Shown here one piece after another: positions 1 to 64,000 of a stretch of DNA of 64,000 nt (positions are counted from its first letter, which is position 1; each line of letters begins with the position of its first letter). Origin of the DNA: an uncultured Flavobacteriales bacterium (GTDB lineage: Bacteria > Bacteroidota > Bacteroidia > CAIKAF01); contig CAIKAF010000026.1 of NCBI GenBank assembly GCA_903825395.1, forward strand, positions 18,524-82,523. Direction: 5' to 3'. Below the pieces are notes generated by a model that did not search any database, was not told the DNA's origin, and saw nothing but the letters and a program-made list of their open reading frames with translations. The position numbers and the translations under genes are program-made.

Positions 1-1349
1 ATGGACAGGTGATTTTTATTCATTCCCTTAGTACCCAAACCTCTGAAAGTCGATTTGTCTTTGCGGATAAGCCAAGTGCGGATTTTCATCTTGTTCAGCA
101 CCGAACCAAAGACGTACTGTATTACCCTACCCACCGGGAAGGCTTGTTTTGGATACTAACCAACTGGCAGGCCTTGAATTTTAGGGTGATGACGGCCAAG
201 CTGGATCATTCTGGAATGGAGCATTGGAACGAAGTCATTGAACACCGGCCCGAGGTGTTGATTGAATCTATAGAGCCCTTTGCCGATGTGTTTGTGTTTC
301 AAGAACGCCACCAAGGTCAACAGCGCCTTCGCATATTTCCCATGCACCAGCAGGCGCCGGCCGACCATTTTGTGCCCTTGAGCGAGCAGGCCTTTTCAAT
401 CTGGCTGGACGCGAATCCAGAGCATAAAACCCAGGTGTTGCGCTTTGGCTATACCTCCCTGACTCGACCGGTTTCAACCATGGAATACCACCTCAATACG
501 GGAGAAATTAAGGTGCTGAAAGAACAGGAGGTAGTGGGTGGGCATTTGCCCGAAGCCTATTATAGTGAACGGGTTTGGGCGAAATCTCAAGACGGAACGC
601 AAGTTCCCATTAGCTTGGTTTACAAAAAGGAACTCTTCAAAAAGGGGACAAACCCATGTTTGTTGTATGGATACGGCAGCTATGGAATTTCCTTGGATCC
701 TTGGTTTAGTTCGGCCCGCCTTTCTTTGTTGGATCGGGGCTGGGTATTTGCCATTGCCCATGTGCGCGGAGGCCAGGAATTGGGCCGGCAGTGGTACGAA
801 AGCGGTAAAAAGCATCAAAAGAAAAACACCTTTCTGGACTTTATTGCCTGTGGAGAAGCGTTGATAGAACAAGGCTTTTCGGCGGCCGGGCATCTGCATG
901 CCATGGGGGGCAGCGCCGGAGGACTGCTCATGGGCGCATGTTTGAACATGCGGCCCGATTTGTGGAAGTCGGTGGTGGCTCAGGTGCCCTTTGTAGATGT
1001 GGTTACCACGATGTTGGACGACAGCATACCGTTAACTACCGGAGAATACGATGAATGGGGCAACCCCAACGATCCCGCCTATTTTGGCAGTATGTTGGAA
1101 TATTCGCCCTACGATCAAGTTCGGCAAGCGGCCTACCCGGATATCTTGGTAACCACCGGTTACCATGATTCTCAGGTTCAGTACTGGGAGCCGGCCAAAT
1201 GGGTAGCGCGGTTCAGGGAGCTCAATGCCGGTATGCCCCAACTGCTGTTTTACACCGACCTGAACAGTGGTCACGGCGGACAAAGCGGTCGGTTTGAACG
1301 CTTAAAAGAATTGGCCTTGGAATACGCGTTTTTGATTGGGCGAGGTTGA
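1..1349 (+). CDS. ptrB: Oligopeptidase B (S9 family serine peptidase), 5' truncated by window edge
   Basis: Serine peptidase that cleaves short peptides after basic residues. The reading frame is open to the left edge, and the GTG at base 9 is an internal codon, so only the C-terminal 446 or so residues of a roughly 680-700 aa enzyme are present. The alpha/beta-hydrolase half is complete: the oligopeptidase B signature HVRGGQELGRQWY, the nucleophile in MGGSAGG, the acidic residue in TTGYHDSQVQYWEP and the catalytic histidine in NSGHGGQSGR are all visible. The block VPFVDVVTTMLDDSIPLT is close to oligopeptidase B rather than prolyl oligopeptidase. The missing N-terminal part would be the beta-propeller. 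The gene stands alone and is followed by about 700 bp of repeat-rich DNA. Confidence 0.95.
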   Translation, partial: GQVIFIHSLSTQTSESRFVFADKPSADFHLVQHRTKDVLYYPTHREGLFWILTNWQALNFRVMTAKLDHSGMEHWNEVIEHRPEVLIESIEPFADVFVFQERHQGQQRLRIFPMHQQAPADHFVPLSEQAFSIWLDANPEHKTQVLRFGYTSLTRPVSTMEYHLNTGEIKVLKEQEVVGGHLPEAYYSERVWAKSQDGTQVPISLVYKKELFKKGTNPCLLYGYGSYGISLDPWFSSARLSLLDRGWVFAIAHVRGGQELGRQWYESGKKHQKKNTFLDFIACGEALIEQGFSAAGHLHAMGGSAGGLLMGACLNMRPDLWKSVVAQVPFVDVVTTMLDDSIPLTTGEYDEWGNPNDPAYFGSMLEYSPYDQVRQAAYPDILVTTGYHDSQVQYWEPAKWVARFRELNAGMPQLLFYTDLNSGHGGQSGRFERLKELALEYAFLIGRG

Positions 1350-1587
1350 GGCCGCCAAAAATCCCATTGGAATTTAATGTCTTTAAACGTGCAAAAGACC
1401 CGCATAACTAGCTAAAAAAAAACAGCAATCCAAGGAAAAATTAGACAGGAATGGAAAAGAGGATTGCCTTTAAGTGAAAAATGAACAGCGGCGGTGGTGT
1501 TTTAAGAGCCAATACAACAGTTTGGGTACATCCATAGGTTGAATTGCGGTCCATTGTACGTGCTTTGCTTCTCAAATGCACAAAATT

Positions 1588-1705
1588 CCTACAACTTTCC
1601 GGCATTTCTGGCATTTTCTCGTACGACTTTCCGGCAATCATGCCATTTTCTCGTACGACTTTTTGGCAATTCCGCCATTTTTCCCCACGACTTTCCCGCA
1701 ACCAC
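1588..1705. repeat. Imperfect tandem repeat, period about 32 bp
   Basis: About four degenerate units built on CGTACGACTTTCCGGCAAT followed by a pyrimidine-rich CCATTTTCT stretch, with clear unit starts near 1618 and 1650. It lies between ptrB and aspS. The short ORFs crossing it on both strands have no recognisable product and look like chance frames. The rest of 1350-1742 shows nothing I can name. Confidence 0.6.
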
Positions 1706-1742
1706 CCCCGATTTGAATTCAGTTGCCTTTTAAAACCACGCC

Positions 1743-1891
1743 GCCCGCGGCAGGGATTGACGAGGCTACCCCGCAAGGACTGAAACGGAAGCCGGCCCCC
1801 GCACGGCAGAGCGACGTGAGGAGCTACTGCCGGGCAAGGGCCGGCCCGTTTTCAGGCCGCGGAGTAGCCCGGAAAGCCCGGCTGCCGCCCC
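1743..1891 (+). repeat. Family A structured repeat, copy 1
   Basis: Outer stem GCGGCAG/CTGCCGC is perfect. The second stem is GGCTAC/GTAGCC, the third GCCGGCCC/GGGCCGGC, and the terminal hairpin is CGGCAG-A-GC, loop GACGTGAGGA, GC-TA-CTGCCG. The conserved joints AGGGATTGA and GAAAGCCCG are present. It sits upstream of aspS in the same orientation as that gene. Confidence 0.85.
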
Positions 1892-1902
1892 GCCGCCCCG
1901 TA

Positions 1903-1993
1903 GAGCCACAAAATATTGTGGCTCCACCTCCGCCGCCCCGCCGATCCGTACACCCATGGCATACCGTGGGTGAGCCAAGGCATGCCTTGGCTC
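1903..1993. repeat. Family C palindromes: two 22-nt hairpins
   Basis: Bases 1903-1924 form GAGCCACAA-AATA-TTGTGGCTC. Bases 1972-1993 form the perfect palindrome GAGCCAAGGCA/TGCCTTGGCTC. Between them lies a weaker CACCCA...TGGGTG pair. The second palindrome ends four bases before the -33 element of the aspS promoter. The same palindrome recurs downstream of plsC. Confidence 0.75.
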
Positions 1994-1996
1994 TAC

Positions 1997-2027
1997 TTTG
2001 ACATCACCTCGCCCTTGATTACCTTTG
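1997..2027 (+). promoter_or_regulatory. Bacteroidota-type promoter of aspS
   Basis: TTTG at 1997-2000, a 19-bp spacer and TACCTTTG at 2020-2027 match the Bacteroidota housekeeping consensus TTTG-N19-TAnnTTTG. The aspS ATG begins 17 nt after the box. Confidence 0.8.
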
Positions 2028-2044
2028 TGCCTTACACGCTAAAC

Positions 2045-3790
2045 ATGTATAGAACACACACCTGTGGAGAATTGAGGCTGGCCGATGTTGGCCGGGAGGT
2101 AACCCTGAGCGGCTGGGTGCAGCGCAACCGAGATTTGGGAGGAATGACTTTTGTTGACCTGCGCGACCGATATGGTATTACTCAGCTGTCGTTTAACCTG
2201 GAAGCTCGCCCCGAAATGACCGAGCAAGCACGGAAACTGGGTCGGGAATTTGTGCTGCAGGTGAGCGGCACTGTTACCGAACGCGAAAGCAAAAACCTCA
2301 ATATGCCCACCGGCGAGATTGAAATTCGCGTAACTCGAATGCAGGTGTTGAACGCCAGCGAAACCCCTCCCTTCACCATTGAAGAGCTTAGCGACGGCGG
2401 AGATGAACTGCGCATGAAATACCGCTACCTGGATTTGCGCCGGCCGAACATGCAGCGCCAACTCATGTTGAGGCACCAAACCGCCCAAGCCGTACGGGAA
2501 TACCTGAATTCCAATGCCTTTTTGGAAATTGAAACTCCATTTTTAATCCGCTCTACCCCCGAAGGTGCCCGCGATTTTGTGGTGCCCAGCCGCATGCAAG
2601 CCGGACAGTTTTACGCCCTGCCCCAATCGCCACAAACCTTTAAGCAGCTGCTCATGGTGTCGGGCTACGACCGCTATTACCAAATTGTACGTTGCTTCCG
2701 CGACGAAGATTTGCGCTCAGACCGGCAGCCTGAATTTACCCAAATCGACTGCGAAATGGCTTTTGTAGAGCGCGAAGATGTGTTGGCCACCTTTGAAGGA
2801 TTGCTGCGGCATATTTTTAAACAGGTAAAAGGCATTGAATTGCCCGAATTCCTGCGGCTCTCGTACGACGAAGCCATGGAAAAATACGGCTCAGACAAGC
2901 CCGATTTGCGCTTTGGCATGGAAATTCACAATGTTACCGCCCTGACTCGGAACGGAGCTTTCCCCGTGTTTGAGCAGGCCGAAACGGTGCAAGGCATTTG
3001 TGTGCCCGGAGCTGCCGAATGGTCGCGCAAGCAACTCGATACCTGGACCGATTGGGTTAAGCGCCCGCAAATCGGAGCCCAAGGTATGGTTTGGCTGAAA
3101 GTGGCCGAAGACGGTAGCCTAAAAAGCAGTGTCGATAAATTTTATTCTGAATCTGAACTGAAAACTTGGGCTGAGGCCCTTTCGGCCCAACCCAACAGCT
3201 TGATTTTACTGCTGTCTGGCGTTCGCCACAAAGTTCAAAAGCAACTGGGGGCGCTTCGCCTGGCGATTGCCGATGAACTGGGTATGCGCTCTGCCGATTC
3301 GTTTTGTCCCCTTTGGGTGCTTGACTTCCCCATGTTTGAATTTGACGAGGAGCAAGGCCGTTGGTTTGCCATGCACCATCCCTTTACCAGTCCTTATGGC
3401 GCCGATTATGAGGAAGTAAAGAAAAATCCGGGAGCGGTGCGCGCCAATGCCTATGATTTGGTTTTAAACGGCAGCGAAATTGCCGGGGGCTCCATTCGGA
3501 TTCACAGCCGCGAAATTCAAGAAACCGTGTTTGCCTTGCTGGGACTGTCGGCGGAGGAAGCTGAAAAGCAATTCGGATTCTTGCTGAACGCCTTTCGGTA
3601 TGGGGCTCCGCCTCACGGCGGCATCGCCTTTGGCTTCGATCGACTGTGTTCCATCTTGGCCGGGCTAGACAGCATCCGCGATGTGATAGCCTTCCCCAAG
3701 AACAATGCCGGTCGAGATTTAATGATTGATGCGCCGGCTGAAATTGATGCGCAGCAATGGAAGGAATTGAATTTGAAATCTACGTTGTAA
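2045..3790 (+). CDS. aspS: Aspartate--tRNA ligase
   Basis: Class II aminoacyl-tRNA synthetase that charges tRNA-Asp. The 581-residue product starts [10 protein letters not shown]; the ORF track extends it upstream to 1916 through repeat DNA and the promoter, which is not credible. The N-terminal OB-fold anticodon-binding domain (about residues 1-110, with [11 protein letters not shown]) is followed by the catalytic core. Motif 2 reads [16 protein letters not shown] and motif 3 GIAFGFDRL, and the bacterial GAD insertion domain lies in the middle. Length is normal for the bacterial enzyme of about 580-590 aa. A good promoter lies just upstream. No neighbour shares an operon with it: plsC begins 174 nt later in the same direction with an unremarkable gap. 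Confidence 0.97.
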
Positions 3791-3964
3791 CCGCTTCGAT
3801 GGGGCGGAATGCAGCAGCCGGATTGCCTCCTGAGGTCGGCTTAGCCGGGGCATTGCAGTACCGTCGCTTGCTGTGCAACTCCTTCAAGGGGCTCATTGGC
3901 CTTGCTTGCAGTACAACAGCTCTAAATTGCGCTCAGGCAGAATGGTGCTTAAGAACAGGGGCTC

Positions 3965-4714
3965 ATGGCTGAAACCAATACCCATTCCCAAACCCATTTT
4001 ATCGCCTCGCTGGCAGCAGTGATGTGGCAGTACTATTTTGCCGGGCAATTCGCCCTGACCTTGCTGTTGTTTTATCCCTATTTATGGTGGTGTTTTCGTT
4101 CTCCCCGCCGCTACCATCGGGCATTGAATGTACAGCGGTTTTGGTCGGAGTATTTGTTGGACACCGTTGGAATTCGGGTTAAAATAATTGGTGAATTACC
4201 CAGGCCCGAAGAGGGGCCTTATGTGTTTACGCCCAATCACCGGAATTTTCTGGATATTTTGTTGATGTATTTTGTCGCGCGCGGGCCTTTTCATTTTATG
4301 GCCAAGGCCGAGCTGGCGCGGGTGCCGCTGTTTGGCATATTGTTCAGCAAAACACACATACCGTTTAACCGAAGCAGTCCCTCGGAGGCCTCATTGGCAT
4401 TTCGCCGGGGGCTTGGCGAGCTCAAGAACGGCATGAGTTTGGTGGTATTTCCCGAGGCAACGCAAAATCCGCGGGCCGATGGCTTATTGCCCTTTAAAGA
4501 GGGGGCCTTTAAATTGGCAGAAGAGGCCGGAGTTCCGGTGGTGGGCGTCTATTTCGAGAACAATTTGGAGCGGCTTCCCCATTCCCGCGATTTATTCCGC
4601 TGGCCGGGCAGGGGCGGCCCCGGCGAGGTACGGATTCGCATCATGCCCCCGGTTTCAGGCTCGGCAGAATTCACCCGCCAGCATGTGCGCAGCACGATGG
4701 AGGGTTGGTTGTAG
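3965..4714 (+). CDS. plsC: 1-acyl-sn-glycerol-3-phosphate acyltransferase family protein (PlsC-like)
   Basis: Membrane-associated acyltransferase expected to transfer a fatty acyl group to lysophosphatidate in phospholipid synthesis. The 249-residue product has a hydrophobic N-terminal segment (about residues 20-45). The catalytic HX4D motif follows as NHRNFLD, then the acceptor-binding block PFNRSSPSEA and the FPEATQ motif, in the usual order. Specificity for phosphatidate synthesis versus another lysolipid cannot be told from sequence. The stop codon TAG lies inside a GTAG that begins a family C palindrome, so hairpin DNA starts directly at the end of the gene. Confidence 0.88.
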   Translation: MAETNTHSQTHFIASLAAVMWQYYFAGQFALTLLLFYPYLWWCFRSPRRYHRALNVQRFWSEYLLDTVGIRVKIIGELPRPEEGPYVFTPNHRNFLDILLMYFVARGPFHFMAKAELARVPLFGILFSKTHIPFNRSSPSEASLAFRRGLGELKNGMSLVVFPEATQNPRADGLLPFKEGAFKLAEEAGVPVVGVYFENNLERLPHSRDLFRWPGRGGPGEVRIRIMPPVSGSAEFTRQHVRSTMEGWL

Positions 4715-4975
4715 AGCCAAGGCATGCCTTGGCTAAACGATTATGGAATAGCGCCAAGGTATGCCTTGGGTAAGCCAATCCAATCAAATCCAAGGTATAA
4801 CCTTGCCTCAGCCAATCCAATCCAAGGCATGCCAAAGCCAATCCGATCCAAGGCACGTCGTGGCTCTGGCTCTCACATAAATCGTGTTTTTTTGGTCTGA
4901 GCCAAGGCATTTCGTGGTTCTCAAACAAATCCTGTTTTGTTTTTGGTCTGAGCCAAGGCATGCCTTGGCTCTACT
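4714..4975. repeat. Family C palindrome cluster downstream of plsC
   Basis: Perfect palindromes AGCCAAGGCA/TGCCTTGGCT occur at 4715-4734 and, as the 22-nt form, at 4950-4971. Decayed versions lie between (for example CCAAGGTATGCCTTGG and GAGCCAAGGCATTTCGTGG). Two units of about 51 bp sharing GGTCTGAGCCAAGGCAT are tandem at about 4875-4975. The minus-strand ORFs across this area simply translate the repeats. Confidence 0.75.
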
Positions 4976-5004
4976 GCGGCCGGGAATTTTAAGCAATTTT
5001 TTTT

Positions 5005-5150
5005 GGCGGCAGCCGGACTTTCCGGGCTACTCCGCGGTCCGAAAACGGGCCGGCAGGAGGCGGGCAGTAGCTCCTAAAGTCGCTCTGCCCACCCGCTGCC
5101 GTCTGCCGTTTCGGCCCTTGCGGGGTAGCCTCGTCAATCCCTGCCGCGGG
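5005..5150 (-). repeat. Family A structured repeat, copy 2
   Basis: In element orientation it begins near 5150 with GCGGCAGGGATTGA and ends near 5005. The second stem GGCTAC/GTAGCC, a third stem around CCGAAAACGG/CCGTTTCGG (one bulge), and the terminal hairpin GGGCAG-A-GC, loop GACTTTAGGA, GC-TA-CTGCCC are visible. It lies between convergent plsC and the 5285-5809 gene. Confidence 0.85.
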
Positions 5151-5157
5151 CGCCGTC

Positions 5158-5259
5158 GGGGCAGACCTACGTGTCTGCCCTTTAGACCTACGTGTCTGCC
5201 CTTTAGACCTACGTGTCTGCCCTTTAGACCTACGTGTCTGCCCTTTAGACCTACGTGTC
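5158..5259. repeat. 21-bp tandem repeat derived from a family B palindrome
   Basis: About 4.6 copies of the 21-bp unit AGACCTACGTGTCTGCCCTTT run from 5163. The left end (GGGGCAGAC, CTACGT, GTCTGCCC) is a family B palindrome, so the array looks like serial duplication of one arm of that hairpin. It abuts family A copy 2. Confidence 0.8.
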
Positions 5260-5284
5260 ACGTGGCCGCCCTAACGTCAGGCCC

Positions 5285-5809
5285 TCAACGCGACGGGGCA
5301 TACACGTAGGTATGCCCCCTCCGACAAAAAACCATCCGCTTAATGGTCTCGGCCTCATAATCACCGGTAATGCTGGCATCAAACCCCGATTCCCTCCAAA
5401 TTTCCATCCAAACCTCCATGCTGTCGGTTTTCCAATACACCTCGTCGGCCAACTCGTTTTTGTAATAGCGGCGCTCCGGAGTCCCCCAGGTTTTTAATGC
5501 CTTTGGATAGGTGTCCCCAAGCCTAAATCCATACACTTGCCCACGAAATCCATACCCGCCTTCAAACCAGCTGCATACCAAACCAATGACCTGTTCTTCT
5601 TTCGGATTTGTATAAAAAATCAAGCCCTTTTGAGCATACAATTTTAAGTTGCCCATGCTTTTCTCCGGAGCACCCAATTCATCCAATACCTGTCCATACA
5701 TGGCTCCTAACACCGGAACATCTGAAGGGCCAACGGCTGCCGACCGCCGCACATGGCATGCGGAAACCCCGAAAAGCAACCCGACCAGCAACAGGCAATG
5801 CCGCCTCAT
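5285..5809 (-). CDS. Predicted lipoprotein of unknown function
   Basis: 174-residue product not assigned to a family. Residues 1-18 form a signal peptide ending in a lipobox (GVSAC), so export and lipidation at Cys18 are likely. The mature part is soluble, rich in Trp and Tyr (YWKTDSMEVWMEIW), with a segment GLVCSWFEGGYGFRGQVYGFRLGD that may be a beta-sheet domain. The start overlaps the stop of the upstream enoyl-CoA hydratase gene by 4 nt (ATGA), implying translational coupling. The last eight or so codons are supplied by a family B palindrome, suggesting that repeat insertion replaced the original C-terminus. Confidence 0.75.
   Translation of the reverse strand: MRRHCLLLVGLLFGVSACHVRRSAAVGPSDVPVLGAMYGQVLDELGAPEKSMGNLKLYAQKGLIFYTNPKEEQVIGLVCSWFEGGYGFRGQVYGFRLGDTYPKALKTWGTPERRYYKNELADEVYWKTDSMEVWMEIWRESGFDASITGDYEAETIKRMVFCRRGHTYVYAPSR
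5295..5318. repeat. Family B 24-nt palindrome overlapping a gene end
   Basis: GGGGCATAC, loop ACGTAG, GTATGCCCC: a perfect 9-bp stem with a 6-base loop. It lies inside the last codons of the minus-strand lipoprotein gene, whose C-terminus HTYVYAPSR is encoded by it. Confidence 0.8.
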
Positions 5810-6585
5810 CCCTTCAATTGCTGCAAAATACCTCTGGCCGTTGGCTCTAAGATAAGCCGCCCTGAAATTCCTGCCCGTTCTTGCAATAGGCTATCCCAAT
5901 GCTCGGTTCCAGCCCAACACACTTTTTTGATGTTCGTTAGTGCATCGCGGCTGCTCTGAGCCAAGCGCTGAGCCAACTGTTGAACGGCCGCATCCATTTC
6001 CTGGACTTCGTCGAACACTTCCATAAACAAGCCCTTTTCTCGAGCCCAAGCGGCCGATTTCCATTCCGTGGCATTGAACGCCATGTCGGAATAGGCGCTC
6101 AACCCCATTTTTCGCTCTACGGCGGGACCAACCACAAACGGCCCTATTCCTACGGCCAGCTCACTGAGTTTAATTTGAGATGCCTGGGTGGCGAAGCAAT
6201 AATCGACCGATGCCGCCAAGCCCACTCCGCCTCCAACCGCTTTTCCTTGCACCCTGCCTACTATGGGCACTGGGCAAGTTCTACAGGCATTAATGACATG
6301 CGCAAAGCCCATAAAAAACGCGTCGGCATCAGCTCGGTTGTTTAAAGAAAGCAACTCATCAAACGAGGCTCCCGCACAAAAGGCCTTCTCGCCTTCGCTG
6401 CGCAGTACTATAACATGTACCTCAGGCCGTTGCCCCTCTGTTGCAATGGCTTGGGCCAATTTTTTTAACACCCTGCCCGGCAGGCTGTTGCTTTTGGGGT
6501 GAAAAAACGAAACCGTACTTATTCCACCAATGCGTTCTACCTGAACGTCTCCTTCGTTCAAATAAACAGTTGCATCTTGTGCCAT
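5806..6585 (-). CDS. Enoyl-CoA hydratase/isomerase family protein
   Basis: Crotonase-fold enzyme of 259 residues acting on an acyl-CoA. The CoA-binding and oxyanion segments are recognisable: EKAFCAGASFDELLSL, then VQGKAVGGGVGLAASVDYCFAT. It lies 3 nt after the paaZ-like gene on the same strand, so both are probably one transcript. That context suggests the ring-opened products of phenylacetyl-CoA, or a related aromatic or fatty acid, as substrate. The usual second catalytic glutamate region reads LSELAVGIGPFVVGP, so one acidic residue appears conserved. Whether it is a PaaF-type hydratase or a PaaG-type isomerase cannot be settled here. Confidence 0.88.
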   Translation of the reverse strand: MAQDATVYLNEGDVQVERIGGISTVSFFHPKSNSLPGRVLKKLAQAIATEGQRPEVHVIVLRSEGEKAFCAGASFDELLSLNNRADADAFFMGFAHVINACRTCPVPIVGRVQGKAVGGGVGLAASVDYCFATQASQIKLSELAVGIGPFVVGPAVERKMGLSAYSDMAFNATEWKSAAWAREKGLFMEVFDEVQEMDAAVQQLAQRLAQSSRDALTNIKKVCWAGTEHWDSLLQERAGISGRLILEPTARGILQQLKG

Positions 6586-6588
6586 ATT

Positions 6589-8652
6589 TTATGCGTTTTT
6601 GCGTTGAACCAAGGTTAAGATGGTGGCCAATGCAACGGTTTCACCCGTTTCGTCGTACACTTCAACCAACCATTTTACTATACCGCGGGGTAGGTCCTCC
6701 GGATTTTTTTGCTCCTGGGCAATTTTTTCTTTTACCGTTAATCGAACTCCAATGGTGGCTCCAACGTACACAGGCTTGGTAAACCGGCAGTCTTCTAATC
6801 CATAGTTGGCCAATACCGGCCCTTTCTTCGGGTCAACGAACAACCCTGCTGCGGCCGACAAAATGAAATAGCCATGGGCAACCCTTCGTTCAAAAAGGGT
6901 GCCTTCCAGCGATGTTTCATCCATGTGGGCATAGAAATTGTCTCCGCTGATGTTGGCAAAATTCACAATGTCGGTTTCGGTAACGGTTCGTTTGTGCGTG
7001 GTTAAGGTTTCTCCAATGCTCAATTCTTCAAAATACTTGCGGAACGGATGAACCAATTCTTCGGTTTGCTTGCTGCCCGGCTGATAAACTTGGGTTATGG
7101 CGGTTAAGGTGCTGGGACTTCCTTGAATCGCCGTACGTTGCATGTAATGCATAACGCCACGTATGCCACCCATTTCTTCGCCTCCGCCCGCTCGGCCGGG
7201 ACCACCATGCACCAGGTGAGGCATAGGCGAACCATGCCCTGTGCTTTCTTTGGCGCAATCTCGGTTGTTGATCAACAAACGCCCGTGCATGCATGCCGCT
7301 CCTAAGGTGACTTCGGTGGCAAAAGCGTCATTGTAGGTGACGATACTACCCACCAAACTGCCGCCGCCCAGCTTAGCCAATTCAATGGCTTCCGCCGTAT
7401 CTCGGTATCCCATAAGGGTGCATACCGGACCAAAGGCTTCTATGGAATGGGCGGCGCTGTTGCGAAGCGGGTCGCGGGCAATCAGTACCAAGGGGGCCAT
7501 AAAAGCGCCCTTTTCTCGGTTTCCGCCCATGACTTCAAAATGGGGATCAGATCCATGGTACACATCGCAGCTTTGCAGCAACTCTTGCACTTTGGCCTGA
7601 ACGTCGCTCAATTGGTTTTTCCCCGCCAAGGGGCCCATTCGAACGCCTTCAATACGCGGATCTCCAATGGTGTTTTTGCTCAGTTTTTCTTTCAGAGCCT
7701 GGCCCACGGCTTCTTGCAATGCTTCAGGCACAATAACCCGGCGAATGGCGGTGCATTTCTGTCCGGCCTTCACGGTCATTTCGCGCAATACGTCTTTAAT
7801 AAACAGGTCGAATTCCGGCGTGCCGGGTTGGGCATCCGGGCCAAGTATGCAGCAATTCAAGGAATCGGCCTCCATGTTAAACCGGACCGAGCGGCGAATA
7901 ATAGAGGGATGGGCCTTGAGTTTAAATCCGGTATCGGCCGATCCGGTTAGGGTAACCACATCTTGAGAATCCACATAATCCAGCAAATTGCCTGCGCTGC
8001 CGCAAATAAGTTGAAGGGCACCTTCGGGTAAAATGCCCGACGCGGCGATGTCGCGCACCACGGCTTCAGCCAAAAAGCTGGTCAACGTGGCGGGTTTAAC
8101 CAAGGCAGGAACGCCCGCCAGTAAATTCACCGCAATTTTTTCCAACATTCCCCATACCGGGAAGTTAAACGCATTGATATGTACAGCAATACCTTCAAGC
8201 GGCACGGCAATATGATGTCCGATAAAGCTGCCGCCCCGCGAAAGCATTTCAGGAGCGCCATCTACATAAAATGGGGTGTCGGGCAGTTCTCGGCGCCCTT
8301 TTGAGGCGTATACAAACAGGTTGCCAATTCCACCGTCAATATCAATCCAAGAATCAACGCGGGTAGCACCCGTAGCGCTGCTGATGGCATAATAGGCCTC
8401 TTTGCGTTCGCTCAAATACATGGCTAGCGCTTTCAGCATGCGGGCCCGTTCGTGAAAGGTCATTTTTCGAAGAGCGGGTCCACCGGTTTTGCGGCCATAT
8501 TGTAAAATCGATTCGAAGTCTAAGCCTTGAGTGCTAGCCCTTGCCAGTTCGGTACCCGTTGAGGCATCGTGTAGGATTTGGCCATCGCCTTCGCCGGCAA
8601 TCCAGCGACCTAGCACGTAATTTTCCAGTTTTTTAATGTCGGTTCCTATCAT
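6589..8652 (-). CDS. paaZ: PaaZ-like bifunctional aldehyde dehydrogenase / MaoC-type hydratase
   Basis: In phenylacetate degradation PaaZ opens the oxepin-CoA ring with its hydratase domain and oxidises the resulting semialdehyde with NADP. The 687-residue length matches the E. coli enzyme (about 680). The N-terminal aldehyde dehydrogenase domain covers about residues 1-520 and contains LPDTPFYVDG, the cofactor stretch VTLTGSADTGF, the glutamate in NMEADSLN and the nucleophilic Cys near residue 299 in AGQKCTAIRR. The C-terminal hot-dog domain (about 545-685) has the MaoC motif NISGDNFYAHMD. The paaABCDE monooxygenase and paaK ligase are not in the window, so a stand-alone role or an unlinked pathway is possible. 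Confidence 0.9.
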   Translation of the reverse strand: MIGTDIKKLENYVLGRWIAGEGDGQILHDASTGTELARASTQGLDFESILQYGRKTGGPALRKMTFHERARMLKALAMYLSERKEAYYAISSATGATRVDSWIDIDGGIGNLFVYASKGRRELPDTPFYVDGAPEMLSRGGSFIGHHIAVPLEGIAVHINAFNFPVWGMLEKIAVNLLAGVPALVKPATLTSFLAEAVVRDIAASGILPEGALQLICGSAGNLLDYVDSQDVVTLTGSADTGFKLKAHPSIIRRSVRFNMEADSLNCCILGPDAQPGTPEFDLFIKDVLREMTVKAGQKCTAIRRVIVPEALQEAVGQALKEKLSKNTIGDPRIEGVRMGPLAGKNQLSDVQAKVQELLQSCDVYHGSDPHFEVMGGNREKGAFMAPLVLIARDPLRNSAAHSIEAFGPVCTLMGYRDTAEAIELAKLGGGSLVGSIVTYNDAFATEVTLGAACMHGRLLINNRDCAKESTGHGSPMPHLVHGGPGRAGGGEEMGGIRGVMHYMQRTAIQGSPSTLTAITQVYQPGSKQTEELVHPFRKYFEELSIGETLTTHKRTVTETDIVNFANISGDNFYAHMDETSLEGTLFERRVAHGYFILSAAAGLFVDPKKGPVLANYGLEDCRFTKPVYVGATIGVRLTVKEKIAQEQKNPEDLPRGIVKWLVEVYDETGETVALATILTLVQRKNA

Positions 8653-8742
8653 GGGGCGCAGAATTAAAGCTGTTGCTAAGGTACAAAAATGGCCTAGGCC
8701 AAGAAAGAAGTTGAGGCAATAAAACCAAATCTAGAGAAGGAA

Positions 8743-9832
8743 TTAACCCCCGTAATTCAGCAGAAAGGACTTTAAAAATCCGTTCAAATCGCCATCAAGA
8801 ACGGCTTGGGCGTTCGAGGTCTCAAAATCAGTTCGAAGGTCTTTCACCAACTTGTAGGGGTGCAGTACATACGAACGAATTTGCGAGCCCCATTCAATTT
8901 TCTTTTTATTCCCTTCAATCTCGGCTCGGGCTTCGTTGCGTTTGCGCATTTCATTTTCGTAGAGCTGCGATTTCAACATGCGCACTGCATTTTCTTTGTT
9001 TTGCAGCTGGCTTCGGCTCTCTTGGTTTTTAATGATGATGCCGCTGGGCTTGTGGTACAGGCGAACTGCCGTTTCAACCTTGTTCACGTTTTGTCCTCCG
9101 GCTCCGCCCGACCTAAATGTTTCCCATTCAATGTCGGCATCTTTAACTTCAATATCGATGGTGTCGTCGATCATCGGATACACATACACCGAGGCGAAGC
9201 TGGTATGGCGCTTGGCATTGGCGTCGAAGGGCGAAATGCGCACCAATCGGTGCACGCCGTTTTCGCCTTTCAGATATCCATAGGCATGTTCGCCTTCAAT
9301 TTGTAGGGTTACCGATTTAATGCCGGCCACGTCGCCGTCCACATAGTCGGTTTCAATGACTTTGTACCCGTTTTTTTCTGCCCACATCAGGTACATCCGC
9401 ATTAGAATGGAAGCCCAATCGCAGCTTTCGGTGCCACCGGCTCCGGCGGTAATTTGCAGAACAGCACTCAGGCCGTCTTCTTTGCCCGACAGCATTTTTT
9501 TGAATTCCAATTCATCCAATCGGGCAATGGCCGCATTGCGGGCCTCTTCCAATTCGGCTTCACTGGCTTCGCCTTCTTTAAAGAAATCAAAAACCACTTG
9601 CACATCGTCCAAGGCCGATCCCGCCGCGGCAAACTCCGCCAGCAATTTCTCCAAAAATCGGATGTTTTTTTCGGTTGCTTCCGCCTCTTTCGGCGAATTC
9701 CAAAAATCCGGATCTTGTCGTTTCAGGTTTTCTTCTTCCAGTTCTATGGCTTTCGAAGCCACGTCAAAGTGACCCCCTCAGCGCATCCAGGCGCCTAACC
9801 ATCTCTTTAATATGATCCTGCGTAACGGCCAT
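8743..9832 (-). CDS. prfB: Peptide chain release factor 2, expressed through a programmed +1 frameshift
   Basis: Release factor recognising UGA and UAA. The ORF track shows only the 339-residue downstream frame from a GTG at 9762. The true product starts at ATG 9832 ([22 protein letters not shown], 22 codons), meets an in-frame TGA at 9766-9764 and shifts +1 at CTT-T to read GAC, giving about 362 residues, the normal RF2 length. The stop-recognition motif SPF ([12 protein letters not shown]) and the catalytic GGQ ([14 protein letters not shown], near residue 245) are present. RF2 regulates its own synthesis through this site: when RF2 is scarce the ribosome shifts instead of stopping. Confidence 0.96.
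9763..9778 (-). promoter_or_regulatory. prfB programmed frameshift site with internal Shine-Dalgarno
   Basis: Minus strand reads AGGGGG-TCA-CTT-TGA-C: an internal SD-like AGGGGG three bases before the slippery CTT-T and the regulatory TGA followed by C. This is the canonical prfB arrangement. It is notable because most genes in the window lack an SD upstream of their starts. Confidence 0.95.
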
Positions 9833-9956
9833 ATCGAGTGCTTTAAAGTGAATACAAACGCTGGCGTTCTACCGCCTATCGCGGCAAAGATAGGCAAAGA
9901 GTTCGAGCCTTTTGAATTTAAACGCCCATTGGGTAAGGGCCAGGTTGTTTTTTTGG

Positions 9957-10104
9957 GGGGCGGCAGCCGGGCTTTCAGGGGGAGTCCGCGGTTGTCGGGG
10001 CGCTGTCCAGCGGGCTTGCGGTGGCTCCTAAAGTCGCCTCCGCGCCACGCGGTCAGCAGCCCCGACACCCTTGCGGGCTCCCTCTTCAATCCCTGCCGCA
10101 GGCG
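9957..10104 (-). repeat. Family A structured repeat, copy 3
   Basis: Third stem TGTCGGGG/CCCCGACA and second stem GGGAG/CTCCC differ from other copies but pair. The terminal loop GACTTTAGGA and core GGAGCCACCGCAAGCCCGC are intact. It lies between the prfB start and the RAYT gene, about 150 bp upstream of the latter. Confidence 0.88.
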
Positions 10105-10256
10105 CCTCTTGACCTGGATTCTCTCAATATCCATTTGCAACCCCCTCCATGCTTCCCACCTCTAAATTACCCCAATACCGTTGAAATTGTTCCACAACTC
10201 AGGGTTGATAAATTGAAAATTTGGGCCTAAATTCCAGCAAATAAATCATCTGAATC

Positions 10257-10889
10257 ATGAGTCCAAAATCCCAATACAATCCCCACAAACGTCGCCGCAA
10301 TTCCCTTCGGTTAAAAGGGTATGATTATTCACAACCGGGTTTTTATTTTGTTACCATTTGTTGCCAAGACCGAATGCCATGTTTCGGCTACATCATCCAC
10401 GGTAAAATGCATTTGAGCGATGCCGGCAAAATGATTGAAAAATGGTATTATGAATTGGAAAATAAATTTCCCCACATAAAATGCCACGCCATGGTCGTCA
10501 TGCCCGACCATTTTCATTGCGTGATTGAAATCACCCCGCAGGGGCAGACCTCCGTGTCTGCCCCTGTCCCCCCAACCGCCACCCGTGCCGAAACCGCCAC
10601 CCGTGCCGAAACCGCCACCAAGGGCGAAAACGCCACCAGGGGCGAACACAGAGGTTCGCCCCTTTGGGCCACCATACAATGGTTCAAAACCATGACCACG
10701 AACGAATACATACGGGGCGTGAAAAATTTGAATTGGATGCCGTTTAATAAAAAATTATGGCAACGAAGTTACCACGACATTATCGTGCCAGATGACCGCG
10801 CCTTTCAAACCATTTCAAGATATATTCATCAAAATCCGGTTCAATGGAAGGGGGTTGCCCCACCACAAGAAGAAAAAAAGGACCTTTAA
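10257..10889 (+). CDS. REP-associated tyrosine transposase (RAYT, IS200/IS605-like Y1 family)
   Basis: Single-strand DNA transposase-like protein of 210 residues. The HUH metal-binding motif appears as MPDHFHCVIEI near residue 83-90 and the family N-terminal block as GYDYSQPGFYFVTICCQDR. The likely catalytic tyrosine lies in SRYIHQNPVQW near the C-terminus. RAYTs are usually single-copy domesticated genes that mobilise short palindromic REP sequences. Between the HUH motif and the following helix (TIQWFKTMTTNEYIRG) is a low-complexity insert of about 40 residues (PTATRAETATRAETATKG) bounded on both sides by in-frame family B palindromes. No flanking terminal repeats or target duplications are evident, so the gene is probably not itself a complete insertion sequence. 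Confidence 0.88.
   Translation: MSPKSQYNPHKRRRNSLRLKGYDYSQPGFYFVTICCQDRMPCFGYIIHGKMHLSDAGKMIEKWYYELENKFPHIKCHAMVVMPDHFHCVIEITPQGQTSVSAPVPPTATRAETATRAETATKGENATRGEHRGSPLWATIQWFKTMTTNEYIRGVKNLNWMPFNKKLWQRSYHDIIVPDDRAFQTISRYIHQNPVQWKGVAPPQEEKKDL
10541..10564. repeat. Family B palindrome inside the RAYT gene, left copy
   Basis: GGGGCAGAC, loop CTCCGT, GTCTGCCCC: perfect 9-bp stem, translated as QGQTSVSAP within the transposase. Confidence 0.85.
10639..10662. repeat. Family B palindrome inside the RAYT gene, right copy
   Basis: GGGGCGAAC, loop ACAGAG, GTTCGCCCC: perfect 9-bp stem. Stem positions 6-8 differ from the left copy but pairing is kept. An 18-bp tandem unit (GAAACCGCCACCCGTGCC) lies between the two palindromes. 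Confidence 0.85.
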
Positions 10890-10925
10890 ATTCCTATCTA
10901 ACCGAAACACGGAAGGCCTTGTTCT

Positions 10926-10963
10926 ACCCTGCATAGGGTAGTTGAAAAAATACCTGCCTAGGT
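10926..10963. promoter_or_regulatory. Pair of similar palindromes, possible operator
   Basis: ACCCT-GCAT-AGGGT and ACCT-GCCT-AGGT have centres 25 bp apart and are separated by a TTGAAAAAA run. Both have inverted ACC(C)T arms around a 4-base GCNT centre. They look like tandem binding sites for a dimeric regulator, but both neighbouring genes end here, so no obvious target promoter exists. Confidence 0.35.
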
Positions 10964-11012
10964 GGAGAATTAGCGTTTACCTCATACGGAATGCCGACGT
11001 TAACCGATAGGA

Positions 11013-13187
11013 TTAGGGGGCAATCGCCCAACGGAAGGAATGCCAAATGCCATTCGCTTCAACTTGTACCACAAATATGCCGGGAATAGGATCAATCAAG
11101 CGTACGGTGTTCCCTTCCAATTCCCCTTGCACTTGCCGACCTTCCGCCGAAAAAATGCGCAGGCCACCGGGCTCTAGGTTGGGGAGTATAATTTTTGCTA
11201 TTCCGGATTGGGAAGGGTTTGGATACAATTGCCCCGTTGCTCCTACATTTTCAAGGGCCGAGGAAGGTTGATTGTTGATGGTGAAATCGGCATTCGAAAT
11301 ATCGTAAAAGATATTTCCAACGCTTTCTACCATAATACGGGCCTGAGTGATGACTAAGGGTTCGTTGGGGAAGAAAGGCAACACAATGGTTTCATTGCCA
11401 TCATTCGCCGTTGCGGCTGCAAGGGTGTAGGGGTAGGTGTAGCCTCCATCCACTGAAAGCAACAGATTTACCTGACTGCAATTTACTGGTGTTTGATCGG
11501 TATTGGCTACATCCCATGTGATGCTTACCAATGAATCTGTGGCCCATTGAACTTGGTTTGTATTTGGAGAGCTGACCAAAAAAGGACCCGCAGCTGCCGT
11601 CGCATCATAATCCACTTGGTGGTAACTAACACCACCGCCATTTGGCTTGTTGTCGCGAACAGTTACCCTAAAATCCATGGCTCGGGTGTATGTGGGCAGT
11701 TTTTCCAGCGCCGAACTTGCATTGCTCACCACAAAACTTAACCGAGGAAACCAGCGAGTCGGGTTGGTGGTGGGAGGTAAGGACACAAATAGAGGAGGAG
11801 TGCCCGTGGTTGGATTGTTCGCTAATTCGATAGAAGCACCTCGATTGTACTGCTCCCAACAATACGTAAGGGCATCTCCATCGGCATCGGAACCTACGGC
11901 AGTAAGTTTGAATGGAGTACCAATGGGAAAAAAGGTTTGAGGAGTAGCTTGGCCATTGACAGAGGGGGGGGTATTTCCTGTGGGCGATGTTGCTGCACAA
12001 TTGCCGCCGGTTCCCTGTAAAAAGGTCAACATGGTTTGATAGCTGCGCACATGGAAATAATCATCGGAATTGTTGCTAACATTATCGGCACTGCAAATTC
12101 CGGCATAGGCCATAATGGTGCTTCCACTGCCCGGCTCATAGGCATTTTGGCTAGACCGGTTTCCGCTGCATGAACCCAAGCTGGAATTGAACGTATGGCT
12201 GCCGTTAAACTGATGCCCAATTTCGTGGGCTACATAATCCACATAAAAGGGGTCACCAATTGGATTATCTAAACCTGTAACCCCTTGTGCTTTTGAATTG
12301 GTGCAAACTGAAGCAAGCGAAGCGATACCTCCACCCCCTGTGCTAAATACATGCCCAATATCGTAATTGGCCGCCCCAATAACAGCATTAATATTGGATT
12401 GGTTTTCACTCAACATGGTGAAGCCATCGTTGTTGGTGTAGGGATCTGAAACAATGCTCGTGTAAATTAGTAAATCTGTATTGGGAATTAGGACCATACG
12501 GACGGCCAAGTCGCGCTCATAAATTCCGTTTACTCTGTTGATGGCAGTAACCATAGCAGATAATGCGCCGGTTGCACCTCCATGGTAATTGGTGTATTCT
12601 GCTGTGGTTGCAAGAGCTAATCTATACGTGCGCAGTGTACCCCCATTCGGATTAGTTGAAAAAGGATCAAGAACAGGATCGTCCACGATTTCTTGTTCAT
12701 CATCTACTGCACATTCAAACTGGTGAGGATTGGGCACATCCGATTTAAAATAAGAAAAGTGCCAATCTGCATTGTTGGGCAACATTGGATCTATGTACCA
12801 ATCTCCGCCAGGGCTAAGTACCTGAACATGAAAACCTCGGCTGCTTTGGTCTGCCCGTACTACGGCTGCCGCATCGCCCTCGATCTTTCCATACCAGGTT
12901 GAAATTCCATATTCTGATTGCTTTTTTGGGTCGGCCAGAACCGAATACGATGTCAATTGAGCCCAAACCCAATTGCCGTTTGGGTGCGGAAGCTGTATGC
13001 GTAGGGAGGCGCTTTGGGTAAGCTCTGAAGGAAGTTGGTTGTGGCGCACATGTACGGCATGAATAGGTTGCAAAATGCTGGCAGTACGAACCTCATGTGG
13101 AACATCGGCGGTAGCGACCGGTTGAAACGGAGATTGGGCGCTTGCCGTCAGGGCCGTACAAAAAAGGGCAAAGAAGAACTGTTTCAT
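11013..13187 (-). CDS. Secreted reprolysin-like zinc metalloprotease with T9SS type A sorting domain
   Basis: 724-residue exported protease. Residues 1-17 are a Sec signal peptide (MKQFFFALFCTALTASAQ). The metzincin zinc site HEIGHQFNGSH, with the HExxHxxxxxH pattern, is near residue 319 in a domain resembling the M12B/reprolysin-like peptidases of Bacteroidota. A beta-sandwich region follows (about 430-640). The last 75 or so residues (LYPNPSQSG...LEPGGLRIFSAEGRQV) form a Por secretion-system C-terminal domain that directs export through the type IX system to the surface or medium. The ATG overlaps the ribE stop by 4 nt, an odd partner for a secreted protease, so coupling may be incidental. 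Confidence 0.88.
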   Translation of the reverse strand: MKQFFFALFCTALTASAQSPFQPVATADVPHEVRTASILQPIHAVHVRHNQLPSELTQSASLRIQLPHPNGNWVWAQLTSYSVLADPKKQSEYGISTWYGKIEGDAAAVVRADQSSRGFHVQVLSPGGDWYIDPMLPNNADWHFSYFKSDVPNPHQFECAVDDEQEIVDDPVLDPFSTNPNGGTLRTYRLALATTAEYTNYHGGATGALSAMVTAINRVNGIYERDLAVRMVLIPNTDLLIYTSIVSDPYTNNDGFTMLSENQSNINAVIGAANYDIGHVFSTGGGGIASLASVCTNSKAQGVTGLDNPIGDPFYVDYVAHEIGHQFNGSHTFNSSLGSCSGNRSSQNAYEPGSGSTIMAYAGICSADNVSNNSDDYFHVRSYQTMLTFLQGTGGNCAATSPTGNTPPSVNGQATPQTFFPIGTPFKLTAVGSDADGDALTYCWEQYNRGASIELANNPTTGTPPLFVSLPPTTNPTRWFPRLSFVVSNASSALEKLPTYTRAMDFRVTVRDNKPNGGGVSYHQVDYDATAAAGPFLVSSPNTNQVQWATDSLVSITWDVANTDQTPVNCSQVNLLLSVDGGYTYPYTLAAATANDGNETIVLPFFPNEPLVITQARIMVESVGNIFYDISNADFTINNQPSSALENVGATGQLYPNPSQSGIAKIILPNLEPGGLRIFSAEGRQVQGELEGNTVRLIDPIPGIFVVQVEANGIWHSFRWAIAP

Positions 13188-13786
13188 GCGTTTGATTCAA
13201 TGGATTGGTGTTTCATCCAGGCTTGTATGTATTTGCCCAAGATGTCGAATTCTAAGTTTATGGTGTTTCCAATTTTAAGCTGCTGCAAATTGGTGTGGTT
13301 CCAAGTGTATGGAATGATGGCCACGGAAAAGGCACCAGGCTGGCTATCTACAACAGTGAGGCTAATCCCATTTATGGCGATGGAACCTTTGGAGACCGTG
13401 AGGTGGTTAGGCAGCGTGTACTCGATGCCAATTAAGTAACTGCCCGCCTGATTTTCGATGGAGCAAATGCGGCCTGTTCCATCAATGTGGCCTTGAACAA
13501 TATGCCCATCAAAACGTCCATGGGCGGGCATGCACCGTTCAATATTGAGGGAGTCTCCTATCTTTTTGGATGACAGATTGGTTTTAATCAAGGTTTCATG
13601 GATTGCCGTTACAGTATAGCTGTCGTCCTGAAGTCCGTCAACCGTTAGACAAACACCATCGTGGCTTATGCTTTGGTCGATGTTGAATTCGTTCTGCAAT
13701 GGGCAGCGTAGCCTGAACGTTACATTGTTTTCTTGGGGAAGAATGTCTAGAATTTCAGCTTGACTTTCGATAATACCGGTAAACAT
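13184..13786 (-). CDS. ribE: Riboflavin synthase, alpha subunit
   Basis: Converts two molecules of 6,7-dimethyl-8-ribityllumazine to riboflavin plus the pyrimidinedione. The 200-residue product has the two-fold lumazine-binding barrel repeat: MFTGIIE at the very N-terminus, HDGVCLTV at the end of barrel 1 and GISLTVVDSQPGAFSVAIIPYT in barrel 2, plus the linking RFDGHIVQGHIDGTG. Length is normal (200-215). It is the first gene of a two-gene unit with the downstream metalloprotease. No RFN riboswitch was seen in the short region upstream. Confidence 0.95.
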   Translation of the reverse strand: MFTGIIESQAEILDILPQENNVTFRLRCPLQNEFNIDQSISHDGVCLTVDGLQDDSYTVTAIHETLIKTNLSSKKIGDSLNIERCMPAHGRFDGHIVQGHIDGTGRICSIENQAGSYLIGIEYTLPNHLTVSKGSIAINGISLTVVDSQPGAFSVAIIPYTWNHTNLQQLKIGNTINLEFDILGKYIQAWMKHQSIESNA

Positions 13787-13863
13787 AATCGATGCAAAAT
13801 TTTCAGCTGTTCAGGGACTTTAATGTAAGAACAAACCTTCGTTTAGGAATGTTCTTCAAAGAA

Positions 13864-13893
13864 ACAAAAAAGGCCGAGAAACCCCGGCCTTTT
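13864..13893 (-). terminator. Rho-independent terminator of the Omp28-like gene
   Basis: AAAAGGCCG, 8-nt loop, CGGCCTTTT, followed on the minus strand by TTGTTTC, 22 nt after the stop of the 13915-15846 gene. Confidence 0.85.
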
Positions 13894-13914
13894 CTGTTTA
13901 AAAAACGTTCAAGA

Positions 13915-15846
13915 TTAATGGCGTACCACCAAACGAGTGCTCATTTCCATGTTGCCAGACACCAGACGCACCAAGTATAAGCCATCTGCCCATGTGGCAG
14001 TTGGCAATTGGATGTTTTGGTCTCCTTTGGCAAACGTACCTTCTGCCGTGGCAAATACCATAGCGCCCAAGGCATTTACAACTTCAATTTTACCATTGAA
14101 ATCTTGACTTAGGTTAAAGCGAACTGTAGCCGACTGATTCGCTGGGTTTGGATAAGTAACCAAGGAATTCTGACTTACAGGAATTACCTCTTCAACACTC
14201 ATGCTTTTTTCTTGAATGAAAATGTTGTCGATAAACAGATTGTCTCCAAAATCAGAAATACCACGGAAGCGAATCAATACGTCGCTTAAGCCACCGGCTC
14301 CGTTCATATTTGAAAGTTCGGTTCTCCAATCTGTAGCGGCAGGCACAAATTGCTGTTGAGGGTTGCTTATTGGCGCAGCGGTTTGCAAAACTGTGCCGGC
14401 TTTGTCGTAGAAATCAACCCATGTGCTTCCACAATTGGTTGAATACGAAACAATCAAGCGATCGTTTTCAGGCGAAGCAGCCGTGTAGTACGTGTATGCT
14501 TCGTCAAACTTTAATTCTGGATTTGTAAATCCGGAAAGGTCGTAGCGTGCAGTATACAGGTTGGCTACTGTTCCTGATGGCATATTCCAGAAGAAACAAC
14601 GCATAAACTTAGAGGCTCCATTGTTGATGGAAACCCAGCTCCAGCCATTTGCACCGGGGGTGTTTTCAATGATGTAGCTGTTTGGGAATACACTTCCTTC
14701 AAAATTAACCGTATTGCTCATAACACTAGGAGAGGCTGACATTTGGAAGGTGGCTGCAGATTGACCTAATGCATTGGTAGAGCCACTGTTGTTGATGTTG
14801 GTCAACCACACATTCAAACTATGAGCTCCACCGCTGATCCCAGTTAAGGCAGGAATGGAAATGTTGGCAGTGCTTCCGGGCGCAATGTTTCCTGAAAATG
14901 GAACCGTTTGGATAGATCCATTATCAACTTGATAATTTACAGTGGCCGAAGTGATAGCATTGTTACCAATGTTGTTGATGGTAGCCTGTGCATTGTTCAA
15001 ATCACCGGTGCAGTTGATGGCTGGGCTGTTGGTGACCACTGCGCTAATGGTTCCATAGTTTGGAACGGGTATTGGAGCGCTGTAACCAGCTTGATATACT
15101 TCTTTGCTACCGTTGTTTTGGATGAACGCTACAACGCCCACTTCAGGAATTTTGTAAATGTAGGAAGGAAGCGGAACTGTCCAAGAATAGCTGTCTGTTT
15201 GACCTGGCAGCCAGTTGCTGGAAATTGTAGTTCCATTTCCGTCGGGATACATTTTACGTACTACCCCTTTGAATGTAGTTTCTCCATTTGAACCCGGAGG
15301 CGTCGAGAAAGTGATGGTTTTCTCTGTCAAGGCCACATGTAGTTTTACCACACCAGAACCCAACTGAAGCGTATCGGTACAGTTGATGTTCACCGTGATG
15401 GTAACGCTATCCATGTTAGGATTAATGGTATGATACACCATTAAGTCAAAAGGAGAAGTTACTGCATACCGGTTGTTGATGGTGGTTTGGTTTAGGTTGG
15501 CCAGGGCACCTGAGTAGTTGCTGCCAGCATACGCTGTTCCATCCAAAGCCCCCCAGGGAACTCCAGAAACAGCATAATACGAAACCCGACTAGCTATGTC
15601 ACCAGGATTTTGAGCGTTCATAGGATCGGTACCGGGCCAATTGGTTTGGTACTTGATTGCCACCAATTTAGCTGGATTGTTGGGGTAACTGTTGGTAGCA
15701 GTCAGTGTATTGTAATTCGGATTCTGGCTAGCGCAGGGACCACAGCTGGCATTGGAAAATCCTTCTGCCAACACAAGACGTTGGCTCTGCCCCATGACCA
15801 TCATTCCCATGCTGAGGGCCAAAGCAGTTGTAAAAAATAACTTCAT
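13915..15846 (-). CDS. Omp28-like thioredoxin-fold secreted protein with T9SS type A sorting domain
   Basis: 643 residues from MKLFFTTALALSM; the 13 extra codons in the ORF track precede the signal peptide and are unlikely. After the signal peptide (about 20 residues) comes a thioredoxin-like domain with AEGFSNASCGPCASQNP, a CxxC site near residues 35-38, as in Omp28-type outer-membrane proteins of Bacteroidota. CARDB-like and beta-sandwich stretches follow. The C-terminus (TYPNPANQSATVRFNLSQ...ADGLYLVRLVSG) is a Por sorting domain, so the protein should be exported by the type IX system. The CxxC suggests a thiol-redox or structural role, but the substrate is unknown. Confidence 0.83.
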   Translation of the reverse strand: MKLFFTTALALSMGMMVMGQSQRLVLAEGFSNASCGPCASQNPNYNTLTATNSYPNNPAKLVAIKYQTNWPGTDPMNAQNPGDIASRVSYYAVSGVPWGALDGTAYAGSNYSGALANLNQTTINNRYAVTSPFDLMVYHTINPNMDSVTITVNINCTDTLQLGSGVVKLHVALTEKTITFSTPPGSNGETTFKGVVRKMYPDGNGTTISSNWLPGQTDSYSWTVPLPSYIYKIPEVGVVAFIQNNGSKEVYQAGYSAPIPVPNYGTISAVVTNSPAINCTGDLNNAQATINNIGNNAITSATVNYQVDNGSIQTVPFSGNIAPGSTANISIPALTGISGGAHSLNVWLTNINNSGSTNALGQSAATFQMSASPSVMSNTVNFEGSVFPNSYIIENTPGANGWSWVSINNGASKFMRCFFWNMPSGTVANLYTARYDLSGFTNPELKFDEAYTYYTAASPENDRLIVSYSTNCGSTWVDFYDKAGTVLQTAAPISNPQQQFVPAATDWRTELSNMNGAGGLSDVLIRFRGISDFGDNLFIDNIFIQEKSMSVEEVIPVSQNSLVTYPNPANQSATVRFNLSQDFNGKIEVVNALGAMVFATAEGTFAKGDQNIQLPTATWADGLYLVRLVSGNMEMSTRLVVRH

Positions 15847-15945
15847 AGGTGTAAAGGGTTGTGATTTAACCTCAATGTTACGCAAATAAAATTTGATTTG
15901 GTGTAAGATTTAAGCGATTTCTTTCAATGCTATCTTCAACAAAAC

Positions 15946-16692
15946 TTATTTGAAGATTTTTTTCATCAGTGGAGTAGCAAAAACAAAATCACGGACCTCG
16001 GGTATTTGAGCCTCTACAATTGTATTTGAATCGCCGGTCCAAATCACTCTGCCTTGATAAATAAAGGCGATGTGGTCGCCAATTTCCAGCACTGAATTCA
16101 TGTCGTGGGTGTTTACTACCGTCACCGTTTTGTATTCTTCTGTAATTTCTTGAATAAGGGCATCAATGACCAAAGACGTTTTGGGGTCTAAGCCTGAATT
16201 TGGTTCGTCAAAAAACAGATACTTGGGATTTAGGGCAATGGCGCGCGCAATGGCCACCCTTTTTTTCATGCCTCCGCTGATTTCTGCCGGAAATTTGGCA
16301 TGGGCCTGGGGTAAATTTACCCGATTCAAACAAAAGTTGACCCGGTCTTCCAATTCTGATTTGGACATTTTGGTGAACATGCGCAGTGGGAAGGCAACAT
16401 TTTCCTCTACGGTCATGGAATCAAAAAGGGCTCCTCCCTGAAATACCATGCCAATTTCCTTTCGAATGCTCATTTTCTCTTCTAAGGAAGCATGGGTGAA
16501 TGGCCGCCCTGAGTACAGGATTTCTCCTTTGCTAGGAGTTTCTAGCCCAACTGCGCATTTCATTAACACCGTTTTCCCGCTGCCCGATTGACCTATGATT
16601 AAATTCGTTTTTCCACCCTCAAATGTGAGATTAATGTCGTTTAAAATTTCTTTGCTGCCAAAGGTTTTATACAGCCCTTTTATCTCAATCAT
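15946..16692 (-). CDS. mlaF: ABC transporter ATPase, MlaF-type
   Basis: ATPase of a Mla-like system that moves phospholipids between inner and outer membranes. The 248-residue product from MIEIKGLYKTF has Walker A GQSGSGKT, Q-loop FQGGALFDSMTVEENV (the FQxGALFxSxTVxENV form is typical of MlaF), signature SGGMKKRVAIARA, Walker B YLFFDEP and the H-loop in NTHDM. The start overlaps the stop of the permease gene by 4 nt (ATGA). The ORF track's 11 extra codons lie inside that upstream gene. No MlaD or MCE gene follows; the next gene downstream is the Omp28-like gene, about 100 bp away. Confidence 0.93.
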   Translation of the reverse strand: MIEIKGLYKTFGSKEILNDINLTFEGGKTNLIIGQSGSGKTVLMKCAVGLETPSKGEILYSGRPFTHASLEEKMSIRKEIGMVFQGGALFDSMTVEENVAFPLRMFTKMSKSELEDRVNFCLNRVNLPQAHAKFPAEISGGMKKRVAIARAIALNPKYLFFDEPNSGLDPKTSLVIDALIQEITEEYKTVTVVNTHDMNSVLEIGDHIAFIYQGRVIWTGDSNTIVEAQIPEVRDFVFATPLMKKIFK

Positions 16693-17444
16693 AGCAACAA
16701 AATTCGGGTCAGAATCAAATTCCAAAACAGAATGGCAATGCTGGAATTCACCACCGCTTTTGTGCTGTTTTCGCCCACTTCACGGCTGCCGCCTTCTACG
16801 TAATAGCCACGATATGCACTAATTGAAGTGATGATAAAAGCAAATACAATGCTTTTTATTATTGAATATACCACATTGAAGGGCCTGAATTCGAACAGCA
16901 ATCCGGTTAAATAGCTTGATGTATCCAGCATGCCCGTTACCATGCAAGCAAGGTAACCACCAAAAACCCCCAAAAACATACTCATTAGGGTAAGTACTGG
17001 ATTGATGACCAACGAGGCCGTGATTTTAGGCAAGATTAAATATCCTGCCGAATTCACGCCCATAATTTCCAAGGCATCAATTTGCTCAGTAACCCGCATG
17101 GTGCCAATTTCAGAGGCGATACTGGAACCCACCTTGCCCGCTAATATTAGGGCAACCACGGTAGAAGAAAACTCCAGAAAAACAGATTCCCGGGTAGCAT
17201 ACCCAATCGTTTCTCGAGGAATTAATGGGTTGTCAATGTTTGCCGCCATTTGAATGGCAATAACAGCCCCCATAAATAAAGAAATGATGGCTATAATTCC
17301 AATCGATCCAACGCCCAAGGCATCCAATTCTCTGAAAAATTGCTCCCTAAAGAATTTGTTGCGCCCAGGCTGTTTGAAGGTGCGGAACACCAACAGGCAA
17401 TACCTACCGAAATTTTCAAAAAAATTCAAAACGACTTTTTGCAA
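16689..17444 (-). CDS. mlaE: ABC transporter permease, MlaE-type
   Basis: Inner-membrane permease of 251 residues with about five hydrophobic segments. The family signatures are clear: SLFMGAVIAIQMAANI, LILAGKVGSSIASEIGTMRVTEQIDALEIMGVN and SAYRGYYVEGGSREVG. It forms an operon with the mlaF-like gene, which it overlaps by 4 nt. Partners normally include an MCE-domain substrate-binding protein, which is absent here and must lie elsewhere. Confidence 0.94.
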   Translation of the reverse strand: MQKVVLNFFENFGRYCLLVFRTFKQPGRNKFFREQFFRELDALGVGSIGIIAIISLFMGAVIAIQMAANIDNPLIPRETIGYATRESVFLEFSSTVVALILAGKVGSSIASEIGTMRVTEQIDALEIMGVNSAGYLILPKITASLVINPVLTLMSMFLGVFGGYLACMVTGMLDTSSYLTGLLFEFRPFNVVYSIIKSIVFAFIITSISAYRGYYVEGGSREVGENSTKAVVNSSIAILFWNLILTRILLL

Positions 17445-17488
17445 AGGTAATCAATGCGAATGCTCTTACCTAATGCCTGTTTTTCCTT

Positions 17489-18358
17489 TTAAACCGCAAC
17501 CAAACTCGATTTACTAAACTGAGACGGAAGGGCACCATGGTACTCTGCAAACATTTTCGAAAATTTGCTGACGCTATTGTAACCAATCCGATAAGCCACT
17601 TCAGATACATTATAGCGGTGGCTTTCAAGCAGCGATTTGGCCCGCTCCAACCTCAAGTTTAAATAATACCGGTACACCGAGGCACCAGCTTCTTGCCGAA
17701 ATGCAATTTTTAATTTGGAAACACTCACAGCCAACGACTGAGCCATGGTCTCCAGGCTTAAGGGCTGCCCCTCTATGTGCTGCTCCATAAGCCGTTTTGC
17801 TTGAGAAACCAACCATTGGTCTCGACCAACTTCAATTTTTCTCAATAAATCTTGAACCGTTTCCCATTCCCCAAGCAGCAACACAGCAAACCCATGCACA
17901 TCCATCATTTTAGGCTCAGCCAACCTCTCCTCACTGATCAACTGCGCCTGGGTAATTAACATGGGTTTTGAGATTTGTGCATCGCAATACGGCAAGGTTC
18001 TCACTCCCATTTGGGCCTTCCCTTTCCAATGTTTCAATCTATGTAAGGCACTTGAAAACCATGAAGTGTGCCCTACTAAGCATAGGTGAATACCCGACGT
18101 TAAAAAATTAGATTTGCAGGCCTGAGAAATTCCTGCCGCTCCAGAACAGTACAGGGTTTGAAATCCTCCGGTCGTGTTTGATTTATAGCAAGATATCAGG
18201 AAGGTGTCGGAAGGCAATTTAACCTCGGTCTCACTACCTTCCATAATCTCCAAATGAACAAAAAACAGAGCGCTCTCCTCCAAAACTCGGAAGGCAACAC
18301 AATCTAATCCATTTTTTTCAAATAGATTTTGGATTTTTTTTTCAAATCTTTGAGTCAT
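17489..18358 (-). CDS. AraC/XylS-family transcriptional regulator
   Basis: 289-residue regulator with a C-terminal pair of helix-turn-helix motifs (about residues 188-285: LSLETMAQSLAVSVSKLKIAFRQEAG and YNVSEVAYRIGYNSVSKFSKMFAEYHGALPSQF), the AraC signature. The first 170 or so residues resemble no ligand-binding domain I can name. The gene is divergent from the PseG-like gene with a gap of about 165 bp that would hold both promoters. The target is unknown. Confidence 0.9.
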   Translation of the reverse strand: MTQRFEKKIQNLFEKNGLDCVAFRVLEESALFFVHLEIMEGSETEVKLPSDTFLISCYKSNTTGGFQTLYCSGAAGISQACKSNFLTSGIHLCLVGHTSWFSSALHRLKHWKGKAQMGVRTLPYCDAQISKPMLITQAQLISEERLAEPKMMDVHGFAVLLLGEWETVQDLLRKIEVGRDQWLVSQAKRLMEQHIEGQPLSLETMAQSLAVSVSKLKIAFRQEAGASVYRYYLNLRLERAKSLLESHRYNVSEVAYRIGYNSVSKFSKMFAEYHGALPSQFSKSSLVAV

Positions 18359-18522
18359 GCTAGCAGTAAGTCATGATATTTTGGGCAGGGTAAAACTAAG
18401 TTGGCCAACAATGAATCGCGGTTTAATAATCACTCTGCCACCCAGAATGAATTCAAAACAGCCTGTTTTGTCTTTTTTTGGGAAATCAATTTCCAAAAAA
18501 TGGAAAAAACCTCTTTTTTACG

Positions 18523-19512
18523 GTGGGACTGAACGATAATTTCAGTGCGTCCCGGTGTTGGATACGCACCGACGGAGACCAACATATTGGCTTTGGACAC
18601 CTTATTCGCTGTCAGGCCTTGCTGCAGCATATACCCGAAGCGGTATTCTTAATTGGTCAACATTCCCAACCCTATATTCCCAACGGGATTCCTTATCATG
18701 TTGTGCCCTCGGCGTTTTCCACTCAAAGCGCTCAGGCTCTTGCGGAATGGGTACGCCCCGGAGATGTGCTGGTCCTGGACTCCTATGCCACAAACGATGC
18801 CTACGTTCATGCTTTGAGAGACATGGGCTGTATTACCATTCAAATTAATGACATCCCAGGGGAAGCCTTGGCTGTAGACCTTGTAATCAATCATTGTCCC
18901 GGCATTACCGAGGCTGATTTTAGCCCTTGTTCGCATCGTTCTTATTGGTTGGGACTTGCTTATCGATTGCTGAGGAAGGAGTTCCAACAGTTGCCGCCGC
19001 CTCAACCCAAACCCGGCACTCCGCATCTGTTAATTTGTTTTGGAGGTACCGACGGAGGATCTATTCTTCAAAAATGCCTGGAGGCCACAACCCAGCTCAA
19101 TCCGAACTGGACCGTAACCGCAGTAGTTGGAGATTTGGAGTTGGCGTCCCGCATCGCGCCTTCCCGCGTTGTGCTGCGCTCCAGATTGCAAGCCCCTGAA
19201 ATGAGAGAACTGATGCTGAACAGCAGCCTTGCCTGGGTTCCTTCCAGTACCCTGGCCCTGGAATGCTTGATGAGCGGATTGCCCATAGTGACCGGGTGTA
19301 CTGCCCCCAATCAGTCGTACATATACAACGGGTTGGCGTCTTTTTCCTCGGTTCGCCGAATTGGAGACTGGAATGCGGTTTTTCCGGCAGATTTAATTTC
19401 AACCACCACCGATCTTCTTTCCCAGCCGCTTGAATTTCCGGAACTTCCCGAGCTTGCTCCCATTGCCCAGCAGCTTGCAGTGCTATGTGGTAAAAAAACC
19501 TTCAATCCATAA
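18523..19512 (+). CDS. PseG-like nucleotide-sugar hydrolase / glycosyltransferase-fold protein
   Basis: 329 residues from GTG 18523; the ORF track begins at a TTG (18478) inside a strong inverted repeat, which is less likely. The N-terminal IRTDGDQHIGFGHLIRCQAL corresponds to the GxGHxxRC block of PseG, the UDP-2,4-diacetamido-trideoxy-altropyranose hydrolase of pseudaminic acid synthesis. DVLVLDSYATND, CFGGTDGGSIL and the C-terminal WVPSSTLALECLMSGLPIVTG also fit a GT-B fold. No other pse or flagellin glycosylation gene is in the window, so the exact substrate is open. The gene ends directly before a repeat block. Confidence 0.75.
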   Translation: MGLNDNFSASRCWIRTDGDQHIGFGHLIRCQALLQHIPEAVFLIGQHSQPYIPNGIPYHVVPSAFSTQSAQALAEWVRPGDVLVLDSYATNDAYVHALRDMGCITIQINDIPGEALAVDLVINHCPGITEADFSPCSHRSYWLGLAYRLLRKEFQQLPPPQPKPGTPHLLICFGGTDGGSILQKCLEATTQLNPNWTVTAVVGDLELASRIAPSRVVLRSRLQAPEMRELMLNSSLAWVPSSTLALECLMSGLPIVTGCTAPNQSYIYNGLASFSSVRRIGDWNAVFPADLISTTTDLLSQPLEFPELPELAPIAQQLAVLCGKKTFNP

Positions 19513-19514
19513 CT

Positions 19515-19700
19515 GCCAAAATTTTACCACAAAACCCGCAAAGGAAGCCGCAAAGGTTCACAAAGAAGCCTCGAACACCTTCGCCACACCACACATCCTC
19601 TGTGCCCTTTGCGCCGGCATTGTGCTCTTTGTGGTAAAAATAAACCTGAATGCCTTGATTGTTTTTACCACAAGCCCTTAAAGGAAGCCGCAAAGGTTCG
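19515..19700. repeat. Family D CAAAGG-rich repeat
   Basis: TTTTACCACAAAACCCGCAAAGG, then GCCGCAAAGGTTCACAAAG, then the inverted counterpart CCTCTGTGCCCTTTGCGCC and CTTTGTGGTAAAA, followed by a shorter second set. The ends are mutually complementary (ACCACA/TGTGGT). Similar blocks occur at 54.4 kb and 63.1-63.4 kb. Confidence 0.7.
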
Positions 19701-19749
19701 CAAAGGAGCCAATGCCAATTGTTGAGGTTCAATGCCGCATTGGTCTTGG

Positions 19750-19895
19750 TTGCGGCAGGGATTGAACGGATTGCCCGCAAGGTTGCCGACGGCTGGCGCC
19801 GCGCGGCGAGGAGGCGACGTCAGGAGCCACCACAGCCCGCATGGCGCCCCGTTCGGCAACCGCGGACAAGCAGTGAAAGCCCGGCAGCCGCCCCC
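19750..19895 (+). repeat. Family A structured repeat, copy 4
   Basis: Third stem GGTTGCCGA/TCGGCAACC is perfect. The outer parts GCGGCAGGG and CCCGGCAGCCGC, and the loop GACGTCAGGA, are present. It lies between the 3' ends of the convergent PseG-like and TonB-receptor genes and stops 24 nt from the latter. Confidence 0.87.
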
Positions 19896-19918
19896 TTTTC
19901 CTCAATCTCCTTCAGCCC

Positions 19919-22363
19919 CTAAAAGCTTCCGTTCAATGAAATCATAAAGTTGCGGCCGGCGGCGCTGATGCCGCTGCTGAATACACGGTAGCGCAAATCT
20001 AGGATGTTGTTGAGCTGCAGGCGCAGCTGTATGCCCTGCCGCAATTTCCAATTCAAATGACTGTTGAGCGTCCACCAACCGGGCATGCCCCAAGGGGTAG
20101 CATACCTTAAATTGTCTTCTCCTTGCAAACCATACTCCTCCAACCGCTTCCAATCGCTAAAATCTGCGCGCAGCCCCAGCTCAATGCTCTTTTTCCTCCA
20201 TTCCAGTCCAAGCTGACCGTGCAAGGGCGGAATGTGATCAACCGGCTGCCAACCTTGGTTTACAACTTGCCTACCATAGGTGTAGGTCAATTGCCCAAAG
20301 GCATGAAGCCGCGGACTCAACTGCCCACGATACCTCAATTGTGCTCCAAAAATCCAGGCCGATGTCGCATTCTGAAGGGTGTTGACGGCGCTCATGAATC
20401 CTTGATATGGAATGCTGTCTTGCCCCATGAATTGGCCGGACTGAACCGACAAAAGGCCGGGCGCATGCGACACATAACCCAACACCGCAGCATGCTGTCC
20501 GCGCATCTGAATGCGGTGCTCGGCCTCTATTCCCAATAGGTATTCCGGCCTTAGGTTGGGATTGGGAAGAATGACAGAGCCCGGTTGAGAATCAAATACC
20601 TTGGCGATGTCGTCCACATTCGGAGCCCTGAAACTCGAGCTTGCCGAGCTGCGGAAGGTGTGGCCCTTTTTTTCAAAAATATAGGTCAGACTTCCGTTGG
20701 CCGAGGGCAAAAGGTAGTTGATTTCCTGAAATGGGAAACTGAAAAACAAGGTGTCGGAAAAGTTGGCCTGCAGGCTGTTGATTTGAATGCGGCCGCCCAA
20801 TTGCAACGTTGAAGCGCCTTTTGAAAACAGCAAGGCTTCGGCCCAAATGCCCGACTGAATCATGTGGCTGCCGGCAGAAGGATACCGGGTTTCTGAAGCC
20901 TTCTGCAAAGAATCATCCACATGCAGAGCCCATGCCTTTGAGTTCACCCAATGGAACTGTGCATCAAAGCCAAAGCGCAGCCAGGCCGACATTCCCGTGG
21001 CCGTTTTACGCTGTGGATAAGCAGAGCCTCTGCGACCCCGTTCGGTCAGGCTGCCCTGCCAGCTGTAGCCCAACACCTGAATGTGGTCGTGTTGGGATTG
21101 TTCCCATGGGTTTTGAAAACGACGAACAATGCGACTTTCTTTGAATTGTTGATAGGAAAGGGCCTGACTCCAGTGCAGCCGATCGGATTGGACGGTTTCG
21201 GAATGGAAAGACAGCAAAAGCTGTTCCTCTGGCCCATAATCCCAGCGGGCAAACAGGGGGAATCCCGAGGCGCTGCTGTCCGTTAGCCGATCGTAGCGCG
21301 GCACCAGTCGGGTAGTGGCATATTGTAGATTCAGGTAGTGGCGCATTTTTTTACCCTGCCAACCTAGTTTTTGCATGGCATTCAATTGCCCATACCGGCT
21401 GTTGGTTTGAATGTTGGGGTCGTTCAGTTGAAACAAGGTGTCTTTGCCCTGAATTCGACGTACGGTAAAGCGCGCATCCCAGCGGCCCGGATCACGCGGA
21501 TCGGTAAGGGCACCTTGGCGCAAGTCGCCAAAGTCACTGATGGTGAACGAGCTTAATCCGGCCCAGTTCCCTTTGCTGTAGCTGGCATCGGCATGCAGGG
21601 TGCGCTCCACAGCAGCCGAACTGAATCGAGAATGAACATGGCCACTGATCTGCCCTTCCTTATTAAACACCAAGGGCAGGGTATTCATGTGTATAAGGCC
21701 GCCCAAGGCATCGCTCCCGAAAGCCACAGTTCCACTGCCATATACCAAGTCAATGGATTCCATCGCTAAGGCATCGTTGCGGATAATTTGCTGCAAATGC
21801 CCCGAACGGAAGGCGGCATGGTTCAGGCGAATTCCATCCACCACCAGCAAAATGCGACTGGCTTCAAATCCGCGGAGTATAGGGCTGCCGCCTCCCAGCT
21901 GACTTCGCTGAACAAATACACCGGCGCGTTCAAGCAGTTCGGCCGTGGTGGGGGCCTGGGCATCTTCTATAGCCGCACGGTCTAGCCGCAATACCTCTCT
22001 ATCGGCCGAAAATTCCGGCAGCCTTAAGCCAATCACCGCATGGTCTTTTAGGTGGATTCCCAGCCGCTTGAGCACAAAAATGCTATCGCCCATTTCCAGA
22101 TTGGTCCAGGGAATCATCAAATCCTCAAATCCAAGCGCCCGCACCAAAATGGTTTTTTCCGGTTCCAGGCTGCCCACCTGAACAAAAGATTCAGTAAGAG
22201 CCAGTTTAAATTCCAGCTCTTGTGCTGAATTATACTGCAAGATGCGCAATCCATGGGGCAGAGCTTCGGCAGGAAGAATGCTGATTTTTTGTGGCAGTTG
22301 AGCCACACTGAAGAGCGATAAAAGCCAAAACCATCCTGCAGTCAGGATTCCTAAGCGGTGCAT
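19919..22363 (-). CDS. TonB-dependent outer-membrane receptor
   Basis: 814 residues from MHRLGILTAGWFW, chosen because the TATATTTG promoter box ends 4 nt before it; the ORF track start (22441) would run into dcd. After the signal peptide and a short N-terminal beta domain comes the plug (about 130-260: VFVQRSQLGGGSPILRGFEASRILLVVDGIRLN), closest to the Bacteroidota heme/hemoglobin-type receptors. A 22-strand barrel ends in ISLNGSF with the terminal aromatic residue. It imports a large ligand, perhaps heme or a metal chelate, using TonB energy; the ligand is a guess. It is divergent from dcd across only about 47 bp. Confidence 0.9.
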   Translation of the reverse strand: MHRLGILTAGWFWLLSLFSVAQLPQKISILPAEALPHGLRILQYNSAQELEFKLALTESFVQVGSLEPEKTILVRALGFEDLMIPWTNLEMGDSIFVLKRLGIHLKDHAVIGLRLPEFSADREVLRLDRAAIEDAQAPTTAELLERAGVFVQRSQLGGGSPILRGFEASRILLVVDGIRLNHAAFRSGHLQQIIRNDALAMESIDLVYGSGTVAFGSDALGGLIHMNTLPLVFNKEGQISGHVHSRFSSAAVERTLHADASYSKGNWAGLSSFTISDFGDLRQGALTDPRDPGRWDARFTVRRIQGKDTLFQLNDPNIQTNSRYGQLNAMQKLGWQGKKMRHYLNLQYATTRLVPRYDRLTDSSASGFPLFARWDYGPEEQLLLSFHSETVQSDRLHWSQALSYQQFKESRIVRRFQNPWEQSQHDHIQVLGYSWQGSLTERGRRGSAYPQRKTATGMSAWLRFGFDAQFHWVNSKAWALHVDDSLQKASETRYPSAGSHMIQSGIWAEALLFSKGASTLQLGGRIQINSLQANFSDTLFFSFPFQEINYLLPSANGSLTYIFEKKGHTFRSSASSSFRAPNVDDIAKVFDSQPGSVILPNPNLRPEYLLGIEAEHRIQMRGQHAAVLGYVSHAPGLLSVQSGQFMGQDSIPYQGFMSAVNTLQNATSAWIFGAQLRYRGQLSPRLHAFGQLTYTYGRQVVNQGWQPVDHIPPLHGQLGLEWRKKSIELGLRADFSDWKRLEEYGLQGEDNLRYATPWGMPGWWTLNSHLNWKLRQGIQLRLQLNNILDLRYRVFSSGISAAGRNFMISLNGSF

Positions 22364-22367
22364 ACCA

Positions 22368-22375
22368 CAAATATA
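22368..22375 (-). promoter_or_regulatory. -7 box of the TonB receptor gene
   Basis: Minus strand TATATTTG ends 4 nt before the ATG, the spacing seen at many other genes here. Confidence 0.6.
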
Positions 22376-22410
22376 GCAGGGAATTCCTACCTTCGGACAA
22401 ATTTGAAACC

Positions 22411-22929
22411 ATGATTTTGTCGGGCAATGAGATTCTGGCACGGCAGGGCAAAGACATTGTAATTGAGCCTTTTGACCCTTCGCGCATCAATCCAAATTCG
22501 TACAACCTTTCCTTGCATCAGGATTTGTTGGTGTACGATCGTGCGGAGTTAGACATGAAGCGTGAAAACACGGCGAGTCCGCTGCAAATTCCCGAAGAGG
22601 GGCTGTTGCTGGAAACAGGCAAGCTGTATTTGGGGCGCACGGTAGAATACACCGAGACCCAAGGCCTTGTTCCCATGTTGGAAGGGCGCAGCAGCATTGG
22701 CCGTCTGGGTTTGTTTGTACACATCACGGCCGGCTTTGGTGACGTGGGTTTCAAAGGGTTTTGGACCTTAGAAATGTTTTGCGTTCAGCCCATTCGCATC
22801 TATGCGGGCGTGCAAATCTGCCAAATTTTCTACCACAGCATCGAGGGCAGTTACAGCACCTATTCCAGCGGAAAATATCAGAACAACAAAGGGGTTCAGC
22901 CCAGTTTGTTGTTCAAAGATTTCAGTTGA
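22411..22929 (+). CDS. dcd: dCTP deaminase
   Basis: Deaminates dCTP to dUTP, feeding thymidylate synthesis. The 172-residue trimeric enzyme shows the family blocks INPNSYNLSL, the active-site stretch GRSSIGRLGLFVHITAGFGDVGFKGFWTLE with its catalytic glutamate, and the C-terminal YSSGKYQNNKGVQPS lid. The deaminase-type HITAGFGDVGFKG favours Dcd over the related dUTPase. A TACCTTCG box lies about 18 nt upstream. Eight bases after the stop a family A element begins. Confidence 0.95.
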   Translation: MILSGNEILARQGKDIVIEPFDPSRINPNSYNLSLHQDLLVYDRAELDMKRENTASPLQIPEEGLLLETGKLYLGRTVEYTETQGLVPMLEGRSSIGRLGLFVHITAGFGDVGFKGFWTLEMFCVQPIRIYAGVQICQIFYHSIEGSYSTYSSGKYQNNKGVQPSLLFKDFS

Positions 22930-22936
22930 TTTTTTA

Positions 22937-23084
22937 GGGCGGCTGCGGGCTTTCAGCGCTTGTCCGCGGTTGCCGAAAGGCTGCCCCAGCGGGCTTGCGG
23001 TGGCTCCTAAAGTCGCCTCCGCGCCGCGCGGGGCAGGCTTCGGCACCCTTTCGGGCAAGCTGCTTCAATCCCTGCCGCAGGCCC
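22937..23084 (-). repeat. Family A structured repeat, copy 5
   Basis: Third stem has two blocks, TGCCGAA/TTCGGCA and CTGCCCC/GGGGCAG. The core GACTTTAGGAGCCACCGCAAG is intact. It fills the gap between the 3' ends of the convergent dcd and NusG-paralogue genes, with 7-8 nt on each side. Confidence 0.88.
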
Positions 23085-23092
23085 CCTCACAC

Positions 23093-23590
23093 CTATTGGG
23101 CCTCGGCCCGAAGCAATTCCTTCTTTACTTTCACGCGTATGCGGTGGTTGATCGATTCGACCTCAATGAAAAAATAATCCTGACCGGCCTCGGCCAGCCA
23201 GTTTCCAAACATGCCTTTTAGCGGCCCGCCCATAACTTCCACCCGGGTACCCGGACTGAAATCCCCTTGAACCACCTCGACCGTTAAGCCCGTGGCCAAA
23301 AACCGTTCGATCGATTCAATGTCGCGTTCGCTGATGCTGGCAAAGGCCCCTGCCAATTTCACAGGAGCCACAATGCCCGGATATCCGGCTACGGTGAACA
23401 ATTGATGCGCTTGGCAATACACGAATAAATAGCCATTGAACAGCGGGAATTCCACCCATTTTTTTCGGTCGCTCCACTGCCTAAGTTCTTTGGCAATGGG
23501 TAAAAAAACCCGAAATCCATCCATTTCAAGCCTTAATTTGGCTTTCTTTTCAGATCTAGACCGGCAATAAAATACGTAACACTGTTCCAC
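23093..23590 (-). CDS. NusG-paralogue transcription antiterminator (UpxY-like)
   Basis: 165 residues with an N-terminal NGN domain (MEQCYVFYCRSRSEKKAKLRLEM..., then FPLFNGYLFVYC) and a short C-terminal KOW-like segment (FSPGTRVEVMGGPLKGMFGNW). In Bacteroidota, paralogues of this type (UpxY) bind elongating RNA polymerase and allow read-through of long surface-polysaccharide operons. None of those genes are nearby; the upstream same-strand gene is a beta-barrel protein 28 nt away. So its target operon is unknown, and general NusG function is less likely because the usual secE-rplK context is absent. Confidence 0.85.
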   Translation of the reverse strand: MEQCYVFYCRSRSEKKAKLRLEMDGFRVFLPIAKELRQWSDRKKWVEFPLFNGYLFVYCQAHQLFTVAGYPGIVAPVKLAGAFASISERDIESIERFLATGLTVEVVQGDFSPGTRVEVMGGPLKGMFGNWLAEAGQDYFFIEVESINHRIRVKVKKELLRAEAQ

Positions 23591-23618
23591 CCCCGTTGCC
23601 TATTTAAAGGAATCCCTA

Positions 23619-24377
23619 TTAAAAGGGCAGAAAGCTGATTCCGGCTTGAATTGGAATCACGTTGTCTGCACCTCGACCCGACTCGAAAAAGGGCTGCAAT
23701 CCATACTGAAAGTTTAAGGCAAAACGGCCGTAGCCAATCCGCCCATACACCGAATACCGAAGGCGGTTAATGCCAAACAGGTCGTCTGTTTTCATGCCGA
23801 TGTACGGCCCGTCCAAATGCGGCTGATTTCCTGCAGCGTCGTACAGATAATTGGGGCCCACATACTTTTCTTTGGAATGCACCAAATACCCCAATTTAAA
23901 ACCTGCCGTAATTTTAAAGGTGTTCCGTTTCTTCGGATTCAACCGAAAACGTACCTCCAATGGCAACTCCAAGATGGTGGTGCCCAATTTGTATCTGTCC
24001 CACTCTCGGGCTTCATTGTTGGGATTAATGACCTTTGAAATGGACTGCCATTCTACATTTACATTTCCGGAATCAGACCTCAAGAAGGCATCGGTAAAAA
24101 TATTTTCTGTGCTCAAACCAAGGCCAAAACCTAGAGAAATAGGACTTTTTCCTAAGGGCTGATCAAACATGACGGCCACTTCAAATCCGCGTGAAAACGG
24201 ACTCACATTTACTTCCGATCCGGCATTGAGCCAGGAATTCCAGTTGAAATTAAGAATAAGGTAATCTTGCTTTACAATCCTTGATTTCTTTTGGGTGGTA
24301 TCGGCTTTGGGGAGTTGAATTCCTTGGGCTGACATTCCGGTGCAGAGCAGTAAAAAGCCTAAAATCAGTTTTTTCAT
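23619..24377 (-). CDS. Outer-membrane beta-barrel protein (PorT-like)
   Basis: 252 residues from MKKLILGFLLLCTGMSAQ, a signal peptide; the 23 codons upstream in the ORF track are unlikely. The mature sequence alternates aromatic and polar residues (FEVAVMFDQPLGKSPISLGFGLGLS, FALNFQYGLQPFF) and ends in ISFLPF with a terminal aromatic, as outer-membrane barrels do. It resembles the small barrel family that includes PorT, a type IX secretion component, but the match is general and a housekeeping barrel role is equally possible. It follows the Skp-like gene by 34 nt. Confidence 0.78.
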   Translation of the reverse strand: MKKLILGFLLLCTGMSAQGIQLPKADTTQKKSRIVKQDYLILNFNWNSWLNAGSEVNVSPFSRGFEVAVMFDQPLGKSPISLGFGLGLSTENIFTDAFLRSDSGNVNVEWQSISKVINPNNEAREWDRYKLGTTILELPLEVRFRLNPKKRNTFKITAGFKLGYLVHSKEKYVGPNYLYDAAGNQPHLDGPYIGMKTDDLFGINRLRYSVYGRIGYGRFALNFQYGLQPFFESGRGADNVIPIQAGISFLPF

Positions 24378-24411
24378 GGCCAAAGTTTTCGGGTGGTTGT
24401 TCAACATGAAA

Positions 24412-24945
24412 TTATTCCATGCCTTGAGGCTTGGCGTTGGGGTCAATGCCCAACTTCATTTTGACGAATTTACTAATGTCGCCGCTTTCTTCGGCATACA
24501 ACAATGCGTTTTTCGATGTGTCAAACACATACTGAATGTTTTTTTCTTTGGCCACCACCTTAATGGCGCTATCGGCTTTCATCAGTAGCGGCTCCAACAA
24601 AAGTTGTTGTTTTTCGCCCAAGTCTTGTTGAAAGGCCTCTTGCGAGCGTTGAATTTTTTGTTGTTCCTGCATCAATTCGTCTTCTTTCAATTGACGGATG
24701 GTTTCAGACCATTTGCTGGCATTGGCTTTATAGTCGGCCTCCAATTTTCGGTAGCCTTCGGTCATTTTTTTAAATTCCTCATCCAGTTCGGCCGAATAAT
24801 CCGTTAATTTTTTTTGAACATCCTTCATTTCAGGCATCACATAAATGATTTCCATCGAATTTAAGTAGCCAAAGCTGGTTTGAGCCTGAACAGCAAGAGG
24901 GCCTAAAAGACAGCCCAATAAAACAAAATGTAAACGCATATGCAT
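24412..24945 (-). CDS. skp: Periplasmic chaperone OmpH/Skp family
   Basis: 177-residue exported chaperone that holds unfolded outer-membrane proteins. There is a signal peptide (MRLHFVLLGCLLGPLAVQAQ) and the N-terminal beta strand FGYLNSMEIIYVMPEM, where many homologues read F-x-D. A long charged coiled coil of about 90 residues (KKLTDYSAELDEEFKKM...QQKIQRSQEAF) and a C-terminal strand IQYVFDTSKNALLYAEESGDIS complete the fold. The start could be ATG 24945 or 24939. The beta-barrel gene downstream is a plausible client. Confidence 0.9.
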   Translation of the reverse strand: MHMRLHFVLLGCLLGPLAVQAQTSFGYLNSMEIIYVMPEMKDVQKKLTDYSAELDEEFKKMTEGYRKLEADYKANASKWSETIRQLKEDELMQEQQKIQRSQEAFQQDLGEKQQLLLEPLLMKADSAIKVVAKEKNIQYVFDTSKNALLYAEESGDISKFVKMKLGIDPNAKPQGME

Positions 24946-24977
24946 TGGATTTTCTGGTAGATGTACAATTATAGGGC

Positions 24978-24985
24978 CAAAGGTA
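24978..24985 (-). promoter_or_regulatory. -7 box of the Skp-like gene
   Basis: Minus-strand TACCTTTG about 32 nt upstream of the ATG, within the 46-bp gap after the pseudouridine synthase gene. Confidence 0.6.
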
Positions 24986-24991
24986 CAATTT

Positions 24992-25687
24992 TTATTTGCC
25001 CTTGTTAAAAATAGACCAAGTGGGAGAGGGGGGATAGTTGGCCTGGATATGGATTTGGGTTTTTTCGACGGGATGGTTTATTTCCAAGCTGTAGGCATGC
25101 AGGGCTATGCTTCGGTCTTTCAGGCCTCGGCGAGCTCCGTATTTAACATCGCCCACCACAGGACAGCCAATGGCCGACAATTGAGCACGTATTTGATGGT
25201 GCCTTCCTGTTTTTAGTTGCACTTCCAACAAAGAAAGGGTTCGCCCTTGTTCTAAGATTTTATAACTCAATTCTGCCCGCTGTCCTTGATCGCTGGCCTG
25301 AGTTTGAACTCGGCTGGTATTGGATTTTCCATGGCGAACCAGCCAGTGAACCAAGGTAGATTCTGCTTCTTTTGGGGCACCTTCTACCAGAACATGGTAG
25401 ATTTTTTTTGGCTCCCGTTGTTTGAATTGCTCATTTAAGCGCACCAAGGCTTTTGAGGTTCTGCTCATTAAAACCACTCCACTTACAGGCCGGTCTAGCC
25501 GGTGGCAAATGCCCAGGAAAACAGCTCCGGGTTTATCGTATTTGTGTGCCAGGTAGTTTTTACCCCATGATTCCAACGAGAAATCCTCGTTTAAATCGGG
25601 TTGCACCAACATGCCGGGAGGTTTGTTGACCGCCAGCAGGTGGTTGTCTTCCCAAATGACTTCTACCTCAATATTGTTCTTTGTCAT
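24992..25687 (-). CDS. RluA-family pseudouridine synthase
   Basis: Isomerises uridine to pseudouridine in rRNA or tRNA. 231 residues from [14 protein letters not shown]; the ORF track adds 18 codons inside panB. The catalytic motif is [14 protein letters not shown], where the Asp in HRLDR is the nucleophile. KIYHVLVEG and [23 protein letters not shown] are the other RluA-family blocks. No S4 domain is present, so the target position (RluA/RluC/TruC type) cannot be assigned. Its start overlaps the end of panB by 20 nt. Confidence 0.9.
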
Positions 25688-26483
25688 TGGGGAATGACCT
25701 GGATTTAACATCGGCGATGTAGGCCCCTGTAGCTTGCACAATTTCTTCGGCCAAATTTCGGTACCGGCGCAAAAACCGGGGGCTGAATTCTTCGTTCAAT
25801 CCCAGCATGTCGTGGGTCACCAACACTTGTCCATCAACGCCGCCTCCGGCACCAATACCAATCACCGGTATTTTTAGGATTTCGGCAGTTTTTTTTGCCA
25901 GTTTGGCGGGCACTTTTTCTATAACAATGGCAAAGCAACCAAGGCTTTCCAACAGCTGAGCATCTTCCAACAGCTTCTGGGCTTCAGCCTCCTCTTTGGC
26001 TCGAACGTTGTACGTGCCAAATTTATAAATGGATTGGGGGGTAAGCCCCAGGTGACCCATGACGGGGATTCCGGCGGCCAGGATTCGGGTAATGGATTCG
26101 GCCACTTCGCTGCCTCCCTCCATTTTAACGGCGTGGGCTCCCGTTTCTTTCATGATTCGAATGGCCGACCTCAATGCCTCTGAAGAATTGGCCTGGTACG
26201 ATCCAAAGGGCAAATCCACCACCACAAGGGCACGAGATGCGCCCCTTACCACTGCGGCGGCGTGGTAAATCATTTGGTCTAAGGTAATGGGCAGAGTGGT
26301 TTCATGTCCCGCCATCACGTTTGAGGCAGAATCGCCGACCAGCATCACATCGATTCCCGCACGGTCCAATAATTTGGCCATGGTAAAATCATAGGCCGTT
26401 AACATGCTGATGGGCTTACCCTCATTTTTCCACTGCTGTAGCGTGTGGGTGGTAATGCGCTTGATGGACTGATGAACCGACAT
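25668..26483 (-). CDS. panB: 3-methyl-2-oxobutanoate hydroxymethyltransferase
   Basis: First step of pantothenate synthesis: adds a hydroxymethyl group from methylene-tetrahydrofolate to alpha-ketoisovalerate. The 271 residues include the metal-binding [29 protein letters not shown] and the glycine-rich [21 protein letters not shown]. The usual GPxCDGQ near the end reads GGGVDGQ here, a mild deviation. It is first in an overlapping pair with a pseudouridine synthase. The last residues SFPNDKEQY may extend beyond the conserved domain. Confidence 0.94.
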
Positions 26484-26487
26484 ATGG

Positions 26488-26495
26488 CAAAGGTA
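26488..26495 (-). promoter_or_regulatory. -7 box of panB
   Basis: Minus-strand TACCTTTG ends 4 nt before the panB ATG, so the message may begin at or next to the start codon. Confidence 0.7.
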
Positions 26496-26784
26496 GATTA
26501 AAATTTATGGAGCAGGAAGGGGGCCTCTGCCTAAGCCAAAAGGGTAGGAGCTGCTCGATTTTTGGAAAATGCCTTTTCTCTTGGTTTTTAAGGCCTAGAA
26601 TGCGCGAAGGGGATGGCCCAATGATGTGCCCCTGTAGGTTTGTCTGCTCAAACATGAATTCGCCTTAAAAATTTAAAAACGAATGCGGTAAAAAGCCAAA
26701 AATCAAGTATATTTAACTTAATTTGAAGAACTTAGAATGATGCGCGTTAATTTTAAAACTGCATCCAAGTATAAATGCAATGCT

Positions 26785-27663
26785 ATGATAAAGAGGTGTT
26801 TTTTTTCGTTGATGACCGTAGGTGTTGTACTGCTTTTCGTTGTAATGCCCTCATGTCAGGTAGATGATTCCGGAAATCAAGGGTTGTCAGATACGTCTAT
26901 GCTTGACCTGCACTATGGCAGTCATCCTTTGCAAACCCTAGATTTGTATTTGCCCACTGGGCGTTCTTCAGCTACCCCAACGGTGGTGCTTATTCATGGC
27001 GGTGCATGGCAGGCCGGCCAAAAAGAAGAAATGAATACTTGGGTTAATTTGATAAAGATGGAATGGCCGGAGGCAGCCATTGTTAACATGAATTACCGCT
27101 TAGCAAGTGCCAGCGATGGAATTCATCATACCGAAATTTCCAACGATATACAGAGCGTTTTACAGCTGCTCTATACCCGAAGGAATGAATTTAAAGTGTC
27201 TGGGAACGTGGCTTTATTGGGTGCCAGTGCCGGTGGGCACTTGGCAATGCTTCATGCATACACCCAAAACGGCCAAGGCCAAATTCAATGTGTTTCAAAC
27301 TTATTTGGGCCAAGTGTTTTAAACGATTGGTCATGGTACAACAGCAACAATCCCTGGCTGGGAGGATATGTAGGTGACGTCATTTCATTGTATGCGGGTT
27401 CCACATGGGATTCTACGTTATATACATCACTAAGCCCCTACTGGCAGGTAAACAGCAGCTCTGTTCCAACCATTTTATTTCATGGTAGTTTAGATCCCAT
27501 CGTACCCCTGTACCAATCTCAGTGGATGCGCGGAAAGTTAAATCAGTTGGGGGTTCCACATGCCTACCACGAATACCCCGCTTTTCATGGCTTTGATGCC
27601 AACCAATCGGCAGAGGTGTGTGAAAAGTCCGTTGCCTTTTTTAAAGCGCATTTCAACCCTTAG
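26785..27663 (+). CDS. Alpha/beta-hydrolase, carboxylesterase-type lipoprotein
   Basis: 292 residues from MIKRCFFSLMTVG; the earlier start at 26737 would put a charged stretch before the signal peptide. The signal ends in a lipobox-like VMPSC, so it may be anchored in a membrane. The hydrolase fold shows the oxyanion HGGAW, nucleophile GASAGGH, acid GSLDPIVPLY and histidine in PAFHGF. It resembles BD-FAE/LipQ-type esterases acting on short acyl esters. It faces the cytosine deaminase gene on the same strand, separated by 55 nt. The 300 bp upstream show no other gene. Confidence 0.83.
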   Translation: MIKRCFFSLMTVGVVLLFVVMPSCQVDDSGNQGLSDTSMLDLHYGSHPLQTLDLYLPTGRSSATPTVVLIHGGAWQAGQKEEMNTWVNLIKMEWPEAAIVNMNYRLASASDGIHHTEISNDIQSVLQLLYTRRNEFKVSGNVALLGASAGGHLAMLHAYTQNGQGQIQCVSNLFGPSVLNDWSWYNSNNPWLGGYVGDVISLYAGSTWDSTLYTSLSPYWQVNSSSVPTILFHGSLDPIVPLYQSQWMRGKLNQLGVPHAYHEYPAFHGFDANQSAEVCEKSVAFFKAHFNP

Positions 27664-27718
27664 CCTCACGGAAACGGACCTTAACCAAGATAAGCGCCCT
27701 TTTCCTTACCTTGGCCTC

Positions 27719-28150
27719 ATGGATGAATTTATGAAAATGGCCATTGAACAGGCCAAAAAAGGAGCTGCTGAAGGTGGAATCCCCATAGGCTCTGTACTGA
27801 TTAAAAACGGAATTTGCGTGGGCCAAGGCCACAACAAGCGGGTTCAAGAGAACAATCCCATTCTGCATGGAGAAATGGATTGCCTAAATCAAGCCGGGCG
27901 GATTGGTTCGTATAAAAATACGGTCATTTACTCCACCCTGATGCCATGCTACATGTGCGCCGGAACCATAGTTCAATTTAAAATTCCCAAAGTCATTGTG
28001 GGTGAATCGCGCACCTTTCCAGGAGCGCGAGCCTTTATGGAATCGCATGGAGTAGAGGTAATCGATTTAGACTTACCCGAATGCGTTGACATGATGACTA
28101 GATTTATTCAGGAAAAACCTGAATTGTGGAATGAAGATATTGGAGAATAA
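27719..28150 (+). CDS. Cytosine deaminase of the yeast Fcy1 type
   Basis: Deaminates cytosine to uracil in pyrimidine salvage, using zinc. The product is 143 residues from MDEFMKMAIEQAKKG; the ORF track's extra 53 codons lie inside the preceding esterase gene. Zinc-site motifs are HGEMD and PCYMCAG. The layout EGGIPIGSVLIKNG, GRIGSYKNTVIYSTLMPC, IPKVIVGE and the C-terminal PELWNEDIGE follows the fungal cytosine deaminase rather than bacterial CodA, which is an unrelated amidohydrolase. TadA and guanine deaminase lack this C-terminus. It precedes acs by 1 nt. Confidence 0.85.
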   Translation: MDEFMKMAIEQAKKGAAEGGIPIGSVLIKNGICVGQGHNKRVQENNPILHGEMDCLNQAGRIGSYKNTVIYSTLMPCYMCAGTIVQFKIPKVIVGESRTFPGARAFMESHGVEVIDLDLPECVDMMTRFIQEKPELWNEDIGE

Positions 28151-28151
28151 A

Positions 28152-30083
28152 ATGAATCAACCCAAGGTGTTCCCATATCAAATCTCTTCCATGGAAGAGT
28201 ACCATGTGGCATGGCAGGAGGCTGCCGCTAATCCCGAGGGCTTTTGGGCCGATGTGGCATCTCATTTTCAATGGATGCACCCCTGGGAAAAGGTCTTGGA
28301 TGCTGATTTTATTACGGCCAAAATTTCATGGTTTGCCGGAGCCAAACTGAACATCACCGAAAATGCACTTGACCGGCATGTCAAAACACAGGCACAGGCT
28401 CCGGCCCTGATTTGGGAACCCAACAATCCTGCAGAACAGATAAGGACTTTTTCTTATGCCGAACTGCTGGCACAGGTTGAGCGAACGGCGGGAATGCTTC
28501 GAAGGCTAGGAATTAAAAAAGGAGATACAGTAGGGATTTACCTGCCCATGGTTCCTGAACTGGTGTTTTCCGTCTTGGCTTGCGCCCGGATTGGAGCCAT
28601 TCACTCGGTTGTTTTCGGCGGCTTTTCAGCTCAGGCCTTGGCCGACCGGTTGAACGATGCCGCTTGCACACTTGTTATTACTGCCGATGAAGGATTAAGG
28701 GGGGCAAAAAAGATTCCCTTGAAGGCCATCGTAGATGAAGCACTAATTCAGGTGCCAACCGTAAAAACGGTGCTGATGCTGGCTCGAACCGGAGCAGAGG
28801 TCAGCCTACAGCCCAACCGAGATTTAACATGGGAAGAGGCCTGGCAGCATCCCGATAATACCAAAAATACGGCTCCAGAGGCCATGGATTCGGAAGATCC
28901 ATTGTTCATTCTGTACACTTCGGGCTCAACAGGCAAGCCCAAAGGAGTGGTCCACACCACCGCCGGTTATATGGTATGGACGGCCTATACCTTTGTCAAT
29001 GCCTTTCAATATAGGCCCGGAGAACTGCATTTTTGCACTGCCGACATCGGTTGGATCACCGGGCACTCCTATTTGGTGTATGGGCCTTTGTTAGCCGGGG
29101 CCTGCAGTTTAATGTATGAAGGACTTCCCAATTGGCCTACCGAATCCCGCTGCTGGGAACTGATTGAAAAACATCGGGTGAATATTTTTTATACTGCGCC
29201 TACCGCTTTGCGTTCCCTAATGGCCGAAAACAAAGAGGCCCCTCTGGGCTTTGAAATGCCAACTTTACGGGTGTTGGGCTCGGTGGGTGAACCCATCAAT
29301 GCCGAAGCCTGGCATTGGTTTAAACAGGCTGTAGGGAAAAACCGATGCCCCTTGACCGATACCTGGTGGCAAACGGAAACCGGAGGAATCATGATTGCCT
29401 CTCTTGCCGGATTGACTCCAGAACAGCCAACCTATGCCGGTTTGCCCATGCCGGGCATTGTTCCAGTTTTGATGGACGCACAGGGAAGAGCAATTCAGGA
29501 AACCCAAGCGGAAGGGAACCTGTGCCTGGCTCAACCCTGGCCGGGAATGATGCGTACCGTTTACGGAGACCACGACCGAATGCGAACGACCTATTTTACC
29601 GCCTACCCCGGTACTTACTTTACGGGAGATGGTTGCCTGAGGTCGGCCCAAGGCATGTATAGAATTACCGGCAGAGTGGATGATGTTTTAAACGTTTCAG
29701 GACACCGATTGGGAACGGCTGAACTTGAAAATGCCATCAACCACCATCCTCAGGTGAGCGAAAGTGCGGTGGTAGGATATCCGCATCCCATTAAAGGTCA
29801 AGGTATTTGTGCCTATGTGGTGATCAACCAAAGCCAGGGGGAGCAAACACAGATTCAAAATCAATTGGTGAACACCGTGCTTCAGCACATTGGCCCCATA
29901 GCGAAGCCCGACATTTGGGTTCTTGTATCGGGACTTCCAAAAACCCGAAGTGGGAAAATCATGCGGCGCATCTTGCGCAAAATAGCAGAGCATCAATCGG
30001 AATCCATAGGAGATGTAAGTACACTTCTGAATCCTGAAATCGTACCTGCAATAGAAAAGGCCTTTCAACGGGCAATCGGCTAA
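28152..30083 (+). CDS. acs: Acetate--CoA ligase (AMP-forming)
   Basis: Makes acetyl-CoA from acetate, ATP and CoA. 643 residues from ATG 28152, 1 nt after the upstream stop; the ATG at 28131 overlaps that gene and is less likely. The adenylate-forming core is complete: the phosphate-binding P-loop YTSGSTGKPKGVVHT, the A5 motif DTWWQTETGG, TGDGCLR, the hinge RVDDVLNVSGHR, and the lysine in PKTRSGKIMRR, the residue acetylated by protein acetyltransferases in other bacteria. An N-terminal acetyl-CoA-synthetase domain (WFAGAKLNITENALDRH) confirms the subfamily. It converges with a metallophosphoesterase gene, overlapping by 4 nt. Confidence 0.95.
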   Translation: MNQPKVFPYQISSMEEYHVAWQEAAANPEGFWADVASHFQWMHPWEKVLDADFITAKISWFAGAKLNITENALDRHVKTQAQAPALIWEPNNPAEQIRTFSYAELLAQVERTAGMLRRLGIKKGDTVGIYLPMVPELVFSVLACARIGAIHSVVFGGFSAQALADRLNDAACTLVITADEGLRGAKKIPLKAIVDEALIQVPTVKTVLMLARTGAEVSLQPNRDLTWEEAWQHPDNTKNTAPEAMDSEDPLFILYTSGSTGKPKGVVHTTAGYMVWTAYTFVNAFQYRPGELHFCTADIGWITGHSYLVYGPLLAGACSLMYEGLPNWPTESRCWELIEKHRVNIFYTAPTALRSLMAENKEAPLGFEMPTLRVLGSVGEPINAEAWHWFKQAVGKNRCPLTDTWWQTETGGIMIASLAGLTPEQPTYAGLPMPGIVPVLMDAQGRAIQETQAEGNLCLAQPWPGMMRTVYGDHDRMRTTYFTAYPGTYFTGDGCLRSAQGMYRITGRVDDVLNVSGHRLGTAELENAINHHPQVSESAVVGYPHPIKGQGICAYVVINQSQGEQTQIQNQLVNTVLQHIGPIAKPDIWVLVSGLPKTRSGKIMRRILRKIAEHQSESIGDVSTLLNPEIVPAIEKAFQRAIG

Positions 30084-30847
30084 AATGCCGTTGAGGTATT
30101 TAGCACCAAATTAGGGTTGAAGCGTTTATTCTCGCCCTGACGCACATATCCCAACTGGTTCGTAAACATGGCAGTTTGGCCCACGTAAAATGCCGGTGGA
30201 TTGTAATGGGTATGCCCAAAGGCCCAAAACGCAGGAGAGTGGAGTTCAATCAGGCTGCGCAATTCAGTGCCAAATGCTTGGTTGATGGGGTCATTTTGGA
30301 ACTGAGGATTGTACTGCTTAAACGTAGGCGCGTGGTGGGTAATGACAGCGCTTTTGCGTCCTTTCTGTTCCAATTCCAACTCTAAAAATCGCATGTCGCT
30401 GCGGTGCATGGCCGTGTACTGCTCTGGAGTCAAAGCTTGTATGCCATACTGAATGACATGAAAATCAGAAAGCCGTTGTTGAATCAGGTTTCGGTATTTG
30501 GGTTGAATATTTGACCACAGGGTGCACAACAGAACATCGATGTCGTCCAGTTCCAATTTAAATTGATTGCATAGGTGAACATTAGATCGGATAGACTCGA
30601 AAAAAGCACCGCTGCGCCGACTGGCATCGTCAAAATAGTATTCGTGGTTGCCTGGAATCCAGTACACCTGTTCAAAGGCATCAGAAATGGAATCAAGGAA
30701 CCAATTGAAATTGGAGAACTGAGGGAAGGGGAGAATGTCACCGCCTAGAATTAATATAGGGGCTTGAGCCTGAAGGGGATGTTGGCGCAGCAACTGGGCG
30801 TTTTCCGGAAATTCAAGATGTAAATCAGAGCAGAACTGAAGCAGCAT
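30080..30847 (-). CDS. Calcineurin-like metallophosphoesterase
   Basis: 255-residue cytoplasmic phosphoesterase with all metal-binding motifs in order: SDLHLE, GGDILP, GNHEYY, HHAP and GHTHYN. No signal peptide. The substrate is unknown. It converges with acs and is divergent from the small K+ channel gene. The ATG is 4 nt downstream of a TACCTTTG box. Confidence 0.9.
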   Translation of the reverse strand: MLLQFCSDLHLEFPENAQLLRQHPLQAQAPILILGGDILPFPQFSNFNWFLDSISDAFEQVYWIPGNHEYYFDDASRRSGAFFESIRSNVHLCNQFKLELDDIDVLLCTLWSNIQPKYRNLIQQRLSDFHVIQYGIQALTPEQYTAMHRSDMRFLELELEQKGRKSAVITHHAPTFKQYNPQFQNDPINQAFGTELRSLIELHSPAFWAFGHTHYNPPAFYVGQTAMFTNQLGYVRQGENKRFNPNLVLNTSTAF

Positions 30848-30851
30848 GCTT

Positions 30852-30859
30852 CAAAGGTA
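30852..30859 (-). promoter_or_regulatory. -7 box of the metallophosphoesterase gene
   Basis: Minus-strand TACCTTTG ending 4 nt before the start codon. Confidence 0.7.
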
Positions 30860-30880
30860 CTGCGGCTTAGGCAACCTTTG

Positions 30881-30888
30881 TATCTTTG
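30881..30888 (+). promoter_or_regulatory. -7 box of the K+ channel gene
   Basis: TATCTTTG, 16 nt before the ATG; divergent from the phosphoesterase promoter 21 bp away. Confidence 0.6.
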
Positions 30889-30904
30889 AGCAAGTTATTT
30901 CTGC

Positions 30905-31231
30905 ATGTTTCGGCCTTTAAAGATATTTTTGACGCCTTTTTTGCACGATGCTGAATTGGCCATTTTATCGGTGTCCTTAATCATACTTGTTTCGGGGGGA
31001 ACGGTATTTTACCATTGGGAGGAGGGCTGGTCGTGGTTGGATAGCCTTTATTTTTGTTCTATGACCATGACTACAGTGGGTTATGGTGATTTATCTCCAA
31101 CCACAAGCATCAGTAAGATATTCACCATTGGTTATGCGGTCAGCAGCATTGGGCTTTTTATTGCCTTTGCTTCAAAAATCGCCGCCATTCACATTCGTGA
31201 AACCCTTCGGCAGCGGCAAAAAAGGAAGTAG
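30905..31231 (+). CDS. Two-TM potassium channel pore protein
   Basis: 108 residues forming a minimal ion channel. TM1 (about 18-37), a pore helix and the K+ selectivity filter TVGYGD, then TM2 (about 76-96) and a short basic tail (RQRQKRK). There is no RCK, cyclic-nucleotide or voltage domain. Four subunits would form the pore, as in KcsA. Gating signals cannot be read from the sequence. Confidence 0.9.
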   Translation: MFRPLKIFLTPFLHDAELAILSVSLIILVSGGTVFYHWEEGWSWLDSLYFCSMTMTTVGYGDLSPTTSISKIFTIGYAVSSIGLFIAFASKIAAIHIRETLRQRQKRK

Positions 31232-31308
31232 AAATTTTCCCCTAGCACCTTGAGTTTTATATTGTGTTAAATTATGTGCAGTGCGGAATGCAACCACCTT
31301 TTTAGAGT

Positions 31309-31316
31309 TACCTTTG
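31309..31316 (+). promoter_or_regulatory. -7 box of the 71-aa lipoprotein gene
   Basis: TACCTTTG 20 nt upstream of the ATG; the -33 element is not clear. Confidence 0.55.
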
Positions 31317-31336
31317 AATAAACTAAACCCTTTTTT

Positions 31337-31552
31337 ATGAAAAATGTAATTGTATTAGCCGTTTTTGCATCTGTGATTGCAATGGCTTCTTGTGGCAGTT
31401 CAGAAAAGTGCCTAACGTGCACTGGTATTGCCAGCGAGTTAAATGCTTGCGAAAATGATACCATTGTAACCAACAATGGTACTTGGGAGCAGTATGTTGC
31501 TGCCGCCAATTTCGGAGCTTCGTTTTTGGGCGAAAGCTGTTCAGAAAATTAA
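31337..31552 (+). CDS. Small cysteine-containing lipoprotein
   Basis: 71 residues with a lipoprotein signal (MKNVIVLAVFASVIAMASC). The mature part has four further cysteines (KCLTCTG, NACEN, ESCSEN) and is not a known family. It has its own promoter and terminator. It precedes another small lipoprotein of similar design, and the two may be distant paralogues. Confidence 0.75.
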   Translation: MKNVIVLAVFASVIAMASCGSSEKCLTCTGIASELNACENDTIVTNNGTWEQYVAAANFGASFLGESCSEN

Positions 31553-31574
31553 ACGGAATTCTTCGGAGTAAGAG

Positions 31575-31604
31575 AAGGGGGCATTTGCCCCCTTTCTTGT
31601 TTTT
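31575..31604 (+). terminator. Rho-independent terminator
   Basis: AAGGGGGCA...TGCCCCCTT stem followed by TCTTGTTTTTAT, 23 nt after the 71-aa lipoprotein stop. Confidence 0.9.
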
Positions 31605-31657
31605 ATTTGAAAATCAACAAGTTGAAACCCCCATTTAGGGACTAATGTTAAAGGAAT

Positions 31658-31687
31658 TTTGCGGTTTAAACATTTGTTTTACCTTTG
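31658..31687 (+). promoter_or_regulatory. Promoter of the 90-aa lipoprotein gene
   Basis: TTTG at 31658, an 18-bp spacer, and TACCTTTG at 31680; the ATG lies 25 nt downstream. Good match to the Bacteroidota consensus. Confidence 0.75.
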
Positions 31688-31712
31688 CCCTATTAACTAA
31701 AAACCCTTTTTT

Positions 31713-31985
31713 ATGAAAAAGTTTCTTGTAATGTCTGCCTTAGTTGGCGCTTTTGCTTTCACTTCTTGTGCTTCTTGCGACGAGACTCAAGCTGCTGAGG
31801 ACTTCACTGCTGCCGCAACTGCTTACTCAAATGCATTTGCAGGTATGGATTGTGCTGCTATCAATGCTGCTTGGGGAGATTACTCAACTGCTTTCAACAA
31901 CTTGTGCGATAGCCAAAAAGAAGGTACTGATTGGACTGCTATCGAGGCCGCTCATACAAGTGCTATTGAAGCTTTAGGTTGTTAA
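31713..31985 (+). CDS. Small Ala-rich lipoprotein, probably highly expressed
   Basis: 90 residues with signal and lipobox (GAFAFTSC). The mature part is about a quarter Ala (EDFTAAATAYSNAFAGMDCAAINAAWG), predicted helical, with three more cysteines. Synonymous codons favour GCT and ACT strongly, unlike neighbours. A consensus promoter upstream and a UUCG-loop terminator downstream suggest an abundant, single-gene message. Function unknown; small abundant lipoproteins with a structural role are one analogy, but no homology was seen. Confidence 0.8.
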   Translation: MKKFLVMSALVGAFAFTSCASCDETQAAEDFTAAATAYSNAFAGMDCAAINAAWGDYSTAFNNLCDSQKEGTDWTAIEAAHTSAIEALGC

Positions 31986-31998
31986 TTCTTACAATTCT

Positions 31999-32027
31999 AA
32001 AAAAAGGGGCTTCGGCCCCTTTTTTTG
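31999..32027 (+). terminator. Rho-independent terminator with UUCG tetraloop
   Basis: AAAAAAGGGGC-TTCG-GCCCC followed by eight T residues, 14 nt after the stop of the Ala-rich lipoprotein gene. Confidence 0.95.
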
Positions 32028-32099
32028 TGCCTTGACCTTAACTAGATTTTTTCTTTTTTATTCATCAAAATACTCTCTAACTTTCCCTCAAAAGGCATT

Positions 32100-33356
32100 A
32101 TGAAAATAAGGATGTGGCTTTTCAGCATGATTTTGTTTCTGGTTTTACCTGGACTTGTTCAAGGGCAGGCTCCTCAGCCAAGCGATCCCATTTGCCCCAT
32201 CCCGCTATATACCGGTAGTTTTTATAGTTCAGGGATTATGGAAGGACAGCAAGCACCTGATTTTACTATTTATAACTCCTCCAACCAGGCCTTTAATCTT
32301 ACATCGACCCTGCAACAAGGAACGCCGGTGTTGATCATCAACGGCTCATTAACCTGCCCGGTTTTTCGAAATAAAATTAATACCATCAATCAGGTTCAAG
32401 CTCAATATTCCAATGCGCTAACCACCCTCATTGTCCTTACTGTGGAAGCGCATCCTACTACCGTTTCTCCCTATTTTGGATATGTCAACCTGACCGGGCA
32501 AAATCAACAAGAAGGTATTTTATTTCCTCAGCCTCAAACCTATGGGCAGCGCCTGCAGCTTGCCGACACCCTGCAGCAGCGCTATTTTATTTCAGTCCCT
32601 GTTTATGTAGACTTACCTTGCAATCAATGGTGGAGCACCTATGGACCGGCTCCAAACAATGCGTATTTAATCCGACCCAATGGAGAGGTTTTTAGTAAGC
32701 ACGGTTGGTTTGATCGAGCTCCCGATCTAATTTTTTGCGATATAGACAGCCTGTTGGGAGTTCAATCTGGCCTGTGCCAGCCGAATCAAGGTGCGGGTAG
32801 TTTTCAAGCCAATGTCATCAATTCCAACAGCACTGGAATGCCGGGCTCAACCTTGTATAATTACGTAGATTTAGTGAATACCGGAACAGGTCCGGTAGAA
32901 ATTTTAATTATGACCTTAGAGCAGATTCTGCCTGATACTTCATGGAAAACAGCATATTGCGCCGATATTTGCTACAGCCCAGGTGTCGATTCTATAGTGG
33001 TTCAGATTGCTTCCGGAGACACCATGCACTACAGTTTGGATTATTTTACCGGCATCAATCCAGGTTTAGGACGCAGTAAAATCGGATTCCGCAACCAACA
33101 AAATAGTCAAAACAAGTTCTCATTTTGGCTAGAGGCCTCTACCTTTTCCAGTGGTCTTTCTTCGCCGCCTTCCAATTCAAAAGCCTTGAAAATAAAGGAA
33201 GGAAGTCGCTGGGCCTTGCTTCCAAGCGAGCAGGTTAGAGGAGTGTTTGACCTTCAAGGCCGGAGCTTGCCCAACCCAGTGTACGCGCCCACAAGCCCCG
33301 GATATTATTTCTTGCACACCAATCTGGGGCGCTATCGAGTTTTGGTTGGCGATTAG
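32100..33356 (+). CDS. Secreted thioredoxin-fold protein resembling iodothyronine deiodinases
   Basis: 418 residues with an N-terminal signal peptide ending near VQGQ. Residues about 45-200 form a redoxin domain: EGQQAPDFTIYNSSNQAFNL, then the active-site strand INGSLTCPVFRNKI and VLTVEAHPT. The GS-x-TCPxF and EAHP motifs resemble the iodothyronine deiodinase fold, with Cys where the eukaryotic enzymes carry selenocysteine. A beta-sandwich follows (about 230-350). A C-terminal 60 residues (VRGVFDLQGRSLPNPVYAPTSPGYYFLH) suggests a degenerate type IX sorting domain. Whether it reduces peroxides, disulfides or halides is unknown. Confidence 0.7.
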   Translation: MKIRMWLFSMILFLVLPGLVQGQAPQPSDPICPIPLYTGSFYSSGIMEGQQAPDFTIYNSSNQAFNLTSTLQQGTPVLIINGSLTCPVFRNKINTINQVQAQYSNALTTLIVLTVEAHPTTVSPYFGYVNLTGQNQQEGILFPQPQTYGQRLQLADTLQQRYFISVPVYVDLPCNQWWSTYGPAPNNAYLIRPNGEVFSKHGWFDRAPDLIFCDIDSLLGVQSGLCQPNQGAGSFQANVINSNSTGMPGSTLYNYVDLVNTGTGPVEILIMTLEQILPDTSWKTAYCADICYSPGVDSIVVQIASGDTMHYSLDYFTGINPGLGRSKIGFRNQQNSQNKFSFWLEASTFSSGLSSPPSNSKALKIKEGSRWALLPSEQVRGVFDLQGRSLPNPVYAPTSPGYYFLHTNLGRYRVLVGD

Positions 33357-33359
33357 GGG

Positions 33360-33480
33360 CTTGGGGCATGGGGGGAAGGGCATGGGGCATCGGGCATCGG
33401 GCATCGGGCAAACACGTAGGTTTGCCCCGGCCTCTCGACCGGCCTGGATGGCATGGGGCAAATAGCCCCGGCGTCTTGAA
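33360..33480. repeat. Repeat block with family B palindrome
   Basis: GGGCAAAC, loop ACGTAG, GTTTGCCC at 33406-33427 is the family B palindrome. Around it are short direct repeats of CGGGCAT and a CCGGCCT...GGCCTGGATGGC segment that recurs at 34.4-34.5 kb. Confidence 0.7.
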
Positions 33481-33503
33481 AGGCCTGGCTATGCCTCTTT
33501 TAA

Positions 33504-34289
33504 TTATTCCAAATTGAATTTCAAGAAAAAGGCGTTTGGCCCTAGGTATTTTAATCTTCGGATATATCCCCAGTCGGTAATCTGTTCTCCGCATGGATTT
33601 GAACTCACCATTTCCATGGCTTCCCGTTCTCGAACGGTCTTGATTTGTTTGAGGTGAAATTTAGAGGAAATCTCAAATGTATCCCTGCCGTCCGTGTACC
33701 TAACTAGATGATGGAATTTCAGTGGGCTTGTTTCCTGTTCATAGGTTTGAATAAGTCCTTCTTTATTTTCCTTCCATTCTAGAATACGGCATTGATCATG
33801 AATGGTGTTATGGATTCTTCCAGATTCAACGTTAACATATAACCCGGCCGGTACAACTTGCTCCACCATTTCTATTCGTTCAATCGATTCCATTGAACCA
33901 CTGCTGCTACTTATATTATCAATGCTACCGGCAGGTAAAACAGGTTTTGTTCTTGAACTAAGTACAAGAGCTTGCGATTGAGCTTGGCCCCAAACCCGAC
34001 CTTGATATAAAGGAAATGCCTGTCCATTGAGCACCCAAAATGAATGGTTTTTTAGAATAACCAAATCAGATTCAGAGTTGTTTTTGAACTGGAATTGAGC
34101 ATTTCCTCCATCTCCCCACAAATTATAAATCAATGAACATCGTTCATCCTGATAAACAAGCCCATCGGTCAGCTTCTCTGCTCGTTCAGCATCTATTGTA
34201 AAGAGCTGATAATAAGGCTCAAATGAACAACCTGAAAGAAAGCCAATTGAAGTTAAAAGCAATAAATATTGGATTGAAAATCTACTCAT
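33504..34289 (-). CDS. Predicted lipoprotein of unknown function
   Basis: 261 residues from MSRFSIQYLLLLTSIGFLSGC, a lipobox-bearing signal. The long upstream extension in the ORF track (to 34517) translates family B repeats and is rejected. The mature part contains YQDERCSLIYNLWGDGGNAQFQFKN and NIHNT-like beta strands but no family I recognise. It may be cell-envelope associated. It lies between two palindrome clusters. Confidence 0.7.
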   Translation of the reverse strand: MSRFSIQYLLLLTSIGFLSGCSFEPYYQLFTIDAERAEKLTDGLVYQDERCSLIYNLWGDGGNAQFQFKNNSESDLVILKNHSFWVLNGQAFPLYQGRVWGQAQSQALVLSSRTKPVLPAGSIDNISSSSGSMESIERIEMVEQVVPAGLYVNVESGRIHNTIHDQCRILEWKENKEGLIQTYEQETSPLKFHHLVRYTDGRDTFEISSKFHLKQIKTVREREAMEMVSSNPCGEQITDWGYIRRLKYLGPNAFFLKFNLE

Positions 34290-34351
34290 AATCAAAAATA
34301 GGTAAAAGCAATAAAGCGCCAATTCTATTCCGGTTATTATTTTTCCACGTA

Positions 34352-34530
34352 GGAGCATACCTGTGTGTATGCTCCTGTCCAAGTGTATGCTCTTTGGCGT
34401 CGAATGGGGCAAACCTTCGTGTTTGCCCCGGCGTCTTGAAAGGCCTGGATGGCTTGGGGGCAAACACGAAGGTTTGCCCCAGCGTCTTGAAAGGCCTGGA
34501 TGGCTTGGGGCAAACACGAAGGTTTGCCTC
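34352..34530. repeat. Cluster of four family B palindromes
   Basis: GGAGCATAC/GTATGCTCC at 34352, GGGGCAAAC/GTTTGCCCC at 34406 and 34457, and a version with one mismatch at 34507. All have 9-bp stems and 6-base loops (CTGTGT, CTTCGT, ACGAAG). The last two lie in a tandem unit of about 50 bp with CGTCTTGAAAGGCCTGGATG. Confidence 0.85.
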
Positions 34531-34544
34531 GGCGTCTCGATATT

Positions 34545-36137
34545 CTATTTAGCTGCCTTGAGCCGTTTTACCAGCATGGCCAGCAAAAGCAAGCCCGATA
34601 TCCAAACTGAAAACCGCCCAAGCCAATCGCCATAAACCACATAGGGTGTAATGCTTTCATTCAGCTGAATCTGCCCTTTTATGGCCCCCTTCGTTTCATA
34701 GGCTAAGGTCTGTTGCACATCGCCCCGTTGATTTATAAAACAAGATATGCCGGTATTGGCAGAACGCGCCACCGACCGCCGGGTTTCAATGGCCCGTAAG
34801 CGGGCATAGGCCAACAGTTGACGGTGCCCGGGGGTGTTGCCCCACCAAGCATCGTTGGTAATAATGCCAAAATGAGTAGCCCCATTGCGCACAAATCGAG
34901 CGCAAAATTCGCCGAAAACAGATTCGTAACACACAATAGGAGCGGTTCGCAAATCTTCCCGCCCCGAATGCACCAAGACTGTCCGTTCTTCTTGGGTGCC
35001 CATATTCCCCATTAAGCCTCCAATGCTATTGAATAAAATGTGCTGTACAGGTTTTAACACCGATGCAAAGGGCAGCCGTTCCACGCCCGGAACCAGTTTG
35101 GATTTGTGGTAAAGCCCTTGACTGCCATCTGGATTCAACAGCAGCGCACTGTTGTGGTCGTCAATCCAGGCGCCCTGCGGACCCGGATTTGCGCTGAGCG
35201 GAACCGGATGCGTATTGGCCGGAAGCCATTCAATGTAGTACACTCCGGTTAACACCGCCGTATGTCCGTTTTTAGTTAAATTTCTAAATGAGGTTAAAGG
35301 TCCTTCCTCATAGCGTTGGTCGGCCCAAATGGGTTGGGGAATGGCCGTTTCAGGAAACAATATCAGGTCGGTACTGCCTCCGGCCGTTTGCTCGGCCAGG
35401 CGCGTCATTTCTGCAATTTGCTGAGCGGACGAGCCATTGAATTTTTCCCTGTAAGGGTCAACATTGGGTTGAATGCACACCATTTCGGCGGGCTTTCCCT
35501 GTTCGGAATAACTGAAATAGCGGATTAGGGAAAATGCCATGGGCAGCACAATCCAGGCCAAGGGTAGGGCCAGCTTTCTGGCGCTGGTTTTTCGGCCCTG
35601 CCTCCACCATTCCCAAGCCAGAATGTTGGCGACCAATACCCAGGCAGTTCCGCCCAAAACGCCTGTAATTTCATACCATTGCACCAAGGAATACCAGCCG
35701 GCAAAACCGTTGCCCAGCTGAAGCCAGGGCCAGGTCAAATCCCAATTCAAGTGCAGGTATTCAAAGCTCAGCCAGAATAACAGCAAGGCCAGATAGCCCC
35801 GTTGCCGCCCAAAACTTCGGCCCAGCTGCTCGGCCAACCACCAAACCACAGCCATAAATAGGGCATTAAATACAATGGCCATAATGGCTCCGCCGGCGGT
35901 GGAGTTCCAAATCCACCATGTAGTAAACGCATTGAAGCTCAGGAAGGTGGCCCAGCTGAGCATGAAAATCCGCAGTCCCTTGCGGGCCGCCGAATCGCTG
36001 CGCACCTGTTCATTAAGCCAGAGCAGGGGAACCAGGGCAAAAAACAGCAGAACGGGCAACCCGCGTTCCGGCCATGCCGCCGCCATCATCACCCCTGAAA
36101 TAAGCGGCAGCAGACCAATTAGAGCCTTTTTATTCAT
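34545..36137 (-). CDS. lnt: Apolipoprotein N-acyltransferase
   Basis: Adds the third acyl chain to the N-terminal cysteine of lipoproteins in the inner membrane. 530 residues: six or so N-terminal TM segments, then a nitrilase-like periplasmic domain with the catalytic Glu in LILFPETAIP (near 257), Lys in YHKSKLVPGVE (near 344) and Cys in IVCYESVFGEF (near 400), and a final TM. Length and motif order are normal. Its presence fits the several predicted lipoproteins in the window. The ATG follows a TACCTTTA box by 4 nt. Confidence 0.95.
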   Translation of the reverse strand: MNKKALIGLLPLISGVMMAAAWPERGLPVLLFFALVPLLWLNEQVRSDSAARKGLRIFMLSWATFLSFNAFTTWWIWNSTAGGAIMAIVFNALFMAVVWWLAEQLGRSFGRQRGYLALLLFWLSFEYLHLNWDLTWPWLQLGNGFAGWYSLVQWYEITGVLGGTAWVLVANILAWEWWRQGRKTSARKLALPLAWIVLPMAFSLIRYFSYSEQGKPAEMVCIQPNVDPYREKFNGSSAQQIAEMTRLAEQTAGGSTDLILFPETAIPQPIWADQRYEEGPLTSFRNLTKNGHTAVLTGVYYIEWLPANTHPVPLSANPGPQGAWIDDHNSALLLNPDGSQGLYHKSKLVPGVERLPFASVLKPVQHILFNSIGGLMGNMGTQEERTVLVHSGREDLRTAPIVCYESVFGEFCARFVRNGATHFGIITNDAWWGNTPGHRQLLAYARLRAIETRRSVARSANTGISCFINQRGDVQQTLAYETKGAIKGQIQLNESITPYVVYGDWLGRFSVWISGLLLLAMLVKRLKAAK

Positions 36138-36141
36138 GGCT

Positions 36142-36149
36142 TAAAGGTA
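36142..36149 (-). promoter_or_regulatory. -7 box of lnt
   Basis: Minus-strand TACCTTTA ending 4 nt before the ATG. Confidence 0.6.
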
Positions 36150-36208
36150 GAAAATTGCTGGGCTTCACCGCCGATGTTTGGGTTAAGAAATGCAAGGGTT
36201 TATGGTTT

Positions 36209-36354
36209 GGGCGGCTGCGGGCTTTCAGCGGTAGTCCGCGGCCGGAAACACCGGGCCCAGCGGCTTTGCGTGGGCTCCCAAGGTCGCCTCCGCAGCACGC
36301 GGGCCCCGTGTTTCCGGCCTTGCGGGCAACCGGCTTCAATCCCTGCCGCAGCCA
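36209..36354 (-). repeat. Family A structured repeat, copy 6
   Basis: Best-preserved stem of the set: GGCCGGAAACAC/GTGTTTCCGGCC, 12 bp perfect. The outer stem is GGCTGCGG/CCGCAGCC, and the loop is GACCTTGGGA. It lies upstream of lnt. Confidence 0.9.
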
Positions 36355-36390
36355 CCTCATGGCTTGCTCCCCCTTTTAAGCCAAAACGCC

Positions 36391-36538
36391 GCCGGCGGGC
36401 GGGATTGAACAAGGTTGCCCGCAAAGACGGTTGGGTTGCTGCCCATGCGCTGCGCAGGCGACCTTGGGAGCCCGCGTAAAGCCATTGGGCAGCCCCAACC
36501 GGCTGCGGACTACCTGTGAAAGCCCGATAACCCGCCCA
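36391..36538 (+). repeat. Family A structured repeat, copy 7
   Basis: Outer stem GGGCGGG/CCCGCCC instead of the usual GCGGC/GCCGC, a compensated change. The third stem is GGTTGGG/CCCAACC and GCTGCCCA/TGGGCAGC. It is opposite in orientation to copy 6 and 36 bp from it, forming an inverted pair between divergent lnt and the carboxylase gene. Confidence 0.9.
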
Positions 36539-36584
36539 AATCCCAATCCCAAACTGTATCTTTAGCCTCACTAATTCACCCGAT

Positions 36585-38213
36585 ATGGACTTGAAGTTCA
36601 ATAAAAACGAGGATGCCCAGCGCCTGCTGCTGTCTGAGCTGAAAACCCGCGCAGAACGCCTGCGCATGGGTGGGGGAGCGGCTAAGCTCGAGAAGCACCG
36701 CAGCCAAGGAAAAATGACGGCCAGAGAACGCATTGATTTTCTGAAAGATAAGGACAGCCCGTTTTTGGAGCTAGGCTTGTTTGCCGGAGACGACATGTAC
36801 AATGAAGATGGGGGTTGCCCCGCCGGCGGAGTGGTTATGGGGCTGGCCACCGTGAGCGGCCGGCAGTGCCTGATTGTGGCCAACGATGCCACAGTAAAGG
36901 CAGGAGCCTGGTTCCCCATTACCGCAAAGAAAAACCTCAGAGCCCAGGAAATTGCCATGGAAAACCGCCTGCCCATTATTTATTTGGTGGACAGTGCCGG
37001 GGTGTATTTGCCCAAACAAGATGAGGTGTTTGCCGACAAAGAACATTTCGGCCGAATTTTCAGGAACAATTCCATCATGTCATCGATGGGAATTACTCAA
37101 ATTGCCGCCGTGATGGGGCCTTGTGTGGCGGGAGGAGCCTACCTGCCCATTCTGAGCGATGAAGCTCTGATTGTGAAGAAAACCGGCTCGATTTTTTTAG
37201 CCGGTTCTTATTTGGTGAAGGCCGCCATAGGGGAAGATGTGGACAATGAAACCCTGGGCGGAGCCTTAACCCATTCTGAAATTTCAGGGGTAACCGATTA
37301 CGCCTGCGAAGACGATGCCGATTGCCTGAAGCGCATCCGCTTTATTATGGATAAGTTGGGTAAAACTCAAGATGCAGGATACGACCGGACCGAGCCGAAA
37401 CTCCCCAAACGCGCCCTGAACGATGTGTATGGCGTGCTGCCCGAAAACCGCGATCAACCCTACGATGTGCGCGAGCTGTTGGAGTGCCTTTGCGATGAAG
37501 GAGAAATTCAAGAATACAAGGCAGGATACGGGAAAACCCTGGTTTGTGCCTATGCCCGAATTGATGGCTGGGCCGTAGGAATTGTAGCCAACCAACGGCT
37601 GGTGGTGAAAAATAAAAAAGGAGAAATGCAGTTTGGGGGCGTGATTTATTCGGATAGCGCCGATAAAGCCGCCCGCTTTATTATGAATTGCAACCAAAAA
37701 CGAATTCCTCTGGTGTTTTTGCATGACGTCACCGGGTTTATGGTGGGCAGTAGATCTGAGCATGGTGGTATTATTAAAGATGGAGCCAAAATGGTGAATG
37801 CCGTTTCAAATTCCATTGTTCCAAAAATCACCGTGGTGATTGGAAATTCGTACGGAGCGGGCAATTACGCCATGTGTGGGAAAGCCTACGATCCGCGGTT
37901 TATCTTTGCTTGGCCCAGCGCACGCATTGCTGTGATGGGCGGAGCTCAGGCCGCCAAAACCCTGCTTCAAATTCAAAAGGCCACGCTAAAGGCCAAAGGA
38001 GAAGAACCCAATGCCCAAGCAGAAGCGCAGCTGCTGGAAACCATTACCCAGCGCTACAATGCCCAAACCAGTCCATATTACGCTGCGGCTCGGCTGTGGG
38101 TAGATGAAATTATAGATCCGGCCCAAACCCGCATGTACATTTCGGCTGGACTTCAGGCGGCAAATCAAGCTCCGGAACAGCGGGCATTTAATCCCGGTGT
38201 GATTCAAACCTAG
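36585..38213 (+). CDS. Acyl-CoA carboxylase beta subunit (methylcrotonyl/propionyl-type carboxyltransferase)
   Basis: Carboxyltransferase subunit of a biotin-dependent acyl-CoA carboxylase. 542 residues with the two crotonase-like halves: the N-half GGVVMGLATVSGRQCLIVANDATVKAG and CVAGGAYLPILSDEALIVKKTGSIFLAGSYLVKAA; the C-half VTGFMVGSRSEHGGIIKDGAKMVNAVSNS and WPSARIAVMGGAQAA. The GAYLPILSDEA and HSEISGVTDYAC blocks look closest to methylcrotonyl-CoA carboxylase beta (leucine breakdown), but propionyl specificity cannot be excluded. No biotin carboxylase alpha subunit is adjacent. A TATCTTTA box is about 25 nt upstream. Confidence 0.88.
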   Translation: MDLKFNKNEDAQRLLLSELKTRAERLRMGGGAAKLEKHRSQGKMTARERIDFLKDKDSPFLELGLFAGDDMYNEDGGCPAGGVVMGLATVSGRQCLIVANDATVKAGAWFPITAKKNLRAQEIAMENRLPIIYLVDSAGVYLPKQDEVFADKEHFGRIFRNNSIMSSMGITQIAAVMGPCVAGGAYLPILSDEALIVKKTGSIFLAGSYLVKAAIGEDVDNETLGGALTHSEISGVTDYACEDDADCLKRIRFIMDKLGKTQDAGYDRTEPKLPKRALNDVYGVLPENRDQPYDVRELLECLCDEGEIQEYKAGYGKTLVCAYARIDGWAVGIVANQRLVVKNKKGEMQFGGVIYSDSADKAARFIMNCNQKRIPLVFLHDVTGFMVGSRSEHGGIIKDGAKMVNAVSNSIVPKITVVIGNSYGAGNYAMCGKAYDPRFIFAWPSARIAVMGGAQAAKTLLQIQKATLKAKGEEPNAQAEAQLLETITQRYNAQTSPYYAAARLWVDEIIDPAQTRMYISAGLQAANQAPEQRAFNPGVIQT

Positions 38214-38330
38214 CCTGGTTTTGCGGGCAACTGTGGCGGTCACATTGAACCTGGAATGCAGGCAGATGCAGTCCGATTCCTGTAAAAATGTGCCGTTGCG
38301 TTGGGCTCTGCCAATTTAGCGTCAGACTTG

Positions 38331-38338
38331 TACCTTTG
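38331..38338 (+). promoter_or_regulatory. -7 box of metG
   Basis: TACCTTTG ending 4 nt before the ATG; a TCTG about 20 bp upstream may be the -33 element. Confidence 0.7.
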
Positions 38339-38342
38339 CACC

Positions 38343-40406
38343 ATGTCGAAACCATTGACGATTACGGCGGCCCTGCCTTATGCCAACGGCCCCTTGCACA
38401 TTGGGCACCTGGCCGGAGCTTATTTGCCGGCCGATATTTTTGCGCGCTATCAGCGGTTGCATGGCCGCGATGTGGCTTTTATATGCGGGTCAGATGAGCA
38501 TGGTGCAGCCATTACCCTGCGCGCCCGAAAAGAGGGAATCAGCCCCAAAGAAATCATTGATACCTATCACGAAATCAATCGGAAGGCCTTTTCTGATTTT
38601 GGTATCTCATTTGATATATACCATCGGACCTCAGATGACTTGCACAAAGAAACGGCTCAGGCCTTTTTCAGCACCCTACTTGAAAAGGGCGCTTTAGAGG
38701 TGCGGGAATCAGAACAGTTTTTTGATGAGCAATTTCAACAATTTTTAGCCGACCGCTACATTACGGGTACCTGTCCGAAATGCAAGCAGCCGGGAGCCTA
38801 TGGCGACCAATGCGAGAAATGTGGCAGCTCGCTGAATCCCGACGATTTAATTCAGCCTCAATCGACCTTGTCGGGCGGCACTCCGGTAAAACGGAAAACC
38901 AAGCATTGGTATTTACCTATGCAGGAGCATCAGGCATGGCTTCAGCAGTGGCTGAGTACCGGAAAATTTGACGGCATGCAAGCCCCGGTTACGGCCCACA
39001 ATCCGGAAGAGTGGAAGTCAAATGTTATGGGGCAGTGCATGTCTTGGCTTCAGGACGGCCTGCGGCCCAGAGCCATGACTCGAGATTTGGATTGGGGAGT
39101 TCCGGTTCCCCTTCCCGATGCCGAGGGAAAAGTGCTGTACGTTTGGTTGGATGCACCTATTGGGTATATTTCGGCCACCAAAGCCTGGGCTAAGGAACAT
39201 GGCCGGTCTTGGCAGCGCCATTGGACCGATCCTGATGCCCGGTTGATCCATTTTATTGGAAAAGACAACATCGTGTTCCATTGCTTAATATTTCCAATTT
39301 TATTAAAAAGCCATGGAGGTTTTGTTCTTCCCGAAAATGTGCCGGCCAATGAATTCCTGAATTTAGAAGGGCAAAAGATTTCTACCAGTCGGAACCATGC
39401 CGTTTGGCTGCACGAATACATGCAGGATCTCCCTGGAAAGCGCGACGAATTGCGGTATGTTTTGTGTTCCATTGCCCCTGAAACGGGCGACAGTGAGTTT
39501 ACCTGGAAGGATTTTCAAACCCGTGTGAACAGTGAATTGGTTGCTGTATTGGGAAATTTGGTGAACCGGGTGATGGTTCTGCACCATTCTTATTTTCAAG
39601 GTCGGTGTTCGCGTGCTGCCGGTTGCGAAAAACCTGAATTGCACAAGGCCGTGGCCCGTATGTACGATGAGGTGCAACAGCATGTTGAGGCCTACCGCTT
39701 TCGAAATGCCCTGCAATCTGTCATGGAATTGGCGCGCGAAGGGAATCGGCACCTCACCGTCTGTGAACCATGGAAAACCATTAAAATCAATCCGGAACAG
39801 GCCCAAGCAGATTTGGAGGATATGCTGTGGATGTTGGCTCACCTGGCGACGGGCTTACAGCCTTTTCTGCCCGATACCGCTCAGCGCATGTTGCACATGC
39901 TAAACCTGCCCGAAAAATTAAATTGGCAGGATGAAATTGGCTGGGAGCGCGAGCATCAACTGAATGCGACGGAAATGTTGTTTGAAAAAATTGAAGATAC
40001 AGCCATGGATGCACAACGCGATAAATTAACACCACAGGCTCCTGAGGTTCAGCCAAATTCTACGCTATCGCCCGCTTTAGGATCCATTTCCTTTCAGGAT
40101 TTTAGTCGATGCGACATTCGTATTGCCACGGTGTTGGCGGCCGAACCTGTTGAAGGAGCCAACCGCTTGCTTAAATTAACTGTTGATACGGGATTGGATA
40201 CCCGCACCGTTGTTAGTGGAATTGCCGAGCATTATGCTCCGGCTGAAGTGGTGGGTCGGCAGGTATGCCTATTGGTGAATTTAGAACCCCGTACATTGCG
40301 GGGCGTTGAAAGCCAGGGAATGATTTTAATGGCTGAAGATGCATCCGGACGGCTCCATTTTGTTTCGCCTCCTGAGGCCGTAAACAACGGAGCTACGGTA
40401 AAATAA
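38343..40406 (+). CDS. metG: Methionine--tRNA ligase
   Basis: 687 residues from MSKPLTITAAL; the ORF track's 14 extra codons run through the promoter. Class I synthetase: HIGH-type LHIGHLAG, a zinc-binding knuckle TGTCPKCKQPGAYGDQCEKCG, and the KMSKS loop as KISTS, a form common in this phylum. A C-terminal tRNA-binding domain (about residues 575-687, FSRCDIRIATVLAAEPV) dimerises and helps tRNA capture. Downstream pabB starts after 7 nt and overlaps tilS, so metG may lead a three-gene transcript. Confidence 0.97.
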   Translation: MSKPLTITAALPYANGPLHIGHLAGAYLPADIFARYQRLHGRDVAFICGSDEHGAAITLRARKEGISPKEIIDTYHEINRKAFSDFGISFDIYHRTSDDLHKETAQAFFSTLLEKGALEVRESEQFFDEQFQQFLADRYITGTCPKCKQPGAYGDQCEKCGSSLNPDDLIQPQSTLSGGTPVKRKTKHWYLPMQEHQAWLQQWLSTGKFDGMQAPVTAHNPEEWKSNVMGQCMSWLQDGLRPRAMTRDLDWGVPVPLPDAEGKVLYVWLDAPIGYISATKAWAKEHGRSWQRHWTDPDARLIHFIGKDNIVFHCLIFPILLKSHGGFVLPENVPANEFLNLEGQKISTSRNHAVWLHEYMQDLPGKRDELRYVLCSIAPETGDSEFTWKDFQTRVNSELVAVLGNLVNRVMVLHHSYFQGRCSRAAGCEKPELHKAVARMYDEVQQHVEAYRFRNALQSVMELAREGNRHLTVCEPWKTIKINPEQAQADLEDMLWMLAHLATGLQPFLPDTAQRMLHMLNLPEKLNWQDEIGWEREHQLNATEMLFEKIEDTAMDAQRDKLTPQAPEVQPNSTLSPALGSISFQDFSRCDIRIATVLAAEPVEGANRLLKLTVDTGLDTRTVVSGIAEHYAPAEVVGRQVCLLVNLEPRTLRGVESQGMILMAEDASGRLHFVSPPEAVNNGATVK

Positions 40407-40413
40407 ATGGTTC

Positions 40414-41733
40414 ATGGCTAGCGAATCTGTACCAGCTTCCTCGTTTCGGGTGCCCGCATTCTGGCCCCTGTTCGAAGAGGCGATACAGCAAGAAAGCCAT
40501 GTGGCGGTGTTTGCCGACCATGGTTTTGCTCCCGAAACCCTTGAGGGAACATACCGCCCACCTTTGGCTTCGATGGTATTGGCCTGGGGCGCCAATGAAG
40601 TTTGGACGGCGGAAGAAGGTGAAAATCCGTTTGCTCAGCCCGATTTGGTGCGGCCCTGGCTGGGGGTTTGGAGTTATGAGCAAGGCTGGCAGGCTGCAGC
40701 TCCCCGAAAAACCCCGGCACATGCCACTGAACCGGCTTCGCCCTCGTTCTTCTCACCCAAGCATGTGTTGTATTTTAACGGGGCAGAATGGAAATACATT
40801 GGAGAAGATGCGGGTGGACCGAGGGAATGGTTGGCCCAAACCGGATGGATAGAGGCTCCAATTCAACAGGAAACCCCAAGGTTGAACGCAGAATGGCAGT
40901 TTCCCCATGCCACCTACATGCACAAAGCCAAAACCCTGTTGGAGCATATTCGCCGGGGAGACATTTATGAAATCAATTTTTGCAATCGATTGCAAATCAC
41001 CTCAGACATTGAATCAGGTTGGGAACAATGGAAGCGGCTTGTTTCGATTTCTCCGATGCCCTTTAGTTGCTATATCAAGACACCTGAATTGGAACTGGTA
41101 TCGGCAAGCCCCGAACGGTTTTTTTCATTGAGGCAGGGGTTGGTCTTTTCTCAACCCATGAAGGGAACCATACCCCGAGCAGGCAATCCGGAGGACGATA
41201 AAATCGCCGCTGAAACCTTAAAAAACAATCAAAAGGAACGTTCTGAAAACATCATGATATGTGATTTGGTGCGGAACGATTTAAGTAAGGTGGCCGAAGC
41301 GGGAACGGTACTGGCGCGCGATGTATGTCAAATTCTTCCGTTTAAAGGCGTACATCAAATGATTTCAACCGTTGAATGCAAGCTTAAATCGGGGTTGAGC
41401 CTGCATGATGTTTGGACAGCTACCTTTCCAATGGGCAGCATGACCGGAGCGCCAAAAGTCAGGGCCATGGAATTGATTGCTGAACTGGAAGAGCAGCCCA
41501 GGGGATATTTTTCTGGCAGTGCCGCTTACTTTATTCCTGAACTTGGTTTTGAAAGCAATGTTATTATTCGCAGTATGATTCGGCAAGGCGATGGGCCTTG
41601 GTATATTGGTGTGGGTTCGGCCCTAACCTTTGACTGTGTGCCGGAAGACGAATGGCAGGAATGTCAATGGAAAATCGCTCCTTTTCGCCGCCTCTTTAAC
41701 CTAGAAATCAGCAACGATGCTCGATCGATTTAA
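40414..41733 (+). CDS. pabB: Aminodeoxychorismate synthase component I
   Basis: Makes 4-amino-4-deoxychorismate from chorismate, en route to folate. 439 residues of the chorismate-binding family. The active-site Lys in QPMKGTIPR (PIKGT in PabB; TrpE has PIAGT) indicates PabB rather than anthranilate synthase. Other blocks: SASPERFF, SENIMICDLVRNDLSKVA, TFPMGSMTGAPKVRAM, and FESNVIIRSMI. Component II (PabA) is not adjacent. The last 17 nt overlap tilS. Confidence 0.9.
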   Translation: MASESVPASSFRVPAFWPLFEEAIQQESHVAVFADHGFAPETLEGTYRPPLASMVLAWGANEVWTAEEGENPFAQPDLVRPWLGVWSYEQGWQAAAPRKTPAHATEPASPSFFSPKHVLYFNGAEWKYIGEDAGGPREWLAQTGWIEAPIQQETPRLNAEWQFPHATYMHKAKTLLEHIRRGDIYEINFCNRLQITSDIESGWEQWKRLVSISPMPFSCYIKTPELELVSASPERFFSLRQGLVFSQPMKGTIPRAGNPEDDKIAAETLKNNQKERSENIMICDLVRNDLSKVAEAGTVLARDVCQILPFKGVHQMISTVECKLKSGLSLHDVWTATFPMGSMTGAPKVRAMELIAELEEQPRGYFSGSAAYFIPELGFESNVIIRSMIRQGDGPWYIGVGSALTFDCVPEDEWQECQWKIAPFRRLFNLEISNDARSI

Positions 41734-43036
41734 GGCCTTTATTCTTACCTATGGAATGCCCGAACCGCCAAGTCGAATTCTGGCCATGGTGAGTGGAGGG
41801 GCAGATTCAATGGTTTTACTCCATTTGCTTCAACAGGCAGGATATTCTGTCCAGGTGTTGCATGTTAATTATGGATTAAGGGGGAACGAATCCGACATGG
41901 ATCAACAGCTGTTGGAATCGTATTGTCAGCGTCAGGGTTTGGAATGCAAGGTAATTCGGTGTAGTCCAGGCCAACTCACAGGAAACATTCAAACGGCCGC
42001 CAGAGAATTGAGGTATCGGGAAGCTGAAGCTTGGATGAACGAGGCTGGATTTGACGCCATAGCCACCGGGCACCAATTGGACGATGCCTTAGAAACCTGT
42101 TGGCTCAATTTGATTCGTGGAACAGGCATTGAAGGCTTGAAGGGGATTGCTCCCTATTCCGGACGAAAAATGCGCCCTTTGCTGTGGGCCACCGCCGATG
42201 AGGTGCGTGCCTTTGCTAAAAGCCAAGGCATTCCATGGCGGGAAGACCAAAGCAACAGCAGCGATGCCTATCGGCGTAATGTACTGAGAAATCAAATCCT
42301 GCCCCAGCTTAAGACCTGGAATCCTAAATGGGCAGAGGGATTTGCTCAGACCTTGGATAAATTGCAAACCACAGCGGAACTGCAACGGGTGCACATCAAC
42401 CGGATTCGACAGCAGTTGCTGCACGAAGACGACAGCACCGGCCACCTGAAAATTTCGGTCTTGGAATTGGCCGGGTCCGGCATCAATGAAACCACCATGG
42501 GCTGGTTGCTGATGCCCTTGGGCTTTTCTGAGGCCCAAGGGCGCCGTGTTTTTTCTTTGCCGCAAGGAGAAAACGGAAAAAAAATAATCGGAGAAACCCA
42601 TACGGCCAGCCTACAAATGCCCTTTATTTTCATTACTGAAAATGTGGAAGAGCCCAATTGGGAATGGAAAGGCAGTGTGCAGGAATTGCTGGAAGGTGCA
42701 GTGCATGGAATCGCTGCTGAGGTTCGGAATGCAGCTGAATTGAGTCCAGACCCGAATCGGTGTTCGGTGGGAATTCGTTCCTTGAATGACCAAGTATGCA
42801 TTCGACCTTGGAAAGCGGGCGACCGCATTTATTTTGGCAGGGGCCATAAAAATGTGAGCGATGTCATCAATGAAGCCTCGGTGTTGAATCCATTGAAGTC
42901 AATGGTTTATGTGGTTGAAATGGAGGGAGATGTGGTTTGGGTGCAGGGAATTCGAAAGGCTCCTTTGCGGCAGGACGAGGGAGAAATGTACTTGGATTTG
43001 CATTGGAATGTACACCCCCACCATTCCGATATTTAA
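41717..43036 (+). CDS. tilS: tRNA(Ile)-lysidine synthase
   Basis: Modifies C34 of tRNA-Ile(CAU) to lysidine so that AUA is read as isoleucine. 439 residues: the N-type ATP pyrophosphatase motif SGGADSMVLLH near residues 27-37, HVNYGLRGNESDMD, and ATGHQLDDALET, then a C-terminal domain with WKAGDRIYFGRGHKNVSDVIN. The start overlaps pabB by 17 nt. Essential in most bacteria. Confidence 0.96.
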   Translation: MLDRFKAFILTYGMPEPPSRILAMVSGGADSMVLLHLLQQAGYSVQVLHVNYGLRGNESDMDQQLLESYCQRQGLECKVIRCSPGQLTGNIQTAARELRYREAEAWMNEAGFDAIATGHQLDDALETCWLNLIRGTGIEGLKGIAPYSGRKMRPLLWATADEVRAFAKSQGIPWREDQSNSSDAYRRNVLRNQILPQLKTWNPKWAEGFAQTLDKLQTTAELQRVHINRIRQQLLHEDDSTGHLKISVLELAGSGINETTMGWLLMPLGFSEAQGRRVFSLPQGENGKKIIGETHTASLQMPFIFITENVEEPNWEWKGSVQELLEGAVHGIAAEVRNAAELSPDPNRCSVGIRSLNDQVCIRPWKAGDRIYFGRGHKNVSDVINEASVLNPLKSMVYVVEMEGDVVWVQGIRKAPLRQDEGEMYLDLHWNVHPHHSDI

Positions 43037-43506
43037 TTGAATTCCCAGCGTCGGCTTTCTGTTTTGATGAACCGCCGAACCACCTCTCGATCGGTTCCCG
43101 GGCGTAAATCAGAAAAAATTAATTTCATCTTTCTCAGTCCGTCTTTTTCCAGGGCAATGATGCTGGGTTGGCGGTTTTGCTGAGCCTGAAAGAAAAAACC
43201 AGCCGCCCTTTTTTTGCCTAGGTATGTGGATTGTATTGCACTTTTGGGAGCCGTGTAAAAGCAAATCAACCGCCCTTCTTTTTCTGCAATCAGCCATCGT
43301 TCCTCCATTTTAGAATTCGAATACGATAAAACGCCTTCTAAACTTCCATTTTGGTGGCGCGTCCAGGTAAATACCTGGCTCGCTCCCGATTCCGATTGCC
43401 ATTGGCCCACCAACCAGTACATAGAGCGAATCAGGGGTTGGTTTTGTTGGCTTTTTAGCGGGGTCAGCAACCAAACGAAGGCAAAACTAAAAATGAAATA
43501 CCTCAT
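43033..43506 (-). CDS. Exported protein of unknown function (DUF6265-like)
   Basis: 157 residues from MRYFIFSFAFVWLL, a signal peptide; the ORF track start lies in the upstream Ppx/GppA gene. The mature part YWLVGQWQSESGASQVFTWTRHQNGSLEGVLSY resembles lipocalin-like domains of the DUF6265 type: W-L-x-G-x-W, then G, then S. Start overlaps the Ppx/GppA stop by 4 nt, and the end overlaps tilS convergently by 4 nt. It is the last gene of a four-gene overlapping operon. Confidence 0.7.
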   Translation of the reverse strand: MRYFIFSFAFVWLLTPLKSQQNQPLIRSMYWLVGQWQSESGASQVFTWTRHQNGSLEGVLSYSNSKMEERWLIAEKEGRLICFYTAPKSAIQSTYLGKKRAAGFFFQAQQNRQPSIIALEKDGLRKMKLIFSDLRPGTDREVVRRFIKTESRRWEFN

Positions 43507-44447
43507 TTCTGTTTTCGTTCGTGTAGCCAATCGGCCAATACGCCTTCTTTCAATGAAATCCGAGTGCAGTGTACCTGGGGAATGGACCATTGATGAACGA
43601 TGAAATTAACCTGTAAAATAGAAGCCAGGAACATGGGAGCCCTGAATTCCAACATGCCTGGAATTTGAAGTCGCTCCTGCAGCCGGGTGGGAATAAGCCG
43701 ATCTGTCCAGTACTCAATACTTGAATCGGCCAGCGGATGGCTGCTGTACGATTCAATTCCATGGCCATATTTCCGATGGGATTCCATTTGCACCAACGTA
43801 TCGAAAAAACCGCTGCTGCCCACCAAAAATTCCGGCTTATGGTGTTGAAGAAGATCACGCATTGGAGCAATTTGCTCTTCCAACCAGACATAGGTTGATG
43901 GGACTTGTTCTGGAAGCAAGGGGTCGGCCAAGGCCAAAATTTCTTGCAGTCGAGTGGCTCCGATGGGGAAACTCCAAAGTCCTGCCAGCCCTTGAGGACC
44001 GAATGCAATAAACTCGGTCGAGGCCCCTCCCACATCCATAATCAATCCATTTTGCTTGCCAAAATTCAAATGCGTTTGAACCCCTTTAAAGATAAATTCG
44101 GCTTCTTGTTCTCCGCTGATGATATGAATGGGAATGCCGGTTTGTCGGAATAGACGTTCGGCCACCTCGGTCCCGTTCTGGGCATACCTGAGCGCGGCGG
44201 TAGCTATGCCTTTCCATTGTATAGGGCCAACATGGGCGGCCATGGCTTTGAAATCAAGCAGGGCCTGCTGAGCGCGCTGTTCCGCCTCGGGCAGAATGCG
44301 TTTGGTTTCATGACTTCCCTTGCCGAGCATAACCGGGCTTCGGTCTTGGTGCAGGACCTCGGTGTGTTCACCGTCGGTTTTGGCCAATAAAAAATTGAAG
44401 GTGTTCGACCCTACATCTACAATGCCTAGGAAATTAGGATGTTTCAT
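43503..44447 (-). CDS. Ppx/GppA family exopolyphosphatase / pppGpp phosphatase
   Basis: 314 residues of the ASKHA-fold Ppx/GppA family, which remove phosphate from polyphosphate or convert pppGpp to ppGpp. Conserved blocks: GIVDVGSNTFNFLL, GIATAALRYAQNG (usual ATSA), ISGEQEAEFIFKGV and LIMDVGGASTEFI. The C-terminal domain of full Ppx (about 500 aa) is absent, as in the short GppA-like branch. ATGA overlaps join it to the ABC permease gene upstream and the small exported gene downstream. Confidence 0.92.
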   Translation of the reverse strand: MKHPNFLGIVDVGSNTFNFLLAKTDGEHTEVLHQDRSPVMLGKGSHETKRILPEAEQRAQQALLDFKAMAAHVGPIQWKGIATAALRYAQNGTEVAERLFRQTGIPIHIISGEQEAEFIFKGVQTHLNFGKQNGLIMDVGGASTEFIAFGPQGLAGLWSFPIGATRLQEILALADPLLPEQVPSTYVWLEEQIAPMRDLLQHHKPEFLVGSSGFFDTLVQMESHRKYGHGIESYSSHPLADSSIEYWTDRLIPTRLQERLQIPGMLEFRAPMFLASILQVNFIVHQWSIPQVHCTRISLKEGVLADWLHERKQK

Positions 44448-45763
44448 GAATTTCCTTTATAAAATAGCCATTTGGCCAGTTCGCGGTAGGTTGCTTTTTT
44501 GCCGTACATTAAAATTCCGGTGCGGTAAATTTTCCCGGCCATCCAGGTGCTCAAGAAAAATCCAACAATCAACAAGGCCATGGAGAGAAGAACTTGCCAT
44601 GCCGGCGGGTTGAATGGAATTCTGCTCATCATAACAATGGGGCTGGTTAAAGGGAAAATAGAAAAAAATGTGGCCCATGGCCCATCCGGGTTTTTAATGA
44701 TGTTCATGCTGATGACCAGGGAAAAGGCCAAAGGCAATGAGATGGGCAACATAAACTGTTGGGTATCGGTTTCTGCATCTACTGCGGCTCCGATCGCGGC
44801 CAGCAGTGAACTGTACAGCAAATATCCCCCCAGGAAGAAAAAGATGAACGAGCCAATAATAACCGCCCAATTGATTCCCGCAATCATGGCCAGCACCTCT
44901 CCGGTATTGATGCCTCCAACTTCCGCTTGGGTTTGTAGCGTTCCTTGCCGGGCTTGTTCCAACGCATCTGGAGCAAAGGCGGCTCCAACAATACCCATGG
45001 CTAAGCCGGAGAGCAGAGCCCAAATGATAAATTGAGTGAGACCGACGAGGGCAATCCCTACAATTTTACCCATCATAAGTTGAAATGGCTTTACGGATGA
45101 AATAATAATTTCAACGATGCGGTTGGTTTTTTCTTCCATGACCCCGCGCATCACCATTACGCCGTAAAGAAAAATGAACATGTAGATTAAAAATCCGGAG
45201 CCCAATCCCAGGGCCGTACGAATCAGGCTGTCGTCGGATTGTAGGCTTCCGCTTTCCTTCAATTTTCGGAAGGGCATATCCAGTCGTTTTCGAATTTCGT
45301 CGAAGGTGCTTTGGGGCACTTCATAGAAGGCCAATTTTCGCTGTTCCAGAACCTTTTCTACAGCCGAGGAAATGCCAGATCGGCTTTCAATGGAGGGCGG
45401 CGTTTTATAGCCCAAATAAATCGAGGAAGGATTTTCAAAGGCCCTTAGAGGGAAAACCAAAACGGCATCTACCTCTTCCCGTTCGTACATCAAGCGGGTA
45501 AAGGCCTCTAGGTCGCCCGGCAGTCCGGTTTCAAAAACCAGGCCGGGAGCATCTGTGGCGGTTAATTCAGCCCCCATGGCATCGGGGGTTTCATCCAAGA
45601 CCAAAACCCGGTATGTAGGGGTTTCTTCTGCCATTGAAACCCAGATTAAAAAGCCATAGAAAATAGAGACCAGCAAGGGCCCCAATAAGGTCATGATGAC
45701 AAATGATTTTTTTCGAACTCGGGTCCAATATTCCCGCTGAACAATTAAAAGAATGGTATTCAT
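44444..45763 (-). CDS. ABC-2 type transporter permease
   Basis: 439 residues with one N-terminal TM, a large extracytoplasmic domain (about 45-180), and five or six C-terminal TM segments. EEKTNRIVEIIISSVKPFQLMMGKIVGIALVGL is the conserved gate-helix block of the NatB/YhaP-type permeases. Together with the adjacent ATPase it forms an export system, possibly for Na+ or a drug. The 4-nt overlap with the ATPase gene shows a tight operon. Confidence 0.92.
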   Translation of the reverse strand: MNTILLIVQREYWTRVRKKSFVIMTLLGPLLVSIFYGFLIWVSMAEETPTYRVLVLDETPDAMGAELTATDAPGLVFETGLPGDLEAFTRLMYEREEVDAVLVFPLRAFENPSSIYLGYKTPPSIESRSGISSAVEKVLEQRKLAFYEVPQSTFDEIRKRLDMPFRKLKESGSLQSDDSLIRTALGLGSGFLIYMFIFLYGVMVMRGVMEEKTNRIVEIIISSVKPFQLMMGKIVGIALVGLTQFIIWALLSGLAMGIVGAAFAPDALEQARQGTLQTQAEVGGINTGEVLAMIAGINWAVIIGSFIFFFLGGYLLYSSLLAAIGAAVDAETDTQQFMLPISLPLAFSLVISMNIIKNPDGPWATFFSIFPLTSPIVMMSRIPFNPPAWQVLLSMALLIVGFFLSTWMAGKIYRTGILMYGKKATYRELAKWLFYKGNS

Positions 45764-46701
45764 GCCTGGGTTTTTTCGGTTACGGTTTCAACAAAAATCT
45801 GATCCATGCCCGGAAGTATTTCTCTGAATTCAACCAAATTGCCAAAGGTCAGAATGTGATTTAGGGTAGGCTTCACCAGGCTGGAATCCATCAATTGGAA
45901 CTCCAAAATGCCAAATCCATCGTTCCATTCCATGAGACTGGGTTGAAGGGATTGGATGCTGGTTTTGAAGGGGCCTTCAAAATCGGTGGCGCTCAGTTCA
46001 ATCATCAATCGGTATTTGTTTTTGCGGTACTGGTTTTTGATTTCATTCAGGGAGCCGCTGAGGTACACTTTTGATTTGTGCAGCAAGGCAATGGATTGGC
46101 ATAAAGCTTCTACCGATTCCATGCGGTGGGTGGACAACAGAATCGTGGTGCCTTGAGCTTTAAGTCGCAAAATTTCGTCGCGGATTAAACTGGCATTTAC
46201 CGGGTCAAATCCAGAAAAGGGCTCGTCCAGAATTAGAACATCGGGTTCGTGCAACACAGTTACAATAAATTGCACCTTTTGTTGCATTCCTTTGGACAGT
46301 TCCTCTACCTTTTTGTTCCACCAGGCATTTAAATCAAAGCGTTCAAACCACAGTTTCAATTTTTCCTTGGCCTCAGAAGTGGACATCCCTTTAAGTCGTG
46401 CCAGGTACAGTGCCTGTTCTCCCACTTTCATTTTTCGGTATAAACCTCGTTCTTCGGGCAAATATCCTATTCGGGAAATGTGTTCGGGAGAAAGCGGTTG
46501 TCCAAACAGCCGAATCGTACCGGAATCGGGCGCTGTTATTTGATTGATAATCCGAATTAAGGATGTTTTTCCAGCACCATTGGGCCCTAAAAGTCCGAAA
46601 ATTTGACCTTTTGGAACGTCCATTGACACGTTATCAAGGGCGGTGTGGCTTGCATACCTTTTGCTCAGGTTTTTTATTTCAATCGCCAGGGTTGTTTCCA
46701 T
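45760..46701 (-). CDS. ABC transporter ATP-binding protein (NatA-like)
   Basis: 313 residues from METTLAIEIKNLSKRY at 46701. The ORF track runs back to 46965 through the divergent TetR-like gene and the promoter, so it is not used. Motifs: Walker A GPNGAGKTSL, signature LSKGMQQKVQFIVTVL, Walker B VLILDEPFSG, and H-loop LSTHRMES. The C-terminal 80 residues are the extra domain found in such ATPases. A TACCTTTA box lies 5 nt upstream. Confidence 0.93.
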   Translation of the reverse strand: METTLAIEIKNLSKRYASHTALDNVSMDVPKGQIFGLLGPNGAGKTSLIRIINQITAPDSGTIRLFGQPLSPEHISRIGYLPEERGLYRKMKVGEQALYLARLKGMSTSEAKEKLKLWFERFDLNAWWNKKVEELSKGMQQKVQFIVTVLHEPDVLILDEPFSGFDPVNASLIRDEILRLKAQGTTILLSTHRMESVEALCQSIALLHKSKVYLSGSLNEIKNQYRKNKYRLMIELSATDFEGPFKTSIQSLQPSLMEWNDGFGILEFQLMDSSLVKPTLNHILTFGNLVEFREILPGMDQIFVETVTEKTQA

Positions 46702-46706
46702 ACCCA

Positions 46707-46714
46707 TAAAGGTA
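46707..46714 (-). promoter_or_regulatory. -7 box of the ABC operon
   Basis: Minus-strand TACCTTTA ending 5 nt before the chosen ATG; supports the 46701 start. Confidence 0.65.
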
Positions 46715-46824
46715 AATAAAGAGTAAGGATTAGAAGAGGAGTCCTCGGCTATAAAAACCCTGAAAAAAGTATAAAATGGCAAAACAAAGGCCGTCGTTTG
46801 CTTGTTCCATTCAAAACGCATCCA

Positions 46825-47469
46825 ATGAAAAAGAAAAGTGTTTCTGAGGCCAGTATGGAACAACAGTATATGGCTTTTTTTGAAGAACATTACCGACGGC
46901 CCAATTCGGTTCTTGAATTTGTTAAATACGGTGGAGTTTCTGAGGGCGATTTTTATGCCAAGCACAGTTCGTTGGAGCAGCTCGAAGAATCAGTTTGGAT
47001 TAAAATGACCGAGGGACTCATTCAACGGTTGGCAGAAGATGAAACCTATATGGCCTATTCGGTGCGGGAAAAAACCTTGGCTTTCTTTTTCGGATTTTTT
47101 GAGGAAGCGTTAAAGCACCGGTCGTTTGTATTGTATTCAGCGGGAGACCTGAAGAACCCCGCCTTGTTGAGGTTCAAGCGATTTAAATCGACCTTAAGTG
47201 AATACTTCGAGGCCTTGGCAGTGGCCGGGATTGAGGCCAAGGAACTGTCCGGATTGGGCAATTTGTCGCGTTGGTATGCCAAAGGAGCCTTGGCTCAGTT
47301 CTTATTTTTGCTCAACTTTTGGAAAAACGACAGCAGTTCAGGGTTTGAGGCTACCGATGAAGCCATTGAACGCAGTGTGAATTTAATTTTTGATTTGGCG
47401 GGAATGAATGCCCTGGAATCGGGATTGGGGTTTGCACGCTTTCTGTTTAGGCACAATTCACCTGCATGA
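46825..47469 (+). CDS. TetR-family-like regulator
   Basis: 214 residues from MKKKSVSEAS. The N-terminal region (about 15-65) fits a TetR helix-turn-helix with a shorter first helix: VLEFVKYGGVSEGDFYAKHSSLEQLEESVW, the GVSxGxFYxHFxSxEEL signature. The C-terminal helices follow the TetR all-alpha ligand domain. Its stop overlaps the ABC1-kinase start by 4 nt, so it may act on the same membrane or quinone process. It is divergent from the ABC operon, a classic arrangement for a local repressor, which is inference only. Confidence 0.75.
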   Translation: MKKKSVSEASMEQQYMAFFEEHYRRPNSVLEFVKYGGVSEGDFYAKHSSLEQLEESVWIKMTEGLIQRLAEDETYMAYSVREKTLAFFFGFFEEALKHRSFVLYSAGDLKNPALLRFKRFKSTLSEYFEALAVAGIEAKELSGLGNLSRWYAKGALAQFLFLLNFWKNDSSSGFEATDEAIERSVNLIFDLAGMNALESGLGFARFLFRHNSPA

Positions 47470-48791
47470 AAGAGCAACACAGCATTCCGGTAAGTAAAGT
47501 GGCGCGCGCCGGTCGTTTCGCCGGAGCAGGTGTTAAAGTTGGGGCCAATTACGTGAAGTATTTCGCGAAAAAGATGGTGAATCCAGACACCCAGCGTTCT
47601 TCGCTGGATCAGGCCAATGCCAACGATATTTACAATGCCCTAAGCAGCTTAAAAGGCAGTGCCTTAAAAATGGCTCAAATGTTGGCCAGCGATCAACACT
47701 TGCTTCCTGCTGAATACGTAAATGCCTTTCGACCTTCTCAGCATAAAGCCCCTCCTTTATCGGGCCCCCTGATTGTTCAGGTCTTCAAAAAAAGCATGGG
47801 CATGGCTCCCACCCAATTGTTTGACTCGTTCAATCCAACTGCGGTAAATGCCGCCTCCATCGGGCAGGTTCATAAAGCTCAGAAAAACGGGCTTGAATTG
47901 GCCGTGAAAATTCAGTATCCCGGAATTGCCGATGCCATTTCATCCGATTTGCAATTGGTAAAACCCTTTGCCGTTCGTTTGCTGAACGTGAAAGAAAATG
48001 AGGTAAGGCCCTATTTTGATGAGGTGGAATCCAAGTTGAAAGAAGAAGCCGATTATCAGCAGGAATTGAAAGGGGCAGAGCGGATAATTCAAGGCTGTTC
48101 CGATTTAGAGGGAATTTGCTTCCCCAGGTACTATCCGGAATGGTCGTCTGATCGAATTCTTACCATGGATTGGTTGAATGGAATGCCTTTAGTGGAATGG
48201 GCTCAAACCGAACAGCCTCAAGAACTCCGGAATCAAGTGGGGCAGGCCCTATGGGATTTTTATGATCGGCAAATGCATCGGTTGCGCTTTGTGCATGCCG
48301 ATCCGCATCCGGGCAATTTTATGGTGATGCCCGATGGCCGTTTGGGTGTGGTCGATTTTGGTTGCACAAAAGAAGTCCCCGAGGATTTTTATGCCGCTTA
48401 TTTTGCCATGCTGAATCCGGAAAACATGTACAACGATATGGTAATGGCTGAAACCCTAAAAGGCTTAACCATTCTGATGGAAGACAGCCAGCCCGAAGAA
48501 ATTCGCTTTTTCATTGAATCCTTCCGTGCCCTGAGTGGATTGCTGCGGCGCCCTTTTGATGCCGACAGTTTTGATTTCGGCGATGAGCAGTATTTTAAAG
48601 ACATTAATGCCTTGGGCGAGGCCTTGAGCAAAAACCCGAATTCCACCAAGTTTGGGGGAGCCCGAGGTTCAAAGCACATTTTGTTTGTGAACCGTGCCTA
48701 CTTTGGCCTGTTCAATACCCTGCATTTAATTAAAGCCAAGGTGAATACCGGAATTCCAAGTTCGGTATTTTCTGCAGCTTTAGGGGCATAA
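47466..48791 (+). CDS. ABC1 atypical kinase (AarF/UbiB family)
   Basis: 441 residues of the UbiB/ADCK family, associated with quinone biosynthesis and lipid homeostasis. The KxGQ-like N-terminal motif appears as LKGSALKMAQMLAS. Then come the Ala-rich nucleotide loop NAASIGQVHKAQ, the catalytic lysine in LAVKIQYPG, the HADPHPGNFM catalytic loop and VVDFGCTKE. No C-terminal TM pair is apparent, unlike E. coli UbiB. It is translationally coupled to the TetR-like gene. Confidence 0.9.
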   Translation: MKEQHSIPVSKVARAGRFAGAGVKVGANYVKYFAKKMVNPDTQRSSLDQANANDIYNALSSLKGSALKMAQMLASDQHLLPAEYVNAFRPSQHKAPPLSGPLIVQVFKKSMGMAPTQLFDSFNPTAVNAASIGQVHKAQKNGLELAVKIQYPGIADAISSDLQLVKPFAVRLLNVKENEVRPYFDEVESKLKEEADYQQELKGAERIIQGCSDLEGICFPRYYPEWSSDRILTMDWLNGMPLVEWAQTEQPQELRNQVGQALWDFYDRQMHRLRFVHADPHPGNFMVMPDGRLGVVDFGCTKEVPEDFYAAYFAMLNPENMYNDMVMAETLKGLTILMEDSQPEEIRFFIESFRALSGLLRRPFDADSFDFGDEQYFKDINALGEALSKNPNSTKFGGARGSKHILFVNRAYFGLFNTLHLIKAKVNTGIPSSVFSAALGA

Positions 48792-48858
48792 ATTGGCATT
48801 TCAACCTGGAATGTTGATAACTCAAAACCCATGCTCAGCTGAATTTGTATGCATTAGC

Positions 48859-48866
48859 TACCTTTG
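48859..48866 (+). promoter_or_regulatory. -7 box of the FtsB-like gene
   Basis: TACCTTTG ending 3 nt before ATG 48870. Confidence 0.65.
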
Positions 48867-48869
48867 AGT

Positions 48870-49184
48870 ATGCAATTGAAAATCTGGAAAACCTATCCCA
48901 TTTTAGGCAATCGATTTTTACTGACAGGACTTACCTTTTTAGTGTATTGGGTGTTTTTTGATAGCAACAGCTTGGTCAATATTATTGCCTTGAAAGCTAA
49001 AATAAAGGGGCTTGAGAAAGACGAGGCCTATTATCAGCACCGCATTGAAGATACGCGCATGAGGCTAACGGAATTGAATTCCAGTATGGATAATTTGGAA
49101 AAATTCGCTCGAGAAAACCACCACATGAAACGCCCCAACGAGGCCGTTTATGTGTTTGTTGACCGGGCTGATTTGGAACAATGA
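48870..49184 (+). CDS. Septum formation initiator, FtsB/DivIC family
   Basis: 104 residues from MQLKIWKTYPILGN; the TTG at 48864 is inside the promoter box. One TM (about 17-37) and a periplasmic coiled coil (KAKIKGLEKDEAYYQHRIEDTRMRLTELN) ending in the FtsB-type LEKFARENHHMKRPNEAVYVF. Links FtsL and FtsQ in the divisome. Confidence 0.9.
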   Translation: MQLKIWKTYPILGNRFLLTGLTFLVYWVFFDSNSLVNIIALKAKIKGLEKDEAYYQHRIEDTRMRLTELNSSMDNLEKFARENHHMKRPNEAVYVFVDRADLEQ

Positions 49185-49213
49185 AATCCAAGGTGAATCA
49201 GTAACCCCCACTC

Positions 49214-49822
49214 ATGAAGCCCTTCATATCCTCCAGTACCTTACGGCTGTCTTTGTTTGTTTGGCTGATCGGATTCATCAGTGTGCATAGCCAAACCTTA
49301 CGGTATTCCGTGGAATTGCTTGGCATAAATACCGGCGATATGGTATTGAAAAAATACACCGATGCCAATGGGTTGCTTCGGTTTTCTATGAATACCTCTG
49401 CCGATGTCAATTACTTTTTTGGAAGAACCACGGCCAGTTTTTCATCGGACATTCGATATCAACAGGGTAAAATAATCTATGCTCAGGCCAAAAACATCCG
49501 CGATGGGAAAACAGGGCGATTTTCTTCCATGATTTGTTCCTCGGGCAGCTGCGATGTAGAAACCAACCGGGGGAAATTGAAAATTGCGGTGCCACCTTCT
49601 TGGTGCATTGCCCGACTTTTTTTTGAAGAACCGCTGAATCAAACTCAGGTGTATTCTGAAGATTGGGGTCAGATGTTGCCCTTGAAAAAGATAGGCCCGG
49701 GGCGCTATCAGGTTGAAATCCCCTCCGATAAACCCAATGAGTACAAGTATGAAGGCGGAAGAATGGTGGAATTGATTACCCATACTTCCATTGGAAAGGC
49801 CAGGGTGCTATTGAAGCAATAG
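49214..49822 (+). CDS. Exported protein of unknown function (DUF6134-like)
   Basis: 202 residues with a signal peptide ending near SVHSQ. The beta-rich mature part contains LGINTGDMVLKKYTDANGLLRFSM and YEGGRMVELITHTSIGKARVLLK, the pattern of Bacteroidota DUF6134 proteins, which are predicted lipocalin-like. It follows the FtsB-like gene by 29 nt and may be cotranscribed. Function unknown. Confidence 0.7.
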   Translation: MKPFISSSTLRLSLFVWLIGFISVHSQTLRYSVELLGINTGDMVLKKYTDANGLLRFSMNTSADVNYFFGRTTASFSSDIRYQQGKIIYAQAKNIRDGKTGRFSSMICSSGSCDVETNRGKLKIAVPPSWCIARLFFEEPLNQTQVYSEDWGQMLPLKKIGPGRYQVEIPSDKPNEYKYEGGRMVELITHTSIGKARVLLKQ

Positions 49823-49872
49823 CCCGTATTGGCCTCTGGTCATTCGTATAAATTGAGTCGGTGTTGGTTTCG

Positions 49873-50021
49873 ATGCGGCAGGGATTGAACTAGGTAGGCT
49901 GTAGGTGTGCCGGCGGCAGCTGCCGCGCGGCGAGGAGGCGACGTGAGGAGCCACCGCAGCCCGCCTGGCAGCCCGTCCGGCCGCCTGCAGGCTACCTGTG
50001 AAAGCCCGTAGTCCGCCCCCC
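49873..50021 (+). repeat. Family A structured repeat, copy 8
   Basis: Second stem AGGTAG.CTG/CAG.CTACCT, third stem GCCGG..GCTGCC/GGCAGC..CCGGC, loop GACGTGAGGA. It ends 12 nt before the stop codon of the next (convergent) gene. Confidence 0.87.
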
Positions 50022-50032
50022 AAAAAACTACC

Positions 50033-50869
50033 CTATCCCCAACCCAACAGATCGTACAAATAGATGCTGAAGGCCGGCAATGAAAACGACCATTCTATTT
50101 GAGTGCGCGAGCGCCACAGCGAGGCCGAGGGGCGGAACACGGCCAGCAGTTGTATGGCCCATTGCCCCAAACCAAAGGCCAGTACCCCTGGCGCGGCCAT
50201 ACGCTGAAATCCTGAATATCCCAGCCACAGCAACGAAATGACCACAAACCATCCTAGCGCCTTTCGGCTTTGCTGCTGCACTGCCGTGCTGTTGTTTTCA
50301 AATGCATCTTCCGCCCGGTCAAGGATGGCCAGGCCCAGAATTCCTTGCAGTGCAATCAAGCTGCTTCCGATAAAAAATGGAAGGCTGGGAAGTGTGGAGG
50401 GCGAGCACAACAGCAGGGGGAAGCCAATGCCAAGCACATACGTAGGAGCCAGAATAAATTCCTTGATGCCCCGAACCCTAGCCGGCGCTTTTCCTTGCCC
50501 AATCCATAAATACAGCCCAAGCAAACTCAGCGTTAAACCCAAGTACAACCAGGCGGTAGAATCCAGCTGTTGGAAGAAGGAAATGCCGCTGAGGGCGGCG
50601 GCGAGCAAGGCCAAACGACCCAACCATAGAAATGCAGTTCGGTGGTTGAAATGGTCTTGCCGGCGCGGTCCTAAATGGGCTAGGCGCTGTGCATCGCCGG
50701 CATGGTCAAGCAAATAAATTGCCCACACAAAAAGCCCCAAGGAAACCACAGGAAGCACAGGAATAGGGAGCCGGTGAAGCCGTATGGCAAATACCGACAT
50801 GGCCACGGAAGACAAGGCCACATCCAGACTAAAGATGTGCAATAGCCGAGGGATGTGCCGAAGAACCAT
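50033..50869 (-). CDS. Polytopic membrane protein, UbiA-superfamily-like
   Basis: 278 residues with seven or eight hydrophobic segments. The early block LFVWAIYLLDHAGDAQRLAHL resembles the first Asp-rich motif of UbiA prenyltransferases, but the usual N-D-x-x-D is degenerate (LLDHAGDA), and the second motif reads LAILDRAEDAFEN. It may be a prenyltransferase-like protein or another transporter-like family. Its ATG overlaps the glyS stop by 1 nt. Confidence 0.6.
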   Translation of the reverse strand: MVLRHIPRLLHIFSLDVALSSVAMSVFAIRLHRLPIPVLPVVSLGLFVWAIYLLDHAGDAQRLAHLGPRRQDHFNHRTAFLWLGRLALLAAALSGISFFQQLDSTAWLYLGLTLSLLGLYLWIGQGKAPARVRGIKEFILAPTYVLGIGFPLLLCSPSTLPSLPFFIGSSLIALQGILGLAILDRAEDAFENNSTAVQQQSRKALGWFVVISLLWLGYSGFQRMAAPGVLAFGLGQWAIQLLAVFRPSASLWRSRTQIEWSFSLPAFSIYLYDLLGWG

Positions 50870-52413
50870 TAGGTCAGCTGTTCCAGCAGAACGCTCATAT
50901 CAAGCCGCTGATGCAACCACCCTTTTAGGTCTTGTATGGGGATGCGTTCCTGGCTCATGCTGTCGCGGTCGCGCAAGGTGACCATGCCGTCTTCCAGACT
51001 TTGGTGGTCGATGGTAATGCAATAGGGCGTGCCAATGGCATCTTGCCGGCGGTAGCGTTTCCCGATTGCATCTTTTTCATCGTATTGACAGGTGTAGTCT
51101 AAGCGTAGTTTTTTGAATATATCTAAGGCCAACTCGGGCAATCCATCTTTTTTCAGCAGAGGAAGGATGGCGAGTTTTACCGGAGCCAGCCAGCGGGGCA
51201 GAGCCAGCAGTGTACGTTCGCTGCCGTCTTCCAGTTTTTCTTCGGTGTACGAGGCCGACATAACCGCAAGAAACATGCGGTCAAGTCCAATGGCGGTTTC
51301 AACTACGTATGGAATGTAGCTTTCCTGAAGTTCGGGGTCGAAATACTGTTGCTTCCGGCCTGAGAACGTTTCGTGGGCTTTCAAATCAAAATCGGTGCGG
51401 CTGTGAATCCCCTCCAATTCTTTAAATCCCATGGGGAAGTTAAATTCAATATCGGTGGCCGCATTGGCATAATGCGCCAGTTTAATGTGGTCGTGAAACC
51501 GGTAATTCTGACTACCCAATCCCAAGACAGAATGCCATTTAATGCGGAAGTTTTTCCAATATTCAAACCATTCCATCTCGGTGCCGGGGCGTACAAAAAA
51601 CTGCATTTCCATTTGTTCAAATTCCCGCATTCTGAAAATAAATTGCCGGGCAATAATCTCATTTCGGAAGGCCTTTCCAATTTGGGCAATCCCAAATGGA
51701 ATTTTCATGCGTGCCGATTTTTGAACATTGAGGAAATTCACGTAGCTGCCTTGCGCCGTTTCAGGACGCAGATAAATGGTCGATGCCTCGCCCGATACAG
51801 AGCCCAGTTCTGTGGCAAACATCAGATTGAATTGCCGCACTTCGGTCCAGTTTTTCGAACCCGACAGCGGACAAACAATACCTAAATCTACAATCAATTG
51901 GCGTAGCGACTCTAAATCTGCCGCCTCTAAGGCTGCTTTCATTTTCCCGCGCACCTGGTCCATTTCTTCGGCGTAGCCAAGCACTCTGGCATTGGTTTTC
52001 AGGTACATGTCTCGGTCAAAGCTATCCCCAAAGCGTTGGGCCGCTTTTTCTACCTCTTTTTCGATTTTTAGCCGAATTTTTTCCAGGTATTCTTCAATTA
52101 AAACATCGGCCCGGTAGCGTTTTTTCGAATCTTTATTGTCGATTAACGGGTCATTAAAGGCATCTACGTGACCTGAAGCCTTCCAAGTGGTGGGATGCAT
52201 AAAAATGGCCGAATCCAATCCCACCAAATTAGTGTGAATTTGAACCATGGCTTTCCACCAATAGGCCTTTATGTTGTTCTTAAGGTCAACTCCATACGGA
52301 CCATAATCGTAGGTGGCGCTGAGTCCATCGTAAATTTCGGAAGAGGGAAACACAAATCCATATTCCTTGGCATGCGAAACCAAAGACTTTAACACATCAT
52401 CTGAACTGGACAT
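50869..52413 (-). CDS. glyS: Glycine--tRNA ligase (single-chain, eukaryote-like alpha2 type)
   Basis: 514-residue class II synthetase. Motif 1 region FVFPSSEIYDGLSATYDYGPYGVDLKNNI, motif 2 in AFRNEIIARQFIFRMREFEQMEMQFF, motif 3 as VETAIGLDRMFLA, and the C-terminal anticodon-binding domain (about 400-514). This is the homodimer type found in Bacteroidota rather than the GlyQ/GlyS heterotetramer. A TACCTTTG box is 20 nt upstream. Confidence 0.95.
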   Translation of the reverse strand: MSSSDDVLKSLVSHAKEYGFVFPSSEIYDGLSATYDYGPYGVDLKNNIKAYWWKAMVQIHTNLVGLDSAIFMHPTTWKASGHVDAFNDPLIDNKDSKKRYRADVLIEEYLEKIRLKIEKEVEKAAQRFGDSFDRDMYLKTNARVLGYAEEMDQVRGKMKAALEAADLESLRQLIVDLGIVCPLSGSKNWTEVRQFNLMFATELGSVSGEASTIYLRPETAQGSYVNFLNVQKSARMKIPFGIAQIGKAFRNEIIARQFIFRMREFEQMEMQFFVRPGTEMEWFEYWKNFRIKWHSVLGLGSQNYRFHDHIKLAHYANAATDIEFNFPMGFKELEGIHSRTDFDLKAHETFSGRKQQYFDPELQESYIPYVVETAIGLDRMFLAVMSASYTEEKLEDGSERTLLALPRWLAPVKLAILPLLKKDGLPELALDIFKKLRLDYTCQYDEKDAIGKRYRRQDAIGTPYCITIDHQSLEDGMVTLRDRDSMSQERIPIQDLKGWLHQRLDMSVLLEQLT

Positions 52414-52433
52414 ACTGAAGTTTCATTTGTGGG

Positions 52434-52441
52434 CAAAGGTA
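52434..52441 (-). promoter_or_regulatory. -7 box of glyS
   Basis: Minus-strand TACCTTTG with a 20-nt distance to the ATG, in contrast to the 4-nt spacing elsewhere. Confidence 0.6.
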
Positions 52442-52598
52442 TATCAAATCAAGCAGATTGAATTACCCGATGGGCTATGTCCTGCCGCTATTTTCGCATT
52501 CAAACGTCAATTCAGCGCTAGGTTGACTTCGGCCCTTTTGCCTATGTCAACATGAAACGCCGTGCTTAGGCCCAAATGAAAAACTCAGGCGCATGAAT

Positions 52599-52606
52599 TA
52601 CCTTTG
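52599..52606 (+). promoter_or_regulatory. -7 box of purN
   Basis: TACCTTTG ending 4 nt before the ATG. Confidence 0.65.
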
Positions 52607-52610
52607 AGCC

Positions 52611-53180
52611 ATGCGGATTGTGATTTTTGCTTCAGGCAGTGGCAGCAATGCAGAGCTGTTGTTCCGTTGGGCTGCTGAAACCCATGATTTTTCAGTTCAG
52701 GCGGTGTTCTGCAACCGGGCCGAGGCCGGCGTGCTGTCGCGGTGTTCCAATTGGGGCATTCCTTCTGTTGTATTTGATAAGAATCAAATGGAGCAGGGGG
52801 GACTGCAGGAACAGCTTATGGAATTCAAACCCGATTTAATTGTGCTGGCCGGATTTTTATGGAAATTCCCCAGTCCGCTTCTGGAGGCCATGCAGGGGAA
52901 GGTCATTAATTTGCATCCCGCCTTGCTGCCAAATTATGGAGGAAAGGGTATGTATGGCATGCATGTGCACCGGGCGGTCTGTGCTTCTACCGACACGCAT
53001 TCCGGAATTACCATACATTGGGTCAATCCCGCCTACGACGAAGGCACTTTTTTGCTGCAATGCAGCTGCCCCATTCCCGCTTCGCGGAATCCGGAGGAAC
53101 TTGCTCATGCCATTCAAGGCTTAGAACATTACTGGCTGCCCAGGGCGGTGGCTTTCCTGGCTAAAGCAGGCTTAGAGTAA
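52611..53180 (+). CDS. purN: Phosphoribosylglycinamide formyltransferase
   Basis: Third step of purine synthesis, formylating GAR from 10-formyl-tetrahydrofolate. 189 residues: GSGSNAELL, then VIDLHPALLP-type block NLHPALLPNYGGKGMYGMHVH with the catalytic Asn and His, and the catalytic Asp in STDTHSGITIHWVNPAYDEG. Normal length. Confidence 0.95.
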   Translation: MRIVIFASGSGSNAELLFRWAAETHDFSVQAVFCNRAEAGVLSRCSNWGIPSVVFDKNQMEQGGLQEQLMEFKPDLIVLAGFLWKFPSPLLEAMQGKVINLHPALLPNYGGKGMYGMHVHRAVCASTDTHSGITIHWVNPAYDEGTFLLQCSCPIPASRNPEELAHAIQGLEHYWLPRAVAFLAKAGLE

Positions 53181-53261
53181 ATTTTACTTTAAGTTAATTG
53201 CTCCGTCACTCAACATACATGAAAAATTTTTACATTTAAGATGCTTTAAGGGTTTAATCCA

Positions 53262-53759
53262 TTGAACGTCTTTATGTTCTCACCTCCATATTTGCATTAT
53301 CCTGAGTCCAGCTCCAACCACTTTTCGTTGAAGCGGCCGGGCATTGCAGATGCTAAAAACCTCTTTTTTTTTGAGGGCGAAGGGCAGGAGCAGTTTGTAG
53401 ATGAGAATTCGGCCCGTGCGGCCGTACACTATATGATGCGCGATTATCAGTCCGGGAAAGCCATTCATTGGTTGTTGTACGATAAGCAGCAAGGCCAACT
53501 GCTTGGTGGCATTTGCCTTTCAGGTGATTTTGGCTCTGGCAAATGCACCCTCAGTATTCCATTTTGGCAGCCCTTGGCCGATGAAACGCGCAGCATCGAG
53601 TGCGTTCAACTGATAAAAAAAATGTGCTTTCAGCATGTGCAGGTTTCCATGCTGTTGGTGCCGGTACAGTTGCCTTCCGATTGGCAGCTGGCCTTTTCCA
53701 AGATTGGTGATTTTGAAAAAATTTCGACAAAAGCCGACCATTTGTTGTGGGTAAAGTAG
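53262..53759 (+). CDS. Unrecognised protein, possibly GNAT-fold
   Basis: 165 residues, no signal peptide. HWLLYDKQQGQLLGGICLSGDF followed by a strand and IECVQLIKKMCFQHVQVSMLLVPVQLPSDWQLAFSKIGDFEKI has the strand-helix pattern of GCN5-related acetyltransferases (RimJ-like), but the acetyl-CoA Q/RxxGxG/A loop is not visible. Start could be ATG 53274. Its neighbours give no hint. Confidence 0.55.
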   Translation: MNVFMFSPPYLHYPESSSNHFSLKRPGIADAKNLFFFEGEGQEQFVDENSARAAVHYMMRDYQSGKAIHWLLYDKQQGQLLGGICLSGDFGSGKCTLSIPFWQPLADETRSIECVQLIKKMCFQHVQVSMLLVPVQLPSDWQLAFSKIGDFEKISTKADHLLWVK

Positions 53760-53807
53760 GGTTTCCTATCCTCGCTTCGAATCTCGTTTTATATCTTTCG
53801 CATCTGT

Positions 53808-54218
53808 ATGAGGGCGCTGTTTGTTGTATGGGTTATGTTGATGCTGGGTGGCCCAGTGTCGGGGCAGCTGAATTCCAGCGCCTTAAAGGGCATTTGGCGG
53901 CAGCCCGAATTGGGAATTGTGCTTCAAATGGAGCAGCACGGGGCCTATATGTATGGGAAGGTGGTGGGTCATACCAAGTTTTCCGGGCGTTCTGCCTTGT
54001 CTTTGAGTTCAGACGTTCGGCCGGGTCATTTTGTCCTTCAGGAACTAAGGCCCATTCAGTTGGGGCTTTGGCAGGGCATTTGGAACAATGGGCCTAAAGG
54101 GCGCGGCGTTCGCTCAATTCGCTTGCGCAGTCTTTCCCCTGACGCCTGGCAGCTGTACATTCAGCGCGGGCCGTTTTGGTTCAAGTTAAAGCTTGGCCGT
54201 TTTGTTCCTGAAAAATAA
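53808..54218 (+). CDS. Exported DUF2147-like protein
   Basis: 136 residues with a signal peptide (MRALFVVWVMLMLGGPVSGQ). The mature part starts ALKGIWRQPELGIVLQMEQHGAYMYGKVVGH and ends LYIQRGPFWFKLKLGRFVPEK, a short beta-barrel pattern like DUF2147. A TATCTTTC sequence is 8 nt upstream. Function unknown. Confidence 0.6.
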   Translation: MRALFVVWVMLMLGGPVSGQLNSSALKGIWRQPELGIVLQMEQHGAYMYGKVVGHTKFSGRSALSLSSDVRPGHFVLQELRPIQLGLWQGIWNNGPKGRGVRSIRLRSLSPDAWQLYIQRGPFWFKLKLGRFVPEK

Positions 54219-54247
54219 TTTTTCTGTGTTGGGGCGAATTTTGGTGT

Positions 54248-54391
54248 GGGCGGCAGCCGGGCTTTCTGGGCTAGTCCGCGCCGGCAGGTGGCGGGGCCAG
54301 CGGGTTTACGGTGGCTCCCAAGGTCGCCTCCGCACCACGCGGCCCCGGCACCTGCCGTCTTGCGGGCAAGCCCTATCAATCCCTGCCGCCA
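54248..54391 (-). repeat. Family A structured repeat, copy 9
   Basis: Third stem CGGCAGGTG/CACCTGCCG and GGGGCC/GGCCCC. The loop reads GACCTTGGGA in element orientation. It begins 30 nt after the DUF2147-like stop, between convergent genes. Confidence 0.87.
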
Positions 54392-54411
54392 CTCAAGGCC
54401 CAACTGCCATT

Positions 54412-54515
54412 TTTTAACCCAAAGGCCGCAAAGCCCCCTCGAACCCCTTCGCTATACGACATCTCCTCTGTGCCCTTTGCACCGAGTTGGGCTGTTTGGA
54501 GGTAAAAAAACATCA
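54412..54515. repeat. Family D CAAAGG-rich repeat, decayed copy
   Basis: CCCAAAGGCCGCAAAG, CCTCGAACCCCTTCGC, CTCTGTGCCCTTTGCACCGA and GGAGGTAAAAA match the 19.5-kb block in order, with substitutions. It sits downstream of family A copy 9. The remaining 40 bp up to the next gene show nothing. Confidence 0.6.
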
Positions 54516-54558
54516 AGCCCCCAATGCAGTCCATTAAAATTGAGTGAATCAAAGAAAT

Positions 54559-54870
54559 TTAAGGCGTCTTCCAATGCTGTTCGGCTTCCTTCAGCACCAG
54601 TTTCATGTCGTCCGGATGTGTAAAGTAATAGCGATAACTGCGGTTGAATTGGGCGGTGTCGGTACCCATGTGACTTAGCGCTTCGGCGGTCCATACCTCT
54701 GGTTGTTGTTGATAGTTGGCTGGCAACGCCTTTTGCTGTTGGGCGGCTTCAATAATAGAAAATTCCACCAAGGCTTCGGCAAATTTAGCCGGAGGCAATA
54801 CATCGGGAGGAATGCTGTTGCCCGAGCTGCATGCCAGGCCTACAATCATTAATAGGGCGATGCGGGGCAT
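54559..54870 (-). CDS. DUF4296-domain lipoprotein
   Basis: 103 residues: a signal with lipobox (LMIVGLAC), then the helical DUF4296 segment IPPDVLPPAKFAEALVEFSIIEAAQQQ and FNRSYRYYFTHPDDMKLVLKEAEQ. Common in Bacteroidota, function unknown. The ATG overlaps the stop of the coiled-coil gene by 1 nt. Confidence 0.8.
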   Translation of the reverse strand: MPRIALLMIVGLACSSGNSIPPDVLPPAKFAEALVEFSIIEAAQQQKALPANYQQQPEVWTAEALSHMGTDTAQFNRSYRYYFTHPDDMKLVLKEAEQHWKTP

Positions 54871-55769
54871 TAAAAAAGCGGTATGGTTTTGGTGCCGGCA
54901 AGGGCTCCGTCGATGTAGATTTCAATGGTATATGTTCCGGCAGGAAATACATCTTGTTGCCAAACAACTTCCCTAGCCAGGGCAGAACCATCAAAATTAA
55001 ATTCCACTTTTTTGCTGAAGGGCAGGTCTTGGCCTTGAAGGGTTTTGAACTTTTCAACGCCCTGAGCCGCATCAGCCAATACAAAGCCTTCCGGATTAAG
55101 TAAGCGCAAATGAGCCAAGTGGGTCCCTTTCGTGGCTACGCTGTTTTCAGCAATCACAAATGTCATGGCCAACCGATCGGTTTTTTTTGCTTTATCCGTA
55201 GGTTTTTCTTTTCCATTCCCGCGCAGTTCTACGGCAACACATTTAATTTCTTGCAACCGTAGTTGGGCGGCCAGCTCTACCTTTGACCGTAAGTTTTGAT
55301 TGCTTTCTCGGGTTTGGTCAAGGGCCACCGATAGTTCGGTATTTTCATACCTCAATTTTTTATTCTCCTCTTCCAATGCGGCAAGCCGGGCCAAGTATTC
55401 ATCTTTGGTTTTTTGCAGTTCGGCATACCTTAAACGCAACACCTGATAATCTTGGTTGCTGGCAATTAGCCCTGCGATTTGTTTTTTTTGTTCTTCAATT
55501 TTTTGAGTGGCCTCGGCCAGCAAAGAATCTAACGATTCACTTCGGCCTTTGTATTGGTCTAAATCGGCCAAGGCCAGGTTGACTTCTTTTTCCAAATCAA
55601 TTTTTCGTTCTGCCAGCGTATCTACCTGCTGCTGAATGGTAATGATCTGAGTGGATTGGCTGGAGTTGCGAAAAAGTAAAAAGACATTTAAGGCGACTGA
55701 GCACAGCAGCAGAACACCCAATACCAGCGTTTTGGTTGACCGTTTCATCGGTAGGTTCTCCTTTTCCAT
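54870..55769 (-). CDS. Membrane-anchored coiled-coil protein
   Basis: 299 residues. An N-terminal TM (about 13-33) is followed by a long coiled coil (about 45-165, LAERKIDLEKEVNLALADLDQ...LEEENKKLRYENTEL) and a C-terminal beta domain (about 195-299, RLAMTFVIAENSVATKGTHLAHLRLLNPEGFVLAD). The last domain is widespread in Bacteroidota without known function. A TACCTTTG box ends 4 nt before the ATG. It pairs with the DUF4296 lipoprotein. Confidence 0.72.
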   Translation of the reverse strand: MEKENLPMKRSTKTLVLGVLLLCSVALNVFLLFRNSSQSTQIITIQQQVDTLAERKIDLEKEVNLALADLDQYKGRSESLDSLLAEATQKIEEQKKQIAGLIASNQDYQVLRLRYAELQKTKDEYLARLAALEEENKKLRYENTELSVALDQTRESNQNLRSKVELAAQLRLQEIKCVAVELRGNGKEKPTDKAKKTDRLAMTFVIAENSVATKGTHLAHLRLLNPEGFVLADAAQGVEKFKTLQGQDLPFSKKVEFNFDGSALAREVVWQQDVFPAGTYTIEIYIDGALAGTKTIPLF

Positions 55770-55773
55770 ACTA

Positions 55774-55781
55774 CAAAGGTA
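55774..55781 (-). promoter_or_regulatory. -7 box of the coiled-coil gene
   Basis: Minus-strand TACCTTTG, 4 nt before the ATG. Confidence 0.65.
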
Positions 55782-55803
55782 AGAAGCCTTTACATACCAT
55801 GTT

Positions 55804-56877
55804 TCAGGGATTTTTAAGTCCGCTTCCCGTTAGTGGAATCAGTACATTCGGGGGCATTCCGGCCGATGTCCATGCCGCTAAACCCACCGCCGAAGTATAT
55901 TCGGTGTACCAGCCCTGTTGGCTAAGTTGCTGAGCTGCGTTCTGAATTTCTTGTTCGGAAACAGATAGAATTCGGCCTTGTGTTTCTTGAATGGCTTGCA
56001 GCATCTGAGTCAATCGAGGTGGATCGCCAATGGCAATTCCTGCCGCCATACTGGGTTTTGGGTCAACGGATGTGCCTGCCAACAGCGGAGCACAAGCGGT
56101 GGTTTGGGCTGCCGATAACCGAATTGGAGCAGGTAAGCAATGGGCGGCGCTCATTTCCTGAATCGCCAAAAAGCATCCCAAAAGCAAAGTCCCATTGCCA
56201 ACCGGGAATATTATTTCTTCCGGCCAACGGGCGGCACCTTGGTTCACCTGCTCTAGCAATTCCCATAAAAATGTTTTTGTGCCATGTAAAAAAAGGGGAT
56301 TCCAAACATGGCTGGCGAGGTAGGCCTCAGCCAATTCATTGAGCAGGGCCTGGGTTACCTGTTCCCGGTTTCCATCCACCAGCCGCACTTGGGCTCCATA
56401 GCTATTCAGCTGCTTTAGCTTCGAGGCCGGCAGACCAGCAGGGACGTAAATTCGGCAATCGATTCCCAGCCGAGCGGCATAGGCCGCCACTGAAATTCCG
56501 GCGTTGCCTGAGGAATCTTGGACTACGCGTTCCGGGCCAACTTGCTGTACATGCTGCATAAGGGCAACGGTGCCCCGATCTTTGTACGAGCCCGTTGGCA
56601 TCAGGTATTCCATTTTCAATTGGATGGATTGGCCCCCAAACTGGGCCGTTTCTACTGGTGTACAAGGTTCACCTAAGCCCATCCAAGACTCTGCCGTGGC
56701 AAATGGAATCAGGGGCGCATACCGCCGCATCCCCATCCATTCGCTAAAATTTGGTTTTTGGTTGATGTCCAATTCAAGCCAATGGCAAGGCTGGGCAGGA
56801 TGATCCAATCGCAGGGGCGCAGGCACCTTTTTCTTTTCTGGAAAATCCAGCCAGATGAGTTGGTATGGGGAATTCAT
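55804..56877 (-). CDS. Threonine-synthase-like PLP-dependent enzyme
   Basis: 357 residues from MNSPYQLIWLDFP; the ORF track's earlier start is rejected because the TACCTTCC box is 4 nt before this one. Fold-type II PLP enzyme: the Lys in PTGSYKDRGTVALM forms the Schiff base, QDSSGNAGISVAAYAARLG binds the phosphate and substrate, and PVGNGTLLLGCFLAIQEM and PLTGSGLKN complete the site. Closest to threonine synthase, but the ThrC N-terminal helical domain is short and no thr genes are near, so a related lyase is possible. Confidence 0.8.
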   Translation of the reverse strand: MNSPYQLIWLDFPEKKKVPAPLRLDHPAQPCHWLELDINQKPNFSEWMGMRRYAPLIPFATAESWMGLGEPCTPVETAQFGGQSIQLKMEYLMPTGSYKDRGTVALMQHVQQVGPERVVQDSSGNAGISVAAYAARLGIDCRIYVPAGLPASKLKQLNSYGAQVRLVDGNREQVTQALLNELAEAYLASHVWNPLFLHGTKTFLWELLEQVNQGAARWPEEIIFPVGNGTLLLGCFLAIQEMSAAHCLPAPIRLSAAQTTACAPLLAGTSVDPKPSMAAGIAIGDPPRLTQMLQAIQETQGRILSVSEQEIQNAAQQLSQQGWYTEYTSAVGLAAWTSAGMPPNVLIPLTGSGLKNP

Positions 56878-56881
56878 GGTT

Positions 56882-56889
56882 GGAAGGTA
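56882..56889 (-). promoter_or_regulatory. Weak -7 box of the threonine-synthase-like gene
   Basis: Minus-strand TACCTTCC, 4 nt before the ATG. Confidence 0.45.
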
Positions 56890-56926
56890 AAAAAAAACAA
56901 TGCAGCTCGGCAGCGCAGCACGGTGC

Positions 56927-57982
56927 TTAGCTCCACTTTTCCATGGTAAACGAAAAGGTAGAACCCTTTCCGGGAAGGGAACGGGCATGAATGGTCTGTT
57001 CATGGGCTTCCACCAAATGCTTTACAATGCTCAACCCCAACCCGCTTCCGCCTTGGTTTCGGCTCCGGCTTCGATCTACCCGATAAAACCGTTCAAACAG
57101 CCGATTCAAATGTTCTTCTGCAATCCCCGGACCATCGTCACTAACCTCAATCAGCATTCGATCGTCCATGTCGTAAAATGACACTTTGGTTTGTCCGTTT
57201 TCGTTTCCATAAGCGATGGAATTAACCAGCAAATTGGTTAGGATTTGGCGCAGGGCGTTCCTGTCGGCCCGAACATACATAGGAGCCGAATAGGTGTCTT
57301 TGAACATGAGCCGCACGTTTTTTTGCCGGGCTTTCATTTCCAGAAGCTCGAACACATCCCCAGTAAGAGAAACCAAATCCAGCCGTTCTACATCCATGTG
57401 GATGCGGCCTGATTCCAATTTGTGAATGGTGTCTAAATCTTCAATCAGCGAAATCATGCGTTCTACATTCTTTTCCGCGTTTTGAAGGTATTTTTCGGCA
57501 ATTTCAGTATCGTAGAGTCCTCCGTCCACTAGGGTGGATAAATAGCCCTGAATATTAAAGATGGGCGTTTTCAATTCATGAGACAGATTCCCGATGAAGT
57601 CTCGGCGGTAGGCTTCCATTTTTTGAAGTTCCTCCATCTCTGATTTTTGTCGGTTGGCCCATTGAATCACCTCGGCGTTTACCTCGCCAATCACGTCTCC
57701 CCCTGAGCGTATTCGGTTTTTTAAATTGGCTCCCGGAGTTTTAGATTTCAGCTGGTGAATGGTTTTATACACCAGTTTAATTTTGCGGTACAGAAACTTT
57801 TCAAGGATAAATTGAACCAAGCCATACAAGGCCAGCCCCATGGTTAAACAAATAATGAGGAACCAATACCAAGAGCCTGCAATGGGAACCAGCCAGGCTA
57901 GCAGCATCAACATAAGACCAAGAATGCCAGCACCTGCCAAAGCCACATACATGGCCAACAGCCTGGGAGAAGCATTTTTCAT
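56927..57982 (-). CDS. Sensor histidine kinase, PhoR-like
   Basis: 351 residues. Two adjacent TM segments (about 8-55) with almost no periplasmic loop, a short linker, the DHp helix with phosphoacceptor His in NLSHELKTPIFNI, and the ATP-binding N, G1 and G2 boxes (NLLVNSIAYGN, VSDDGPGI, GGSGLGLSIVKHLVEAH). The small sensor region is typical of PhoR-like kinases. It lies 24 nt after the response-regulator gene but has its own TACTTTTA box. Confidence 0.92.
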   Translation of the reverse strand: MKNASPRLLAMYVALAGAGILGLMLMLLAWLVPIAGSWYWFLIICLTMGLALYGLVQFILEKFLYRKIKLVYKTIHQLKSKTPGANLKNRIRSGGDVIGEVNAEVIQWANRQKSEMEELQKMEAYRRDFIGNLSHELKTPIFNIQGYLSTLVDGGLYDTEIAEKYLQNAEKNVERMISLIEDLDTIHKLESGRIHMDVERLDLVSLTGDVFELLEMKARQKNVRLMFKDTYSAPMYVRADRNALRQILTNLLVNSIAYGNENGQTKVSFYDMDDRMLIEVSDDGPGIAEEHLNRLFERFYRVDRSRSRNQGGSGLGLSIVKHLVEAHEQTIHARSLPGKGSTFSFTMEKWS

Positions 57983-57986
57983 GCGC

Positions 57987-57994
57987 TAAAAGTA
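57987..57994 (-). promoter_or_regulatory. Possible -7 box of the kinase gene
   Basis: Minus-strand TACTTTTA, 4 nt before the ATG; within the 24-nt gap after the regulator gene. Confidence 0.4.
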
Positions 57995-58006
57995 CAGAGA
58001 GCGAAC

Positions 58007-58693
58007 TTAAAACTCGAATTTATAGCCTACTCCTTTAACCGTTCGGATGTAGTCGTCGCCGAGTTTTTCACGCAATTTTCGAATGTGCACATCAATGGTG
58101 CGGTCGCCCACCACCACATCTTCGCCCCAGACCAATTTCAAAATTTTCTCTCGGCTAAACACTTTTCCTGGTTTCGAGGCCAACAAAAACAACAGTTCAA
58201 ATTCTTTTTTTGGCAGTTGCTGGCTTTCGCCATTTTTTTCAACCGTATAGGCTTCCCGGTTAATCAGCAAATCGCCCAGGGAAATTAAATCGGCCATTTC
58301 TCCTTCGGTGGCAGGTTGAATTCGGCGCAACAGGGCAGCTACTCTTGAAGTTAACACCCGAGGTTTGATGGGCTTGGTGATGTAATCGTCGGCTCCGGCA
58401 TCAAACCCTGCAATTTGAGAATAATCTTCGCCCCGAGCCGTTAGAAAAGCCACAAGGGTATGGGCTAGGGCCGCCTGACCGCGAATCATGCGGCAGGTTT
58501 CAATGCCATCCATATCGGGCATCATCACATCCAACAAAATCAAATGGGGCTTAAACTCCAAGGCTTTTACAATGGCAGTACGGCCATTGGAACTGACGTC
58601 CACCTCGTAGCCCTCACGCCGTAAATTGAACCCGATAAAATCCAAAATATCCGGTTCATCATCTACCAATAAAATGCGCAAGGGTTCACTCAT
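58007..58693 (-). CDS. OmpR/PhoB-family response regulator
   Basis: 228 residues: receiver domain (about 1-120) with LLVDDEPD, the phosphoacceptor Asp in LILLDVMMPDMDG and LTARGED, then a winged-helix domain (about 130-228) with DRTIDVHIRKLREKLGDDYIRTVKGVGYKF. It forms a pair with the downstream kinase. Three 11-bp-spaced TTAA half-sites upstream suggest that it autoregulates. Confidence 0.93.
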   Translation of the reverse strand: MSEPLRILLVDDEPDILDFIGFNLRREGYEVDVSSNGRTAIVKALEFKPHLILLDVMMPDMDGIETCRMIRGQAALAHTLVAFLTARGEDYSQIAGFDAGADDYITKPIKPRVLTSRVAALLRRIQPATEGEMADLISLGDLLINREAYTVEKNGESQQLPKKEFELLFLLASKPGKVFSREKILKLVWGEDVVVGDRTIDVHIRKLREKLGDDYIRTVKGVGYKFEF

Positions 58694-58721
58694 GGCTCGA
58701 AAGTTTATACAAAGAAATAGA

Positions 58722-58755
58722 GCTAAGGTTAAGCCAAGGTTAAATCTAATTTAAC
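58722..58755 (-). promoter_or_regulatory. Three 11-bp direct repeats, PhoP/PhoB-box-like operator
   Basis: Minus strand reads TTAAATTAGAT, TTAACCTTGGC, TTAACCTTAGC in direct succession, 29-62 nt upstream of the response-regulator ATG. The 11-bp period and TTAACN core match the spacing used by OmpR/PhoB-family dimers (B. subtilis PhoP boxes are TTAACA-N5). Confidence 0.6.
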
Positions 58756-58991
58756 AAAGAACCAAGTTTCAGATTACCCAGGGGGTGGTTTCTTCAAAAA
58801 GAAAAGCAAAAATTCCCTCCCTTGGGGTCATATCCGGCTGAGAATTGGTGTGCAGTCCGCCTATTCTCGTTGATTTTTTATGACTGAGATTGGCTGATTT
58901 TAGAGCAAAAGAGGGCTCAGGTTTTTTTAATGAATTGATAATGAGATTTTTATTTGGTTGAAAAAGAAGAAAAAAAAGTTGGTTATTACCT

Positions 58992-59024
58992 ATTGCAAAA
59001 ATTGATTCCTTTGCTCTAAATTTG
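58992..59024 (+). promoter_or_regulatory. Promoter of the Asp-rich protein gene
   Basis: TTG about 21 bp before TAAATTTG (59017-59024); the ATG is 26 nt further. The remaining intergenic sequence 58760-58990 is AT-rich with long A/T runs and no supportable gene. Confidence 0.55.
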
Positions 59025-59050
59025 CAGAAATACTTGAAACGAAATCTACT

Positions 59051-59266
59051 ATGAATGTCCATTTGACTAGCATTGAAGAGGTTAATCTGTTCGATTCAGC
59101 CGAAGCATTTCCCCGTATTGCCGGAAAGCAAAATTCATCCGACGATGATGATGAGTATTTCGATGACGATGATGACGATGATGATTTGGATGATGATTTG
59201 GACTTTTTAGACGACGACGATGACGACGATTACGACGATTTTGGTGGCGAAGACGATTTTTATTGA
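59051..59266 (+). CDS. Extremely Asp-rich 71-residue protein
   Basis: 71 residues of which about 28 are Asp, mostly in runs (DDDDDDDDLDDDLDFLDDDDDDD). The first 30 residues (MNVHLTSIEEVNLFDSAEAFPRIAGKQ) are ordinary, so the reading frame looks genuine. The gene has its own promoter and terminator. The tract is encoded by both GAT and GAC codons, arguing against simple recent slippage. Possible roles include a cation buffer or a DNA mimic, but nothing supports one over the other. Confidence 0.7.
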   Translation: MNVHLTSIEEVNLFDSAEAFPRIAGKQNSSDDDDEYFDDDDDDDDLDDDLDFLDDDDDDDYDDFGGEDDFY

Positions 59267-59336
59267 TTGATTCCACCTCTGCTCAGCCAGACTAAGGTCT
59301 GCCGCTGTCCGTTCATTCGTAAAGCATATCTGTTTT

Positions 59337-59361
59337 AAATCCCTTCGGGGATTTTTTTTTG
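59337..59361 (+). terminator. Rho-independent terminator of the Asp-rich gene
   Basis: AAATCCC-TTCG-GGGATTT followed by a run of T, 70 nt after the stop codon. Confidence 0.9.
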
Positions 59362-59397
59362 ACCAAGTCAAAGCAAGAGGTTCTAGCCAAGGGGCGC

Positions 59398-59543
59398 TGC
59401 GGGCGGGATTGAAGGAGTTAGCACGCAAGGATGGCAGAGCCGGGCACGCGCGGCGCGGAGGCGACTTTAGGAGCCCCCGCAAGCCCGCTGAGCCCGACTT
59501 CTGCCAGCCGCGGACTAACCCTGAAAGCCCGATTACCCGCCCC
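59398..59543 (+). repeat. Family A structured repeat, copy 10
   Basis: Outer stem GGGCGGG/CCCGCCC as in copy 7, second stem GTTAG/CTAAC, third stem TGGCAGA..GGGC/GCCC..TCTGCCA, loop GACTTTAGGA. It lies between the terminator above and the DUF349 gene promoter. Confidence 0.88.
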
Positions 59544-59575
59544 AATAAAAAAAACGTGGACTTTCCGCATTTCTA

Positions 59576-59583
59576 TATCTTTG
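59576..59583 (+). promoter_or_regulatory. -7 box of the DUF349 gene
   Basis: TATCTTTG 25 nt upstream of the ATG, just downstream of family A copy 10. Confidence 0.6.
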
Positions 59584-59608
59584 CTTCCCTAAATAAATCA
59601 TTGACACT

Positions 59609-61510
59609 ATGATTCACCTAGATGAAAAGGATGAGTCCAACTCCTCAGGACAACCCATTGCCGCGGCGGAATCGCTAGAACAAACCGCTGTAGAAAGCGC
59701 GACTGCAGATGAAACCGGCGATGCGGAAGAGCCTGAATTTGAATTGGATAGCGCTGAATCGGAAGATGAAGCGGAAATTCAAATGGAGGAAAAGGATTTT
59801 GCCGGCGAAGCTCCAGAACTAGTGTACAACTGGCTGAGCAGCAATAAAGACGATGCCAGCATTTGGCAGCACCGCCGAGCCTACCAATCCTTGCGTCAAC
59901 GTGTTCATGAATTGATGGACGAAGATCGGCAGGTCAAGCTCCGCGCCTTCATGGCCCTAGACGATGCCGAAGAATCCGAATTTGTGTACGAACCGGCAGA
60001 AATTTTAAAGGAACTGCGCAGGCTGTCAAAGCAGTTCGGCGATGCCCTGAATCGGATTCGGAAACAAACTGAAAACGATCTGAATGCCAATTTGTTGGCT
60101 AAGAAAGATGTGCTGGATGAAATGCGGCAGGTCATTACCGACGAGTCGGACATTAAAAAGGCCATTCAAAAGTTTAGGACGCTGCTGAAACGCTGGAAAG
60201 AAATTGGCAGCATCCCCAGCCGCGAGGCCGATGTGGTGTACAACAACTACCGGCACTTCAATAAAATGTTCTTCGATTTTTTGCGCATCAACGAAGAATT
60301 GTCGCAAATGGACATTCAAAAGGTGCAGCAAATCCGCGAAGAACTCATTCAACAGGCAGAACGCCTAGCCGACGAGCCCTCGATAAACCAGTGCTTACAA
60401 CGCTTGCTAACTTTAAGAAAGGAATGGCGCGAGTCTGGCTATTTGCCCGATGACCTAGATCAGTCCACCTTCGAGCGCTTTAAAGCCGCTTGCGATGCCG
60501 TTTACAACCGCCGCGACGCCCATTACAAAGAACAAGATGAACTGCGGCAAGCCAATCTCACTTCAAAATTGAATTTGCTCGAGCAAATCAAAGGCCTTGC
60601 AACGGAAAACTATACCCAACTTTCAGACTGGAAAAAAGCCGAAGAACAGTTTCAAACCCTGGATGCCGATTGGAGAAAAGTAGGCTCTGTACCCCGGGCA
60701 CAAAGCAATTCCATTTGGGCCGAATTTCTGGAAGCTAAAAAGCAATTCTTTAAACATCGGAATCGGATATTCAAAGAACAACAATCCAAATATGCCGAAG
60801 CAGTAAAGGTTAAAACTGCGTTGATCGAGGAAGCCGAGGCGCTGAAAGACAGTCAAAAGTGGAAAGAAACCACCGAAAAAATTAAGGTTCTACAGCAACG
60901 CTGGAAAGCAAGTCCCCCCGTAGATCGGAAGCGCTCTGACGCGCTATGGAATCGCTTTCGAGCCGCTTGCGATGGGTTTTTTGAGTCCAAAAAGAACTGG
61001 TTCGAGGGTCAATCTGGCCGGGAACAAGATAATCTGAAACAAAAACAAGCCGTCTTGGCCGAACTGCAGCAATGCAACCTGGAATCGGAAGAAGAAGCAC
61101 AGGCCGCCCTAGCCGAACTGCAAAAAAAATGGGAGTCCATCGGTTTTGTTCCCTTTAAAGAAAAAGCAGGCTTAGAATCTGCTTGGGATGAAGCCGTAGC
61201 CAATCTGCGTCAACGCCTGGGCATTGACCCCGAACGGCAGGCAAAAATGGCCTACAAGGAAAAACTAGAGGCCATGGACGACAAAAAACTGACGGACGAA
61301 CGCCGCTTCCTAGGCAGCAAGGCCAAACAAATCCAAGATGAAATCATACAGATTGAAAACAGCTTGGAACGCTTTATCAATGTAAAAGGCAACGAATCGT
61401 TCCTGCGCCCCCACAAACTTCGGATTGAGCGGTTGCGTGTTGAATTGGAAGGCATTGAATCGCGCCGTCAACAGCTCAAAGTGGTGATTAAACAGCGCGG
61501 ATTGAATTAA
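59609..61510 (+). CDS. DUF349-repeat protein
   Basis: 633 residues. An acidic N-terminal stretch (about 1-65, EFELDSAESEDEAEIQMEEKD) is followed by five or more DUF349 helical repeats with the recurring Trp-Lys and G-(x)-(V/I/L)-P turns (RWKEIGSIPS, EWRESGYLPDD, DWRKVGSVPRA, RWKASPPVDR, KWESIGFVPFK). The C-terminus is a coiled coil (DEIIQIENSLERF...LRIERLRVELEGIESRRQ). Common in Bacteroidota; function unknown, perhaps a cytoplasmic scaffold. Confidence 0.88.
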   Translation: MIHLDEKDESNSSGQPIAAAESLEQTAVESATADETGDAEEPEFELDSAESEDEAEIQMEEKDFAGEAPELVYNWLSSNKDDASIWQHRRAYQSLRQRVHELMDEDRQVKLRAFMALDDAEESEFVYEPAEILKELRRLSKQFGDALNRIRKQTENDLNANLLAKKDVLDEMRQVITDESDIKKAIQKFRTLLKRWKEIGSIPSREADVVYNNYRHFNKMFFDFLRINEELSQMDIQKVQQIREELIQQAERLADEPSINQCLQRLLTLRKEWRESGYLPDDLDQSTFERFKAACDAVYNRRDAHYKEQDELRQANLTSKLNLLEQIKGLATENYTQLSDWKKAEEQFQTLDADWRKVGSVPRAQSNSIWAEFLEAKKQFFKHRNRIFKEQQSKYAEAVKVKTALIEEAEALKDSQKWKETTEKIKVLQQRWKASPPVDRKRSDALWNRFRAACDGFFESKKNWFEGQSGREQDNLKQKQAVLAELQQCNLESEEEAQAALAELQKKWESIGFVPFKEKAGLESAWDEAVANLRQRLGIDPERQAKMAYKEKLEAMDDKKLTDERRFLGSKAKQIQDEIIQIENSLERFINVKGNESFLRPHKLRIERLRVELEGIESRRQQLKVVIKQRGLN

Positions 61511-62046
61511 GCGCTTGGTTCATTTTCTCGGGGTTATTCAACCTCTACCTTCTGCCGTTTTTAATAGCATAAGATAGGTAGATTTGATGGTGCTATAGGA
61601 AATTTCAACCTTGGACTTGAAACTTAAAAAATCCTTCCGTAAATTTGAAGTATTCATCGATGAAGCGTTGTTTTTGGCTTCGTCACGTACTTGGGGTGGC
61701 GAAGGACAGTTAGGGTTCTTTTTGATGTGAACTAAGGGAATTGGGGAAGGCTGTAAAGTTGAACCCGGTTCGCCATGGGGGTCTCAGAAAAGCCTTCTAT
61801 ATCAACCTTGTTGATTTGGAGGGCGGGAGCTTGGGAATGAGACGGGTGAAACTGGTAGATTCACCTTTTTCGGAAAGGGATTTGGAAGTAAGGTTTTCAG
61901 GTTACCTGGATAGGGTAGTAGTGCAGTCGGTTCAGCTTTTTTGGGTTGGATGCGGCGGATTAGGTATTGGAGGTGTGTCATCTTTTGGGGCCCAGAAAAA
62001 AGGGTACCCTTGAAATAAGCCCCCCGAAATGAAATCGGCCCAAAGC
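61511..62046. other. Intergenic 536 bp without a supportable gene
   Basis: The ORF at 61741-62013 begins at TTG, has no recognisable product and no promoter box. Its text (LNPVRHGG...LVDLEGGSLGMRRVKL) could be a decayed fragment of a sorting-domain-like sequence. No repeat of families A-E was found here. Confidence 0.4.
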
Positions 62047-62964
62047 CTATCCCCTCATCTCCTCAACACCCCCATCCCCCAATACCCCAACAGCACCTGC
62101 ATCATGCCCCCGCATCACCACATTCATATATGGCATCGCAATTTCAATGCCCTCCCGCTCAAAACGAAGTTTAATGATCTTGTTCATGTCCATCAAAAAC
62201 TCGAAGCTTTTCCGCGAATCGGCCGCCGAAATATAGGCCCGAACCATCATGCCCGATGTACTCAGATTCCGGCAAAACACATCCAATAATGGCTTGCCTT
62301 CTGCTACCTCTTCCGGAGTTCGCATATCTACAAACAAGGGATGCTTAATGGCTTCCTCTTCAATAATCGACATGGCCTTGACCAAATCGGCCGAGTAGGG
62401 TAGAGTAACCTCAAAAAACCGAATCATGGCATCTTCGTTCATGCTCCGGTTGATGATGATTTGGGTAGATATTTCTGTGTTGGGAATCACCACCCGTTTC
62501 AGTTCGTAGTTCCGAATTACCGTATGCCTCAGGGTAATGTCTTCCACGGTACCTTTATAGTTGTCGTTGGTGCCCACTTCAATAATATCTCCAATCCGAA
62601 AGGGCTTAAAGGCCACAATCATTATTCCATTAATAATATTTGAAAAGGCCGTTTGACTGGCAAAACCAATAATGGCGGCCAAAATACCGGCACCGGCAAA
62701 CAAGGTCACAGCCACTTGTCGGAATCCGGGAATCACATATACGATGTTGAACGAAGCCCCCATAAAAATGATGAAGGTCAACGCGTTTTTCAAAAAGTTA
62801 TAGGCCGTAGGATCTACATTGATGCGTGCCGATTCCCGTTTAAAGTAGGCGCCCAAGGTGTAGCGCATAATTTTGTTGATGGCCACAGCCAAGGCCACAA
62901 TTACGGCCACTTTAATCACGGCCTTGTAGGGTTCCAGCGTAGCTATAAGACTCTCGGAAATCAT
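62047..62964 (-). CDS. Small-conductance mechanosensitive channel, MscS family
   Basis: 305 residues: three TM segments, the third with the Gly/Ala-rich pore helix (FAGAGILAAIIGFASQTAFSN), then the MscS beta domain FRIGDIIEVGTNDNYKGTVEDITLRHTVIRNYELKRVVIPNTE and a C-terminal alpha/beta domain. Releases solutes under hypo-osmotic shock. The ATG is 4 nt downstream of a TACCTTTG box. Confidence 0.95.
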   Translation of the reverse strand: MISESLIATLEPYKAVIKVAVIVALAVAINKIMRYTLGAYFKRESARINVDPTAYNFLKNALTFIIFMGASFNIVYVIPGFRQVAVTLFAGAGILAAIIGFASQTAFSNIINGIMIVAFKPFRIGDIIEVGTNDNYKGTVEDITLRHTVIRNYELKRVVIPNTEISTQIIINRSMNEDAMIRFFEVTLPYSADLVKAMSIIEEEAIKHPLFVDMRTPEEVAEGKPLLDVFCRNLSTSGMMVRAYISAADSRKSFEFLMDMNKIIKLRFEREGIEIAMPYMNVVMRGHDAGAVGVLGDGGVEEMRG

Positions 62965-62968
62965 GCCT

Positions 62969-62976
62969 CAAAGGTA
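62969..62976 (-). promoter_or_regulatory. -7 box of the mscS gene
   Basis: Minus-strand TACCTTTG, 4 nt before the ATG. Confidence 0.7.
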
Positions 62977-63094
62977 GGCAATAGCTCCGACAGTTGGCTT
63001 TGGACTTGGGTTAAAATACGTCAAGAAAGCCCGGCTTTGTTTTTTCAAGGTTCTGGAATTGAAGGTATTCATCAAAGGCCTTTGAGGCTGTTTG

Positions 63095-63440
63095 CAATGG
63101 TGCCCTTTGTGGTAAAAACCGTGGTTCACCCCTTTTCCAACCTACACCCCCTCTGTGCCCTTTGCGCCGACATTGTGCCCTCTGTGGGAAAAAACCAATC
63201 AAGACATATCGGCTAAATTTTCACCGCTAATGCCACCAAGGGAGCCGCAAAGGTTCACCAAGGAGCCTCGAACACGTTCGCCTCCCGACACCCCCTCTGT
63301 GCCCTTTGCGCCGACATTGTGCCCTCTGTGGTAAAATCCGTGGTTCAGGCCTAGCTGTCAGTTTTCAACGCAAAGGCCGCTAAAGGAGCCGCAAAGGTTC
63401 GCAAAGGAGCCTCGAACACGTTCGCCTCCCGACACCCCCT
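63095..63440. repeat. Family D CAAAGG-rich repeats, three successive blocks
   Basis: GCCCTTTGTGGTAAAA, CCTCTGTGCCCTTTGCGCCGACATTGTGCCCTCTGTGG and GCCGCAAAGGTTCACCAAGGAGCCTCGAACACGTTCGCCTCCCGACACCCCC segments recur with small changes. No coding frame is credible here. Confidence 0.7.
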
Positions 63441-63445
63441 CCTGA

Positions 63446-63540
63446 CTTGTCCACCATTTTTCGGGTTATTTTATAACGTATTTGTTATCATGGAATTGCA
63501 TTTCCTGTCCTGCGGCATTTGTTGTACTAAAGTGGACAAG
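63446..63540. mobile_element. Possible 95-bp MITE-like remnant with 9-bp terminal inverted repeats
   Basis: CTTGTCCAC at 63446 and GTGGACAAG at 63532 are perfect inverted repeats around AT-rich sequence (ATTTTATAACGTATTTGTTAT). No transposase is present. It lies between repeat families D and E. Confidence 0.4.
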
Positions 63541-63604
63541 CTAAGAGCACCTGCCCTCTATGGATTGCATTACCGAAGTCTTAGAGACCTATTAATAAGA
63601 CCAA

Positions 63605-63719
63605 AGTAGAACGTATTGGAGCTCAGGACACCAGAACCCCGTAGGGGTGGCATTATAGTAGAACGTATTTGAGCTCAGGACATCAGAACCCCGTGGGGGT
63701 GAAATTATTGTAGAACGTT
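63605..63719. repeat. Family E 52-bp tandem repeat, first block
   Basis: Units start at 63605, 63657 and 63709 (period 52) with GTAGAACGTATTGGAGCTCAGGACA followed by CCAGAACCCCGTAGGGGTGG. The CCCCGTAGGGG part is a small palindrome. Confidence 0.8.
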
Positions 63720-63805
63720 TAGGGTATCTAAAATTCACCCTTTTTTCTGAAACAACCCAACCATTTTTATTGAGGTAGCCTCAAAAATGCCACCTAGAAT
63801 AATGT

Positions 63806-63870
63806 CACCCCTACGGGGTTCTGGCGGCGCTGGTTCTACCTTGCTACAATAATTCCACCCCTACGGGGTT
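63806..63870. repeat. Family E palindromes in inverted orientation
   Basis: CACCCCTACGGGGTT occurs at 63806 and 63856, the reverse complement of the previous block's core, with a ~50-bp step. The spacers are not the same as in the first block. Confidence 0.7.
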
Positions 63871-63880
63871 GGGGTGTTGT

Positions 63881-64000
63881 ATTGGCCTTCACGACATCAA
63901 AACCCTTAGGGCTAACATTATTGTAAAATGGCATTGGCCTTCACGACATCAAAACCCTTAGGGCTAACATTATTGTAAAATGGCATTGGCCTTCACGACA
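63881..64000. repeat. Family E-like 52-bp tandem repeat running off the window
   Basis: ATTGGCCTTCACGACATCAAAACCC units start at 63881, 63933 and 63985, identical over the visible part, with AACCCTTAGGGCTAACATTATT as the core. There are no unique spacers, so it is not a CRISPR array. It continues past 64000. Confidence 0.8.

Follow-up and report, generated by a model that had tools for sequence, protein, structure and literature searches.

An in-frame inverted pair of putative cognate REPs in a RAYT transposase gene from a Flavobacteriales lineage that has lost the GTAG foot

We analysed a stretch of 64,000 nucleotides from an uncultured Flavobacteriales bacterium (the window; its genome is referred to as G000) and observed that a RAYT gene at 10257–10889 on the plus strand carries, in its own reading frame, an inverted pair of short palindromic REPs (family B) that are probably its cognate repeats. 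In this lineage, the GTAG foot has disappeared from the REPs, and two of the residues equivalent to those that read it are changed in the enzyme. This pairing of GTAG loss with altered GTAG-reading residues is the novel part, not already known to the specialist. We consider it probable that the gene encodes a subclass-2.4-like RAYT with family B as its cognate REP, that the REPtron is decaying, and that the neighbouring hairpin, family A, is unrelated to the enzyme. RAYTs are thought to spread REPs but, to our knowledge, it has been worked out in only a few enzymes which of their features read which features of the REP. The RAYT clade described here has retained one REP type in several bacterial phyla, and one lineage within it has lost both GTAG and two reading-site residues. 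This lineage lends itself to testing the GTAG-recognition model in nature, and its GTAG-retaining relatives can serve as controls.

The 210-aa product was assigned to the Y1 HUH transposases of the RAYT/TnpA_REP kind from its Pfam match, the alignment of its HUH and tyrosine motifs and a fold match of its AlphaFold model, and by analogy is predicted to cut and rejoin single-stranded DNA. Pfam Y1_Tnp (PF01797) scored 35.4 bits, above its cut-off of 23. The top NCBIfam family was NF047646 (REP_Tyr_transpos) with 68 bits, under its cut-off of 80; this profile has no space for the REP-encoded linker of the window protein. The HUH motif MPDHFHCVIEI, pointed out in an earlier note on this DNA, is indeed present at residues 82–92 (10500–10532, plus strand), and the catalytic tyrosine, Y189, lies in YIHQNP (10821–10838, plus strand), which includes the NP. 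H85 and H87 of the HUH motif and Y189 are invariant in an alignment of 34 sequences. The AlphaFold model, built from 34 aligned sequences, has a mean pLDDT of 78.9 and was matched by Foldseek to IS608, ISDra2 and E. coli TnpA_REP (PDB 4er8) with E of about 1e-5. A profile search of the PDB returned 4er8 as its sole match (2e-7), and a single-sequence search of the PDB gave spurious matches only.

Both in-gene palindromes, also claimed in the earlier note, are exact over 24 nt and lie in frame, in the stretch that separates the HUH strand from the catalytic-tyrosine helix. REP 1 (10541–10564, plus strand; GGGGCAGAC-CTCCGT-GTCTGCCCC) has the loop CTCCGT and the foot GCAG, and REP 2 (10639–10662, minus strand; GGGGCGAAC-ACAGAG-GTTCGCCCC) has, on its own strand, the loop CTCTGT and the foot AAAG. 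Their loops are not palindromic and so give them a direction: the two are opposed, in a REPIN-like manner. From the sequence and the model, the pair as a whole (10541–10662) encodes most of a low-confidence linker at residues about 96–136. In the model, the residues that follow the HUH strand (85–92) and precede the next helix (135–158) are mostly disordered, with pLDDT below 50 at residues 97–101 and 109–128. The amino acids encoded by the pair thus form a disordered segment that joins the HUH strand to the tyrosine half of the enzyme, and the active site need not be disturbed by it. The spacer between the REPs is an 18-nt tandem repeat (encoding ATRAET), whose repeat number differs between G000 and a second genome, G007; the G007 orthologue keeps both palindromes and has 36 nt fewer of the repeat between them. 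REP 2 falls inside the part encoding GEHRGSPL, which is conserved in the nearest relatives. Three of these (L120, L121 and L123) have the same in-gene inverted pair in the same order, with a REP 2 frame identical to that of the window (GEHxGSPL), whereas the phase of REP 1 differs (QGQTSVSAP in the window and VGADLRVCP in the three relatives).

Of 72 relatives taken from genome assemblies, 41 carry a palindrome of 9 bp or longer in frame between their HUH and Y motifs. In the same taxonomic family, 15 RAYT-like ORFs were examined (own genome included), and 12 of them have such a palindrome, of several types. This arrangement is already known, since in-frame REPs at the HUH–Y site are the published hallmark of TnpAY1 subclass 2.4, or group 4 of Bertels (Quentin et al. 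2018, PMC6006769). The window protein resembles this subclass as a Y1 HUH enzyme with Y---NP and a WQ motif, and in its variable insertion between HUH and Y that holds in-frame putative cognate REPs; the REP stem is likewise based on G–C pairs, and Bacteroidota are among the hosts. It differs in having DHFH and YIHQNP in place of NH[IFV]H and YIxNNP, in REPs that lack GT[AG]G, and in having no REP copies that flank the gene. The nearest relatives (L120–L123) have NHFH or NHIH and mostly YIxNNP. TnpAY1 subclass 2.6 of Bacteroidetes also comes close, with its YIH[QN]NP motif and its atypical REP structures without GT[AG]G. However, the nearest tree relatives of the window protein carry GTAG REPs and mostly YIxNNP, and the subclass 2.6 insertion sits at alphaC:beta4, whereas in the window protein the insertion separates the HUH strand from the helix that follows. 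The protein groups with the in-gene-REP relatives (98*) in our own tree, computed without the reference sequences of Quentin et al., and on that tree we treat it as probably subclass 2.4-like.

The description of family B given in the earlier note proved accurate. Its members have a 9-bp stem with G–C pairs at the foot and a 6-nt CTNNGT loop, conserved among the copies as CTACGT, CTCCGT or CTTCGT, and the stem variants are compensated (CAG/CTG, CAT/ATG, CAA/TTG and CGA/TCG, with CAC/GTG elsewhere in the genome). Copies were also recovered at each of the other places in the window that had been named: at 5158–5181 (plus), the first of a 21-nt tandem array that runs to about 5260; at 5295–5318 (minus); at 33405–33428 (minus); at 34352–34375 (plus), a variant with GGAGC that was picked up by a looser scan and is the sole copy with an exact GTAG foot; and in a 51-nt array at 34406–34429 (plus), 34457–34480 (minus) and 34507–34530 (minus, one mismatch). 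Counts over the 2.63-Mb genome, drawn from pattern searches and sampled stretches, put the strict pattern at 20 places, whereas the reversed control gave 0, so that chance is not the explanation. The family is of low copy number, and patchy, with 7 of the 20 strict places within the window. Many copies stand in local arrays, tandemly repeated in units of 21–51 nt, which are duplications in place and not transposition; several lone copies lie outside arrays. Several copies in G007 have the same flanks as G000 copies. The present copies were probably inherited or spread through local tandem duplication.

In a classical REPtron, REP copies flank the gene. Here no palindrome of at least 9 bp was found outside the ORF within 1 kb of the RAYT gene, and the absence of any flanking family B copy in this range speaks against a REPtron of the classical form. 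Like the GTAG REP families (Di Nocera et al. 2013, PMC3733652), family B has a short perfect stem with alternative complementary residues, and forms head-to-head dimers and clusters; it differs from them in its copy number of about 20–40 and in the absence of the GTAG foot from 23 of 23 strict copies. Compared with the E. coli REPs, it has a perfect stem, a 6-nt loop, no bulge, and copies inside the gene.

We next consider the link between the enzyme and family B. The RAYT clade that holds the window protein (SH-aLRT 93, outer 99) spans several bacterial phyla. Of the 12 other rows of the clade, 9 have a B-type REP in their loci, compared with 0 of 64 rows outside it. Among 16 genomes of the GTDB family, strict family B copies were present in G000 (20 places) and G007 (10), with 0–1 in each of the other 14, and these two are the only genomes that have this RAYT orthologue (95% identical). 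The association within one clade across phyla, the presence within the family only alongside the orthologue, and the in-gene pair together argue that family B is, as judged from these comparisons, the cognate REP of this RAYT. The earlier note had named the RAYT as the natural candidate for mobilising family B. The link itself is upheld, as the survey of genomes with and without this RAYT that it had proposed shows family B to track the orthologue; the role of mobiliser fares less well, as the loss of GTAG argues that mobilisation may have stopped.

In 11 genomes holding clade relatives, GTAG precedes 164 of 195 oriented B-type REPs; the relatives were selected for a RAYT of this clade, and several are fragmented MAGs. 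An exact GTAG foot was found at 0 of 16 strict copies in G000 and 0 of 7 in G007 (Fisher 1.5e-16 against the relatives), in a comparison whose copies are not fully independent, some being in tandem arrays and some orthologous. The feet present instead are GTCG, GTTG, CTAG, GCAG, GCCG, ATAG, AAAG and others, with no new consensus, and from their sequences they look like drift away from GTAG. G000 and G007 copies have feet in common, so the loss predates the split of the two. As stems had to be paired in the REP searches, the persistence of stems and of feet is not comparable from these counts.

The enzyme is altered on the corresponding side. W94, Q95, E100, H101 and R104 are found at the GTAG-reading site of E. 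coli TnpA_REP (PMC6006769, PMC8266576). A profile alignment to 4er8 sets these against W168, Q169, D174, I175 and P178, within the segment WQRSYHDIIVP (residues 168–178; 10758–10790, plus strand). The window protein is thus like the E. coli enzyme in fold, HUH, Y and the equivalents of W94 and Q95, and the change from E100 to D174 is conservative; it differs by H101 to I175 and by R104 to P178. Among 70 relatives, the R104 position holds R in 65, and the H101 position holds H or R, also in 65. Membership in the superfamily is possible without these residues; they are needed for the reading of GTAG.

From these data, the following course of events may be proposed. The enzyme would be a single-stranded DNA endonuclease and transposase of the HUH type, from a lineage that carries its own REPs in frame. 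In relatives that still work, the enzyme would bind the REP as a single-stranded hairpin and read the GTAG at its 5' side, then cut with the tyrosine and join the REP elsewhere, steps that are inferred from the biochemistry of the E. coli, Stenotrophomonas and Marinomonas enzymes. In the window lineage, the REPs have lost the guide and the enzyme its equivalents of H101 and R104, and with both losses the REPtron is most likely decaying. The dN/dS of the RAYT between G000 and G007 is 0.55, compared with 0.06 in the neighbouring prfB, which fits decay. Decay is nonetheless a probable reading and not a certain one, as the reading frame is intact in two species and HUH and Y are kept, and as this ratio comes from just 13 substitutions.

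The RAYT and its REPs may instead have dropped the GTAG guide jointly, so that an active REPtron has been re-specified and the hairpin is read by its stem and CTNNGT loop alone. If true, this would be a natural guide-free REP transposase inside a clade that otherwise reads GTAG. The intact HUH, Y, W168 and Q169, the conserved loops and the several lone copies outside arrays are consistent with this possibility. Some TnpA_REP enzymes bind despite GTAG mutations, certain loop positions being essential (PMC8266576), and GTAG changes are tolerated by some group 3 enzymes. However, the feet have settled on no new consensus and resemble drift, the copy number is low, and most G007 copies have flanks in common with G000 copies. 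We therefore regard re-specification as possible but rather unlikely, and decay as the preferred reading.

Less likely still, family B may be kept for an RNA-level function of the host, at terminators or mRNA ends, its link to the RAYT being historical. The paired stems with compensated changes, and hairpins that remain while their feet are lost, would fit such a role. The copies, however, are few, many of them are in tandem arrays, two lie inside a coding frame, and their presence tracks the RAYT orthologue exactly among the 16 genomes, which makes this explanation improbable.

Family A copy 3 (A3; 9959–10099, plus strand; 145.7 bits with the model R1 described below) ends 157 nt before the RAYT gene, in agreement with the roughly 150 bp reported earlier, and the interval 9957–10889 comprises A3 and the gene. 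The other window copies are at 1747–1889, 5005–5147, 19752–19892, 22938–23078, 36210–36349, 36395–36535, 49875–50017, 54249–54389 and 59399–59540. A model built from these 10 copies (R1) describes one long imperfect hairpin of 142 positions, in which 27 of 48 pairs are changed on both sides; 0 of 500 shuffles reached the observed scores. An Rfam scan of the window gave nothing above any family's gathering score. The copies are intergenic, about one per 7.5 kb, and 39 copies placed in about 300 kb of G000 are nearly all intergenic as well. R1 found at least 150 copies each in G000, G005 and G009, 146 in G007, and 24–26 in G006 and G008. All six genomes of the genus therefore have family A, which was found in none of the ten other genomes of the GTDB family.

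It had been suggested that the RAYT might also mobilise family A. That A is one long covarying hairpin, as Y1 substrates are, speaks for this suggestion, as does the gcvH locus, where family A and a RAYT are inverted as one unit between G005 (L204) and G009 (L206), the G005 RAYT being a remnant. Four separate RAYT loci from A-rich genomes are preceded, on the same strand, by family A or a fragment of it; against a 26% background per strand, this gives a post hoc p of about 0.004, and of about 0.05 for the three of four loci with a full-length copy, which is suggestive at best. However, where 250 nt or more separate a gene from its upstream neighbour (47 genes), family A lies upstream within 500 nt on the same strand in 12 and on the other strand in 12. 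As about half of such long-gap genes have family A, its position beside the RAYT is expected. G005 has no Y1_Tnp match and only a 61-residue RAYT remnant, yet at least 150 family A copies, and G012 and G013 have RAYTs and 0 copies; family A thus does not follow RAYTs. G009 has A3 at the corresponding site but is without this RAYT orthologue, and family A has no GTAG foot and is five times the length of a REP. We therefore judge mobilisation of family A by this RAYT, or by RAYTs generally, very unlikely, contrary to the earlier suggestion, which the abundance of family A in G005 in the proposed survey also fails to bear out. Family A is a separate, genus-specific intergenic hairpin without REP features, A3 is not part of the RAYT system, and the family drops off the list of plausible RAYT substrates.

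Family A copies at unrelated loci of different species can be as much as 90–95% identical, and orthologous genes are at 70–80%. Gene segments bounded by family A at 19.9–22.9 kb and 36.5–38.2 kb of the window are inverted between G000 and G005/G009 (L221, L223), and inverted A copies stand at both ends of the 19.9–22.9 kb segment, as if family A took part in inversions. In a comparison of filled and empty A sites between G000 and G005/G009, exact junctions were unreadable, the intergenic DNA being too diverged. Another dispersed repeat of about 270 nt lies at about 61616–61888 of the window; searches of G000, G007 and G005 gave over 20 matches to it.

The 18-nt spacer repeat, with its different numbers in G000 and G007, might suggest that the palindromes in the gene are a side effect of a repetitive coding sequence. 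We regard this as next to impossible: it is refuted by a palindrome density of 1.35 per kb in RAYT ORFs, 19-fold above the 0.069 per kb of the remaining ORFs at these loci, besides the dispersal of the same REP type outside genes and the conservation of REP 2 as GEHxGSPL in relatives.

Other palindromes were observed in and around RAYT and Y1 genes. In a 330-aa RAYT of G009 (L021, contig C47), the HUH–Y insertion has grown to some 170 residues, made up of repeats and bounded on both sides by REP-like palindromes. The second RAYT of G000 (L002/L208, contig C5) carries its own double-foot REP (GTAGAGACGCAC..GTGCGTCTCTAC) in the gene, upstream of the HUH motif, with several more copies around the gene. 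The family of GTAGAGACGCAC (family C) was considered as an internal GTAG control; with just five copies in the sampled DNA, it was too small. A further palindromic family around AGAGCCAAGGCATGCCTTGGCTCT, double-foot and REP-like, is found in the window at 1964–1991, 4706–4733, 4891–4918, 4942–4969 and 42212–42239. Among Y1 genes with a YxxNQ motif (subclass 1.2-like; subclass 1.2 is published as being without REPs), 5 of about 15 have a CCCCTACGGGG palindrome nearby, mostly in arrays; the sites are L001 (G000, contig C28), L071, L072, L079 and L080, and the palindrome also occurs in the window at 63637, 63808 and 63858.
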